From assembly GCA_030433115.1 (NCBI GenBank), contig JAUILH010000018.1, forward strand, positions 1 to 43,635: 43,635 bases of DNA, written 5' to 3'. The DNA is from Bacteroidia bacterium (GTDB lineage: Bacteria > Bacteroidota > Bacteroidia > Flavobacteriales_D > JAUILH01). The notes beneath the pieces are model-generated. The model saw only the letters and a program-made list of their open reading frames with translations. It made no database searches and had not been told where the DNA came from. Positions 1-43,635 of this stretch are shown here, piece by piece; position 1 is the first letter of the stretch; each line of letters begins with the position of its first letter. The position numbers and the translations under genes were made by a program.

Positions 1-919
1 AAACCTGAAGCCACTCCCGCTTAGACTCCTGAAGGTAAAATGTGCTTAACACTGCGCAGATAAGCACAATTGGGAAGAAAATATTGTTATTGTAGAGTTG
101 TAGGTTGTTTAAAAAGCATGTGACAATCAAAAAGAGACAACTCAAGAGAATGACCCTGGACATTTTCTTCCACCTGAGTACAGAGGTGCTTAGTTTTTTC
201 AGGTAATTGCGGATACCGTTGAGCAACATAAGACCAAAGAAAAACGCCATTACAAACGTAATTTCAACTTGCCCGCTTTTGTAAGGCACTAAGCGCCCTA
301 TTGTTTCTCCTGCCGATAAATGGAGTGCTCCATCATGTTTAAACAATTGGATAGATGCAGCAATGGATGCCACCAATAAAAAACCGAAAAACGCAGCCAA
401 ATACTCTCGCCAAACGAAGGGCCTCAGTACGCTTAAAAATATCCATGGAATCAACAAGGCAAACACGCCTGCATTTAAAAATAGCGTGCCAATACCAATT
501 AGAATCCCAAAAGAAAATGTGGTTTCTAACGAGGGATAATTTCGGTTAATGTTGCTCATATTAATTAAACCGAGCAACAGACAAATGTAAAAGACATGTT
601 CACCCTGAAAGAAAAAATGATTGGGGTCGTAGATCATAAAAACGGCGAATAACAAGCCCGGCAGGGAAGTAGATTTGGCAGATAAATTCGATTTGTTAAA
701 TAGCACATTAATCAAAACGGCTAAACAGAGGGTACTAACAAACCCCAAACCAACTGATATCGCATAATCCAGTGTTTCAAAAGATAAGCCAATGACATTT
801 TGCGAGTCAGGATTAAATTTAATTTCTCGAATAAACGGAATGCTCCAAAGTCCTGCCAAAAAAAGACCCAAAAGCAGGTTGATAAATGCGTAATTCAATC
901 TGAAAATCGACAGGAGCAT
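1..919 (-). CDS. Multi-pass membrane protein, DUF6427-like, partial (3' end outside window)
   Basis: The minus-strand frame is open from an ATG at 919 to the left edge, about 306 codons with no stop, so the C-terminus lies outside the window. The protein starts MLLSIFRLNYAFINLLLG and contains many hydrophobic stretches separated by short polar loops, for example LPGLLFAVFMIYDPNHFFFQ, giving roughly eight to ten membrane helices. No catalytic motif is visible. Size, topology and position next to purD fit the DUF6427 family that I recall beside purD in flavobacterial genomes, but this rests on memory and not on a search. The start is divergent from the small gene at 993. Function unknown; that it is a real membrane protein gene is well supported. 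Confidence 0.75.
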   Translation of the reverse strand, partial: MLLSIFRLNYAFINLLLGLFLAGLWSIPFIREIKFNPDSQNVIGLSFETLDYAISVGLGFVSTLCLAVLINVLFNKSNLSAKSTSLPGLLFAVFMIYDPNHFFFQGEHVFYICLLLGLINMSNINRNYPSLETTFSFGILIGIGTLFLNAGVFALLIPWIFLSVLRPFVWREYLAAFFGFLLVASIAASIQLFKHDGALHLSAGETIGRLVPYKSGQVEITFVMAFFFGLMLLNGIRNYLKKLSTSVLRWKKMSRVILLSCLFLIVTCFLNNLQLYNNNIFFPIVLICAVLSTFYLQESKREWLQV

Positions 920-992
920 TGAACAAATGTACACTCTATATTTTCTTTGTAAGCGATATTTTACTTTATTTGTACCAGTAAAATTTGTTTTT

Positions 993-1199
993 ATGAACTT
1001 ACAAGACTTTGTATTACCCTTAGGAGACCTTATCGTTTGGACGTTTGATTCCCTTTTGGTTCCTATTGGAGAAATGATCGGCCGTAGAGGTTGGGAAATT
1101 GGTGCTGCCACTGTTGGTATTGCTGGAATTGCCCTGTGGTTAAAGATGCAAGCCAAGTACAACAAAGAAGCTGCAAACAATCCAGATCAGTTAAAATAA
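993..1199 (+). CDS. Small single-helix membrane protein (possibly DUF6341-like)
   Basis: A 68-residue product beginning MNLQDFVLPLGDLIVW. The frame is open from an ATG at 927, but those extra 22 residues look like translated promoter DNA, and the internal ATG gives a sensible N-terminus, so 993 is chosen. An amphipathic N-terminal half is followed by one membrane segment (about residues 38-54, GAATVGIAGIALWLK) and a charged tail rich in K, N and Q. It is divergent from the DUF6427-like gene and followed by an intrinsic terminator. Its size, single helix and position resemble the short DUF6341-type proteins I recall beside DUF6427 and purD in Flavobacteriia; the sequence match is not certain. 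Function unknown. Confidence 0.65.
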   Translation: MNLQDFVLPLGDLIVWTFDSLLVPIGEMIGRRGWEIGAATVGIAGIALWLKMQAKYNKEAANNPDQLK

Positions 1200-1222
1200 G
1201 ATTGAATTTTTTAAGGATATAG

Positions 1223-1254
1223 AGCTGTTCCGCTTGGTCGGAATGGCTTTTTTT
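1223..1254 (+). terminator. Intrinsic terminator after the small membrane gene
   Basis: AGCTGTTCC (1223-1231) pairs with GGAATGGCT (1240-1248), nine pairs including two G-U wobbles, around an 8-nt loop. The stem runs directly into seven T residues. It lies 24 nt after the stop codon at 1199. Confidence 0.7.
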
Positions 1255-1256
1255 GT

Positions 1257-1278
1257 GCCTACGCCGGAGCTCCTGCGC
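1257..1278. repeat. Dispersed GGAGCTCC-type repeat, copy 1
   Basis: On the minus strand this reads GCGCAGGAGCTCCGGCGTAG followed by GC. It matches 18 of 22 positions with 22143-22164, which covers the stop codon of a SpoIIE gene; a weaker relative is at 29651-29671. Confidence 0.55.
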
Positions 1279-1314
1279 TAGCGTTATGCTTTCGCTTCAG
1301 CATAAGTGTTGCGC
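1275..1314. repeat. Nested hairpin in the intergenic repeat tract
   Basis: TTATGCT (1284-1290) pairs perfectly with AGCATAA (1299-1305) around TTCGCTTC. Flanking GCGC blocks (1275-1278 and 1311-1314) can pair outside a 5-nt internal loop. There is no adjacent T-run, so it looks like a repeat-borne hairpin and not a terminator. Confidence 0.5.
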
Positions 1315-1323
1315 CTACACTTT

Positions 1324-1516
1324 AGCAACCATTCTCAGTGGACAAAGGACGAAGGCGTCTGATTGCGTTTTTTTAGAGTGTACATATCAATACTGTCCGC
1401 TTCACAACAAGCATATGCTTTCGTTGCGCTCAGAATAGCGTTATCCGGGTTGTGAGGATTTCCATAGAAACATCTTGACAATCAAGTCTGCTTCTTCTCA
1501 ATAGTTTAAATCAAAC
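1324..1516. repeat. Degenerate tandem duplication, copy A (includes decayed purD 3' end)
   Basis: Shares long blocks with 1552-1723, among them GACGAAGGCGTCTG, CTTTCGTTGCGCTC, GAATAGCGTTATC and GGGTTGTGAGGATTTCC. Its last 40 nt match the end of purD, but the purD stop has become a sense codon and an in-frame TGA lies just upstream. It is therefore a decayed copy of the purD terminal region plus its downstream sequence. Confidence 0.75.
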
Positions 1517-1551
1517 AACTCATGCATGAGTCATTTTCTTAAAATTGCAGC

Positions 1552-1723
1552 AGCAACCGTTCTCAGAGGAGGTACGACGAAGGCGTCTGGTTGCGTCTCA
1601 TCAGCTCACAATAAGCAAATTCTTTCGTTGCGCTCTGAATAGCGTTATCGGGGTTGTGAGGATTTCCGAGGGAACATCATGACGATCAAGTCTACTTCTT
1701 CTCGGTACTTTCTAAATCAAAAC
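1552..1723. repeat. Degenerate tandem duplication, copy B (overlaps purD 3' end)
   Basis: Second copy of the unit at 1324-1516. It contains CAGAGGAGGTACGAC, which recurs as an inverted repeat arm at 31936, and it includes the last codons and the stop of the intact purD gene (stop at 1692-1694). Confidence 0.75.
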
Positions 1724-2978
1724 CAATGTCCTTGCGGTAGTATGCGCCTTCAAAGCTAATGTTTTCAAGAGTGCCGTAAGACTTCTTCAAAGCATCATCA
1801 ATGTTTTTTCCGTAAGAGGTCACTGCCAATACACGTCCTCCGTTACTCACGGGAATGCCTCCCTGCTCTTTGGTACCAGCATGAAAAACCGTGCTTTCAC
1901 TCACGTTATTCAGACCACTGATGGCCTTCCCTTTTTCATAAGCTTCCGGGTAACCGCCAGATACCATCATGACAGTAACTGCTGTTCTTGGATCAATTTC
2001 AACATCCCTTTCAGAGAGAGTGCCCGTTGCAATGCCTTCAAATAACTCCAGGAGATCAGATTTCAATCTTGGCATCACTACTTCCGTTTCCGGGTCACCC
2101 ATTCGGCAGTTATATTCAATCACGTAAGGATCGCCCTTCACGCACATCAAGCCAAAGAATAAAAATCCACTATAATCAATGCCATCCGCAATCAAACCTT
2201 TAATGGTTGGAATAATCACCTGATTGTCCACTTTATCAATGAACTCCCTATTGGCGAACGGTACTGGAGAAATTGCTCCCATGCCGCCAGTGTTAAGACC
2301 CGTATCACCTTCACCAATGCGCTTATAGTCTTTTGCTGAGGGCAAAATTTTATAGGACCGTCCATCAGTAATGGCAAAACAAGAGACTTCTATCCCGTCT
2401 AAAAACTGTTCTATCACAACCTTCTTGCTGGCGTCTCCAAACTGACCGTTAAGCATGGTTTCAAGGGCTTTTTTGGCTTCTTTTAAATCCTCAATAATCA
2501 GTACACCCTTCCCTGCTGCTAAGCCATCAGCTTTCAACACATATGGTGCTTTCATGGTTTCCAAAAAAGCCTTCCCTTCAGCTAAATTCTTCTTTTCAAC
2601 GCTTAAATATTTGGCTGTCGGGATGTTGTATCGTGCCATAAAGTCTTTCGAAAACTCTTTGCTTCCTTCCAGTTGGGCTCCTGCTTTCTTAGGACCAATA
2701 ATTGTGACCCCTTTTAGTTCTGGCATGTCAGCAAAATAATCGTGAATACCGGCTACCAGAGGCGCTTCCGGACCAACCACCGCTACGTTGATCTCGTTGT
2801 CCAAACAAAATTGCCCAACCGCTTTAAAATCCATTACATCCAAATCAACATTGGTGCCCAAAGCAGACGTTCCTGCATTGCCTGGCGCAATAAATAACTT
2901 GTCTAACTGAGAACTCTGAGACAGCTTCCAGCTAATTGCGTGCTCTCTTCCTCCGGATCCTAAAACCAGTACATTCAT
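1692..2978 (-). CDS. purD: Phosphoribosylamine--glycine ligase (GAR synthetase)
   Basis: 428 residues, normal length for the family. The enzyme joins glycine to 5-phosphoribosylamine using ATP, the second step of de novo purine synthesis, in the cytosol. The N-terminal domain carries the diagnostic MNVLVLGSGGREHAISWKL. The ATP-grasp region follows (KADGLAAGKGV near residue 150, GLNTGGMGAISPVPF near 230), then the metal-binding segment EYNCRMGDPETE near 287-298 and the C-terminal domain (VSGGYPEAYEKG). ATG start; no equally good alternative. The upstream gene is read in the same direction and ends in a strong terminator, so purD probably has its own promoter. The final codons and stop lie inside a duplicated tract whose second copy (1324-1516) carries a decayed version of the same end. 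Confidence 0.97.
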   Translation of the reverse strand: MNVLVLGSGGREHAISWKLSQSSQLDKLFIAPGNAGTSALGTNVDLDVMDFKAVGQFCLDNEINVAVVGPEAPLVAGIHDYFADMPELKGVTIIGPKKAGAQLEGSKEFSKDFMARYNIPTAKYLSVEKKNLAEGKAFLETMKAPYVLKADGLAAGKGVLIIEDLKEAKKALETMLNGQFGDASKKVVIEQFLDGIEVSCFAITDGRSYKILPSAKDYKRIGEGDTGLNTGGMGAISPVPFANREFIDKVDNQVIIPTIKGLIADGIDYSGFLFFGLMCVKGDPYVIEYNCRMGDPETEVVMPRLKSDLLELFEGIATGTLSERDVEIDPRTAVTVMMVSGGYPEAYEKGKAISGLNNVSESTVFHAGTKEQGGIPVSNGGRVLAVTSYGKNIDDALKKSYGTLENISFEGAYYRKDIGFDLESTEKK

Positions 2979-3041
2979 AACCTTCGAATTTTGTCACAAA
3001 ATAACGCATAAGCAGACGCTGGGGAAAATATTGTTTTCAAC

Positions 3042-3071
3042 AAAAAAAAGCGGACTTAAACAAGTCCGCTT
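3042..3071 (-). terminator. Intrinsic terminator of the redoxin gene
   Basis: AAGCGGACTT (3048-3057) and AAGTCCGCTT (3062-3071) form a perfect 10-bp stem with an AAAC loop. On the minus strand it is followed by a run of U residues (the A-tract at 3042-3047). It lies 24 nt beyond the redoxin stop codon. Confidence 0.9.
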
Positions 3072-3095
3072 CAATGTCCTTTGTGTCAAGATTTT

Positions 3096-3740
3096 CTACT
3101 TCACACGCTTGATGCTACAGCCTTTGTTTCTTGTAGTGCTTGGATCAATCTTTTTACCTGTAACTAAATTGCCCATGGCATCCATTAACCAGGTTTCTTT
3201 CACGTCTTTCCCAGAGTTATCATCGTCAATGGCGCCTTTATAAACCAAACTCATCTCGGCATTGAATAAATACACGTGAGGTGTAGTTTTTGCACCAAAG
3301 GCATTCGCCAATTCAGAGTTTTTATCTACAACATAAGTGGATGTGTAGCCCATTTTTTTAGCGTGAGCTTTCATCTTGTCCAGAGAATCATCACCTTCTC
3401 TCTTAGCTTCATTAGAGTTCACCAATACCATTCCAATGCTGTGTTCTGTGCAGTAAGCTTGTAACTCGTTGTATCTGCTTTCCCAACCAGATCCGAAACC
3501 GTCTCCACCTACTACAAACGGACAAGTATTACATGAAAACACGACCAAAAGCCCTTTTTTACCTTTTAGGTCTTGCAAGCTTAAGCTCTTGCCTGTAGTG
3601 GCAGCCATTTTGTAAGTCTGCTTTGGGGCTTTGTCTCCAATTGACAGACTTGTACTGGATTTTTCTTTCTCGTGATTGTTCAGCGTCATGGACATGGTTA
3701 AACCAGCAACTAGCGCTGTAGAGAGTATTGTTTTCAACAT
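3096..3740 (-). CDS. Exported thioredoxin-fold (AhpC/TSA-like) redoxin
   Basis: 214 residues. A signal peptide (MLKTILSTALVAGLTMSM) suggests export to the periplasm or envelope. The mature domain has the peroxiredoxin-like fold: GDKAPKQTYKM near 35-45, then FSCNTCPFV with C70 and C73 as a CxxC redox pair, DKNSELANAFGAKTTPHVYLF with the cis-Pro loop, and a C-terminal GCSIKR that is typical of the NxCPxV redoxin subgroup. Likely a thiol-disulfide oxidoreductase or a thioredoxin-dependent peroxidase-like protein; the substrate cannot be told from sequence. It is expressed alone: its own terminator lies downstream and a plausible promoter at 3756-3787. Further Cys residues near 98 and 207 could form a structural bond or a resolving pair. 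Confidence 0.85.
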   Translation of the reverse strand: MLKTILSTALVAGLTMSMTLNNHEKEKSSTSLSIGDKAPKQTYKMAATTGKSLSLQDLKGKKGLLVVFSCNTCPFVVGGDGFGSGWESRYNELQAYCTEHSIGMVLVNSNEAKREGDDSLDKMKAHAKKMGYTSTYVVDKNSELANAFGAKTTPHVYLFNAEMSLVYKGAIDDDNSGKDVKETWLMDAMGNLVTGKKIDPSTTRNKGCSIKRVK

Positions 3741-3755
3741 AGTTTCAATTTTTTA

Positions 3756-3787
3756 TAAAGTTATTCAAACGGAGTCGATTGACAAAA
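3756..3787 (-). promoter_or_regulatory. Candidate Bacteroidota promoter for the redoxin gene
   Basis: On the minus strand TTTTG (3787-3783) is followed after 19 nt by TAACTTTA (3763-3756), seven of eight positions of the TAnnTTTG -7 box. It would start transcription about 10 nt before the ATG. Confidence 0.4.
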
Positions 3788-3798
3788 TGAATGCCAAA

Positions 3799-4683
3799 TT
3801 ACCTTTTGGGCTTCACTTTAACGTAGTTTTTATAGCCAAAGTCCCAACCCAATGTGCGCTTAAAAAACGCCTTTATTTTGTCTTTAAAAGTGAGGTTGTT
3901 AATGCTAATGTCATGCTCAAATTCCCAGTTTTTAGTGGCAATTCTTGGTTGAATTACCCTTGGATGGCTTCCTTCAAATCGTTTCAATTCCCGGATGTGT
4001 TTGGCGTAATCAAATGCCTCCACTTTTTCCACGTTCTGGTCAACCCACTCGTCATCATGCCAGTACTTGTTGAAGTTTTCTTGTTTCTTTTGCATAGCCT
4101 CAGGCGCCTTTACCCAGCCATAATGATACATGTAGGCGTCAATAGGAATGACTTTCAAAGGGGCGTCTGGTTTTTTGCGGAAACCTTGAGCATCTCTGAA
4201 TGAGCCAATAGCCGGATCGTTTTTAATTACGCGAATTTCGTGAGGATACCAGTTGGGTGAAGCACCAACATAATCATACGAGCCGTAGAAGTGAAGGTAA
4301 TTGAATAGCAAGCCATCTACTCTGGCGTCATTTAAATAGGTTTCCATAGCGGTTTTTACAAGCGGAAGGTACCGTTCATGAATGACTTCATCCCCTTGGA
4401 TGTAAAAGGCCCAGTCAGAATCCGGACTAATTGCAGCGAGTGCCTTGTCTGTTTCAACCGCTAAAACCCGTCCCCCTTCGCGCAAGCTCTCATCCCAAAC
4501 GGTATCTACAATCTTAATTTTTGTAGGATGGATGCCGGCAATCAAATCTCTTGTGTTGTCTTCGGATTTCCCAACCGCTACCACCACTTCATCGCAAATA
4601 GGCAGAATGGATTGAATGGCTTCCACAACGGGATAGTCGTAAATAATGGCGTTTTTAATAAAGGTGAAGCCAGAGACTTTCAT
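3799..4683 (-). CDS. Family 2 (GT-A type) glycosyltransferase
   Basis: 294 residues, cytosolic. The N-terminus (KVSGFTFIKNAIIYDYPVVE, then ICDEVVVAVGKSEDNTRDL) is the nucleotide-sugar binding half of a GT-A fold. FYIQGDEV with D98 and E99 occupies the DxD-like metal site. The DGLLFNYLHFYGSYDYV stretch and an EIRVIKN segment are typical of this Bacteroidota subgroup. The C-terminal third is basic (ending KNYVKVKPKR), as in membrane-peripheral transferases. It may add a sugar to surface polysaccharide or glycolipid, but donor and acceptor are unknown and no polysaccharide cluster is nearby. ATG start; divergent from the membrane peptide gene at 4752. Confidence 0.82.
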   Translation of the reverse strand: MKVSGFTFIKNAIIYDYPVVEAIQSILPICDEVVVAVGKSEDNTRDLIAGIHPTKIKIVDTVWDESLREGGRVLAVETDKALAAISPDSDWAFYIQGDEVIHERYLPLVKTAMETYLNDARVDGLLFNYLHFYGSYDYVGASPNWYPHEIRVIKNDPAIGSFRDAQGFRKKPDAPLKVIPIDAYMYHYGWVKAPEAMQKKQENFNKYWHDDEWVDQNVEKVEAFDYAKHIRELKRFEGSHPRVIQPRIATKNWEFEHDISINNLTFKDKIKAFFKRTLGWDFGYKNYVKVKPKR

Positions 4684-4751
4684 GCCTACAAAGCTAATAC
4701 AAGTGTCATAAAGTATTTTAATTCTGACACAGATCGTTTAATTTTAAGGTA

Positions 4752-4991
4752 ATGACAACTCACAGTGATCACCGCGAATTGATATGGACTTTAGTTATTT
4801 CCTTTGGTTTAACGATCTGTTTTGCTGTGTGGTTTTGTGGTCCCTACAAGTGGATAGCACAACTACAATCAAATTATCTTTTTGATGACATGTACTACCC
4901 TCTGGTAACCGGAGGTTTGGTGTTTATTTTACTTCTTTTTCCGTGCGCTCCAATCGTTTATTATGGTTTAAAATTGATCAAAAATAAATGA
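4752..4991 (+). CDS. Small two-helix membrane protein, function unknown
   Basis: 79 residues. Two clear membrane segments (about 10-30, LIWTLVISFGLTICFAVWF, and 50-72, LVTGGLVFILLLFPCAPIV) are joined by a short aromatic loop. The C-terminus is basic (KLIKNK), placing both ends inside. It starts at an ATG 68 nt from the divergent glycosyltransferase start and is followed by a 133-nt gap. I do not recognise the family. Hydrophobic composition and clean start and stop make a real gene likely. Confidence 0.6.
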   Translation: MTTHSDHRELIWTLVISFGLTICFAVWFCGPYKWIAQLQSNYLFDDMYYPLVTGGLVFILLLFPCAPIVYYGLKLIKNK

Positions 4992-5124
4992 CGCAAGTGC
5001 GATTAAAGTCTTAACAGGAAATCTATTAAAACGTTTCGTTAACCATTATCTAATGCTCGGCACACACTTTGTAGCTTAATCCATCGTACCTTTAAGGTTA
5101 ATTAGTTGCTGTTATTTAAACGAT

Positions 5125-6393
5125 ATGATGATTAGAACACTTGCCATTCTGTTTTTGCTGCCTCTTACCGGCATGTCTCAAGACAAGACGCTTGAGGAAT
5201 TGAAACAGGTTCAAAAGAAAATTAAAGCAAATGAATCACAAACGAAGGAAGCAAAAGCGACATTGCAACACCTTCAAAAGGTCGGAGACGACTTAAAGCT
5301 CGACTTGCTTCAATTAGAGCTTCAACAGTTTGGATATCCTGAAGGTGCAAATGGTGAGGAAACCAGGCACATGGCTATGGTCATTTCATACAACGAGAAA
5401 CATGAGCAAGCCAACTGGGTATTTCACAAAATCTTACCGGATGTTGCTGAAGGAAACTTTACGCGAACCAATGATTTCAGGATAGATTCTTCGATTTCCA
5501 CCATTTCTGCGCAACAAGAAGATTATTTTTTGGTCAAAACAGATGCCAAGGGAGACAAAATCTATGATGGATTTGGCTATGACAGAGGTCACTTAGCGCC
5601 AAGTGCAGATTTCCGATGGAATCAGCAAGCTTTATCGGAGTCGTATTTCTATTCAAATATGTCCCCCCAAGACCCTCTTTTGAACAGAGAAAAATGGGCA
5701 GAATTGGAGGGTGTTTTGAGGGGCTATGTGATCAGAACGCAACATCCCTTGTATGTGGTAACCGGACCAGTGTTGACCGATGGTCTCCCAAAAATTGCCA
5801 GAAGTGTGAATGATGTGAGCATTCCCAAATACTACTTCAAGGTGGCGTATGACCCTATTGATGGGCAGGGAATTGGCTTTATTCTGCCAAATAACTACTG
5901 TAAAAAACTGATCCGAAAATATGCTGTTAGCATTGATAGCGTGGAGCAGTTTTCTGGTTTAAACGTATTTCCAGCCATCAACAATCAGGAGGGGGTTGAA
6001 TCCAAATACGACTTTAACCACTGGCTTCCCGAAGGCCAACAGAATGACACAGAGCCACTGTCAGAATCAGAGCTCCCCAAAAATGCAGTGAATACAGTTC
6101 AGGCAAAAGCATTAATGGGCAGTGGCAAAAAGGCAACGGTGTGTGGTTCGGTGGTATCAACCAAAAAATCGAAGAAAGGCAATGTGTTTCTAAATCTGGA
6201 TAAGTCTTTCCCGAACCATATTTTTTCCGTCACCATCTGGAATAGCAATAGGGTGAATTTTAGCTATGAGCCTCATGTGTATCTCAAAAATCAAGAAGTA
6301 TGTGTGACAGGGAAGGTCAAGGAAAATCAAGGAATACCAACCATTAATGTCGAAAAGGAAGAGGCGATAGAGTTGTTAGGAGCTACGAAATGA
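5125..6393 (+). CDS. Exported DNA/RNA non-specific endonuclease (NUC1 type) with C-terminal OB-like domain
   Basis: 422 residues. A signal peptide (MMIRTLAILFLLPLTGMSQ) is followed by a charged coiled coil (about 20-75) and the beta-beta-alpha-metal nuclease domain. The catalytic motif DRGHLAPSADF has H156 as general base. The downstream SNMSPQ and LNREKWAELE supply N178 and N187, the latter the expected Mg ligand. The last about 90 residues (VQAKALMGSGKKATVCGSVV to VEKEEAIELL) read as a beta-rich OB-like nucleic-acid-binding domain, unusual in minimal nucleases of this family. Probable role: digestion of extracellular DNA or RNA for nutrients or biofilm turnover. Its TGA stop abuts the stop of the convergent gene at 6394 with no spacer. 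Confidence 0.88.
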   Translation: MMIRTLAILFLLPLTGMSQDKTLEELKQVQKKIKANESQTKEAKATLQHLQKVGDDLKLDLLQLELQQFGYPEGANGEETRHMAMVISYNEKHEQANWVFHKILPDVAEGNFTRTNDFRIDSSISTISAQQEDYFLVKTDAKGDKIYDGFGYDRGHLAPSADFRWNQQALSESYFYSNMSPQDPLLNREKWAELEGVLRGYVIRTQHPLYVVTGPVLTDGLPKIARSVNDVSIPKYYFKVAYDPIDGQGIGFILPNNYCKKLIRKYAVSIDSVEQFSGLNVFPAINNQEGVESKYDFNHWLPEGQQNDTEPLSESELPKNAVNTVQAKALMGSGKKATVCGSVVSTKKSKKGNVFLNLDKSFPNHIFSVTIWNSNRVNFSYEPHVYLKNQEVCVTGKVKENQGIPTINVEKEEAIELLGATK

Positions 6394-9300
6394 TTAAACG
6401 TGCTTCACCACAAATACGCACACATCATCTATTTGCTCCTGATCACCGCGCCATTCGTCAAAATAGTTTTCGAGAGACATGCCAATTTGTTTCGCTGGAA
6501 GGTTGGCGTGCTCTAATACCAGGGTTTTGAAAGTTTTTTGTTGAATCTTCCGGTTTTTTGGTCCTCCAAACTGATCGGCAAAACCATCACTAAAAGTCAC
6601 CAAAAGGTCGTTCTTTTCCAACTTAATGGTGCGCAAGGTGAAATCGTCTGTTTGCTCGGAGAAACCAACCGGCATATTGTCTGCTCGCCACTCATACATT
6701 ACCGCGCTGTCGCCAATGAGTTTCCGGTCAAATTGGTCGGGCAGGTCTCCCTCGGTTCTGACGACCCAAAGAGGGTTTTTAGCACCACTGTATTGGAGTA
6801 TTCCTGTATGATTATCATAGCAACACAGTGCCACATCCATTCCGTCTCGTGTTATCATGTTGCCTTTATTGAGTGCGTTAATGATGTGTTCGCGCATCAT
6901 GTTTAGGATAATATCCGGCTGCGTAATGCCATTTTCGATCACGATTTCATTCATAAAACTGTTTCCCAACATGCTCATCAATGATCCCGGAACACCATGT
7001 CCGGTGCAATCCGCCGTCATCCATATCAACTTGTCCTCGGTATCGGTTTTAACATTAAAAGCCCAGTAAAAATCACCGCTTAGGATGTCCTTCGGCCTAT
7101 AAACCACATGAAAATCCTGAAAGCAAGTAGACAAGTAGTCTTCAGAGGTCAGAATAGCAGACTGTATTTTTTCGGCATAACGAATGCTGTCCGTAATGTC
7201 CTTATTTTTTTCCTCCAGCTTTTGGTTCTTCTCGTCTAATTCCACAGTGCGCTCCTGAACAATCTGCTCTAGTCGTTTCTTGTCGTTTCTCAGTTTACGT
7301 GAATACAAATAGAGAATCAAACCAATCAACAGAACGCCCAAGGCAATAAATAGTGCATATGCCCACCAAGTCATGTACCATGGGGTTTTAATGGTAAACT
7401 TGTATTCAGCCACTAGGCTTTCTTCGCCTCTGCTATTTTTGGCTTTAACCCGGAAAGTATAATCTCCCGGAGGTAGGTTAGTATATTCTTTTTTGGTTTC
7501 CGCAGTCCATGCTGAGTAGCTATCGTCATACGAGACCAGTTGATAGCTGTAAGTCACATCATTTGAACCATACCAGGCTGCTGAGAAATAGAAAGTCACG
7601 GCATTTCTGTCGTATTCAAATACTGGCACATCTGCTTGTTCATATGAAAACCCATTGTCGCTGGAAAACACACCGTTGAAGATGAGAGAGTCTCTATTAA
7701 GAATTCTTCGAATATTGCAGTAAAAGGGATCGGAGGAGGCCACTTTGTTTTGATCATAGTAGATCAAAGCCTCATCTCCACCAATGTAGCAGCTGCCATC
7801 AGGCAAAGGAAGAATCGCCGTAAATCCCCCAATTTTTAATTCTGAAAACGCGCTCGAATCCAACTCATCTTCTTTTAGGTGAAAGAACCGTCTTCCGCTT
7901 GATACCCATACATCTTCATTGGTATGCGCAAACTTGAAAATGAATTTGCCCTGAAGTTTTTCAAGCACATCAGTTTCCTCGAATGAGTCATTGTCTGTAT
8001 TGTATTCCAGTAAGCGGTTTTTTTGACTGAATAGGGTTTTTCCCTGATAGGAAATCAATGAAATACGTGCATCATCTGCCAGGAGTTCGTCTTTGATTTT
8101 TTCTACGAAGGCTTCCTGGTAATCGTCGGTAAATTTGACTTTAAAGACGCCTTGTGACAAAGTGTTCACCCAAAAGGATTGACTGCTTTCAATTTGATTG
8201 ATCTCATAAATTTCATCCGGAAATTGTGTGTTTTCGTAAAGCTGGACCCATTGACCTTGCACTTGTTTGAAGACATGTAAACCGCCAATTCCTCCAGCGA
8301 TCACATGATGAGCTCTGCTTGCAATGGGTTTAACCGTCCTGTTTCTAGATGAATCAATAATGATCAACTGGTCATTTTGAATCTGATAGAGCTTATCAGA
8401 GCATACTAACAATGAAGAGTCGTAGGCCTGAATATCAAGACAGGTCCGTGAGATTTGCGAATAAGGTGAAAATCTGGGAACCGAATCCTGAAGGTTTGCC
8501 TTAAATAACCCTTGGCGCGTAGACATGTAGAAATGATCACCTTGAATTTCGAGATCTTCCACAGCGCCAAAGAACTGTTCTCCCTCATAGCTAAAGCCAA
8601 ATTTTGAGGATAGTTTAATGATCGAGATACCATTGTCTAAGGCACACCACAATTGATTGTTCTGATCTTCAAATACACCAATAACCGACGAATTTTGCAG
8701 TCCTTGACTTCTGGAAATATGCCGAAGAAACGCTTGATCTTTGTTGAAAATAAACAACCCATTCTGAAGTGTATTCACAACATAATTCCCATCGTTCAAA
8801 AGGCTTAAGCCAAAAGCTTGCCCTTCGCCAAGAACGGCCCTGTAATCTTCCGCAAAAGGAACTACCATGTGATCTTCGTTTGTGTCGTAGATTAACAAAT
8901 CTCCCTCCCGGTTTGCGATCAACCACTTGTTTTTCATGAAGGGCTGAATGCCCACCACGTTTCGGTTAATGAATTGGTTGGAATGAGGCAAATCCACAAG
9001 TTGTCTCCCTTTGAGCCTAAAAAGTCCTCCTTGTGCGCTGCTCACCCAAATCTCTGCTCCAATCTTAAACAGATTGATGTCATCATAAGGGCTATGAATA
9101 ATTGATATTTCCTGACCATCCCATACAAAAATGTACTTTCTGGCGTTGAAATAGACCTTGGAATTGAGCTCTATGGTTTGACGGATCAAGCTAAAGTCCT
9201 GAACCGAGTCTGGTAAATTTTCCGATAGCGATTCGTAATCGAGAGCGTGCCCTTTTCCAATCAATCTCCCAAATTCTCCCATGCCACCTACAAACACCTG

Positions 9301-9582
9301 ATCTTCGGAATTGATGGCCAAAGACATCACTACCTGGTGGTTATTTGGGCTGATCTTGCGCCATTCATTGCCATCATATTCTAAAAGCCCACCAACATTC
9401 GCCACGTAAATAATCCCTCGAGAGTTTTGTATGATTGAGAAGTTTTGAGCTTCAGAACCATAGTCCTTAATCGTATAGTTCACAATTTTAGGGGTCGTAA
9501 GGCTAGTGGTATTCTGCGCAACAGAAATTTTACCCAAAAACAGGTAAACACAACAAGGAATGAGGAGCAGCAAACGAATCAC
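6394..9582 (-). CDS. Propeller / Y_Y_Y / transmembrane / SpoIIE-type PP2C phosphatase
   Basis: About 1062 residues from a GTG at 9582. The frame extends to a TTG at 9657, but the extra 25 residues are polar and precede a clear signal peptide (RLLLLIPCCVYLFLGKISVAQ). Next come two-component-regulator beta-propeller repeats (for example VIGVFEDQNNQLWCALDNGI) and a Y_Y_Y domain (NLPPGDYTFRVKAKNSRG). One membrane helix (WAYALFIALGVLLIGLILYL) leads to a coiled coil (EQTVE-type, LDEKNQKLEEKNKDI) and the SpoIIE phosphatase with its metal motifs: LSGDFYW, TADCTGHGVPGSLMS, TFSDGFADQFGG and QIDDVCVF. The architecture is that of a periplasmic ligand sensor controlling a cytosolic Ser/Thr phosphatase. 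There is no kinase or receiver domain. Target unknown. Confidence 0.88.
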   Translation of the reverse strand: MIRLLLLIPCCVYLFLGKISVAQNTTSLTTPKIVNYTIKDYGSEAQNFSIIQNSRGIIYVANVGGLLEYDGNEWRKISPNNHQVVMSLAINSEDQVFVGGMGEFGRLIGKGHALDYESLSENLPDSVQDFSLIRQTIELNSKVYFNARKYIFVWDGQEISIIHSPYDDINLFKIGAEIWVSSAQGGLFRLKGRQLVDLPHSNQFINRNVVGIQPFMKNKWLIANREGDLLIYDTNEDHMVVPFAEDYRAVLGEGQAFGLSLLNDGNYVVNTLQNGLFIFNKDQAFLRHISRSQGLQNSSVIGVFEDQNNQLWCALDNGISIIKLSSKFGFSYEGEQFFGAVEDLEIQGDHFYMSTRQGLFKANLQDSVPRFSPYSQISRTCLDIQAYDSSLLVCSDKLYQIQNDQLIIIDSSRNRTVKPIASRAHHVIAGGIGGLHVFKQVQGQWVQLYENTQFPDEIYEINQIESSQSFWVNTLSQGVFKVKFTDDYQEAFVEKIKDELLADDARISLISYQGKTLFSQKNRLLEYNTDNDSFEETDVLEKLQGKFIFKFAHTNEDVWVSSGRRFFHLKEDELDSSAFSELKIGGFTAILPLPDGSCYIGGDEALIYYDQNKVASSDPFYCNIRRILNRDSLIFNGVFSSDNGFSYEQADVPVFEYDRNAVTFYFSAAWYGSNDVTYSYQLVSYDDSYSAWTAETKKEYTNLPPGDYTFRVKAKNSRGEESLVAEYKFTIKTPWYMTWWAYALFIALGVLLIGLILYLYSRKLRNDKKRLEQIVQERTVELDEKNQKLEEKNKDITDSIRYAEKIQSAILTSEDYLSTCFQDFHVVYRPKDILSGDFYWAFNVKTDTEDKLIWMTADCTGHGVPGSLMSMLGNSFMNEIVIENGITQPDIILNMMREHIINALNKGNMITRDGMDVALCCYDNHTGILQYSGAKNPLWVVRTEGDLPDQFDRKLIGDSAVMYEWRADNMPVGFSEQTDDFTLRTIKLEKNDLLVTFSDGFADQFGGPKNRKIQQKTFKTLVLEHANLPAKQIGMSLENYFDEWRGDQEQIDDVCVFVVKHV

Positions 9583-9683
9583 CCTGCAATTTAATGATTC
9601 TGGACAGTTTTCACATACTCTCGAATCAATTGTTTCTACGAGTCGCTCGGGATTCAATCACCTCAGGTGTTCTTATATAAATA

Positions 9684-9710
9684 AGCCGCTCCTGTTTGAT
9701 GGAAGCGGCT
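9684..9710 (-). terminator. Probable intrinsic terminator of the ELWxxDGT-repeat gene
   Basis: AGCCGCT (9684-9690) pairs with AGCGGCT (9704-9710), extended by CC/GG past a mismatch. On the minus strand the stem is followed by an A/T-rich TATTTATAT run. It lies 21 nt past the stop at 9732. CCTCAG/CTGAGG blocks further out (9661, 9715) can also pair. Confidence 0.6.
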
Positions 9711-9731
9711 CTTGCTGAGGTTTCAGTCAAA

Positions 9732-11984
9732 TTATTGTTTGATTACCCTGGTTCTGTAAATCGCTTGTTGAGGTGTCTCGAGCTCAATCACATATAGACC
9801 CTTTTCTCCATCTAAATGGATGATAAAGTTTGAATCTGAGACGGTTTGCTGTGGATGAACGATCTGACCAAGTGCATTGTAAACGGTGTACGCCATCCCT
9901 TTCTCATAATTCTCAATATTGACGTTCAATTGTCCTGAGGTTGGATTGGGATACAGGCTGAGTCCAAAATAGTTCTCGGATGGCAATCCTGTAAACGCAA
10001 CTGTATGACAAGAAGAGGTGTCTGTACAACCATTCATGTCGATTCGCACAGCATAATCTCCTCCAGTTGAAACGGCAAATGTTTGGTTGGTTTCACCTGA
10101 AACTGGCGTGAGGCTGTTGGAGCAATCTAACCATTGGTAACTTGCTCCTGTTTGGTTTGCACTTAAATTCGCGCCGGAAGCAGTTACACTGGTGTCTATG
10201 GTCACAATGGTGAGGTCTAAGGTGACCAATGAATCGCACCCTGCGGCCGTTGTGAGTGTGAAAGTTGCTGTGTTATTGCTTGATGTGTATGTGTTCCCAT
10301 CAATCCAGGTATAACTGCCACAAGCTGTTTGTAGATCTGCAGCGGTAGTTGAATTTGAAAGACTTAAGTCCAAAGTAACCAATGAGTCACACCCTGCGGA
10401 ATTGGTCAACGTGAAAGTTGCTGTGTTATTTGAGCTTGTATAGGTATTTCCATCTATCCAGGTGTACGAGTCACAAGCGTTTTGCACATCAACTCCTGTA
10501 GTTGCATTTAAAATTGTCAGGTCAAGCATCACGGTGGAGTCACATCCTGCTGCATTGGTCAGCACATGGGTAGCTGTGTTGTTTGACGCAGTGTAGGTAT
10601 TCCCGTCTATCCAGGTATAAGTGTCACAGGCTGTTTGTATATCGGTTCCAGTGGTTGGTGAACATGGAATCTCTAATACATAGACTTCAGAGCCGTTTGC
10701 AGGTGTAGTTGCCCTGAAATATAGTTTGGTGCCTGAATCACGAAAACTATCTACATAATCACTGCCTGCAGGGTTGATGTCTTCTACTTGAGTCAATGAG
10801 CCCAAACTTCCATCGGTGGTGTACAGCTCGGTATCATAGCTCATAGGACCCGCTGTTGCATAAGCCTTGCCATTGAACTTACCAAGTTGTCCGTTTTGTT
10901 GTCCTTGCGACCCTGCGTTGAGGTCATCGATCATAAATGTACCAGCCGGTGTGCCATCTGTGCGCCAAATCTCATAGCCTGTTGATCCGTCGTTACCAAA
11001 AAAATAGAGATAATTTCCGGAAGAAACCATTGTGTTGTTATTCACAAATAAGAACCCGCTGGTAGGTTGTATAGCATAAGTTCCGGATTGACTGCCATTA
11101 CTTCTATACAACTCACTACTCACTCTAAAATATACTAGCCCATTATGATTGACATAATTATCTGCCATATACAAAGGGTTTCCTCCTGTATCAAACAATT
11201 GATAAGTATTTGCAATGGTACCATCTGTTACATATGACTCATTACTACTACCCATCGAAAAGAAAAGTGAGTCGTTGTGTGCATGTAAGGATTGCGTTTG
11301 AGTGTTTGCAGAACCAGGCGAATAATCCATTACACTTGTTCCAGCTAATGTTCCATCGGATTTCCAAATTTCGATTCCATGAGCAGATGTGTAGCCACTA
11401 AAGAAAAACACATTATCTGATGGATGTGGGTCTGACATATTAACCCCACCAGAGCCTGGAACAAGGTCTGCCATCAATTGAGTTCCGGCTAATGTTCCAT
11501 CGGTTTCCCAAATTTCATTACCATTTATGCCATCATCCGCAGAAAAGTAGACTTTATTGTTGAACAAAAATAAATCCTTGGGGCCATCAAATGTCGATGG
11601 ACTAATATCAACTATCATTTGCGTTCCCGCGACGGTTCCATCACTTTTCCAGAGTGCAGGACCGGTTGAGCCGTCATGACCCACAAAAATCAAAGTGCCA
11701 TTCAAATTAACCAGATTGCTTGGGTTAGGTCCAGAAAATGAATAGGGAAAACAGGCCAACCCAACTGTTCCTGCGACTGTTCCATCGGTGTAGAACAAGG
11801 TATAGGCACAAGAACCGTCATTACCCACAAAGAATAGATTGCCGTTATTGTCTGGTGTCATTTGTTGTGCATTGCAATGACCTGTTCCTGGGTTTGCCTC
11901 TAATAAGGTTGTTTGAGACCATCCAGTTTTCATGAGGGGAGCTATAGTTAAGCAAAGCAGGGAGAATAAGTACACTTTTTTCAT
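9732..11984 (-). CDS. Secreted ELWxxDGT-repeat protein with T9SS sorting domain
   Basis: 750 residues. A signal peptide (about 1-24, ending GWSQ) leads to about eight repeats of the ELWKSDGTxAGT type (ALWKSDGTVAGT, EIWETDGTLAGT, EIWKSDGTLAGT, EIWRTDGTPAGT and weaker ones), probably beta-propeller blades. Three near-identical 51-residue modules follow, each with TWIDGNTYT and AGCDS motifs. Then come an Ig/PKD-like linker with paired Cys and a C-terminal Por secretion domain (LSLYPNPTSGQLNVNIE to YRTRVIKQ). It should be exported by Sec, cross the outer membrane by the type IX system and be attached or released. Ligand and role unknown. Its promoter region contains a 20-nt-period repeat. Confidence 0.88.
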   Translation of the reverse strand: MKKVYLFSLLCLTIAPLMKTGWSQTTLLEANPGTGHCNAQQMTPDNNGNLFFVGNDGSCAYTLFYTDGTVAGTVGLACFPYSFSGPNPSNLVNLNGTLIFVGHDGSTGPALWKSDGTVAGTQMIVDISPSTFDGPKDLFLFNNKVYFSADDGINGNEIWETDGTLAGTQLMADLVPGSGGVNMSDPHPSDNVFFFSGYTSAHGIEIWKSDGTLAGTSVMDYSPGSANTQTQSLHAHNDSLFFSMGSSNESYVTDGTIANTYQLFDTGGNPLYMADNYVNHNGLVYFRVSSELYRSNGSQSGTYAIQPTSGFLFVNNNTMVSSGNYLYFFGNDGSTGYEIWRTDGTPAGTFMIDDLNAGSQGQQNGQLGKFNGKAYATAGPMSYDTELYTTDGSLGSLTQVEDINPAGSDYVDSFRDSGTKLYFRATTPANGSEVYVLEIPCSPTTGTDIQTACDTYTWIDGNTYTASNNTATHVLTNAAGCDSTVMLDLTILNATTGVDVQNACDSYTWIDGNTYTSSNNTATFTLTNSAGCDSLVTLDLSLSNSTTAADLQTACGSYTWIDGNTYTSSNNTATFTLTTAAGCDSLVTLDLTIVTIDTSVTASGANLSANQTGASYQWLDCSNSLTPVSGETNQTFAVSTGGDYAVRIDMNGCTDTSSCHTVAFTGLPSENYFGLSLYPNPTSGQLNVNIENYEKGMAYTVYNALGQIVHPQQTVSDSNFIIHLDGEKGLYVIELETPQQAIYRTRVIKQ
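10185..10643 (-). repeat. Three tandem 153-bp coding repeats
   Basis: Three in-frame units of exactly 153 bp (10643-10491, 10490-10338, 10337-10185), each encoding 51 residues beginning D-[IVL]-Q-x-AC-x-x-YTWIDGNTYT. The second and third are most alike. Confidence 0.9.
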
Positions 11985-12036
11985 ATTGATAGATTTAATG
12001 TCTGGTGAAAATATTAGCGCTTTTGCAGGGGAGAAA

Positions 12037-12072
12037 ATTTTTGTTGAGAAGGGCTGATTTTTGTTGAGAAGG
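12037..12072. repeat. Direct repeat of 16 nt with 20-nt period between divergent genes
   Basis: ATTTTTGTTGAGAAGG occurs at 12037-12052 and again, identically, at 12057-12072. The spacing of two helical turns, in the region shared by the ELWxxDGT gene and hrpB, suits a pair of binding sites for one protein on one face of the DNA. Confidence 0.55.
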
Positions 12073-12151
12073 AAGATTATGCTAAATACAGGACAGACTT
12101 TTTAAGTCAGAAAGGGGCATAAATCTTTCCGAACCCCCAATGATTTATACT

Positions 12152-12159
12152 TAATTTTG
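12152..12159 (+). promoter_or_regulatory. -7 promoter box for hrpB
   Basis: TAATTTTG is an exact TAnnTTTG match ending 25 nt before the TTG start of hrpB. No good TTG at -33 was found, so this is a partial match. Confidence 0.45.
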
Positions 12160-12184
12160 CCATTTCATTGAAGTTCCCGAAAAT

Positions 12185-14674
12185 TTGAGGTTCGATTACG
12201 CATCCATAGATTTGCCTGTTAAAGAGGTCATTCCAGATATCAGGAAGGGTCTTCAGGATCAATCAACACTCATTGTAAAAGCACCTCCCGGAGCTGGAAA
12301 AAGTACTTTGTTACCTCTGGCATTGATGGATGAGCCCTGGTTAAAAGGCAAAAAGATTTTGATGTTGGAGCCAAGGAGGTTGGCGGCCAAAACCATTGCC
12401 TTAAGATTGGCTCAATTGCTTGGAGAACCAGTTGGAAAGTCGGTTGGATATCGAGTGAGGTTTGAGAGCAAAGTCAGTGAGAATACCAAAATTGAAGTAC
12501 TGACTGAGGGGATTCTCACAAGAATGTTACAGGAGGACAACGCTCTGGAAAGCACGGGGATGGTGATTTTTGATGAATTTCATGAAAGAAGTATCCACGC
12601 AGACCTAGCCATGGCTTTGAGTCGTGAGTGTCAACAAATTTTACGACCTAATTTAAGAATTTTGGTCATGTCCGCTACTTTAGACATGCCTGAGTTGTCC
12701 TTGGCTTTGGAAGCTCCAATAATTGAAAGTCAAGGCAGGCAGTTTCCAATTGATATTCAATATGCAGGAGATACGGATCATCATTTATTGCCTGAATTGG
12801 CCGCGAATCTTGTCAAAAAAGTGCTTAGAGCTCACCCTGAAGGAGATATGCTGGTATTTCTGCCGGGTCAGGGAGAGATTAAGAAATGTGAAGCGTTATT
12901 AAGTGCAAGTCTAAAGAATGTAATGATTCATCCGCTATACGGACAATTACCGCAAAAACAACAATTATCAGCCATTTTTCCCAATAAAGCGGGCAAGCGA
13001 AAAGTCGTTCTGGCAACAAATATCGCTGAAACGAGCTTGACCATTGAGGGAGTGAGTATTGTGGTGGACTCCGGATTTGAGCGAAGAGCCAGGTACAATC
13101 CAAACTCTGGTCTTTCCAGGCTAGAAACTGTAAGAATTTCCAAAGATTCTGCAGATCAAAGGGCAGGTAGAGCAGGTCGGTTGGGGCCGGGGGTGTGCTA
13201 CAGAATGTGGACTTTTGGAACACACTCGAAAATGGCAGAACACGCCAAACCGGAAATTGAACAGGCGGATTTAAGTACGCTCATGCTTGATTTGGCGAAC
13301 TGGGGCATTTCAGACCCTGATAAACTAGTTTGGGTAACCCCGCCGCCAAAAGGAAATGTGAAAAAGGCCGTGCAGTTATTGCATGAATTAGAGGCGCTTG
13401 AGAATCATAGAATTACGGAACACGGCAAAGCACTTAATCAATTGCCAACACACCCTAGAATAGCCCACATGTTGGTAATTGCAAGGGAGTTTGATCAATT
13501 ATCATTGGCTACAGATATCGCGCCGCTTCTTGAAGAACGGGACCCCCTGTCTCAAGACATTGGTATCAACATTAATTTGAGAATTGAAGCATTAAGACGT
13601 TTTCGAAAAGATGGTGTGGGGTCCAAAAGTTTTGTCAGAATAGAAAAAATAGCGGCCCAGTATAGGAAGCTCTTCAAAATTGATGCAAGCAATGATATAT
13701 TTGATGATTTTGACACGGGAATTTTGTTAGCGAATGCTTATCCCGAGCGAATTGCATGTGCCAGACCAGGCAACAATGCCCAGTTTCAAATGGCTAATGG
13801 GAAGCTTGCAGCTGCCGGTCATCGTGACGCCTTAGCAGATGAACCATGGTTGGCAGTGGCTCACGTCAACGACCGCGAAAGAGGTGGCAAAATTTTCATG
13901 GCATCCCCTCTAAACCCAAAGGACCTCATGCCTATGGTCAAGACCCGTGAAATCATTACCTGGAATACCAAAAAAGGAGGTTTAATAGCTAGCAAAGACC
14001 TGAGAATTGGTAGTATAGTGCTTCAAAGCACGCCATTGTTGAATGCGGATTCTGATAAAATTGTTGAGGTCATTTGTGATGCAGTTGCCCGTGAAGGAAA
14101 AACACTGCTCAATTGGGATAGGTCTGTAGAACAATGGCAAAATAGAATTTTATCATTGAGACAGTGGAATCCCGATGAAAACTGGCCAGATGTTAGCACC
14201 AACCATCTCTTACAGACCAGCGCAGGTTGGCTCTCGCCATATCTTAGTGATGTTAAAAAACCTGATGATCTCAAAAAAATCGATTTGATCCAGGTTCTAA
14301 AGTATAGCATAGATTCGGATTTACAGGGATCATTGGAAAAACTGGCCCCTTCAAAGTTGACGGTCCCAAGTGGTTCAAACATCAAACTCGATTATCAAAG
14401 TAACGGCTCCGAGCCAGTTCTGGCAGTCCGTCTGCAAGAATGTTTCGGCATGACGGAAACACCGAAAATTAACAATGGAAACAACTCTGTTTTAATGCAC
14501 CTGTTATCACCAGGCTTTAAAATAGTTCAGATTACAAGTGATTTGAAGAGTTTTTGGGATTCTGGCTACCATGAAGTGAGAAAAGATTTAAGAATGCGCT
14601 ATAAGAAACATTTTTGGCCAGAAAACCCGTGGGAAGTTGATCCGATAAAAGGATCCAGAAAAAGACATAAGTAG
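12185..14674 (+). CDS. hrpB: ATP-dependent DEAH-box helicase HrpB
   Basis: 829 residues, usual HrpB length. The start is a TTG: an in-frame stop lies upstream at 12152 and no ATG occurs before the P-loop. Motifs in order: Walker A APPGAGKST (33-41); EPRRLAAK; DEFHERS (130-136) as the DExH box; SATLD near 161; TNIAETSLTIEGV; QRAGRAGRLGPGVCYR (motif VI). Then come the ratchet and OB-like helicase-associated region and the HrpB-specific C-terminal domain ending near FWPENPWEVDP. HrpB proteins are RNA/DNA helicases of poorly defined cellular role. A kinase-like gene follows after 6 nt and is probably co-transcribed. Confidence 0.95.
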   Translation: MRFDYASIDLPVKEVIPDIRKGLQDQSTLIVKAPPGAGKSTLLPLALMDEPWLKGKKILMLEPRRLAAKTIALRLAQLLGEPVGKSVGYRVRFESKVSENTKIEVLTEGILTRMLQEDNALESTGMVIFDEFHERSIHADLAMALSRECQQILRPNLRILVMSATLDMPELSLALEAPIIESQGRQFPIDIQYAGDTDHHLLPELAANLVKKVLRAHPEGDMLVFLPGQGEIKKCEALLSASLKNVMIHPLYGQLPQKQQLSAIFPNKAGKRKVVLATNIAETSLTIEGVSIVVDSGFERRARYNPNSGLSRLETVRISKDSADQRAGRAGRLGPGVCYRMWTFGTHSKMAEHAKPEIEQADLSTLMLDLANWGISDPDKLVWVTPPPKGNVKKAVQLLHELEALENHRITEHGKALNQLPTHPRIAHMLVIAREFDQLSLATDIAPLLEERDPLSQDIGININLRIEALRRFRKDGVGSKSFVRIEKIAAQYRKLFKIDASNDIFDDFDTGILLANAYPERIACARPGNNAQFQMANGKLAAAGHRDALADEPWLAVAHVNDRERGGKIFMASPLNPKDLMPMVKTREIITWNTKKGGLIASKDLRIGSIVLQSTPLLNADSDKIVEVICDAVAREGKTLLNWDRSVEQWQNRILSLRQWNPDENWPDVSTNHLLQTSAGWLSPYLSDVKKPDDLKKIDLIQVLKYSIDSDLQGSLEKLAPSKLTVPSGSNIKLDYQSNGSEPVLAVRLQECFGMTETPKINNGNNSVLMHLLSPGFKIVQITSDLKSFWDSGYHEVRKDLRMRYKKHFWPENPWEVDPIKGSRKRHK

Positions 14675-14680
14675 AAAAAC

Positions 14681-15709
14681 ATGACCGAAAGTTTCAAAAT
14701 AAGATTGCTGGAAGCGATGGGCGCAGAAGCCATCCAAGAGCAGGAAACCATTCAATCTCTTTGGAATGGTTACGGCAGAATTTTCAAGGCTAGGTTAATT
14801 GGAAATAGAACAACTCAGTTGGTCATCAAACACATCAACCCGCCCAAAACAGCTTCCCACCCGAGGGGATGGAATACCAACTTGTCCCACCAACGTAAAC
14901 TAAAATCATACTTGGTAGAAATGGCATGGTACAATCAGTATGCTCATCTCTGTGATCACACTTGCCGCATTCCGGTTTTACATGCAGCGTTGTCTGAGAA
15001 AGGAGCACATTGGGTTGTTTTAGAGGATTTGAATGACAGTGGCTTCCCGAAAAGAAAGTCGAACTTAAGGATTTCTGAAGCAAAAGTCTGTCTATCGTGG
15101 TTGGCTCATTTTCATGCCACTTTTATGGGGCAATCAACTTCTGACCTGTGGGAGAAAGGAAGTTATTGGCACCTGGATACCCGACCGGATGAGTGGGCGG
15201 CTATGCCTGAAGGTGAATTGAAGAAATCTGCTGGAAAAATTGACCAAATCTTGGATAATTGTCGTTATAAAACCATTATTCATGGAGATGCGAAAGTCGC
15301 AAACTTTTGTTTTAATGAGGATGCTTCAAAAGTTGCTGCGGTAGATTTTCAATACGTGGGGCTAGGTTGCGGCATGAAGGATGTGGTATATTTTCTGGGG
15401 AGCTGTTTAACGAGTGAGGTGTGTTATCAATATGAAACCGAATTGCTGGATCATTATTTTGTGGTCTTGGAGGATGCTTTAAATCGAAGATCTTTTGACG
15501 GGGACTATGCCAAATTAGAGATGGAGTGGCGTTCCATGTATGCCTTAGCCTGGACAGATTTTACCAGGTTTTTAATGGGCTGGATGCCGGGTCATCGGAA
15601 ATTGAACGCATACAGTGAAAAGTTGATGCGTACTGCATTGCAACATTTTAAAAGAGGAGAGTCCGGAGCCAAAGCCTCACCAAATGAACCCGGAACTCTC
15701 CCTTTTTAA
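14681..15709 (+). CDS. Small-molecule kinase of the aminoglycoside/choline (ecdysteroid-kinase-like) phosphotransferase fold
   Basis: 342 residues, cytosolic. TTQLVIKHINPP carries the expected ATP-binding Lys. HWVVLEDLND is the hinge. IIHGDAKVANFCFN contains the catalytic HGDxxxxN loop (D followed by N eight residues on), and VAAVDFQYVGLGCGMKDV carries the Mg-binding DFQ in the place of DFG. These identify the APH/choline kinase superfamily, nearest in feel to the EcKinase-like branch. The natural substrate is unknown; there is no reason to call it drug resistance. It follows hrpB by 6 nt. Its last 17 codons double as an intrinsic terminator, and its stop is 1 nt from the stop of convergent icd. 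Confidence 0.82.
   Translation: MTESFKIRLLEAMGAEAIQEQETIQSLWNGYGRIFKARLIGNRTTQLVIKHINPPKTASHPRGWNTNLSHQRKLKSYLVEMAWYNQYAHLCDHTCRIPVLHAALSEKGAHWVVLEDLNDSGFPKRKSNLRISEAKVCLSWLAHFHATFMGQSTSDLWEKGSYWHLDTRPDEWAAMPEGELKKSAGKIDQILDNCRYKTIIHGDAKVANFCFNEDASKVAAVDFQYVGLGCGMKDVVYFLGSCLTSEVCYQYETELLDHYFVVLEDALNRRSFDGDYAKLEMEWRSMYALAWTDFTRFLMGWMPGHRKLNAYSEKLMRTALQHFKRGESGAKASPNEPGTLPF
15656..15707 (+). terminator. Intrinsic terminator embedded in the kinase gene's last codons
   Basis: GGAGAGT-CCGG (15656-15666) pairs with CCGG-A-ACTCTCC (15690-15701), 11 bp with one bulged A. It is followed by TTTTT at 15703-15707, inside the final codons. On the other strand the stem is followed by TCTTTT, so it could also stop icd transcripts. 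Confidence 0.65.
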
Positions 15710-15710
15710 A

Positions 15711-17147
15711 CTATTGACCTTGTCCTAAGGAAAAGGCCAACTCACCATCAAAGGAATAAAGATTTTCCGTTTTGATCACGTCTACATCCTTGGTAATGGC
15801 ATTTCCAAGTAGACTGACGATTTGAGATTTGTCAATTTTTTGATCACCTTCTGGCTTGAATCGACAGCGCCAATGATTGGTGCAGTATGTTTCATCAAAT
15901 CCATTAGGCCAAACCTTTATACCTCTGTTTGTGATCATTTCCAACTTCACGCCTTCAAGTTCGATAGACTGAAGTTTTTCAGCCACTTTGTTGGGATTTT
16001 TTTCGCGGTCATCAACGAATACATCAATTCCCAATAATTCTTTTACCGCCGGCTTTTTCTCAGTTGCTTTTGGAGGGATAAATGCACCGTGTCCCTCAAA
16101 GTTCACTGCAGGTAAGGTCTTAGGTTGCTTATCCAAATTAGCAATTACGGTTTCTGCGAATTCTTTTGTGCCCACTAATTGTTTGCTGCTGCCTTCAGTA
16201 TAAATATCTTGCGTATGAACACCAGATTCTATGGTTGTGAGCCATGCATTCATGATTTTTTCAGCGGACTCGATTTCACCAATGTGTTTCAACATGAGGA
16301 TGGCGCCTTGCAATAAACCGGAGGGATTGGCAATGTTTTTTCCGGCTATATCTGGTGCGGATCCGTGAATCGCTTCAAACATGGCACAAGACGCCCCGAT
16401 ATTGGAAGATCCGGCCATACCCACTGACCCGGTGATTTGAGCCGCTACGTCAGACAGAATATCGCCATAGAGATTTGGCATCACCACCACGTCAAAATAC
16501 TCTGGAGTATCTGCCAGTTTTGCCGCACCTATATCCACAATCCAATGCTCATTCTCAATGTCTGAGTATTCTGCCGCAACTTCTTTGAATACTTTGTGGA
16601 ACAAACCATCTGTTTGCTTCATGATGTTGTCCTTTGAGAAGCAAGTCACTTTTTTGCGCCCATATTGTTTGGCGTATTCAAACGCATATCTAATTATTTT
16701 TTCACAACCAGGTCTGCTAATTAATTTGAGGCATTGAACCACATCATCAGTTTGCTGGTGTTCAATTCCAGCGTACAAATCTTCTTCATTTTCTCTAACA
16801 ATCACCACGTCCATAACAGGGTGTTTGGTGACTACAAATGGATGCAGACTGTTGCATGGTCTTACATTGGCGTACAAACCAAGCGTTTTTCTCATAGTAA
16901 CATTAAGGCTTTTGTATCCGCCACCTTGAGGTGTAGTAATGGGTGCTTTAAGGAACACCTTATTTCGTCTAATACTTTCCCAGGCATCTGGAGAAATACC
17001 GGATGTATTGCCACTTAGATAGACCTTTTCACCAACGCTGATTTCTTCAAATTGCACTTGGGCACCAGAGGCCTTGATAATATTAAGGGTAGCGTTCATG
17101 ATCTCAGGACCAATTCCATCTCCTTTTGCTACTGTGATTGTTTTCAT
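15711..17147 (-). CDS. icd: Isocitrate dehydrogenase, long (C-terminally extended) form
   Basis: 478 residues. The dehydrogenase oxidises and decarboxylates isocitrate to 2-oxoglutarate in the TCA cycle. Substrate residues are visible: S80, N82 and R86 in KSLNVTMRK, R96, R118 in VREN, Y125, K210, and the metal-binding NLYGDILSD (D229, D233). Residues about 345-478 are an additional C-terminal domain like that of Thermus and rickettsial-type enzymes. The coenzyme loop reads HGSAPDIAGKNIANP with D266, I267 and A273, and Q313 and T317 further on. This is the NAD-type pattern and not the K/Y/V/Y/R set of NADP enzymes, although such genes are usually labelled NADP-dependent. Stops 1 nt from the convergent kinase gene. 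Confidence 0.93.
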   Translation of the reverse strand: MKTITVAKGDGIGPEIMNATLNIIKASGAQVQFEEISVGEKVYLSGNTSGISPDAWESIRRNKVFLKAPITTPQGGGYKSLNVTMRKTLGLYANVRPCNSLHPFVVTKHPVMDVVIVRENEEDLYAGIEHQQTDDVVQCLKLISRPGCEKIIRYAFEYAKQYGRKKVTCFSKDNIMKQTDGLFHKVFKEVAAEYSDIENEHWIVDIGAAKLADTPEYFDVVVMPNLYGDILSDVAAQITGSVGMAGSSNIGASCAMFEAIHGSAPDIAGKNIANPSGLLQGAILMLKHIGEIESAEKIMNAWLTTIESGVHTQDIYTEGSSKQLVGTKEFAETVIANLDKQPKTLPAVNFEGHGAFIPPKATEKKPAVKELLGIDVFVDDREKNPNKVAEKLQSIELEGVKLEMITNRGIKVWPNGFDETYCTNHWRCRFKPEGDQKIDKSQIVSLLGNAITKDVDVIKTENLYSFDGELAFSLGQGQ

Positions 17148-17305
17148 TTTGTGTGTTTTGATGATTCAGAACAAATATGAGACAGAATTCCCATAAATTT
17201 TTATTTATCTTTTTTATCAAACACATAACACAAAGTTATTTAACAATTAAAACCCTTTATTGATAGGTGATTTTCGGGTCGCGAAATAAGGAAAAGCGAT
17301 AAAAT

Positions 17306-18916
17306 TTAATTGAGTACCAACTTTTGAGTGTGGGTATTTCCATCGATGGATTCAATTGTTATGACGTAAGTCCCCGATGGCAATCCTTGGAGAAATAGTT
17401 CTTTTTGGGGATGATCGATTACCTTGATGACCCGACCTTCAATGGTGCGCACAGTGGCTTGTCTTATTGCCCCCCCAGAGACATAAACTCTCCCGTTACA
17501 AGGATTTGGATAGATATTAAATGGGGATTTCTCAGTGTCTGATGGCTGACTGGAATTAAATGATTCATTCAGCACTTTTAGGATTTGAAAGTCTGAATAA
17601 TTAACAGAGCCACTATAAATTCGGTCCACAGAAATAATGTAAGATTGGTCGTCTAGATGGTTACTGATTGATTGTGGGTCAATCTGCTCGGTGGTATCCG
17701 GGTTACATGTTCCGGTTCCCAATTGAGCAAAAGCGGAATTATCTGCATAACTGGGCAACCAACTATGGACAAGTCCCAGGTCGCCACGATAGCCTGGTGA
17801 ATTATTAGACATTTTGATACTCGTACCAAGAGCAAAAACAGCTCCATGTTCATCCAACATGACATCTCTGACTTCATCGAGATTGCCAAATGAATCATGA
17901 CTTAAATGTGACTGAATAACCCCGTTTTTATCGACCACCTTGATGTCTAAATTTTTATTCTCATCGTGTTTGTCAATATCAGTGAGCATCCAAAGTGCAT
18001 TGTTGACCTCCACCACTTTGTGAATGCGATTGTTCATCCCTGGATTAAAATTGAGCAACCATTGTCCGCTTTGCCCAAAAGTACTTATCGCTGAGCCAGT
18101 GTCATCTACCATCAGTGCGAATGCCGCATAGGCTTCTCCCACGTAATAATAACCACTAAATAGATAGCTATTATCAAGTTCAAGAATCTTATCAAGATAT
18201 GCGCCATCTTGATGGCGATTAGGGCTGAGTCCGAGAGAAGACAAACCGCTCAAGGGATGCCAGAAAATCCGTCCATCTTGCCCAAAAGTGCTATCAGTTG
18301 TCCCATTTAAGGATAATCTACCCATTACTGGAATCTCCATGTGGGCATAATTGGTGTCTAAGGATGTGAGGGAGTATACAATCTTCTCATTTTCATCAAT
18401 GGTGAGTTCTCCGGGAATATCGAAATCTCCGAACACATTGTATTCCAGGAGTCCATTTTGGCCAAAAGTACTATCGAACAGCCCTATTGAATCTATTTTC
18501 GCAATAAATACGGTCTGCGAATTTGAGACGCCATAATCATATCCGGAGCCAATAAGGTAAAGATGATTTTGGTGAACCAAACCGTGACTAATGTTGGATG
18601 AAGTCCTACCTGGAAAGTCAAAATTAAGTATGCCAGATTGACCAAAGGAAGCGTCAGGGACGCCGGCAGCGTTTAGTTTTAGAACAACCGCATCAAAGTC
18701 GTAGGCACCAGAGCTATAGTTTCCACTTGTCCCAAACACAAAAATATTGCCATCGCCATCGCAAACATGATTTGCGGTATAGTCATAGTCTTTTAAGTCG
18801 ATGGTACACACACCATTCGCACCAAAAGTGATGTCGAGACCAAGCCCTCCGCCTGTTTGGGCGAAAGGCATCTGGCCAAGACACACAATACAAACTATGA
18901 CTATAATTTGGCTCAC
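17306..18916 (-). CDS. Secreted delta-60-repeat protein with T9SS sorting domain
   Basis: 536 residues from a GTG start 3 nt after the stop of the upstream YHYH gene, implying one transcript and translational coupling. The signal peptide is short and hydrophobic (IIVIVCIVCLGQMPFAQ). Five delta-60 repeats of the xDxTFGxxGxx pattern are visible (LDITFGANG, PDASFGQSG, FDSTFGQNG, TDSTFGQDG, AISTFGQSG). The C-terminus has the Por sorting domain (FNIYPNPCNGRVYVSGG, then SGTYVITIES and a terminal KLVLN). It is therefore a probable surface or released protein of unknown function. Confidence 0.85.
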   Translation of the reverse strand: MSQIIVIVCIVCLGQMPFAQTGGGLGLDITFGANGVCTIDLKDYDYTANHVCDGDGNIFVFGTSGNYSSGAYDFDAVVLKLNAAGVPDASFGQSGILNFDFPGRTSSNISHGLVHQNHLYLIGSGYDYGVSNSQTVFIAKIDSIGLFDSTFGQNGLLEYNVFGDFDIPGELTIDENEKIVYSLTSLDTNYAHMEIPVMGRLSLNGTTDSTFGQDGRIFWHPLSGLSSLGLSPNRHQDGAYLDKILELDNSYLFSGYYYVGEAYAAFALMVDDTGSAISTFGQSGQWLLNFNPGMNNRIHKVVEVNNALWMLTDIDKHDENKNLDIKVVDKNGVIQSHLSHDSFGNLDEVRDVMLDEHGAVFALGTSIKMSNNSPGYRGDLGLVHSWLPSYADNSAFAQLGTGTCNPDTTEQIDPQSISNHLDDQSYIISVDRIYSGSVNYSDFQILKVLNESFNSSQPSDTEKSPFNIYPNPCNGRVYVSGGAIRQATVRTIEGRVIKVIDHPQKELFLQGLPSGTYVITIESIDGNTHTQKLVLN

Positions 18917-18919
18917 GGA

Positions 18920-20188
18920 CTATTTGGTGATGACCAATTTGTCTTGTGCTACAAAATTCCCATTGGCATCTCTTACCTGAATTAGGTAAATTCCGTAAGA
19001 CAAATGACTCACATCCAGAGATTTGGTGTTGTTGAGATTTGTTTTTGCCACAACAGCTCCAGTTGTACTCATGATGATCGCTTCTGTGGCTGTTGCATCA
19101 AGGTCAAAGTAAACATGTCCCTGTGCAGGATTTGGGTATAAATTGAGATTTGCATGGTTGAGTTCTGCAATACCATTGAAGCCATTCGTGCTGCACGTTG
19201 CGTTGCCAGGCACTGTTGAGTTTCCTGCGCCCTGTAAGTCCTGAGAAGAAATCACACCGTAATATTCCAAACCAATCATATATGGAAATTTAGGGTCGCC
19301 ATTAGAGTCTGTTGAGAGAAAGTAGGCGTAAGTTCCACCAGGAAATTCTGGTGTCACACAATTTCTTCCGTTATATTCGTCTAGGTCCGCATTCCCAACA
19401 TATTCATAATCTTCCCAATAAGTACCTAGTGGAAACTGAGAATCTACTGTTGGCCCGGGAGGCGTTGAGGTTGATCCGTCAGGCAAAGTTGTCCTGTTTG
19501 TGATGTTTCTAAGCTCATACCCTGCTTCCATTCTTTTAATAGGACTATTGCTGTCATTTGGGTTAGTATATCCATAGGGACCATAAATTGGGTAACCATC
19601 CATGGCCCAACCGATAATTGGAGAATGTGCAGTTGATGGATCTGAATACAAGGCGCTTGGATTGGCATGGTAGTGATATTGACCCATCTGTTGAGGGTGT
19701 CCATTCCCGTTGGCATCCATGGTTGCTCCTTCTGAAACCCAGGCATCTGCATTCCATATACCAGCACCAGATCCACTGTTGGAGTTCGTCATAGGATCAT
19801 ACGATCTGGCATCTCCTTTTCCGTAAAGAGCAACACCGTTAACAGCAACACCAAGTGCTCCAACAGTAGGTTCTGCCGTTTTCGTGCCTGTTTCTTCTGT
19901 TGGGTTTCTGGTAATTCTCCAAACAAAACTTTGAGCGGAAGGGGTGTTTGGGTTCATTGGAAATGGGCCCATCTCATATCCTGCGAGTCCTTCGCTTCTG
20001 ATGTAAACGTAGTTGTTATTGTAGCACACCTCCAGTACATCTGAAGAATCTGCCATGGTAACTGTTCCTGATCCGACATCATAAGTTGCCAGCCCATTGG
20101 AGTTCATCATCCAGGACGTAATATTTGGTTGTGCTTGGACCTGACTCGATCCAATAGTTGCCAATGCGATAAGTAAAGATTTTCTCAT
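18920..20188 (-). CDS. Secreted YHYH-domain protein with T9SS sorting domain
   Basis: 422 residues. After a signal peptide (ending QVQAQPN) the protein carries the YHYH module: MGQYHYHANPSALYS, GWAMDGYPIYGPYGY, and a third block near LGTYWEDYEYV. It also has acidic NDSN/DANGNGH stretches that may bind metal. The C-terminus is a Por sorting domain (LNLYPNPAQGHVYFDL to DKLVITK). YHYH proteins are abundant in marine bacteria, but no activity is established. It is the first gene of a two-gene unit with the delta-60 protein. The upstream region shared with 20345 contains paired AGTACCC motifs. Confidence 0.88.
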   Translation of the reverse strand: MRKSLLIALATIGSSQVQAQPNITSWMMNSNGLATYDVGSGTVTMADSSDVLEVCYNNNYVYIRSEGLAGYEMGPFPMNPNTPSAQSFVWRITRNPTEETGTKTAEPTVGALGVAVNGVALYGKGDARSYDPMTNSNSGSGAGIWNADAWVSEGATMDANGNGHPQQMGQYHYHANPSALYSDPSTAHSPIIGWAMDGYPIYGPYGYTNPNDSNSPIKRMEAGYELRNITNRTTLPDGSTSTPPGPTVDSQFPLGTYWEDYEYVGNADLDEYNGRNCVTPEFPGGTYAYFLSTDSNGDPKFPYMIGLEYYGVISSQDLQGAGNSTVPGNATCSTNGFNGIAELNHANLNLYPNPAQGHVYFDLDATATEAIIMSTTGAVVAKTNLNNTKSLDVSHLSYGIYLIQVRDANGNFVAQDKLVITK

Positions 20189-20267
20189 ATGTTAGAATTT
20201 ATTTGTGACACTAATATCATTGCTATAAATTAAATTCTACTGCCTTGTCAAGCCTTTTGGCGTGCTA

Positions 20268-20285
20268 AGTACCCCCGTAGTACCC
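20268..20285. promoter_or_regulatory. Candidate operator: two AGTACCC motifs, 11-nt period
   Basis: AGTACCC at 20268-20274 and 20279-20285, between the divergent YHYH and LuxR-like genes. The extended core GTACCCCC (20269-20276) recurs inverted at 24380-24387, upstream of a TPR-SpoIIE gene. The spacing of one helical turn suggests a protein binding site; the binding protein is unknown. Confidence 0.35.
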
Positions 20286-20344
20286 TTTTAAATTATTTTT
20301 AAATTTACCATCCTAACTGGCTCGCATTTAAAACAAGAGGGAGA

Positions 20345-22057
20345 ATGATCAGGAGTAGTTTAATGACATGGTGTTTTTTGATGATAATGGGAAATATCCT
20401 GTCTCAACCACGACCGCTCGGCCCTCCCTCAAGACAACAAATTGCTAATAAGAGTTTGTCCGAAATTCGAGAACTCTTTGAGCAAAGTCAGGAAGCTTTC
20501 CAAAATGGACAAGATTCATTGGCAATGACCTGTTTAATTGATGCTGTGGTTGAAGGAAGAAATTATCCTTTTTCAGACCAGATGTTCGAAATAGAATTGC
20601 ACTACAGCACCACCTTGTTTGATCTTGGGGCTCCTAAACTTGCCCTACAAAATTTACGATTTTTAGAGCGTTTGTCCAGGCACTCCAATAACCCAAAACA
20701 TGCCCGCAAGATAAAAGCTCAATATGCCATGATTTATTTAGGCATGGAAGATTATCAGGAGGCTCAAAAGATGTTTTTGGATATTTTTTTGAGTGACACT
20801 AAATCCTCTGGAGACGAAGGAGTGGCGAGTTCAATTAACAACCTGGGTTTTGTATATTATTTAGCTGGCGATTTGGATTCTGCTAAATTATTTCTGGACA
20901 TGGCGTTTGAGAACCTGACCGCATTTAGACCTGAGGACACACTATTTTTAAGTGTGATCATGGACAATTACGCATTGGTAGCACTGGAAAAAGGTCGACA
21001 TACTTATGCAAGAGACATTTTTCTCAGAAATAGTCTACAACAAAAACAAGCGGGGAGACATAACAAGTACTTTCCAAGTTTGATCAAGTTGGCCAGCGCT
21101 TACAGTCGAATGGATATGTCGGACAGTGCTGAGTATTATTTTTCTAGGTTTAATGAAGAAGTTAGTATTAGGCAAGATATAGACCCTAATCACTTAAGGA
21201 GTTTTTGGACAGACTACTATACTCAGGCAATAGAACATTATCGCAGACATGGAGATAGCCTGACCGCAAATCACACACAACTCGAGTTTCTGACGTTTAA
21301 GGACAGTCTTAGATCTGCAAATGCGAAATCACTGGACATATTACTTTCTCAGATACAGAGACTCATGGAACGGTCTAGACGGCAATTGAATCAGATAGTT
21401 GATTTGAGACATCAGAAAACAGTTGATCACCTTGAACAAGAGCGACATAAGTCAAGGACAGCAAGTATAATAACCATAATAGTAATCATGGGATTTCTAT
21501 TTATGGCGATATTCATATGGATTGTAGTTAGGTCCAGAATTAGAAATAGTCGACAGCAAGCGAAGGTTTTGGAAGCGGAAAACAAGCTGACTCAATTGCA
21601 ATTGAGAAATGAATCTCTGGAAAAAATTGAGCTCAAACAAAAGCTATTGATTCACAGAAAAGAGTCCACAGATCTTGCCCTGGAAATCAGGAGAAAAAGA
21701 GAATGGATGAAGGAGATCCAGGCAGAACTTCATGGTTTGAGAAATAAGGAGGACATTGACAAGGCTTTGCGCAAACTGATTCCGAATCGACATATTGATG
21801 ATAAGCAAGAATTGTTTCTTGAACGTGTAGATGAATTGAATGAATCATTTTATGATGAGTTATTGTCTCGTTTCCCCAAACTCACTTCAAGTGAGAAAGA
21901 ACTCTGTGGTTTAATAAGGCTGAGACTGAGCTCCAAAGAAATTGCGGCTAGCCGACAAATCACAGTAAATGCAGTTAAAGTTGCCCGGAGAAGATTGAGA
22001 AAGAAATTGACATTGAGTCCGGAAGAAAACCTCTACGAATTCATTGCGACGATTTAA
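20345..22057 (+). CDS. TPR / transmembrane / LuxR-type HTH signalling protein
   Basis: 570 residues. A signal sequence (about 1-20) is followed by a helical TPR-like region (about 30-320; repeats such as SSINNLGFVYYLAGDLDSAKLFLDMAFENL). One membrane helix (TASIITIIVIMGFLFMAIFIWIVV) and a long coiled coil (about 395-475) lead to a C-terminal winged or LuxR-like helix-turn-helix (LTSSEKELCGLIRLRLSSKEI, then VNAVKVARRRLRKKL). This is a Bacteroidota one-protein design: a periplasmic or peripheral sensor attached to a membrane-tethered DNA-binding domain, with no receiver or kinase. It opens the signalling island and is divergent from the T9SS pair. Target genes are unknown; self-regulation is possible. 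Confidence 0.82.
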   Translation: MIRSSLMTWCFLMIMGNILSQPRPLGPPSRQQIANKSLSEIRELFEQSQEAFQNGQDSLAMTCLIDAVVEGRNYPFSDQMFEIELHYSTTLFDLGAPKLALQNLRFLERLSRHSNNPKHARKIKAQYAMIYLGMEDYQEAQKMFLDIFLSDTKSSGDEGVASSINNLGFVYYLAGDLDSAKLFLDMAFENLTAFRPEDTLFLSVIMDNYALVALEKGRHTYARDIFLRNSLQQKQAGRHNKYFPSLIKLASAYSRMDMSDSAEYYFSRFNEEVSIRQDIDPNHLRSFWTDYYTQAIEHYRRHGDSLTANHTQLEFLTFKDSLRSANAKSLDILLSQIQRLMERSRRQLNQIVDLRHQKTVDHLEQERHKSRTASIITIIVIMGFLFMAIFIWIVVRSRIRNSRQQAKVLEAENKLTQLQLRNESLEKIELKQKLLIHRKESTDLALEIRRKREWMKEIQAELHGLRNKEDIDKALRKLIPNRHIDDKQELFLERVDELNESFYDELLSRFPKLTSSEKELCGLIRLRLSSKEIAASRQITVNAVKVARRRLRKKLTLSPEENLYEFIATI

Positions 22058-22142
22058 TTAACTGTCAAGAAGACATACCTGGGTTGTCTGCACTATGCGT
22101 GAACACCTACTGTTTGGGCAGCAGCATTGCTAAATGCGGAGC

Positions 22143-22164
22143 GCCTTCGCTGGAGCTACTGCGA
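22143..22164. repeat. Dispersed GGAGCTCC-type repeat, copy 2, over a stop codon
   Basis: GCCTTCGCTGGAGCTACTGC followed by GA matches 1257-1278 at 18 of 22 positions. It contains the TAG stop (22156-22158) of the SpoIIE gene, whose C-terminal MSQ is thus encoded by or beside repeat DNA. Confidence 0.55.
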
Positions 22165-24336
22165 CATGCGGACGCCTATAACACACACGTCATCCAATTG
22201 CTCAAGATCCCCTTTCCATTTCTCAAAGGCCTCATCAATTAGCTGCCTTTGTTGTTCAATGGATACGTTTTGAATGGAGAGCAATAATTTCTTAAAGCTT
22301 GCGGCCTTGAATTTCTTTCCTTTAACTCCACCAAATTGATCGGCATAACCATCAGAGAATATATAGAAACTATCCCCTTCATTAAGCTCTATTGCGTGAG
22401 TGGTGTAGGGTTGTGGATTCGCATACTTTCCAATAGGTTGTTTATCTGCTTTAATCTCTTCAATTTCTGAGGCACCATTTCTGACAATCCACAGAGGATT
22501 ATTGGCTCCGGAATAATGTAAAACCTTGTTTTCCAGAGCACACAGGGCAATATCCATCCCGTCTTTGACTTCTTCTTCAGATTTCTCAAACTCTGCGATA
22601 ACAATTTCCCTGGTTTTATCTAGAATCTGGCCTGGCATAGTCAGGTCGTACTCTCTTACGGCCCGATTCAAACCATTATTACAAATAACACTCACCATAG
22701 CGCCAGGCACTCCATGACCTGTACAATCGGCGGCTGCAAACAAGACCCCATTTTTTATAGGCTCGCACCAATAAAAATCTCCTGCCACAATGTCCTTTGG
22801 TTTATAAAGTATGAATGAGTCTTCCAAATACTGTTTCACTAACTTGTCAGGAGGCAAGATGGCGGTCTGAATTCGCTTAGCGTAGTTGATTGAATCCAGT
22901 ATCTCCTTGTTCTTCTCCTCCACCAATTCTTTTTGAAAAACGGCGGCTTGCCTTTGAACTTCAACCTCTTCTTTTTGCTTTTCGATAATCACATTTTGAG
23001 CACGGGTGAGTTGAAAGCGTCTGTAAGCGAATAGCGCGAACGCAACCACGAACAGAAGTCCGACAATCAAGGCAATTTTAATCACATTGTTTCTTTTGGA
23101 CTCTGCTTTAAGTTGACTTTTTTCTGCTTCACTGGCCCGTTCGTTGGCCGCCAGTGCTTCAAGTTCAACATCTTTAACAGCTAATTCTTTCACATAATTC
23201 AAGCTGTCCAGAATGGCTTGCTTTTCAAAACTATATTGAGTCTCTAACCTGATGACTTCTCTTTGTTTATCCTCATTAATCAAACTGTCTTCCCACGACT
23301 TAGACGTTTCATAATGATACAAGGCTTTTTGGGTGCTTCCCATCTCTTTATAGGCTTTGTAAAGACAATCATGGCAAGAGAAAATACCCTCTATGTTGTG
23401 ATTTTCTTCAGCTAGTTGGAGTGCTTTCTCACAGTGCTCTCTGGCTTTCTGGTGTTGTTGATCGTGGTTATAAAGGGCGCCTAAATTCATGTAAGATGCC
23501 AGAAGACCTCCTATGTCATTGAGTGCTTGCCTTATTTGAAGTGCTTTTTTGGCTTCAGCTATGCCTTCCCTATAACGTCCCATATCTCGATAAAGGTTGC
23601 CTCTATTACTATAAAGGTTTGCCAAGCCTTGCTGATAATTGATTTCCAGGTAGATTTTTTCGCAATTTTCGTAGCATTCAAGCGCCTTGTTTACCTGGCC
23701 CAAATCATCATAGATCAATCCCAGGTTGATTAGAGTAAGGCCATGAGATTTCTGATCGCCTAAAAGTATAAAGGTAGAGTCTGCCAACAAAAAGATGTCC
23801 AAAGCCTTTCGATTGTCCCCCATGGCTCGATAAAGTGTGCCAATACTTGCATAAGTTCTTGCTTGCCCCAATGTATCCTTGAGTTCTTCTTTAAGTTTTA
23901 GGGATTTTTGAGACAAATCCAAAGCTTTCCCGAACTGGCTCATGTTTTTATAGCAAATGCCCAAATTGGCATACGAAGACGCCATGAATTTTTTATTTCC
24001 GAGGGTTGTATTGATTTTCAGGTTCTCTGTTAAAGGAGAAATGGCGTCTTCGTACATGCCGTAGACAAGGTAAGACACGCCAAGCGCGCTGAAACCATTC
24101 GACACCCATTGGTCGTGATGACCCTCTTGGGCTTCATTGATCAATATTTCCGCATAAAATTTAGCACTGTCACGGTCAGAATACATGAAGTGCCAGGCCA
24201 GATCATAGTAAGCTTTGTAACGAATTGTATCGTGCAGAGAATTATTTTTGGTCAAAAGCCTGAGCGAGTCAGCCTGACCAAATGTTGTCTGCCCCAATAA
24301 TAGCACAATGATTGTGGAGAGAATAAATTTCATCAT
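22156..24336 (-). CDS. TPR / transmembrane / SpoIIE-type phosphatase
   Basis: 726 residues. A signal peptide (LSTIIVLLLGQTTFGQ) precedes a series of TPR units (for example ANLGICYKNMSQFGKALDLS, ASIGTLYRAMGDNRKALDIF, SNRGNLYRDMGRYREGIAEA). A coiled coil and one membrane helix (IKIALIVGLLFVVAFALFAY) follow, then a second coiled coil (EKNKEILDSINYAKRIQTAIL) and the SpoIIE domain with intact metal motifs: VAGDFYWCE, AAADCTGHGVPGAMVS, KDGMDIALC, IFSDGYADQFGG and QLDDVCVIG. It should sense a protein or peptide outside the membrane and dephosphorylate a Ser/Thr-phosphoprotein inside. The partner is not in the window. Confidence 0.9.
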   Translation of the reverse strand: MMKFILSTIIVLLLGQTTFGQADSLRLLTKNNSLHDTIRYKAYYDLAWHFMYSDRDSAKFYAEILINEAQEGHHDQWVSNGFSALGVSYLVYGMYEDAISPLTENLKINTTLGNKKFMASSYANLGICYKNMSQFGKALDLSQKSLKLKEELKDTLGQARTYASIGTLYRAMGDNRKALDIFLLADSTFILLGDQKSHGLTLINLGLIYDDLGQVNKALECYENCEKIYLEINYQQGLANLYSNRGNLYRDMGRYREGIAEAKKALQIRQALNDIGGLLASYMNLGALYNHDQQHQKAREHCEKALQLAEENHNIEGIFSCHDCLYKAYKEMGSTQKALYHYETSKSWEDSLINEDKQREVIRLETQYSFEKQAILDSLNYVKELAVKDVELEALAANERASEAEKSQLKAESKRNNVIKIALIVGLLFVVAFALFAYRRFQLTRAQNVIIEKQKEEVEVQRQAAVFQKELVEEKNKEILDSINYAKRIQTAILPPDKLVKQYLEDSFILYKPKDIVAGDFYWCEPIKNGVLFAAADCTGHGVPGAMVSVICNNGLNRAVREYDLTMPGQILDKTREIVIAEFEKSEEEVKDGMDIALCALENKVLHYSGANNPLWIVRNGASEIEEIKADKQPIGKYANPQPYTTHAIELNEGDSFYIFSDGYADQFGGVKGKKFKAASFKKLLLSIQNVSIEQQRQLIDEAFEKWKGDLEQLDDVCVIGVRMSQ

Positions 24337-24379
24337 CCCGCGAATTTATTCAATCGGAGCCAAACAGACCAGAAAAATA

Positions 24380-24387
24380 GGGGGTAC
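24380..24387 (-). promoter_or_regulatory. GTACCCCC motif upstream of a SpoIIE gene
   Basis: On the minus strand GTACCCCC lies 44-51 nt upstream of the ATG at 24336. It is the same octamer as at 20269. It may belong to either divergent gene. Confidence 0.25.
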
Positions 24388-24438
24388 AGAATGAATAAAT
24401 CGACTAGAATTTGGCTAACGCTGAATCAATAAACTTCA

Positions 24439-24446
24439 TAAGTTTG
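24439..24446 (+). promoter_or_regulatory. -7 promoter box for the VWA-AAA operon
   Basis: TAAGTTTG is an exact TAnnTTTG match ending 10 nt before the ATG at 24457. A TTTG at 24410 is too far upstream (25-nt spacing) to be a normal -33 element, so only the -7 box is supported. Confidence 0.4.
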
Positions 24447-24456
24447 TTTATACTCT

Positions 24457-25569
24457 ATGATAAACCGATCCGGCTTTGTTTTTAAAAACTATGAGGCTCC
24501 GAATATGGACCCTTTCGACGGTGTATTTGATATTTTTAAGGAGTTAATCACCCATACAAGCGGAGATTTTGATGAGGCCATTGATTGGTTGGAAACGCTT
24601 GACAAGGAATACAATATTTTCAGGGATAACTACAGCATGGAAGAATTTATTGAAGACCTCAGGAAGCGCGGGTATATCAGAGAGGAAATTAAACCTGATG
24701 GATCTAAGGGTGGCGCTCTGACATCAAAAGCCGAACAAGCGATCAGAAAAAGTGCTCTGGATCAGATTTTTGGAAAGCTGAGGAAAAAGGGTTTGGGCAA
24801 CCATAAATCAACTAAAAGTGGTCAGGGAGACGATAAGACCGGTGATTTGAGAGCCTACAATTTTGGTGATGACCTGTCGCATATCAATATGACGGAGAGC
24901 ATAAAGAATGCGCAAATGGGTCAGGGTTTTGAGGATTTCAATCTACAAGAACATCATTTATTGGTGGAGGATGTGCATCATAAGTCTCAAATGAGCACCG
25001 TTTTGATGATAGACATTTCCCATAGCATGATTTTGTATGGTGAAGACAGAATTACACCTGCAAAAAAAGTAGCGATGGCATTGGCAGAACTCATCACCAC
25101 GCGCTATCCGAAAGACAGCCTGGACATACTTGTTTTTGGGAATGATGCCTGGCGGATTCAGATAAAAGATTTACCATACCTCAATGTTGGTCCGTATCAC
25201 ACCAACACAGTTGCGGGATTGCAATTAGCTATGGATATGCTCAGGAGAAAAAGAAATACCAATAAACAGATCTTTATGATCACTGATGGCAAACCCAGTT
25301 GTTTAAGAATGCCAGATGGTCAGTACTATAAAAACTCTGTGGGATTAGATTCATTTATTACTGATAAGTGCTACACCATGGCTGCACAGGCTAGAAAGCT
25401 GAAAATTCCAATCACTACTTTCATGATTGCGCAAGACCCTTACTTAAGACAATTTGTTGAAGCTTTTACTGAGGCCAATCAGGGAAAGGCATTTTACACA
25501 GGATTAAAAGGACTTGGAGAAATGATTTTTCAGGATTACGAAAACAATAGAAAAAAAAGAATTCGATAA
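24457..25569 (+). CDS. von Willebrand factor A protein, partner of a MoxR/Mg-chelatase-like ATPase
   Basis: 370 residues, no signal peptide, cytosolic. The N-terminal region (NRSGFVFKNYEAPNMDPFDG, then LITHTSGDFDEAIDWLETLDKEY) is a helical domain characteristic of this family and supports the 24457 start over the internal ATG at 24505. The VWA domain follows with a complete MIDAS: DISHS at 186-190, the Thr in GPYHTNT near 249-251, and MITDG with D277. Such VWA proteins act as metal-dependent adaptors for the ATPase encoded next door, as in BchD/BchI and MoxR systems. The next gene begins 1 nt after the stop. The pair resembles the mycobacterial Rv0959/Rv0958 pair, as far as I recall. Substrate unknown. 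Confidence 0.88.
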   Translation: MINRSGFVFKNYEAPNMDPFDGVFDIFKELITHTSGDFDEAIDWLETLDKEYNIFRDNYSMEEFIEDLRKRGYIREEIKPDGSKGGALTSKAEQAIRKSALDQIFGKLRKKGLGNHKSTKSGQGDDKTGDLRAYNFGDDLSHINMTESIKNAQMGQGFEDFNLQEHHLLVEDVHHKSQMSTVLMIDISHSMILYGEDRITPAKKVAMALAELITTRYPKDSLDILVFGNDAWRIQIKDLPYLNVGPYHTNTVAGLQLAMDMLRRKRNTNKQIFMITDGKPSCLRMPDGQYYKNSVGLDSFITDKCYTMAAQARKLKIPITTFMIAQDPYLRQFVEAFTEANQGKAFYTGLKGLGEMIFQDYENNRKKRIR

Positions 25570-25570
25570 T

Positions 25571-27028
25571 ATGAATGAGATTGACACACTTGGAGGCCTC
25601 AAGAAGGCAGGATACACAAGCAAATCAATTAAAGATGAATTGCGTGACAACTTAATAAAGAATTTACGGGAAGGTGTAAATAGTTTTGAGGGAATTCACG
25701 GATATGATAAGACCGTTATACCGCAAATTGAACGCGCCATCTTGTCCAAGCACAATATCAATTTGTTGGGCCTGAGAGGTCAGGCAAAAACACGTTTAGC
25801 TCGATTAATGGTTGGACTGCTAGATGAGTATATTCCTGTTATTACAGGTTCGGATATCAATGATGACCCTGTGAATCCAATTAGTCGATTTGGTCAGGAA
25901 ACGGTAAAAGAGTTGGGGGATAAGACACCAATTTCATGGCTCCATAGAAATGATCGATTTTTTGAAAAACTGGCGACACCAGATGTGTCTGTTTCTGATT
26001 TAATTGGTGATATAGATCCTATAAAGGCGTCCAATTTAAAATTAAGTTACGCAGATGAACGCGTGATCCATTTTGGAATGATTCCAAGAGCCAATAGGAG
26101 CATTTTTGTGATCAATGAGTTGCCAGATTTGCAAGCCAGAATTCAAGTGAGTTTGTTTAATATGCTTCAGGAAGGAGATGTTCAAATTAGAGGGTTTAAG
26201 ATTAGAATGCCTTTGGACTTGCAGTTTGTTTTTACAGCGAACCCTGAGGATTATACTAATAGAGGGAGTATTGTGACCCCGCTCAAAGATAGAATTGGCA
26301 GCCAGATATTAACCCATTATCCTGAGACCATAGATGTGGCCAAAACCATCACTGCCCAGGAAGTTTCCAAACGCGAAAGCCGCTTGGTTGATGTATATGT
26401 TCCAGAGCTGGCAAAGGACCTGATAGAACAATTGGCCTTTGAAGCCAGGAAAAGCGAATATATTGACCATAAAAGTGGCATTTCTGCAAGAATGAGTATC
26501 AGCGCCTACGAAAATATGATAAGTGCTGCAGAGAGAAGAGCTCTATTGGTTAATGAGGATAAAACCACAGTTAGATTCAGCGATTTAATGGGTTTAATCC
26601 CCGCGCTGACGGGAAAAATGGAATTGGTGTATGAAGGGGAGCAGGAAGGTGCAGAGTTTGTAGCTAAAGTTCTGATCTCGTCTGCTACAAAGACACTTTT
26701 TCCGGAGTATTATCCCAAAATAGAAAAGCTTGAAAAGGAAGATGAAAAAACACCATATACCAGTTTATTGGAATGGTTCTTCGAAAAAGGCGCTTTTGAG
26801 TTAGAGGACAACGTTACCAATGAACTCTACAAGAATCAACTCATGGAAATTGATCCATTGGTGCGTTTGGTTAATGAATATCAGGATCACATTCCGGATT
26901 CTGATAAACTATTTCATATGGAGTTTATTCTGTGGGCACTTGTAGAGCACAACAAGTTAAGTAAGCATGCATTTTCAGAAGGTCTTAGTTTTAATGATTT
27001 GTACTCAAATTATCTTAAAGGGATATGA
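25571..27028 (+). CDS. MoxR / Mg-chelatase subunit I-like AAA+ ATPase
   Basis: 485 residues, cytosolic. The N-terminal helical region leads to Walker A GLRGQAKT (67-74). The Walker B position reads SIFVINELPDL, so N182-E183 replaces the usual D-E; I recall this Asn as normal in the branch containing the Rv0958-like ATPases. Then come the helix-2 insert (VQIRGFKIRMPLDLQFVFT), sensor 1 at N224 in TANPEDY and the Arg finger R241 in LKDRIG. The C-terminal half is helical and holds the lid and a family-specific extension. The protein should form a hexamer and work with the VWA protein translated just upstream to remodel or insert metal into a target. It ends 6 nt from the stop of the convergent SpoIIE gene. 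Confidence 0.88.
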   Translation: MNEIDTLGGLKKAGYTSKSIKDELRDNLIKNLREGVNSFEGIHGYDKTVIPQIERAILSKHNINLLGLRGQAKTRLARLMVGLLDEYIPVITGSDINDDPVNPISRFGQETVKELGDKTPISWLHRNDRFFEKLATPDVSVSDLIGDIDPIKASNLKLSYADERVIHFGMIPRANRSIFVINELPDLQARIQVSLFNMLQEGDVQIRGFKIRMPLDLQFVFTANPEDYTNRGSIVTPLKDRIGSQILTHYPETIDVAKTITAQEVSKRESRLVDVYVPELAKDLIEQLAFEARKSEYIDHKSGISARMSISAYENMISAAERRALLVNEDKTTVRFSDLMGLIPALTGKMELVYEGEQEGAEFVAKVLISSATKTLFPEYYPKIEKLEKEDEKTPYTSLLEWFFEKGAFELEDNVTNELYKNQLMEIDPLVRLVNEYQDHIPDSDKLFHMEFILWALVEHNKLSKHAFSEGLSFNDLYSNYLKGI

Positions 27029-27034
27029 GCATTA

Positions 27035-29548
27035 CTAAATACGGACACCAATAACACAAACATCATCTAGCTGCTCAAAATTTCCTTTCCATTTTTCAAA
27101 AGCTTCATCAATGAGGTCTTTTTGGTGTTCAATGGTCTCATTTTGAATGGACAGAAGTAATTTTTTGAAACTCGCGGCTTTAAATTTCTTTCCTTTGACT
27201 CCCCCAAACTGGTCTGCATAGCCGTCCGAGAAGATGTAGAATGAATCACCTTCAATGAGTTCTATGGTATGAGTAGGAAAAGGTGTGGGGTCCCCATATT
27301 TTCCAATGGGTTGTTTGTGTGCTTTCACTTCAATAAAAGTATAGCCGTCTCCCTCTTCAACTTTAAGCTTATTGGAGGTTTCATCGCCGAACTGTGCTTT
27401 GATTTCTTCCACATCAGAACCTCCTTTTGCGCTATGCGGTCTAATGATCCAAATCGGATTGTGCGCACCTGCGTATTTCAATATGTAGGAATGAGGACTT
27501 TTCGCATTTCTAAGCTCATTTCCCGCTTTGTACGGCGATAGAGAAACCAAAGCCACATCCATACCGTCTTTGACCTCTTCTTCCGACTTTTCAAATTCAG
27601 ATATAACAATCTCTCTGGTTTTATCTAGAATTTGTCCTGGCTCAGTCAAACCGTATTCTCTTACGGACCTATTCAAACCGTTATTACATACTACGCTTAC
27701 CATGGCACCTGGTACGCCATGACCAGTACAATCTGCAGCAGCAAACAAGACCGCATTTTTAGTGGTTCCATTGGCGTCTGAAACTTCAGTGAATGATTCC
27801 ATCCAATAAAAATCGCCGGCTACAATGTCTTTGGGTTTGTAGAGTACAAATGAGTTTGCTAAATGTTCTTTCACCAGTTTATCTGGTGGTAAAATGGCAC
27901 TTTGAATGCGTTTAGCATAGTTGATAGAATCTAAAATCTCCGTGTTTTTCTCTTCAAGTTGGTCGTAAGCTTCATCTACTTTTTGTTTTTGTTCCTCAAC
28001 AACTGCTTTTTGTTCACGGACAAGCCTTAAAGACTTCACGACCATGTAAACAAAAAACAAAACAACCGCCATAATGGCAATTCCAAAATAAATGATGATC
28101 TCGTTTCTTTTACTACTGGCTTCCGCTTCTTTTTTTTCAGCCCTTTCCTTCGCCAATTGGGCGTCTTGATCGCGCAAAAGAGCTAAAGCCTGAATACTGT
28201 CTGCCGCCGCCTGCTGTTCGTATTGATGTCTAAATTCTTGTTGAATGGTCGCTTTTTGGTTCTCCTTAGAGAGAATACTATCTCTGCTTTCAATGTATTG
28301 TTCATACATTTCCAGAGCATCATCCGACCGCCCCATCTTTTTGTAAACTTCCCACAAAAACTTAGAACCAGTCTCAATTAAAGCGATTGACCCCCTTTCT
28401 TTTGCTGCTCCTAAGGCCGTTTCAATTTCCTGAGATCCATTAATCGGGTCACCCATTAAATGGAGGATATAGCCATAGTTCATTTTGGTGGAAATGGCTG
28501 AATTACTCGATTTGCTCTCCAATGCCAGACTTTTTTCAAAATACTCTTTGGCCTTTGGGTAGTCTTTTCTGGCTTGATAAATTGTTCCGAGATTGTTGTA
28601 CCCAACTGATAACAGTTGATTGTTTCCAATTTCCTGAGCGAGCTGGATCATCTCTTCAAAGTAGGGAATTGCCTGGTCGTAGTCTCCGTTTTTTTGATGA
28701 AGAGCTCCAATGTTGTTGAGGGTATTTGATACACTTTGTACAGCGCCACTTTCTTTGTGGATTTCTAATGCCTTTAAAAAATAAGTTGTAGCGAGAGAGT
28801 CGTTTTCTTGTTGAGCGTTGACAAGCCCTAGTTGGTTATAAATGCCGGCTATGCCATCCTTGTCGTCGATTTCCTCAAAGATTTTCAGACCCTCATTATA
28901 GAGCTTGATTGCTGTGGCTAAATCACCCTGGGTTTCATAAACCCCTCCGATATTCGACAAAGAAATGGCGATCCCTTCCTGATCCTCTATTTCTTTCCTT
29001 AGCTCTAAGCATTCCTGATGGTATTTAAGCGATTTTTCAAGTTCGCCTTTATTTTGGTAGAGGCTGGCAATATTGCTCAATGAATAGGTGATGCCAATGG
29101 TTAAATCCAGACTTTTACACAAATCCAGGCATTCATGTAGGTAGTGCAAGGCAGAGTCAACCTGCCCCATGTTTTGATAAGTGAACCCAATGTTATTAAG
29201 GCATTGTGCCAGGGCTTCTTTGTTATCAGCCTCCTTTTGAATCGCATAGCTTTTCTTGTAATAGTGAAGCGATGAATCCATGCGTCCTATATATCCAAAA
29301 ACCCCGCCAATAGAGATGTAAGTATTCGCAAGGTCTTGGTCAAGACCCTTCATTTTTGCGAATTGGGCTCTAAGCTTATTGTAGTAAATGGAGCTATCCG
29401 GTTTGGATTGTGATGCCAGTGCTGATATGGCTTTTATTCGGCTGCTATCTGCTGCTTGTTCATTTGCCCAAACGGATAATAGAGAGTCGCGATTTTGAGA
29501 CCAAAGTCCCAAAGGAATGAATATCAATATACAAAGAAGTGATTTCAA
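27035..29548 (-). CDS. TPR / transmembrane / SpoIIE-type phosphatase with an insert in the catalytic domain
   Basis: 837 residues from a TTG start: an in-frame stop lies 12 nt upstream, and the signal peptide (KSLLCILIFIPLGLWSQ) begins at once. About nine TPR units follow (for example NNIGFTYQNMGQVDSALHYL and SNIGGVYETQGDLATAIKLY). One membrane helix (IIIYFGIAIMAVVLFFVYMVV), a coiled coil and a SpoIIE domain with intact motifs come next (AGDFYWMES, AAADCTGHGVPGAMVS, IFSDGYADQFGG, QLDDVCVIG). Relative to the neighbouring paralogue it has about 35 extra residues between IWIIRPHS and KAHKQPIG, plus a shorter insert after WMES. From the membrane helix onward it is nearly identical to the gene at 29679. 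Target unknown. Confidence 0.88.
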   Translation of the reverse strand: MKSLLCILIFIPLGLWSQNRDSLLSVWANEQAADSSRIKAISALASQSKPDSSIYYNKLRAQFAKMKGLDQDLANTYISIGGVFGYIGRMDSSLHYYKKSYAIQKEADNKEALAQCLNNIGFTYQNMGQVDSALHYLHECLDLCKSLDLTIGITYSLSNIASLYQNKGELEKSLKYHQECLELRKEIEDQEGIAISLSNIGGVYETQGDLATAIKLYNEGLKIFEEIDDKDGIAGIYNQLGLVNAQQENDSLATTYFLKALEIHKESGAVQSVSNTLNNIGALHQKNGDYDQAIPYFEEMIQLAQEIGNNQLLSVGYNNLGTIYQARKDYPKAKEYFEKSLALESKSSNSAISTKMNYGYILHLMGDPINGSQEIETALGAAKERGSIALIETGSKFLWEVYKKMGRSDDALEMYEQYIESRDSILSKENQKATIQQEFRHQYEQQAAADSIQALALLRDQDAQLAKERAEKKEAEASSKRNEIIIYFGIAIMAVVLFFVYMVVKSLRLVREQKAVVEEQKQKVDEAYDQLEEKNTEILDSINYAKRIQSAILPPDKLVKEHLANSFVLYKPKDIVAGDFYWMESFTEVSDANGTTKNAVLFAAADCTGHGVPGAMVSVVCNNGLNRSVREYGLTEPGQILDKTREIVISEFEKSEEEVKDGMDVALVSLSPYKAGNELRNAKSPHSYILKYAGAHNPIWIIRPHSAKGGSDVEEIKAQFGDETSNKLKVEEGDGYTFIEVKAHKQPIGKYGDPTPFPTHTIELIEGDSFYIFSDGYADQFGGVKGKKFKAASFKKLLLSIQNETIEHQKDLIDEAFEKWKGNFEQLDDVCVIGVRI

Positions 29549-29555
29549 GGCAACC

Positions 29556-29563
29556 CAAAGTTA
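29556..29563 (-). promoter_or_regulatory. Possible -7 box upstream of the 27035 SpoIIE gene
   Basis: TAACTTTG on the minus strand is an exact TAnnTTTG match, ending 7 nt before the TTG start. That would give an almost leaderless mRNA, so the assignment is tentative. Confidence 0.3.
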
Positions 29564-29642
29564 TATTTTTTGTCTGAAAACTGCTGATATCCAGTTAAAA
29601 TATGCCGATGGTTCCACAATTATAAACGAAATAAAGAGTGCC

Positions 29643-29671
29643 TCCGCCAACGCTTGGGCTGAAGCTATAGC
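29643..29671. repeat. Diverged relative of the dispersed GGAGCTCC-type repeat
   Basis: GCTTGGGCTGAAGCTATAGC (29652-29671) resembles 22143-22164 with gaps. On the minus strand TCCTGCGCTA followed by GCTTCAGC recalls 1271-1300. It begins 8 nt downstream of the stop codon of the 29679 gene. Confidence 0.35.
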
Positions 29672-29678
29672 GCAGGAC

Positions 29679-31853
29679 CTACACGCGGACTCCTATAACA
29701 CAAACATCATCTAACTGCTCTAAAGATCCTTTCCAGTTTTCAAAAGCCTGATCGATCAATTCTTTCTGCCGTTCTAGGGGGTCATTTTGGATAGACAACA
29801 GCAATTTTTTGAAGTTGGCTGCTTTAAACTTTTTGCCTTTTGCACCACCAAATTGATCAGCAAAACCATCAGAGAAAATGTAAAATGTGTCGCCTTCATT
29901 GAGCTCTATGGTATGTGTGGGGTAGGGTGATGGTTCAGTATATTTGCCGATCGGTTGCTTATGTGCCTTAATTTCTTCGACTTCCTCTGTTCCTTTACGA
30001 ATTATCCAAAGCGGGTTGTGTGCGCCAGCGTATTTGACTGTCCTTCCTTGCAAATAGCACAAAGCCACATCCATTCCGTCTTTAACTTCCTCTTCGGACT
30101 TTTCGAACTCAGAAATGACGATCTCTCTTGTTTTGTCCAGAATCTCGCCTGGCTCTGTCAAACCGTACTCCCTTACGGACCTGTTCAAACCGTTATTACA
30201 TACGACACTTACCATGGCGCCTGGAACGCCATGACCGGTACAATCTGCAGCAGCAAATAGAATTAGTGGAGGGGCATTTTGGGTGATGGGTTCCATCCAG
30301 TAAAAATCACCGGCTACAATGTCTTTGGGTTTGTAGAGCACAAAGCTGTTGTGTAGGTATTCTTTCACTAGCTTATCTGGTGGCAGTATGGCACTTTGGA
30401 TGCGTTTGGCGTAGTTTATGGAATCGAGAATTTCTGTGTTTTTCTCTTCCAATTGACCATAGGCCTCATCTACTTTCGCCTTTTGTATTTCAACCACCGC
30501 TTTTTGCTCTCTGACCAATCTAAGAGACTTTAAAACCATGTACACAAAAAACAGTATGACTGCTATAATGGCAATGCCGAAATAAATGATAATTTGATTC
30601 CTTTTACTAGAAGCCTCAGCCTCTCTTTTATCTGCTTTTTCTTTGGCAAGTCGAGCCTCCTGATTTCGTAAGGCAGCAAGGGTTTGAATACTGTCTTTAG
30701 CAGCTTGTTGTTCGTACTGATACTGATATTCCTGACGAATAATTGCTTTTTGATTTTCTTCTGAATCCAAACTGTCTCTGGCTGAGATGTATTCTTCGTA
30801 TAGCTTAAGTGCCTGTTGATGATTTCCCTGTTTTTTGTACAGTTCAGACAAAGCTTTGGCTGATACCTCTATTGATTTCAGCGCATCTGTTTCCTTACTA
30901 ATCTTTAGTGATCGCTCATAAAAATCTATAGCAAGCTTAATTTTTCCTTGATAATCATATAAGCTGCCTATATTGAAGAGCGTGATGGCAATGTCATTTT
31001 TTTCTCCTACTCTCTCTTCAATTCTTAAACTTCTATAATAAAAATCCAAAGCCAAATCATCATCTCCTTGTTCTGAATAGACATTCGCAAGGTTTGATAG
31101 AGACAGAGATAAACCTATCGAGTCGTTAATTTCAATATTTAATTCGCGACTTCTGTCTAAGTATTCAATTGCCTTTGGGTAATTTTTTTGTGCAAAATAT
31201 GTGTTGCCAATATTATTTAAGGAGTATGCGATTTCATTTTTATTTCCAATTTCTTGACGTAAGCTCAGGCTTTGTTTGTAATATTCAACTGCCTTTGAGT
31301 AGCTCTCATTATTATAATGAATGAGACCAATATTGTTTAAAGCAGCGGCAATACCTTTATTATTTTTAAGCTTTTCCTGTACTTTCAAGCTGTTGCCAAA
31401 ATATTCGATTGCCTTAGAATAATCACCTTGATACTTATATATAACTCCAATGTTGTTATAGGTATTTGCGAGACCTTTTTCGTCTTTAATTTTTTTTCGA
31501 ATAGCAATGGCTTCTTCGTAATGCCTGATAGCTTTGATAAAGTCACTTTCTAAATAATAAATGATCCCAAGATTGTGCTTTGCGGAGGCTCTGGCATAAA
31601 GAAAAGTCAATTCTGTCTTTTCATTAAGCCCTTTTTTCAGATTTAAGAGACAAAGACTGTCAACTTTTTGATTAGTAGAAATATTAAGATTGGGAAAAGC
31701 AATGTCTTCTAACGCCAACCAAGAGATTACAATCGTAGTGTCGTGCTTGCTAGATGCAATCTCTTGTTTTATCGAATCAATTTGGGTTTCTTGTTCAGGA
31801 GTACGTTGCGCAATTGAACTTGTAAAAAAAGCCAACACAAAACCTATGGACAT
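29679..31853 (-). CDS. TPR / transmembrane / SpoIIE-type phosphatase
   Basis: 724 residues from the ATG at 31853. The frame extends to a TTG at 31874, but that codon lies inside a TAGATTTG promoter box, so the later start is preferred. A signal peptide (SIGFVLAFFTSSIAQ) is followed by a TPR array rich in NNIG and LSNLANVY motifs with KAIEYF/KAVEYYKQSL helices, about eight units. Then come a membrane helix (IIIYFGIAIIAVILFFVYMVL), a coiled coil and SpoIIE with all metal motifs (AGDFYWMEP, AAADCTGHGVPGAMVS, IFSDGFADQFGG, QLDDVCVIG). It is a tandem paralogue of the gene at 27035: membrane and phosphatase parts are almost the same, while the TPR halves have diverged. Confidence 0.9.
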   Translation of the reverse strand: MSIGFVLAFFTSSIAQRTPEQETQIDSIKQEIASSKHDTTIVISWLALEDIAFPNLNISTNQKVDSLCLLNLKKGLNEKTELTFLYARASAKHNLGIIYYLESDFIKAIRHYEEAIAIRKKIKDEKGLANTYNNIGVIYKYQGDYSKAIEYFGNSLKVQEKLKNNKGIAAALNNIGLIHYNNESYSKAVEYYKQSLSLRQEIGNKNEIAYSLNNIGNTYFAQKNYPKAIEYLDRSRELNIEINDSIGLSLSLSNLANVYSEQGDDDLALDFYYRSLRIEERVGEKNDIAITLFNIGSLYDYQGKIKLAIDFYERSLKISKETDALKSIEVSAKALSELYKKQGNHQQALKLYEEYISARDSLDSEENQKAIIRQEYQYQYEQQAAKDSIQTLAALRNQEARLAKEKADKREAEASSKRNQIIIYFGIAIIAVILFFVYMVLKSLRLVREQKAVVEIQKAKVDEAYGQLEEKNTEILDSINYAKRIQSAILPPDKLVKEYLHNSFVLYKPKDIVAGDFYWMEPITQNAPPLILFAAADCTGHGVPGAMVSVVCNNGLNRSVREYGLTEPGEILDKTREIVISEFEKSEEEVKDGMDVALCYLQGRTVKYAGAHNPLWIIRKGTEEVEEIKAHKQPIGKYTEPSPYPTHTIELNEGDTFYIFSDGFADQFGGAKGKKFKAANFKKLLLSIQNDPLERQKELIDQAFENWKGSLEQLDDVCVIGVRV

Positions 31854-31871
31854 CAAAAATCTCACAGTACC

Positions 31872-31879
31872 CAAATCTA
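31872..31879 (-). promoter_or_regulatory. -7 promoter box for the 29679 SpoIIE gene
   Basis: TAGATTTG on the minus strand is an exact TAnnTTTG match whose last base is 18 nt before the ATG at 31853. It overlaps the earlier TTG codon and argues against that start. Confidence 0.45.
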
Positions 31880-31934
31880 AGAAAATTAAACCAGCGACTT
31901 ATATAAACACTTCACTCATACCACAAACCGCTAC

Positions 31935-31993
31935 TCAGAGGAGGCACGACTTCTGATTACAATCAACGGACTCTTTCGTCGTGCCTCCTCTGA
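31935..31993. repeat. 16-bp perfect inverted repeat, related to the purD-side repeat
   Basis: TCAGAGGAGGCACGAC (31935-31950) and GTCGTGCCTCCTCTGA (31978-31993) are exact inverse complements around a 27-nt spacer. TCTGATTA recurs in the spacer and just after the right arm. The arm differs by one base from CAGAGGAGGTACGAC at 1563-1577. No T-run follows on either side. Confidence 0.85.
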
Positions 31994-32053
31994 TTAACAA
32001 TTAGTTCGGGGGTGTAGTTGTTCCCTCTGAGCAGTGATTCAATAAGTATCGGG

Positions 32054-33817
32054 TTACGCCTCAGTCCTCTCTGCTGTAGAATTCAAAAACAGTTCCTTCA
32101 TCTGCTCGCCATCAATTGGTGCTGGCGCATCAATCATCACGTCTCTACCACTGTTGTTTTTAGGAAAAGCAATGAAATCCCGGATGGACTCTTGTCCAGC
32201 CAATGTCGCACAGAGTCTATCGAAACCAAAGGCAATCCCACCATGCGGAGGCGCACCATATTCAAAGGCATCCATTAAGAAACCAAATTGGGCTTTGGCT
32301 TCTTCCGGTGTAAATCCAAGCAGGTCAAACATCCGGGCCTGCAATGCTTTGTCGTGAATACGAATAGAGCCTCCACCAATCTCAACCCCATTAATTACCA
32401 AATCGTAAGCATTGGCTCTGACTTCCCCTGGTGCACTTTCTAGCTTGTCGAAATCTTCTGCCTTTGGAGAAGTAAACGGGTGGTGCATAGCATGGTAACG
32501 TTCGCTGTCTTCATCCCATTCCAATAACGGGAAGTCAACAACCCATAGCGGCTTATAGTCAGCCGGATTTCGCAAACCTAACTCGCTGCCCATGTGCAAT
32601 CTTAGTTCGTTCATTTGCTTTCTGGTGGCATCTAAATCTCCGCTCAAAACCAAGATCAAATCACCTGCTTTTGCATCAGCTAAATCTGCCCACGCTTTTA
32701 AATCTTCTTGAGAGTAGAATTTATCTACAGATGACTTGAATGTGCCGTCCTCATTGCACTTCACGTACACCATGCCTTTTGCGCCTACTTGCGGACGTTT
32801 TACAAAGTCGGTCAATTTATCTAATTGCTTTCTGGTATATGTCGCGGCTTGTTCGGCAACAATTCCTAATACAATTTCTGCACTGTCGAACACATTAAAA
32901 CCCTTATTTTGGGCCACAGAGTTGAGGTTCTTAAACTCCATTCCGAAACGCACATCTGGTTTGTCGGAACCATATTTTTCCATGGCTTCCACATAGTCCA
33001 TTCTTGGGAAGTTGTCCAGCTCTACATTCAAAATGGTCTTGAAAAGTGACTTGGTAAGTCCTTCAAAGGTGTTCAAGACATCTTCTTGTTCCACAAAAGC
33101 CATTTCACAGTCTATCTGGGTAAACTCTGGCTGACGGTCGGCCCTCAAATCTTCATCCCTAAAACACTTTACAATTTGATAGTATCGATCGTAACCACTT
33201 ACCATCAATAACTGCTTAAAAGTTTGTGGTGACTGTGGCAACGCGTAAAATTCACCCGGATTCATGCGACTTGGCACCACAAAATCACGAGCGCCTTCTG
33301 GTGTTGATTTAATCAAATAAGGGGTTTCAACTTCCAAAAAGTTGATGCTATCCATGTACTTTCTGGTTTCAATTGACAGCTTATGTCTCAACTCTAAATT
33401 TTTTCTAACCGGATTTCTTCTCAAGTCCAAATAGCGGTATTGCATGCGCAATTCTTCTCCCCCGTCTGTCTCATCTTCAATGGTAAATGGTGGGGTTTTA
33501 GCTCCGTTCAATATTTTAATTTCAGACACCACAATTTCAATGTCGCCCGTTGGAATGTCCGGATTCTTAGAATGTCTTTCAACCACTTCTCCTGTTACTT
33601 GCAATACAAACTCACGACCAATGCCTTTGAGCGTAGTCAGAATCTCATCACGCACTCTGCCAGTTTCGCCAACGATTTGGGTCATACCATACCGATCTCG
33701 CACGTCAATCCATACAATCGGTCCTTTGTCTCTGATGGTTTGTGCCCATCCGGCAATGCTCACTGTTTCTCCTATATTGTTGGCGTTCAATTCGCCGCAA
33801 GTGTGTGTTCTGTACAT
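32054..33817 (-). CDS. aspS: Aspartate--tRNA ligase
   Basis: 587 residues, the normal length of the bacterial enzyme. It charges tRNA-Asp with aspartate. The N-terminal OB anticodon-binding domain ([20 protein letters not shown] to about 105) is followed by class II motif 1 (about 140-170), the flipping-loop and active-site segment [13 protein letters not shown], and [10 protein letters not shown] with motif 2 just before it ([17 protein letters not shown]). A bacterial GAD insertion domain (about 290-410) comes next, then HHPFTSP and motif 3 [18 protein letters not shown] start at 33817; the gene is divergent from bactofilin. A TAAATTCG box (33844-33837) could be its -7 element. Whether it is discriminating or also charges tRNA-Asn cannot be told here. 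Confidence 0.97.
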
Positions 33818-33878
33818 GTGATTTCAATTTCGACTGCGAATTTATGGATTTAAGTAGAATTGAGCTCTGTTTCAGGAC

Positions 33879-33909
33879 TTGTTTTGAACACTCTTTTGAC
33901 CTATCTTTG
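33879..33909 (+). promoter_or_regulatory. Promoter of the bactofilin-ATP synthase region
   Basis: TTG (33879-33881), 20 nt, then TATCTTTG (33902-33909), an exact TAnnTTTG -7 box. Transcription would begin near 33915, which excludes the earlier in-frame ATG at 33860 and supports the start at 33926. Confidence 0.6.
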
Positions 33910-33925
33910 TAAAAAAGGTCAAAAT

Positions 33926-34402
33926 ATGTTCAAAGGAAACAACAACGGAGGCACAACGCGATCTGCGGATGTGAATTCACCAGACAGACTGAATAGAATC
34001 GTTGAAGGAACCAGCATTCAAGGAGACATCAAAAGCGATAGTAATATTAGAATTGATGGGAAATTGATGGGAACCATCACTACCAGAGGTCGTGTGGTGA
34101 TTGGTAAAACTGGACATATTGAGGGTGAAATCATCTGCCAGAATGCCGATATTGAAGGTACTTTAGTTGGAAAAATTACTGTAGACCAGGTGCTGGCTTT
34201 AAAATCCACAGCCAAACTAAAAGGGGATATTCTCACCGGTAAGTTGGCGATCGAACCTGGCGCCAATTTCTCTGGATCTTGTAACATGGGTGGTGGAACC
34301 AAAACTATTCAGAGCAAACCACAAGCTCAATCTAAGTTAGAAGAAAACGCCTCTGCTAAAGTTGCAGACGACACGAGAAAAAAGGCAGAAGTCGTTGGCT
34401 AA
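33926..34402 (+). CDS. Bactofilin (polymer-forming cytoskeletal protein)
   Basis: 158 residues from MFKGNNNGGTT. The frame is open from 33860, but those 22 residues would be encoded by the promoter itself. After a disordered N-terminus the bactofilin beta-helix core spans about 20-120, with the characteristic RIVEGTSIQGDIKSDSNIRI, DGKLMGTITTRGRVVIGKTG and IEGEIICQNADIEGTLVGKI steps. A Ser/Lys/Gln-rich tail follows. Bactofilins polymerise without nucleotide and act as membrane-associated scaffolds for shape or localisation. The gene precedes the F1Fo cluster and its stop overlaps the start of the atpZ-like gene, so it is part of the same transcript. Confidence 0.92.
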   Translation: MFKGNNNGGTTRSADVNSPDRLNRIVEGTSIQGDIKSDSNIRIDGKLMGTITTRGRVVIGKTGHIEGEIICQNADIEGTLVGKITVDQVLALKSTAKLKGDILTGKLAIEPGANFSGSCNMGGGTKTIQSKPQAQSKLEENASAKVADDTRKKAEVVG

Positions 34403-34637
34403 GCAGCAGAACGGCGGTCGTCGCTCCAGATGGATCGTATTAAGTCAGCTTGCCATTGTGATGGGCGTTACCATTTATTTGGGCGCGCAACTTGGGAAGT
34501 ATTTGGACAATCATTACAAGTTTGGTGAAAAAGGATTTACAATTACGTGTACTTTAACGGCAACCGTTTTGGCATTTTACTACGTTCTCAAACAGGTGAA
34601 CAGATTGAATGAGCAAGAAGATGAAAAAAGGAAGTAA
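34395..34637 (+). CDS. AtpZ/AtpI-family F1Fo assembly protein
   Basis: 80 residues if translated from the TTG at 34395, which overlaps the bactofilin stop by 8 nt; a TTG at 34362 would add 11 basic residues. No ATG occurs before the first membrane helix. Two membrane segments (SQLAIVMGVTIYLGAQLGKYL and FTITCTLTATVLAFYYVL) with a short loop and a charged tail match AtpZ/AtpI proteins, which help assemble the c-ring or supply Mg and Ca for ATP synthase. Position immediately before atp genes supports this. Overlap at both ends (bactofilin and the next gene) implies coupled translation. Confidence 0.78.
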   Translation: MAKQQNGGRRSRWIVLSQLAIVMGVTIYLGAQLGKYLDNHYKFGEKGFTITCTLTATVLAFYYVLKQVNRLNEQEDEKRK

Positions 34638-35019
34638 GGTTGCCTGGTTTTTACTCATTTTACTAGTAGGGTTAGCCATAACATTTGGCATTCATGCTGC
34701 TATTCTGAATGCCTTGTCCAAAGATCCACTTGAAAATCTGATCATTGAATCGTACATAGTTAACTTTGCGCTAACAGCTGCAATTTTTACTATACTACTC
34801 TATTTAAAGGAAACCTATGCGTCAAGTTTGGCTTACATCTTTTTTATGGGAAGCATGGCAAAGGCGTTTGTTTTTGGGATATTTTTCCGTCCGACATACA
34901 TGGCCGATGAGCTTATGGAGAAAGCAGAGTTTTTAAGCTTTTTTGTGCCATTTGCCATCAGTTTGATTCTGGAAATCGCATGGTTGGTTAGAATTTTGAA
35001 CAGAGAAAAACCAGCTTAG
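34609..35019 (+). CDS. Four-helix membrane protein of the ATP synthase cluster (DUF6168-like)
   Basis: 136 residues. The start overlaps the preceding gene by 29 nt. Four membrane helices are visible: WFLLILLVGLAITFGIHAA, YIVNFALTAAIFTILLYL, LAYIFFMGSMAKAFVFGIFF and FFVPFAISLILEIAWLV. Charged residues are few and basic at both ends. In Flavobacteriia a DUF6168 protein occupies this place between AtpZ and AtpB, as I recall. Its topology resembles AtpI, so a role in assembling the synthase is likely but unproven. Confidence 0.7.
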   Translation: MSKKMKKGSKVAWFLLILLVGLAITFGIHAAILNALSKDPLENLIIESYIVNFALTAAIFTILLYLKETYASSLAYIFFMGSMAKAFVFGIFFRPTYMADELMEKAEFLSFFVPFAISLILEIAWLVRILNREKPA

Positions 35020-35065
35020 AAATTCCTTATACCGAAAACAACGGCAAATAAATAATCAAAAGGTT

Positions 35066-35094
35066 TTGCAGGTGTAATTTAATTCATACTTTTG
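35066..35094 (+). promoter_or_regulatory. Strong promoter for atpB-E-F-H-A-G
   Basis: TTG (35066-35068, within TTTTG) and TACTTTTG (35087-35094) are spaced by 18 nt, and the -7 box is an exact TAnnTTTG match. It lies in the 107-nt gap before atpB and would give a leader of about 26 nt. Confidence 0.7.
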
Positions 35095-35126
35095 CACCGA
35101 TTTTATCAACCATAGATAGAGCAAGT

Positions 35127-36275
35127 ATGCGAGCAAATTTTCTGAAGACCTTAATTATTCTGCTAATCGGTTTAGGAGGTAATGTGATGGCAAGCGATTC
35201 TCATGATCATGATAACCATGGTGGTCATGAGTCTTCAATGAGTGAAGAGGACGAGAGTGCCCTTAGAAAGTTGTTGGTAAAGGAGTACATCAACCATCAC
35301 CTTGAAGATTCTCACGATTTTATATTGTTTTCTACAGGAAATAGACAAGACGGAGATGAAAAGCACGTAGGGTTTGCATTGCCGGTTATTTTGTTCGACG
35401 GTGGCATTAAAATGTTTATGTCTTCTGAGTTCGAACATGGTGAGAAAGTGGTAGAGAAAGGCGGAAACTATTACCGACTGTACCATGGTAAGATCTATAA
35501 AACAGATGAACATGGAACAATTAAGCACGACCATGAAACCGGAGACATCACTAACGACATGCCGGTTGACCTGTCAATCACTAAGAATGTTGTGTTTATC
35601 TTTTTAATCCTCCTCTTAATGTACTTTATGTTCAGAGGCATGGCCAAGTCTTATGACAAAGGTGGAGACTTAATGCCAAGAGGTGCTGGAAGATTTTTAG
35701 AGCCAATCATCATTTTCATCAGAGATGATGTGGCTATTCCAAACATTGGAGAGAAAAAGTACAAGAAGTTTATGCCTTACCTATTAACAGTATTCTTCTT
35801 CATCTGGATTGTTAACCTGTTTGGTTTGACCCCGCTTGGTGTAAATGTAACTAACAGTTTAGCAGTAACAGGTTGTTTGGCTTTGTTGACATTTGTCATC
35901 ATGATTGCTTCCGGAAATAAAAACTTCTGGATGCACATCTTTTGGATGCCTGGTGTGCCTTGGCCTATGAAGATAGTTTTGGCGCCAATTGAATTAATTG
36001 GTTTGGTAATTAAACCATTCTCGCTCATGATTCGATTGTTTGCCAATATCACAGCGGGTCATATCGTGTTGATGAGCTTAATGGGAATGATCATCTACAA
36101 TAGCTGGTATGGGTCTGGTTTGACCTTCTTGCTTACTGTAGTATTGGTGTTAATTGAGTTAATGGTGGCTGCATTGCAAGCATACATATTTACAATGTTG
36201 TCGGCCTTATATTTTGGGTCTGCCGTAGAAGAGCACGAGCATGACCATGAACACGAGCACAGTGTGGCTCACTAA
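35127..36275 (+). CDS. atpB: ATP synthase subunit a
   Basis: 382 residues, longer than the about 270 of E. coli because of an N-terminal signal sequence (MRANFLKTLIILLIGLGGNVMA) and a roughly 120-residue exported domain, as usual in Bacteroidota. The membrane part provides the proton half-channels. SLMIRLFANITAGHIVL contains the essential Arg and the conserved N and H, and VLIELMVAALQAYIFTMLSALYF is the last helix with the conserved Gln. Both ends are His/Asp-rich (SHDHDNHGGHES near the mature N-terminus and EEHEHDHEHEHSVAH at the C-terminus), which is notable. It has its own promoter and is followed by atpE after 34 nt. Confidence 0.96.
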   Translation: MRANFLKTLIILLIGLGGNVMASDSHDHDNHGGHESSMSEEDESALRKLLVKEYINHHLEDSHDFILFSTGNRQDGDEKHVGFALPVILFDGGIKMFMSSEFEHGEKVVEKGGNYYRLYHGKIYKTDEHGTIKHDHETGDITNDMPVDLSITKNVVFIFLILLLMYFMFRGMAKSYDKGGDLMPRGAGRFLEPIIIFIRDDVAIPNIGEKKYKKFMPYLLTVFFFIWIVNLFGLTPLGVNVTNSLAVTGCLALLTFVIMIASGNKNFWMHIFWMPGVPWPMKIVLAPIELIGLVIKPFSLMIRLFANITAGHIVLMSLMGMIIYNSWYGSGLTFLLTVVLVLIELMVAALQAYIFTMLSALYFGSAVEEHEHDHEHEHSVAH

Positions 36276-36309
36276 AGTTGTAATTGTTTAATTTTTAATA
36301 TACATAATC

Positions 36310-36513
36310 ATGGACGGAATCGAATTTATTCCAAAATTAGTTGGAGCAGGATTAGTAGTAATCGGAGTAGGTATTGGTATCGGTAAAATCGGTGCTTCTG
36401 CTATGGAAGGTATTGCTAGACAACCTGAAGCAACTAACAAGATTCAAACAGCAATGTTGATTGCAGCAGCGCTTATTGAAGGTATTGGATTTGCTGCTTT
36501 ATTTGCAGTTTAA
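36310..36513 (+). CDS. atpE: ATP synthase subunit c
   Basis: 67 residues, a two-helix hairpin. The N-terminal helix carries a GxGxGxG-type packing motif (VGIGIGKIGASAMEGIARQPE), the polar loop RQPEATNKIQ binds the F1 stalk, and E57 in LIEGIGF is the ion-carrying carboxylate. The Na-type signature (Gln in helix 1 with Glu-Ser in helix 2) is absent, so H+ coupling is expected. Many copies are needed per complex. The gene is followed by a large intercistronic hairpin (36525-36562) that may raise its expression over that of downstream genes. Confidence 0.96.
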   Translation: MDGIEFIPKLVGAGLVVIGVGIGIGKIGASAMEGIARQPEATNKIQTAMLIAAALIEGIGFAALFAV

Positions 36514-36524
36514 TTCAAACAAAC

Positions 36525-36562
36525 TAAGAACAGCACGTAACGGTTGGTTGCGGCTGTTCTTA
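36525..36562 (+). promoter_or_regulatory. Large intercistronic hairpin between atpE and atpF
   Basis: TAAGAACAGC (36525-36534) pairs with GCTGTTCTTA (36553-36562). After one bulged A, CGTAA (36536-36540) pairs with TTGCG (36548-36552). This makes about 15 bp closed by a 7-nt loop. No U-run follows, so it looks more like an mRNA stabiliser or processing site than a full terminator. Confidence 0.7.
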
Positions 36563-36589
36563 ATTAAAAATTAAAGTAATTAAAAGACT

Positions 36590-37087
36590 ATGGATAAGTT
36601 AATAGATGGTTTTTCATTAGGCCTTTTCATTTGGCAGTTAATATTTTTCTTATTAATCCTTGGTGGATTGGCTTTCTTTTGGAAGAAAATTCTGGGAGCT
36701 ATTGAAACAAGAGAGTCTTCAATCAAAGATTCTCTTCAAGCTGCTGAAGAGGCAAAAGCACAGGTTGCTCAGCTTAAGTCTAGTAATGAGGATGCCTTAA
36801 GACAAGCCAAAGAAGAAAGAGATGCGATTTTGAAAGAAGCACGTGAGTTGAAGGATAAAATCGTTGCTGAGGCTAAGGACAAAGCCAACGAAGAATCTGA
36901 TAGAATTGTAGCGAACGCCAGAGAGGTGATCAAGAACGAAAAGAATGCTGCTGTAGCAGAGTTGAAAAACCAGGTGGCTGCATTGTCTATCGAAATTGCA
37001 GAGAAAATTGTAAAGCAAGAATTGTCTTCTGATGATAAGCAAAAGGCTTTGGCTGACACGCTTGTTGATGACATGAACTTGAACTAA
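36590..37087 (+). CDS. atpF: ATP synthase subunit b
   Basis: 165 residues. One N-terminal membrane helix (LGLFIWQLIFFLLILGGLAFFW) is followed by a long charged coiled coil (from about 35) rich in A, E and K, the peripheral stalk that holds the F1 head. The C-terminal part (VAALSIEIAEKIVKQELSSD) contacts subunit delta. It begins 76 nt after atpE, beyond the hairpin, and precedes atpH by 8 nt. Confidence 0.95.
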   Translation: MDKLIDGFSLGLFIWQLIFFLLILGGLAFFWKKILGAIETRESSIKDSLQAAEEAKAQVAQLKSSNEDALRQAKEERDAILKEARELKDKIVAEAKDKANEESDRIVANAREVIKNEKNAAVAELKNQVAALSIEIAEKIVKQELSSDDKQKALADTLVDDMNLN

Positions 37088-37095
37088 TCAGCGTT

Positions 37096-37656
37096 ATGAA
37101 AGGAAACAGAGCCGCCATAAGATACGCCAAATCTCTACTAAGTCTTGCCATTGAGCAAAAAAAGGAAGACAAAGTAAGAGAAGATATGACGTTTGTGGCT
37201 GAAACGGTTGACAATAGCAGAGATCTTGATCTCTTGCTGAAGAGCCCTATTGTAAAAAGTGATCAAAAACAACAAGTTCTTGACAAACTCTTTTCAGGCA
37301 AAATCAGTGATTTGTCAGAAGGTTTTCTTAAGATCATGACCAACAAGAAAAGAGAAGACATTTTGTCTATGGTCGCTAAAGAATACTTGACACAATACAA
37401 GCTTGAAAAGAACATTTCAAGTGCAGAAGTCATCAGCGCCGTTCCACTGTCTAAAGACGTCTTAGCTAAAGTTGAAAAGATGATTAAGGACAGCGAAAAA
37501 CAAGATATTGAATTAAAGCAAACAGTAAATCCGGAGATTATTGGAGGACTGATTGTGAGAGTAGGCGACAAACAGATTGACGCCAGCATCTCAAGAAAAA
37601 TAAGTGATTTAAAACAAAGATTTAGTGAAAACCCGTCGTACGTAGCGGAGAATTAA
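37096..37656 (+). CDS. atpH: ATP synthase subunit delta
   Basis: 186 residues. The N-terminal six-helix domain begins with the family signature [17 protein letters not shown], and the C-terminal domain contains [25 protein letters not shown], typical of OSCP/delta. It joins subunit b to the top of the alpha3-beta3 head. It is 8 nt from atpF and 10 nt from atpA, within the operon. Confidence 0.95.
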
Positions 37657-37666
37657 AATAATCGTT

Positions 37667-39241
37667 ATGCCAGAAGTTAAACCAGCAGAAGTATCTGCGA
37701 TTTTACGTGAACAACTAGCCGGACTTAAGTCAGAAGCCGATCTAGAAGAAGTGGGTACCGTCCTTCAAGTAGGAGATGGTATTGCCCGTATTTATGGATT
37801 GTCTAATGTACAGTCTGGGGAATTAATTCAGTTCGAGAATGGATTGAATGCCATCGTTTTGAACCTTGAAGAAGACAACGTGGGTGCCGTACTATTGGGT
37901 GCGTCTACAGATGTTAAAGAAGGTGATACAGTAAAAAGAACTGGAAGAATTGCCTCTCTTAAAGTTGGTGAAGGCATGCTAGGTCGTGTTGTGGACACCT
38001 TGGGTAATCCAATTGATGGCAAAGGTCCAATTGAAGGCGAAACTTTCGAAATGCCTTTGGAAAGAAAAGCACCTGGTGTAATCTACAGACAACCGGTAAA
38101 TGAGCCACTTCAAACAGGAATTAAGTCAATCGATTCCATGATTCCAATTGGAAGAGGACAAAGGGAGTTGATTATTGGTGACCGTCAGACTGGTAAAACT
38201 ACCGTGGCGATTGATACGATTATCAACCAAAAAGAATTTTACGACAGAGGCGAGCCTGTTTTCTGTATCTATGTCGCATGTGGTCAAAAAGGATCTACAG
38301 TTGCTGGATTGGTTCAGAAACTAGAAGAGGCTGGTGCAATGGCTTACACAGTGGTGGTTGCCGCAAATGCATCAGATCCTTCTCCAATGCAGTTCTATGC
38401 ACCAATGGCCGGTGCTGCTGTGGGTGAGTACTTCAGAGATACTGGTAGACCAGCTTTGATTGTATTCGATGATTTGTCAAAACAAGCTGTTGCTTACCGT
38501 GAGGTATCACTTCTTTTGAGAAGACCTCCGGGACGTGAAGCTTACCCTGGTGATGTATTCTACTTGCATTCAAGAATTTTGGAGAGAGCAGCGAAAATCA
38601 ATGCATCTGATGAGATTGCTCAGCAAATGAATGATTTACCAGAGTCTTTGAAAGGAAAAGTAAAAGGTGGCGGATCGTTAACAGCATTGCCAATTATTGA
38701 AACTCAGGCAGGTGATGTATCTGCATATATCCCGACCAACGTAATCTCAATTACGGATGGTCAGATTTTCTTGGAGTCTAACTTGTTTAACGCAGGTGTT
38801 CGTCCGGCGATTAACGTAGGGATCTCTGTATCACGTGTAGGTGGATCGGCTCAGATTAAATCGATGAAGAAAGTATCTGGTACTTTGAAGCTTGATCAGG
38901 CGCAATACAGAGAGCTTGAGGCCTTCGCTAAGTTTGGATCTGATTTGGATGCAGCTACCAAAGCTGTACTGGATAAAGGATCTAAGAACGTTGAAATCCT
39001 GAAGCAAAATGAAGGCTCGCCACTTCCAGTTGAAGAGCAAGTGGCCATCATTTACGTGGGAACCAAAGGATTGTTGAAACAAGTACCTGTCAATAAAGTA
39101 AAAGAATTTGAAGAAGAATTCTTGAGTATGTTGAGAAATGCGCATCAAGGGGTTTTGGATCAATTGAGAGCAGGAAAGTTAACTGACGAAATTACAAGCA
39201 CTATTGAATCTGTAGCCGCTGATTTGGCTGCCAAGTATTAA
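37667..39241 (+). CDS. atpA: ATP synthase subunit alpha
   Basis: 524 residues. The non-catalytic nucleotide-binding subunit of F1. The N-terminal beta-barrel ([20 protein letters not shown]) is followed by the P-loop GDRQTGKT (171-178), [20 protein letters not shown] (Walker B and switch region) and [20 protein letters not shown]. The [13 protein letters not shown] segment contains the Arg that completes the catalytic site of beta. The helical C-terminal domain ends normally. Fits between atpH and atpG with 10- and 9-nt gaps. Confidence 0.98.
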
Positions 39242-39250
39242 TACAAGATC

Positions 39251-40132
39251 ATGGCGAATCTTAAAGAAATAAGAAACCGAATCACGACTGTAGGTTCAAC
39301 CATGCAGATCACTTCAGCAATGAAGATGGTATCTGCTGCAAAGTTGAAGCGTGCTCAGGACAAGATTACTCAAATGAGACCTTATGCGGAGAAGCTGCAG
39401 GAGATTTTAGAGAACTTGAGCCAGAGTTTGGATGTTTCTGAAAACGCCTTTGGTGAGATTCGTGAGGAAAAGAATGTATTGTACGTTGCCATCACGTCTA
39501 ACCGTGGTTTGTGCGGTGGGTTCAACAATAACATTAACAAATTAGCTTTGAGGTTGAGCAGAGAAGCCATTAAAAATGGAAAATCTGCTAAAGTATTAGG
39601 CGTAGGTAAGAAAGCGAACGACTACTTCAAGAACCTTGAAATTGAAAACACAGGAGATGAATTGCCTCAAAACGCAGAAGAAATCTGGAACAACTTGGAT
39701 TTTTCTAATGCTGGTGATTTGGCTCAGAAGTTAATGGACTTGTTTACATCAGGGACTTACGACAAGATTGTATTGATCTATAATAAGTTCAAAAATGCAG
39801 CTGTACAGGAGGTTCAGGAAGAGCCATTCTTACCAATTCAAATGACGGCCTCTGAAGGAGACTCCAATGCGGCAGATTATATTTTTGAACCGAATAAGAA
39901 CGAAATTGTTGAGAACTTGATTCCTAATTCACTGAGAACTCAACTTTACAAAGCCTTGTTAGATTCAAATGCTTCTGAGCATGGTGCACGAATGACAGCC
40001 ATGCACAAAGCAACAGATAACGCCAACGAATTGCAGAAAGAACTTAAATTGAGCTACAACAAAGCAAGACAAGCGGCCATTACCGGTGAAATTCTTGAGA
40101 TTGTTGGTGGAGCGGAAGCGCTCAACTCATAA
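39251..40132 (+). CDS. atpG: ATP synthase subunit gamma
   Basis: 293 residues. The rotor shaft: an N-terminal helix (LKEIRNRITTVGSTMQITSAMKMV) pairs with the C-terminal helix (LKLSYNKARQAAITGEILEIVGGAEAL). The central Rossmann-like domain contains AITSNRGLCGGFNNNI. It is the last gene of the cluster, followed at 21 nt by a strong terminator. The beta and epsilon genes (atpD, atpC) are not in the window, consistent with their separate location in many Bacteroidota. Confidence 0.97.
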   Translation: MANLKEIRNRITTVGSTMQITSAMKMVSAAKLKRAQDKITQMRPYAEKLQEILENLSQSLDVSENAFGEIREEKNVLYVAITSNRGLCGGFNNNINKLALRLSREAIKNGKSAKVLGVGKKANDYFKNLEIENTGDELPQNAEEIWNNLDFSNAGDLAQKLMDLFTSGTYDKIVLIYNKFKNAAVQEVQEEPFLPIQMTASEGDSNAADYIFEPNKNEIVENLIPNSLRTQLYKALLDSNASEHGARMTAMHKATDNANELQKELKLSYNKARQAAITGEILEIVGGAEALNS

Positions 40133-40152
40133 GTTTCTTGCACGATTTTTGT

Positions 40153-40196
40153 AATCCTGACATGCTGATAGTACATCAGTATCGTCAGGATTTTTT
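40153..40196 (+). terminator. Intrinsic terminator of the ATP synthase operon
   Basis: AATCCTGAC (40153-40161) pairs with GTCAGGATT (40184-40192). An inner CTGAT/ATCAG pairing closes the loop, and a run of U residues continues to 40196. It lies 20 nt after the atpG stop. Confidence 0.93.
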
Positions 40197-40213
40197 ATTT
40201 TCATACACTTATA

Positions 40214-43200
40214 GTGACTAAAACCGCATTTATAAAGAAGTTTGGCGTTCTGTTTCTCGGACTTGTACTGATTGCAATCAGTTACCTGCTTTATAAAAAT
40301 GCACGGTCAGTCAATCAGAATTCTGCAAAAAGTCACATAGAGGAAGTTATTTCCGACAAAGAACAGAGGTCCTCTGAAATTCTGGATTTGTTCGATTTTG
40401 GTTCGTTGACTCACGACAAATTCAGATTTATTCATGGTAAATATGAAGACCTTTGGGAACAAGAAGGTGTTTTTGTTGGCGCATTTGTGAACGGTCAACT
40501 TAAATATTGGTCAGATAATAAAGTGCCCATCCTCAATAGCGATACTTTGCTTAAAAAGGACCTGAAGATAGCCAAACTGGACAACGGCTGGTATCTGGTG
40601 AATCATCAAAAGAAAGATTCCATTGATTTGGTGGCTTTAACATTGGTTAAAACGGAATACCTCTATGAAAACAAGTACTTGGAAAGTCGTTTTCATAAGG
40701 ATTTTAGCTTTCCATATGAATCTACCATTACAACCGACCCGGACGCCTCTGGTATTTTGATCGACCACGGAGGAGACTATCTTTTTACCATAGTAGTGGA
40801 TAAGGAAGCCGTTCAGGAAAATCCGCAAACGAGTCCTAAACTGGCGATTATTTTTACACTCGGACTTCTGTTCATTACCCTATTCCTATTCAGGTGGTCC
40901 ATGGAACTCATCAGAGACCAAAAAACCTTATTTGCGGTTGTCATATTCGTTATCCCGGTATTATTATTCAGGGCGTGGACCGACTATGATTTGTCGCCAT
41001 CTGTTTTATATGATTTGGAATTGTTCAGCCCGGAATTGTATGCGCACTCATCCTGGTTGCCGTCTCTGGGAGATTTCATGCTCAACATCTATACAATTTT
41101 TGTCATAGCCTACTTCTTCTACAGAACCCTAAAACTTCAATCAGACATCAGAATTAAACCGGAAGTCCTCAAGTATTTAATTGTGATTTTGGCTATTCTG
41201 GTACTGTTTTATGTTTCCTTCAGAATCAATGTGTTGCTCGAAGGAATTGTCATTAACTCCAAAATCAACTTTGGTATTAGCAACTTGTTCGAGCTAAATG
41301 CTTACAGCTTTATTGGAATTGGGGTGATCGGTCTGCTCATGTTTACTTACTTTCTACTGTGCAATATCCTGGTATTATTCGTCAATCGATCGGGAATCCG
41401 ATTAAACCTTTACTATGGCATTTTCACAGTAGGTATTTTCATCCATTTTGTGCAATATCTTGTCTTCGCAGAGTTCGACCTGATGGAAGTTGTCTGGCCT
41501 ACACTCATTCTATTCATTGCCGGATTGATGGGGCTGAAGAAAGACCGTAAATATACGTTTACACCGGTGGTTGGTCTACTTATCATAAACTCTCTTTTTG
41601 CCGCCCATATCATCATTAAATACAGCGAGCAAAAAGAGATCAATACCCGATTGATTTATGCTGAACACAAACTTGCCAACGATGAAAATTTAGATACCGA
41701 AATCAGATTCTCACAATTGGAAGTCGATTTGTTGAACTCAGATGTGCTTCAAACCCCATTCGACACCAGTAAAGTTTTTGATAAAGCTAAGTTCGATCAC
41801 AGGTTAAAAACGGAATTCTTCACCGGTCACTGGGATCAATACGAAATATCATTCAGTTTATTTGAGAAAGACAGTTTGCCATTGGGCTTCTACACCAGTA
41901 CCCCAAAAGACTATGAAGAATTAAGCGATATCAAGACCAGAAGTGGTATGCCATCATTCCATAGCAAGAACATTTTCTACATTCCTAACTATGACAACAA
42001 ACTAAGTTACCTGATTCACCTAACCATTCCCGGAGATAATGCAGAACCCAGGGGGCATTTGTTTGCGGAGTTAAAATCTAAAAAACTGCCCAAAGACATT
42101 GGCTTCCCAGAGCTGTTACTGGACAAAAAGAATCGCGCCATTGACGCGCTGGCAGGGTATTCTTTTGCCAGGTATATGGACAGTTCTCTTGTTTTTAAAT
42201 TGGGCCCTTACAATTACAGTATTTACGACAGGAAAATCCGGTCTTTGCTCAAAAATGATAAAAAAGATCACGTATTCTATGATGAGAATGGCTATAACCA
42301 CCTGGTATACAAAGCAGGAAAGAACAATTACATTGTTTTGGGAAAGCCTAATATGAGTTTTCTGGAAAAAATAACCACATTCTCCTACCTGTTTGCGCTG
42401 TTCAGTTTGTTGGTGCTACTTTCGGTCTCCATTAAGGAAATCCATAGAATTAAGGACATTCGCCGACTCAGCTTAAAGAATAAAATTCAATTCGTATTGA
42501 TTGGTTTAATTCTGGCTTGTCTGATTCTATTTGGACTGGGGACCCGATATTTCATTTCCCGTCAGTACAATGAGAAGAACAACAAGCTGATTAGCGAAAA
42601 AATCAAATCGGTCAACATTGAGGTGAAAAAGAAGCTTGGAAAGTTCGATAAGTTGTACGACGATCTAAGCTATGTCAACACACGCCTCCATAAGTTCTCT
42701 CTGGTTTTCTTTACAGACATCAGTTTCTACGATACTGATGGCAGTTTATTGGCAACGTCCCGCCATGAGATGTTTAACTCAGGATTGCTTGGCCGAAAAA
42801 TGCATCCGGATGCTTTTATTGAACTGAGTGAAAACCGAAGGAGTGAGTATGTGCAAGAGGAGCGTGTTGGAGACATGCGATACTTATCGGCTTACGTGCC
42901 ATTTGTAAATGATGAAGGTAAAATTCTGGGTTACCTCAATTTGCCATACTTTGCCAAACAGAATCCGCTGGAAAATGAAATTTCAAACTTCCTGGTAGCC
43001 ATCATCAATATTTTTGTGGTGTTATTTGCACTGTCGATCGTTGCTGCTCTGTTCGTCTCAAATTGGGTGACCAAACCATTGAAGTTCTTACAAACGAGTG
43101 TGTCCAACATTGAACTGGGAAAAAGCAATGCCAAAATCGAATACAGTGGTCAGGATGAGATTGGTGATTTGGTGCAGGAATACAATAAAAAAGTAGCCGA

Positions 43201-43635
43201 CCTTGAAGATGCAGCCAACCAATTGGCCAGAACGGAAAGGGAAAGTGCCTGGCGCGACATGGCTAAGCAAGTGGCTCATGAGATCAAGAATCCTCTGACA
43301 CCGATGAAGCTTTCGGTACAGCATTTTCAAAGATCTTTTGACAAGGATGACCCCAATGCCAAAGAACGAATAGAGCGGTTTGCAGGAACATTAATTGAGC
43401 AAATTGAAACACTGACCACCATTGCAGATGAGTTCTCTAACTTTGCTAAAATGCCGGTTGCTCAGATGGAGGAAGTCGACCTGAATACCTTACTATCGCA
43501 CTGCGTGGGCCTTTTCAACGAAACCGATTCAACAGAAATTGACTTCAAGAGTCAGGTTCCCGAATCTATGGTATACTATGATAGAGAGCATTTGGTGAGG
43601 ATTTTTAACAACCTGATTAAAAATGCACTGCAAGC
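40214..43635 (+). CDS. Very large NtrY-like sensor histidine kinase, partial (3' end outside window)
   Basis: Open from a GTG at 40214 to the right edge, 1140 complete codons. No ATG exists between the upstream in-frame stop (40169) and the first membrane helix (VLFLGLVLIAISYLLY), so GTG is chosen. An extracytoplasmic domain follows (about 35-205), then a bundle of six or seven membrane helices (about 210-470), a second extracytoplasmic domain (about 480-710), a helix, a Cache-like segment and a last helix. HAMP (TKPLKFLQTSVSNIELG) and a coiled linker lead to HisKA with H1022 in AKQVAHEIKNPLTPMKLS. The N-box NNLIKNALQA of the ATPase domain is the last sequence seen. Stimulus and response regulator unknown. 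Confidence 0.92.
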   Translation, partial: MTKTAFIKKFGVLFLGLVLIAISYLLYKNARSVNQNSAKSHIEEVISDKEQRSSEILDLFDFGSLTHDKFRFIHGKYEDLWEQEGVFVGAFVNGQLKYWSDNKVPILNSDTLLKKDLKIAKLDNGWYLVNHQKKDSIDLVALTLVKTEYLYENKYLESRFHKDFSFPYESTITTDPDASGILIDHGGDYLFTIVVDKEAVQENPQTSPKLAIIFTLGLLFITLFLFRWSMELIRDQKTLFAVVIFVIPVLLFRAWTDYDLSPSVLYDLELFSPELYAHSSWLPSLGDFMLNIYTIFVIAYFFYRTLKLQSDIRIKPEVLKYLIVILAILVLFYVSFRINVLLEGIVINSKINFGISNLFELNAYSFIGIGVIGLLMFTYFLLCNILVLFVNRSGIRLNLYYGIFTVGIFIHFVQYLVFAEFDLMEVVWPTLILFIAGLMGLKKDRKYTFTPVVGLLIINSLFAAHIIIKYSEQKEINTRLIYAEHKLANDENLDTEIRFSQLEVDLLNSDVLQTPFDTSKVFDKAKFDHRLKTEFFTGHWDQYEISFSLFEKDSLPLGFYTSTPKDYEELSDIKTRSGMPSFHSKNIFYIPNYDNKLSYLIHLTIPGDNAEPRGHLFAELKSKKLPKDIGFPELLLDKKNRAIDALAGYSFARYMDSSLVFKLGPYNYSIYDRKIRSLLKNDKKDHVFYDENGYNHLVYKAGKNNYIVLGKPNMSFLEKITTFSYLFALFSLLVLLSVSIKEIHRIKDIRRLSLKNKIQFVLIGLILACLILFGLGTRYFISRQYNEKNNKLISEKIKSVNIEVKKKLGKFDKLYDDLSYVNTRLHKFSLVFFTDISFYDTDGSLLATSRHEMFNSGLLGRKMHPDAFIELSENRRSEYVQEERVGDMRYLSAYVPFVNDEGKILGYLNLPYFAKQNPLENEISNFLVAIINIFVVLFALSIVAALFVSNWVTKPLKFLQTSVSNIELGKSNAKIEYSGQDEIGDLVQEYNKKVADLEDAANQLARTERESAWRDMAKQVAHEIKNPLTPMKLSVQHFQRSFDKDDPNAKERIERFAGTLIEQIETLTTIADEFSNFAKMPVAQMEEVDLNTLLSHCVGLFNETDSTEIDFKSQVPESMVYYDREHLVRIFNNLIKNALQ

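Follow-up and report, generated by a model that had tools for sequence, protein, structure and literature searches.

A predicted NAD-type coenzyme site in a long-form isocitrate dehydrogenase from a family named NADP-dependent

According to a review (PMC4518329), prokaryotes are generally thought to have NADP-dependent isocitrate dehydrogenases (IDHs) only, with a growing number of exceptions. Subfamily IV comprises the enzymes with a C-terminal extension, among them those of Thermus and Rickettsia, and the Rickettsia enzyme is called NAD-dependent in the account of PMC3521221; the group was later filed under type I (PMC4360740). In the list given in PMC8623467 the database names of the Rickettsia proteins say [NADP], and the Thermus thermophilus enzyme (2d1c) is described as NADP-dependent by a title among the references of PMC4360740. 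Type I NAD-IDHs carry Asp, Ile and Ala in the coenzyme loop and NADP-IDHs carry Lys, Tyr and Val, as set out in PMC10380307. The same source describes dual-coenzyme type I enzymes, MfIDH with K/I/A and UmIDH with R/L/V, and such residue rules are therefore imperfect. Here we describe a subfamily IV enzyme from a Bacteroidia bacterium which we take, with a probability of about 0.87, to be an NAD-dependent IDH that would make NADH in the TCA cycle beside a monomeric NADP-type IDH.

The window protein and its coenzyme-site residues

The window analysed here, a whole stretch of 43,635 nucleotides, encodes a protein of 478 amino acids at positions 15711–17147. The earlier note on this DNA named no strand for the interval; the open reading frame lies on the minus strand, as do all parts of it given below. 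Its reading frame and translation, two profile matches, an AlphaFold model and a match to 2d1c identify it as a long-form (subfamily IV) IDH, predicted to be of the NAD type. The protein exceeds the curated cut-offs of both TIGR02924 ‘isocitrate dehydrogenase’ (698 bits against 561) and NF006673 ‘NADP-dependent isocitrate dehydrogenase’ (769 bits against 509, 260 above), which places it with the Rickettsia-type long IDHs. We take the Rickettsia proteins to be members of TIGR02924 and of NF006673/PRK09222, and TIGR02924 presumably carries its own remark that the coenzyme of its family is unclear.

The catalytic Iso_dh domain (PF00180, 328 bits) spans residues 3–334, encoded at 16146–17141, and is followed by the extension of about 100 residues that marks the Thermus/Rickettsia group (Isocitrate_DH_C_bact, PF18324, 150 bits; residues 369–478, 15714–16043). 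The AlphaFold model, built from 36 sequences, has a mean pLDDT of 86.3. The closest solved chain, by sequence as well as by structure, is Thermus 2d1c (43% identity, Z 46.8 and rmsd 2.1 across 468 residues), which aligns over the whole chain, residues 2–478 of the query against 20–495, with the C-terminal extension included; the two differ in the coenzyme loop, where Thermus has Lys-Tyr and the query Asp-Ile. NAD-dependent IDHs are among the next solved relatives: Methylococcus capsulatus 6lky, second by structure (Z 43.6) and with a molecule name of NAD-dependent, and human IDH3 alpha. These type I NAD-IDHs and yeast IDH2 share with the query the catalytic domain and a loop with Asp-Ile...Ala, but are short chains without the C-terminal domain. 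Ten residues of the window protein (S80, N82, R86, R96, R118, Y125, K172, D205, D229 and D233) match substrate and metal residues of the E. coli enzyme and are invariant across a 36-protein alignment; the protein is therefore an isocitrate dehydrogenase. In other respects it is a typical representative of an established family, subfamily IV with its C-terminal extension, and by prediction a further NAD-type member of an already known group.

The coenzyme loop, HGSAPDIAGKNIANP (residues 261–275), is encoded at 16323–16367. From an alignment by hand, the earlier note had set D266, I267, A273, Q313 and T317 against the E. coli residues K344, Y345, V351, Y391 and R395. Translation, codons and a MAFFT alignment that included E. 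coli Icd (K-12 MG1655) returned the same five pairs, and paired R292 with T214. The codons lie at 16350–16352 (D266), 16347–16349 (I267), 16329–16331 (A273), 16209–16211 (Q313) and 16197–16199 (T317); the last two residues follow from the motif HTQDIYT, which begins at residue 311. As claimed, the protein lacks all five E. coli NADP residues in this alignment and has the full D/I/A set. Where an NADP label would call for a basic residue or Tyr, at the K344, Y345, Y391 and R395 positions, the protein has Asp, Ile, Gln and Thr, and no basic residue stands at the positions of Y345, Y391, R395 or R292. The loop holds the Asp, Ile and Ala of type I NAD-IDHs, and by that published signature (PMC10380307) the protein therefore counts as the NAD type.

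Two coenzyme-site types under one family name

Relatives were collected from a phylum sample of 218 genomes, which gave 36 long forms scoring above the TIGR02924 cut-off; from the order, where 25 of 150 genomes, the window’s own included, had a match at E 1e-100; and from named genomes, the best 80 of the 204 found with query peptides, a set biased to close kin. The family comparison covers 138 long-form proteins, the query and 137 relatives, with one identical pair kept (L106, L166). A further 23 distant long forms served as an outgroup in one analysis and belong neither to the 138 nor to the 99-row tree described below.

Arg occupies both position 266 and position 267 in 82 of the 138 proteins, and 81 of those 82 have Tyr at 313. 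Among the 56 proteins without the Arg pair, 55 lack Tyr313, 38 have Asp266 and 53 have Ile267. Ala273 is invariant (138/138) and position 317 varies in both types, and neither is therefore diagnostic in the long-form family. The NAD-type reading of the earlier note is supported, with one qualification on the residues: Asp266, Ile267 and Gln313, with Thr214 at the Arg292 position, point to NAD, and A273 and T317 are uninformative. In a scan of all 478 columns, those most tied to the Arg-Arg state were 267, 313 and 266; since the state is itself defined by 266 and 267, only 313, the position of E. coli Y391, is an independent result. Positions 266, 267 and 313 switch together in the long-form family, a covariation that also upholds the hand alignment.

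The NF006673 cut-off was passed by all ten relatives tested, five with Asp-Ile and five with Arg-Arg, each by more than 250 bits. One NCBI equivalog model named ‘NADP-dependent’ covers two coenzyme-site types, and its name, with the score of the window protein, agrees with the earlier remark that such genes are usually labelled NADP-dependent. For the window protein that label is probably wrong, judging by the residues. Taken at face value, the name would make metabolic models book NADPH, not NADH, at a main TCA step for Asp-Ile members, and the presence of one enzyme of each type in such a genome would be missed. Positions 266, 267 and 313 offer a simple rule for checking names in the family.

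That Arg-Arg-Tyr is an NADP site is our assumption, made purely from its chemistry. The motif is widespread, with examples among long-form IDHs whose records are titled Bacteroidetes, Acidobacteria, Chloroflexi and Planctomycetes (for example L126, L133, L171, L178, L182 and L192). A literature search by titles and abstract openings, with subscription papers mostly outside its coverage, found no description of an Arg-Arg-Tyr site in isocitrate dehydrogenase; the search likewise found no paper on Crocinitomix with isocitrate dehydrogenase or on family-model names. One genome (G208) encodes three long-form IDHs with differing sites, RRAYK, TIAFQ and TIAKS (L012, L034 and L035), and gave no match to the monomeric, E. 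coli-type Icd or type II kinds.

Among the relatives collected, the nearest to the query are L119, L120, L121 and L123, at 78, 77, 76 and 74% identity, all with D/I/A; their sources are named Crocinitomix sp., Crocinitomicaceae bacterium, uncultured Flavobacteriales bacterium and another Crocinitomicaceae bacterium. Many relatives with 70–74% identity, including the best three other matches from the query’s order, have R266, R267 and Y313 in place of the query’s D, I and Q. Family members with some 70% identity that stand on opposite sides of the switch lend themselves to studying how coenzyme use is altered, and perhaps restored, in nature.

A tree was built with the coenzyme columns masked and near-copies removed, leaving 99 rows; its bootstrap was not fully settled. 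E. coli Icd (L093), the partial sequences L117 (TIAPE) and L170 (RRAYE) and the duplicates L096 and L154 were left out of the trees. The query and its four nearest relatives form a five-protein D/I/A clade (support 100/95) that adjoins a large, mainly Arg-Arg group of Bacteroidota. On the best tree the Arg-Arg label must have changed 12 times or more, with at least five of these changes forced by well-supported branches, and a model without loss of Arg-Arg is far poorer (lnL −70.1 against −40.7). The site therefore probably switched several times in the long-form family.

The direction of change on the query’s own branch depends on branch lengths. For the ancestor of the query clade and the Bacteroidota Arg-Arg radiation, a two-state model gives a probability of Arg-Arg of 0.88–0.89 with the tree’s branch lengths and 0.23 with equal ones; over 200 bootstrap trees with equal lengths the median was 0.23, with values above 0.5 in 11.5%. 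A tree that holds the Arg-Arg groups together, with the query clade and its three basal neighbours outside, would need no reversion there, and the AU test did not reject it (p-AU 0.449). We therefore claim no reversion for the query. A broader scenario, in which Asp-Ile (NAD) and Arg-Arg-Tyr sites interchanged repeatedly, Arg-Arg-Tyr being an NADP solution unlike the Lys-Tyr-Val-Tyr-Arg of E. coli, and the query clade has naturally reverted from NADP to NAD in a lineage that kept an unrelated monomeric NADP enzyme, is tentative and, as a whole, rather doubtful.

Coenzyme preference of the window enzyme

By analogy with type I enzymes, Asp266 would occupy the site at which NADP enzymes bind the 2′-phosphate through a basic residue, and should repel NADP. 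It should also form hydrogen bonds with the hydroxyls of the adenosine ribose of NAD, a contact said to be made in type I enzymes; in the engineered E. coli enzyme Asp344 reportedly contacts the ribose. Ile267 and Gln313 would omit the Tyr contacts. Oxidation of isocitrate to 2-oxoglutarate in the TCA cycle would then yield NADH, and the separate monomeric NADP-type IDH of the genome would supply NADPH, a proposed division of labour.

Some observations speak against NAD. The closest solved structure, 2d1c, is described as NADP-dependent, albeit with Lys-Tyr where the query has Asp-Ile, and the query lies near apparent NADP-type enzymes, the many Arg-Arg-Tyr relatives noted above. The same nearness would suit an enzyme of dual or weak specificity, with Asp266 favouring NAD and NADP still used at a useful rate, for which MfIDH and UmIDH are type I precedents. 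However, both of these carry a basic residue at the position of the query’s Asp (PMC10380307), and the query lacks one at each of the four other positions compared above, which makes dual use unlikely.

An NADP-dependent enzyme as labelled, with the 2′-phosphate held by residues beyond the five compared, would agree with the name of NF006673, and two lysines, K210 and K270, are located within or close to the coenzyme region. Lys210 occurs in 81 of the 82 Arg-Arg proteins; yet 37 of the 56 others also have a basic residue there (Lys or Arg), and Lys270 is found in 25 of the 56 and in 2 of the 82, so neither position marks the basic type. With Asp, the published NAD residue (PMC10380307), at the K344 position, we give this alternative very little credence. 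Another beta-decarboxylating dehydrogenase acting on isopropylmalate or homoisocitrate, in which Asp-Ile-Ala is normal, might be considered because the window protein is the sole PF00180 protein found in a genome 93.66% complete, with no separate LeuB found, but this is scarcely credible given S80, N82, R86 and R96 at the positions of E. coli S113, N115, R119 and R129, the full C-terminal extension, and scores that fall short of the respective cut-offs for leuB (TIGR00169, 176 bits against 353), the best homoisocitrate model (289) and LEU3_arch (305), compared with 769 for NF006673 and 698 for TIGR02924.

Other isocitrate dehydrogenases and the gene neighbourhood

The window’s genome (4.38 Mb in 264 contigs) has one copy of a monomeric isocitrate dehydrogenase, on contig C54 (TIGR00178, 1319 bits). 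In the Azotobacter vinelandii monomeric enzyme the 2′-phosphate is held by His589 and Arg600, as described in PMC8287583, and the monomer of this genome has K586, H587, R598 and R655 at the NADP contact positions. Searches of the genome found no E. coli-type Icd (E 1e-110), type II IDH (E 1e-60), isocitrate lyase (E 1e-50) or PntB transhydrogenase (E 0.001), and the window protein was the only PF00180 protein at E 0.001. The genome is thus likely to encode one NADH-forming and one NADPH-forming IDH. Since the monomer is present, an error in the label would not strip the cell of an NADPH-forming IDH, and the consequence for NADPH supply raised by the earlier note is weaker than it suggested, even with the label probably wrong. 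All four clade-mates of the query also have a match to monomeric IDH, partial in two of them. Of 80 genomes searched for isocitrate lyase, of the glyoxylate shunt, 10 had a match at E 1e-50, the window’s own not among them.

Of the 36 long-form genomes in the phylum sample, 34 encode another IDH. The partner search covered 72 genomes, from 102 loci first intended, and partner counts refer to 107 genomes in total, G245, likewise searched and with a partial long form (L117), not being among them. An expectation that Arg-Arg genomes would lack another NADP-IDH was ruled out, as 43 of the 52 Arg-Arg-only genomes have one. A monomeric, E. coli-type or type II partner is present in 37 of 38 genomes with the Asp form and in 14 of 16 that have other types (x-Ile, Lys-Met); the one genome with both kinds has none (0/1). 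Monomeric partners are commoner with non-Arg-Arg forms (29/54) than in Arg-Arg-only genomes (8/52), a link that independent pairs do not support (five pairs, starred branches, median p 0.5).

NADP-type residues were found in all 60 fully readable monomers (from 65 loci, some in genomes with an untyped long form), and 21 of the 23 E. coli-type Icd partners have KYVYR. The exceptions are QFMIK (L237, genome G007) and KFMIN (L239, genome G091), both from genomes that also have an Arg-Arg-Tyr long form. In type II enzymes Arg and His are, as a rule, the NADP-type residues, and Thr-Arg-His occurs in all 34 type II partners. The NADP-type partners are largely alike in Arg-Arg and Asp-Ile genomes, and therefore do not reveal the coenzyme of the Arg-Arg-Tyr enzymes.

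No TCA-cycle gene was found among the ten neighbouring proteins scanned. Between a HrpB-type helicase gene (window 12185–14674) and the IDH gene lies a plus-strand gene for an Ecdysteroid kinase-like/APH-fold protein (14681–15709; PF02958, PF01636). Three minus-strand genes of the window (9732–11984, 17306–18916 and 18920–20188) encode proteins that carry Por_Secre_tail, a sorting domain of type IX secretion; a YHYH domain is also present in one of these proteins.
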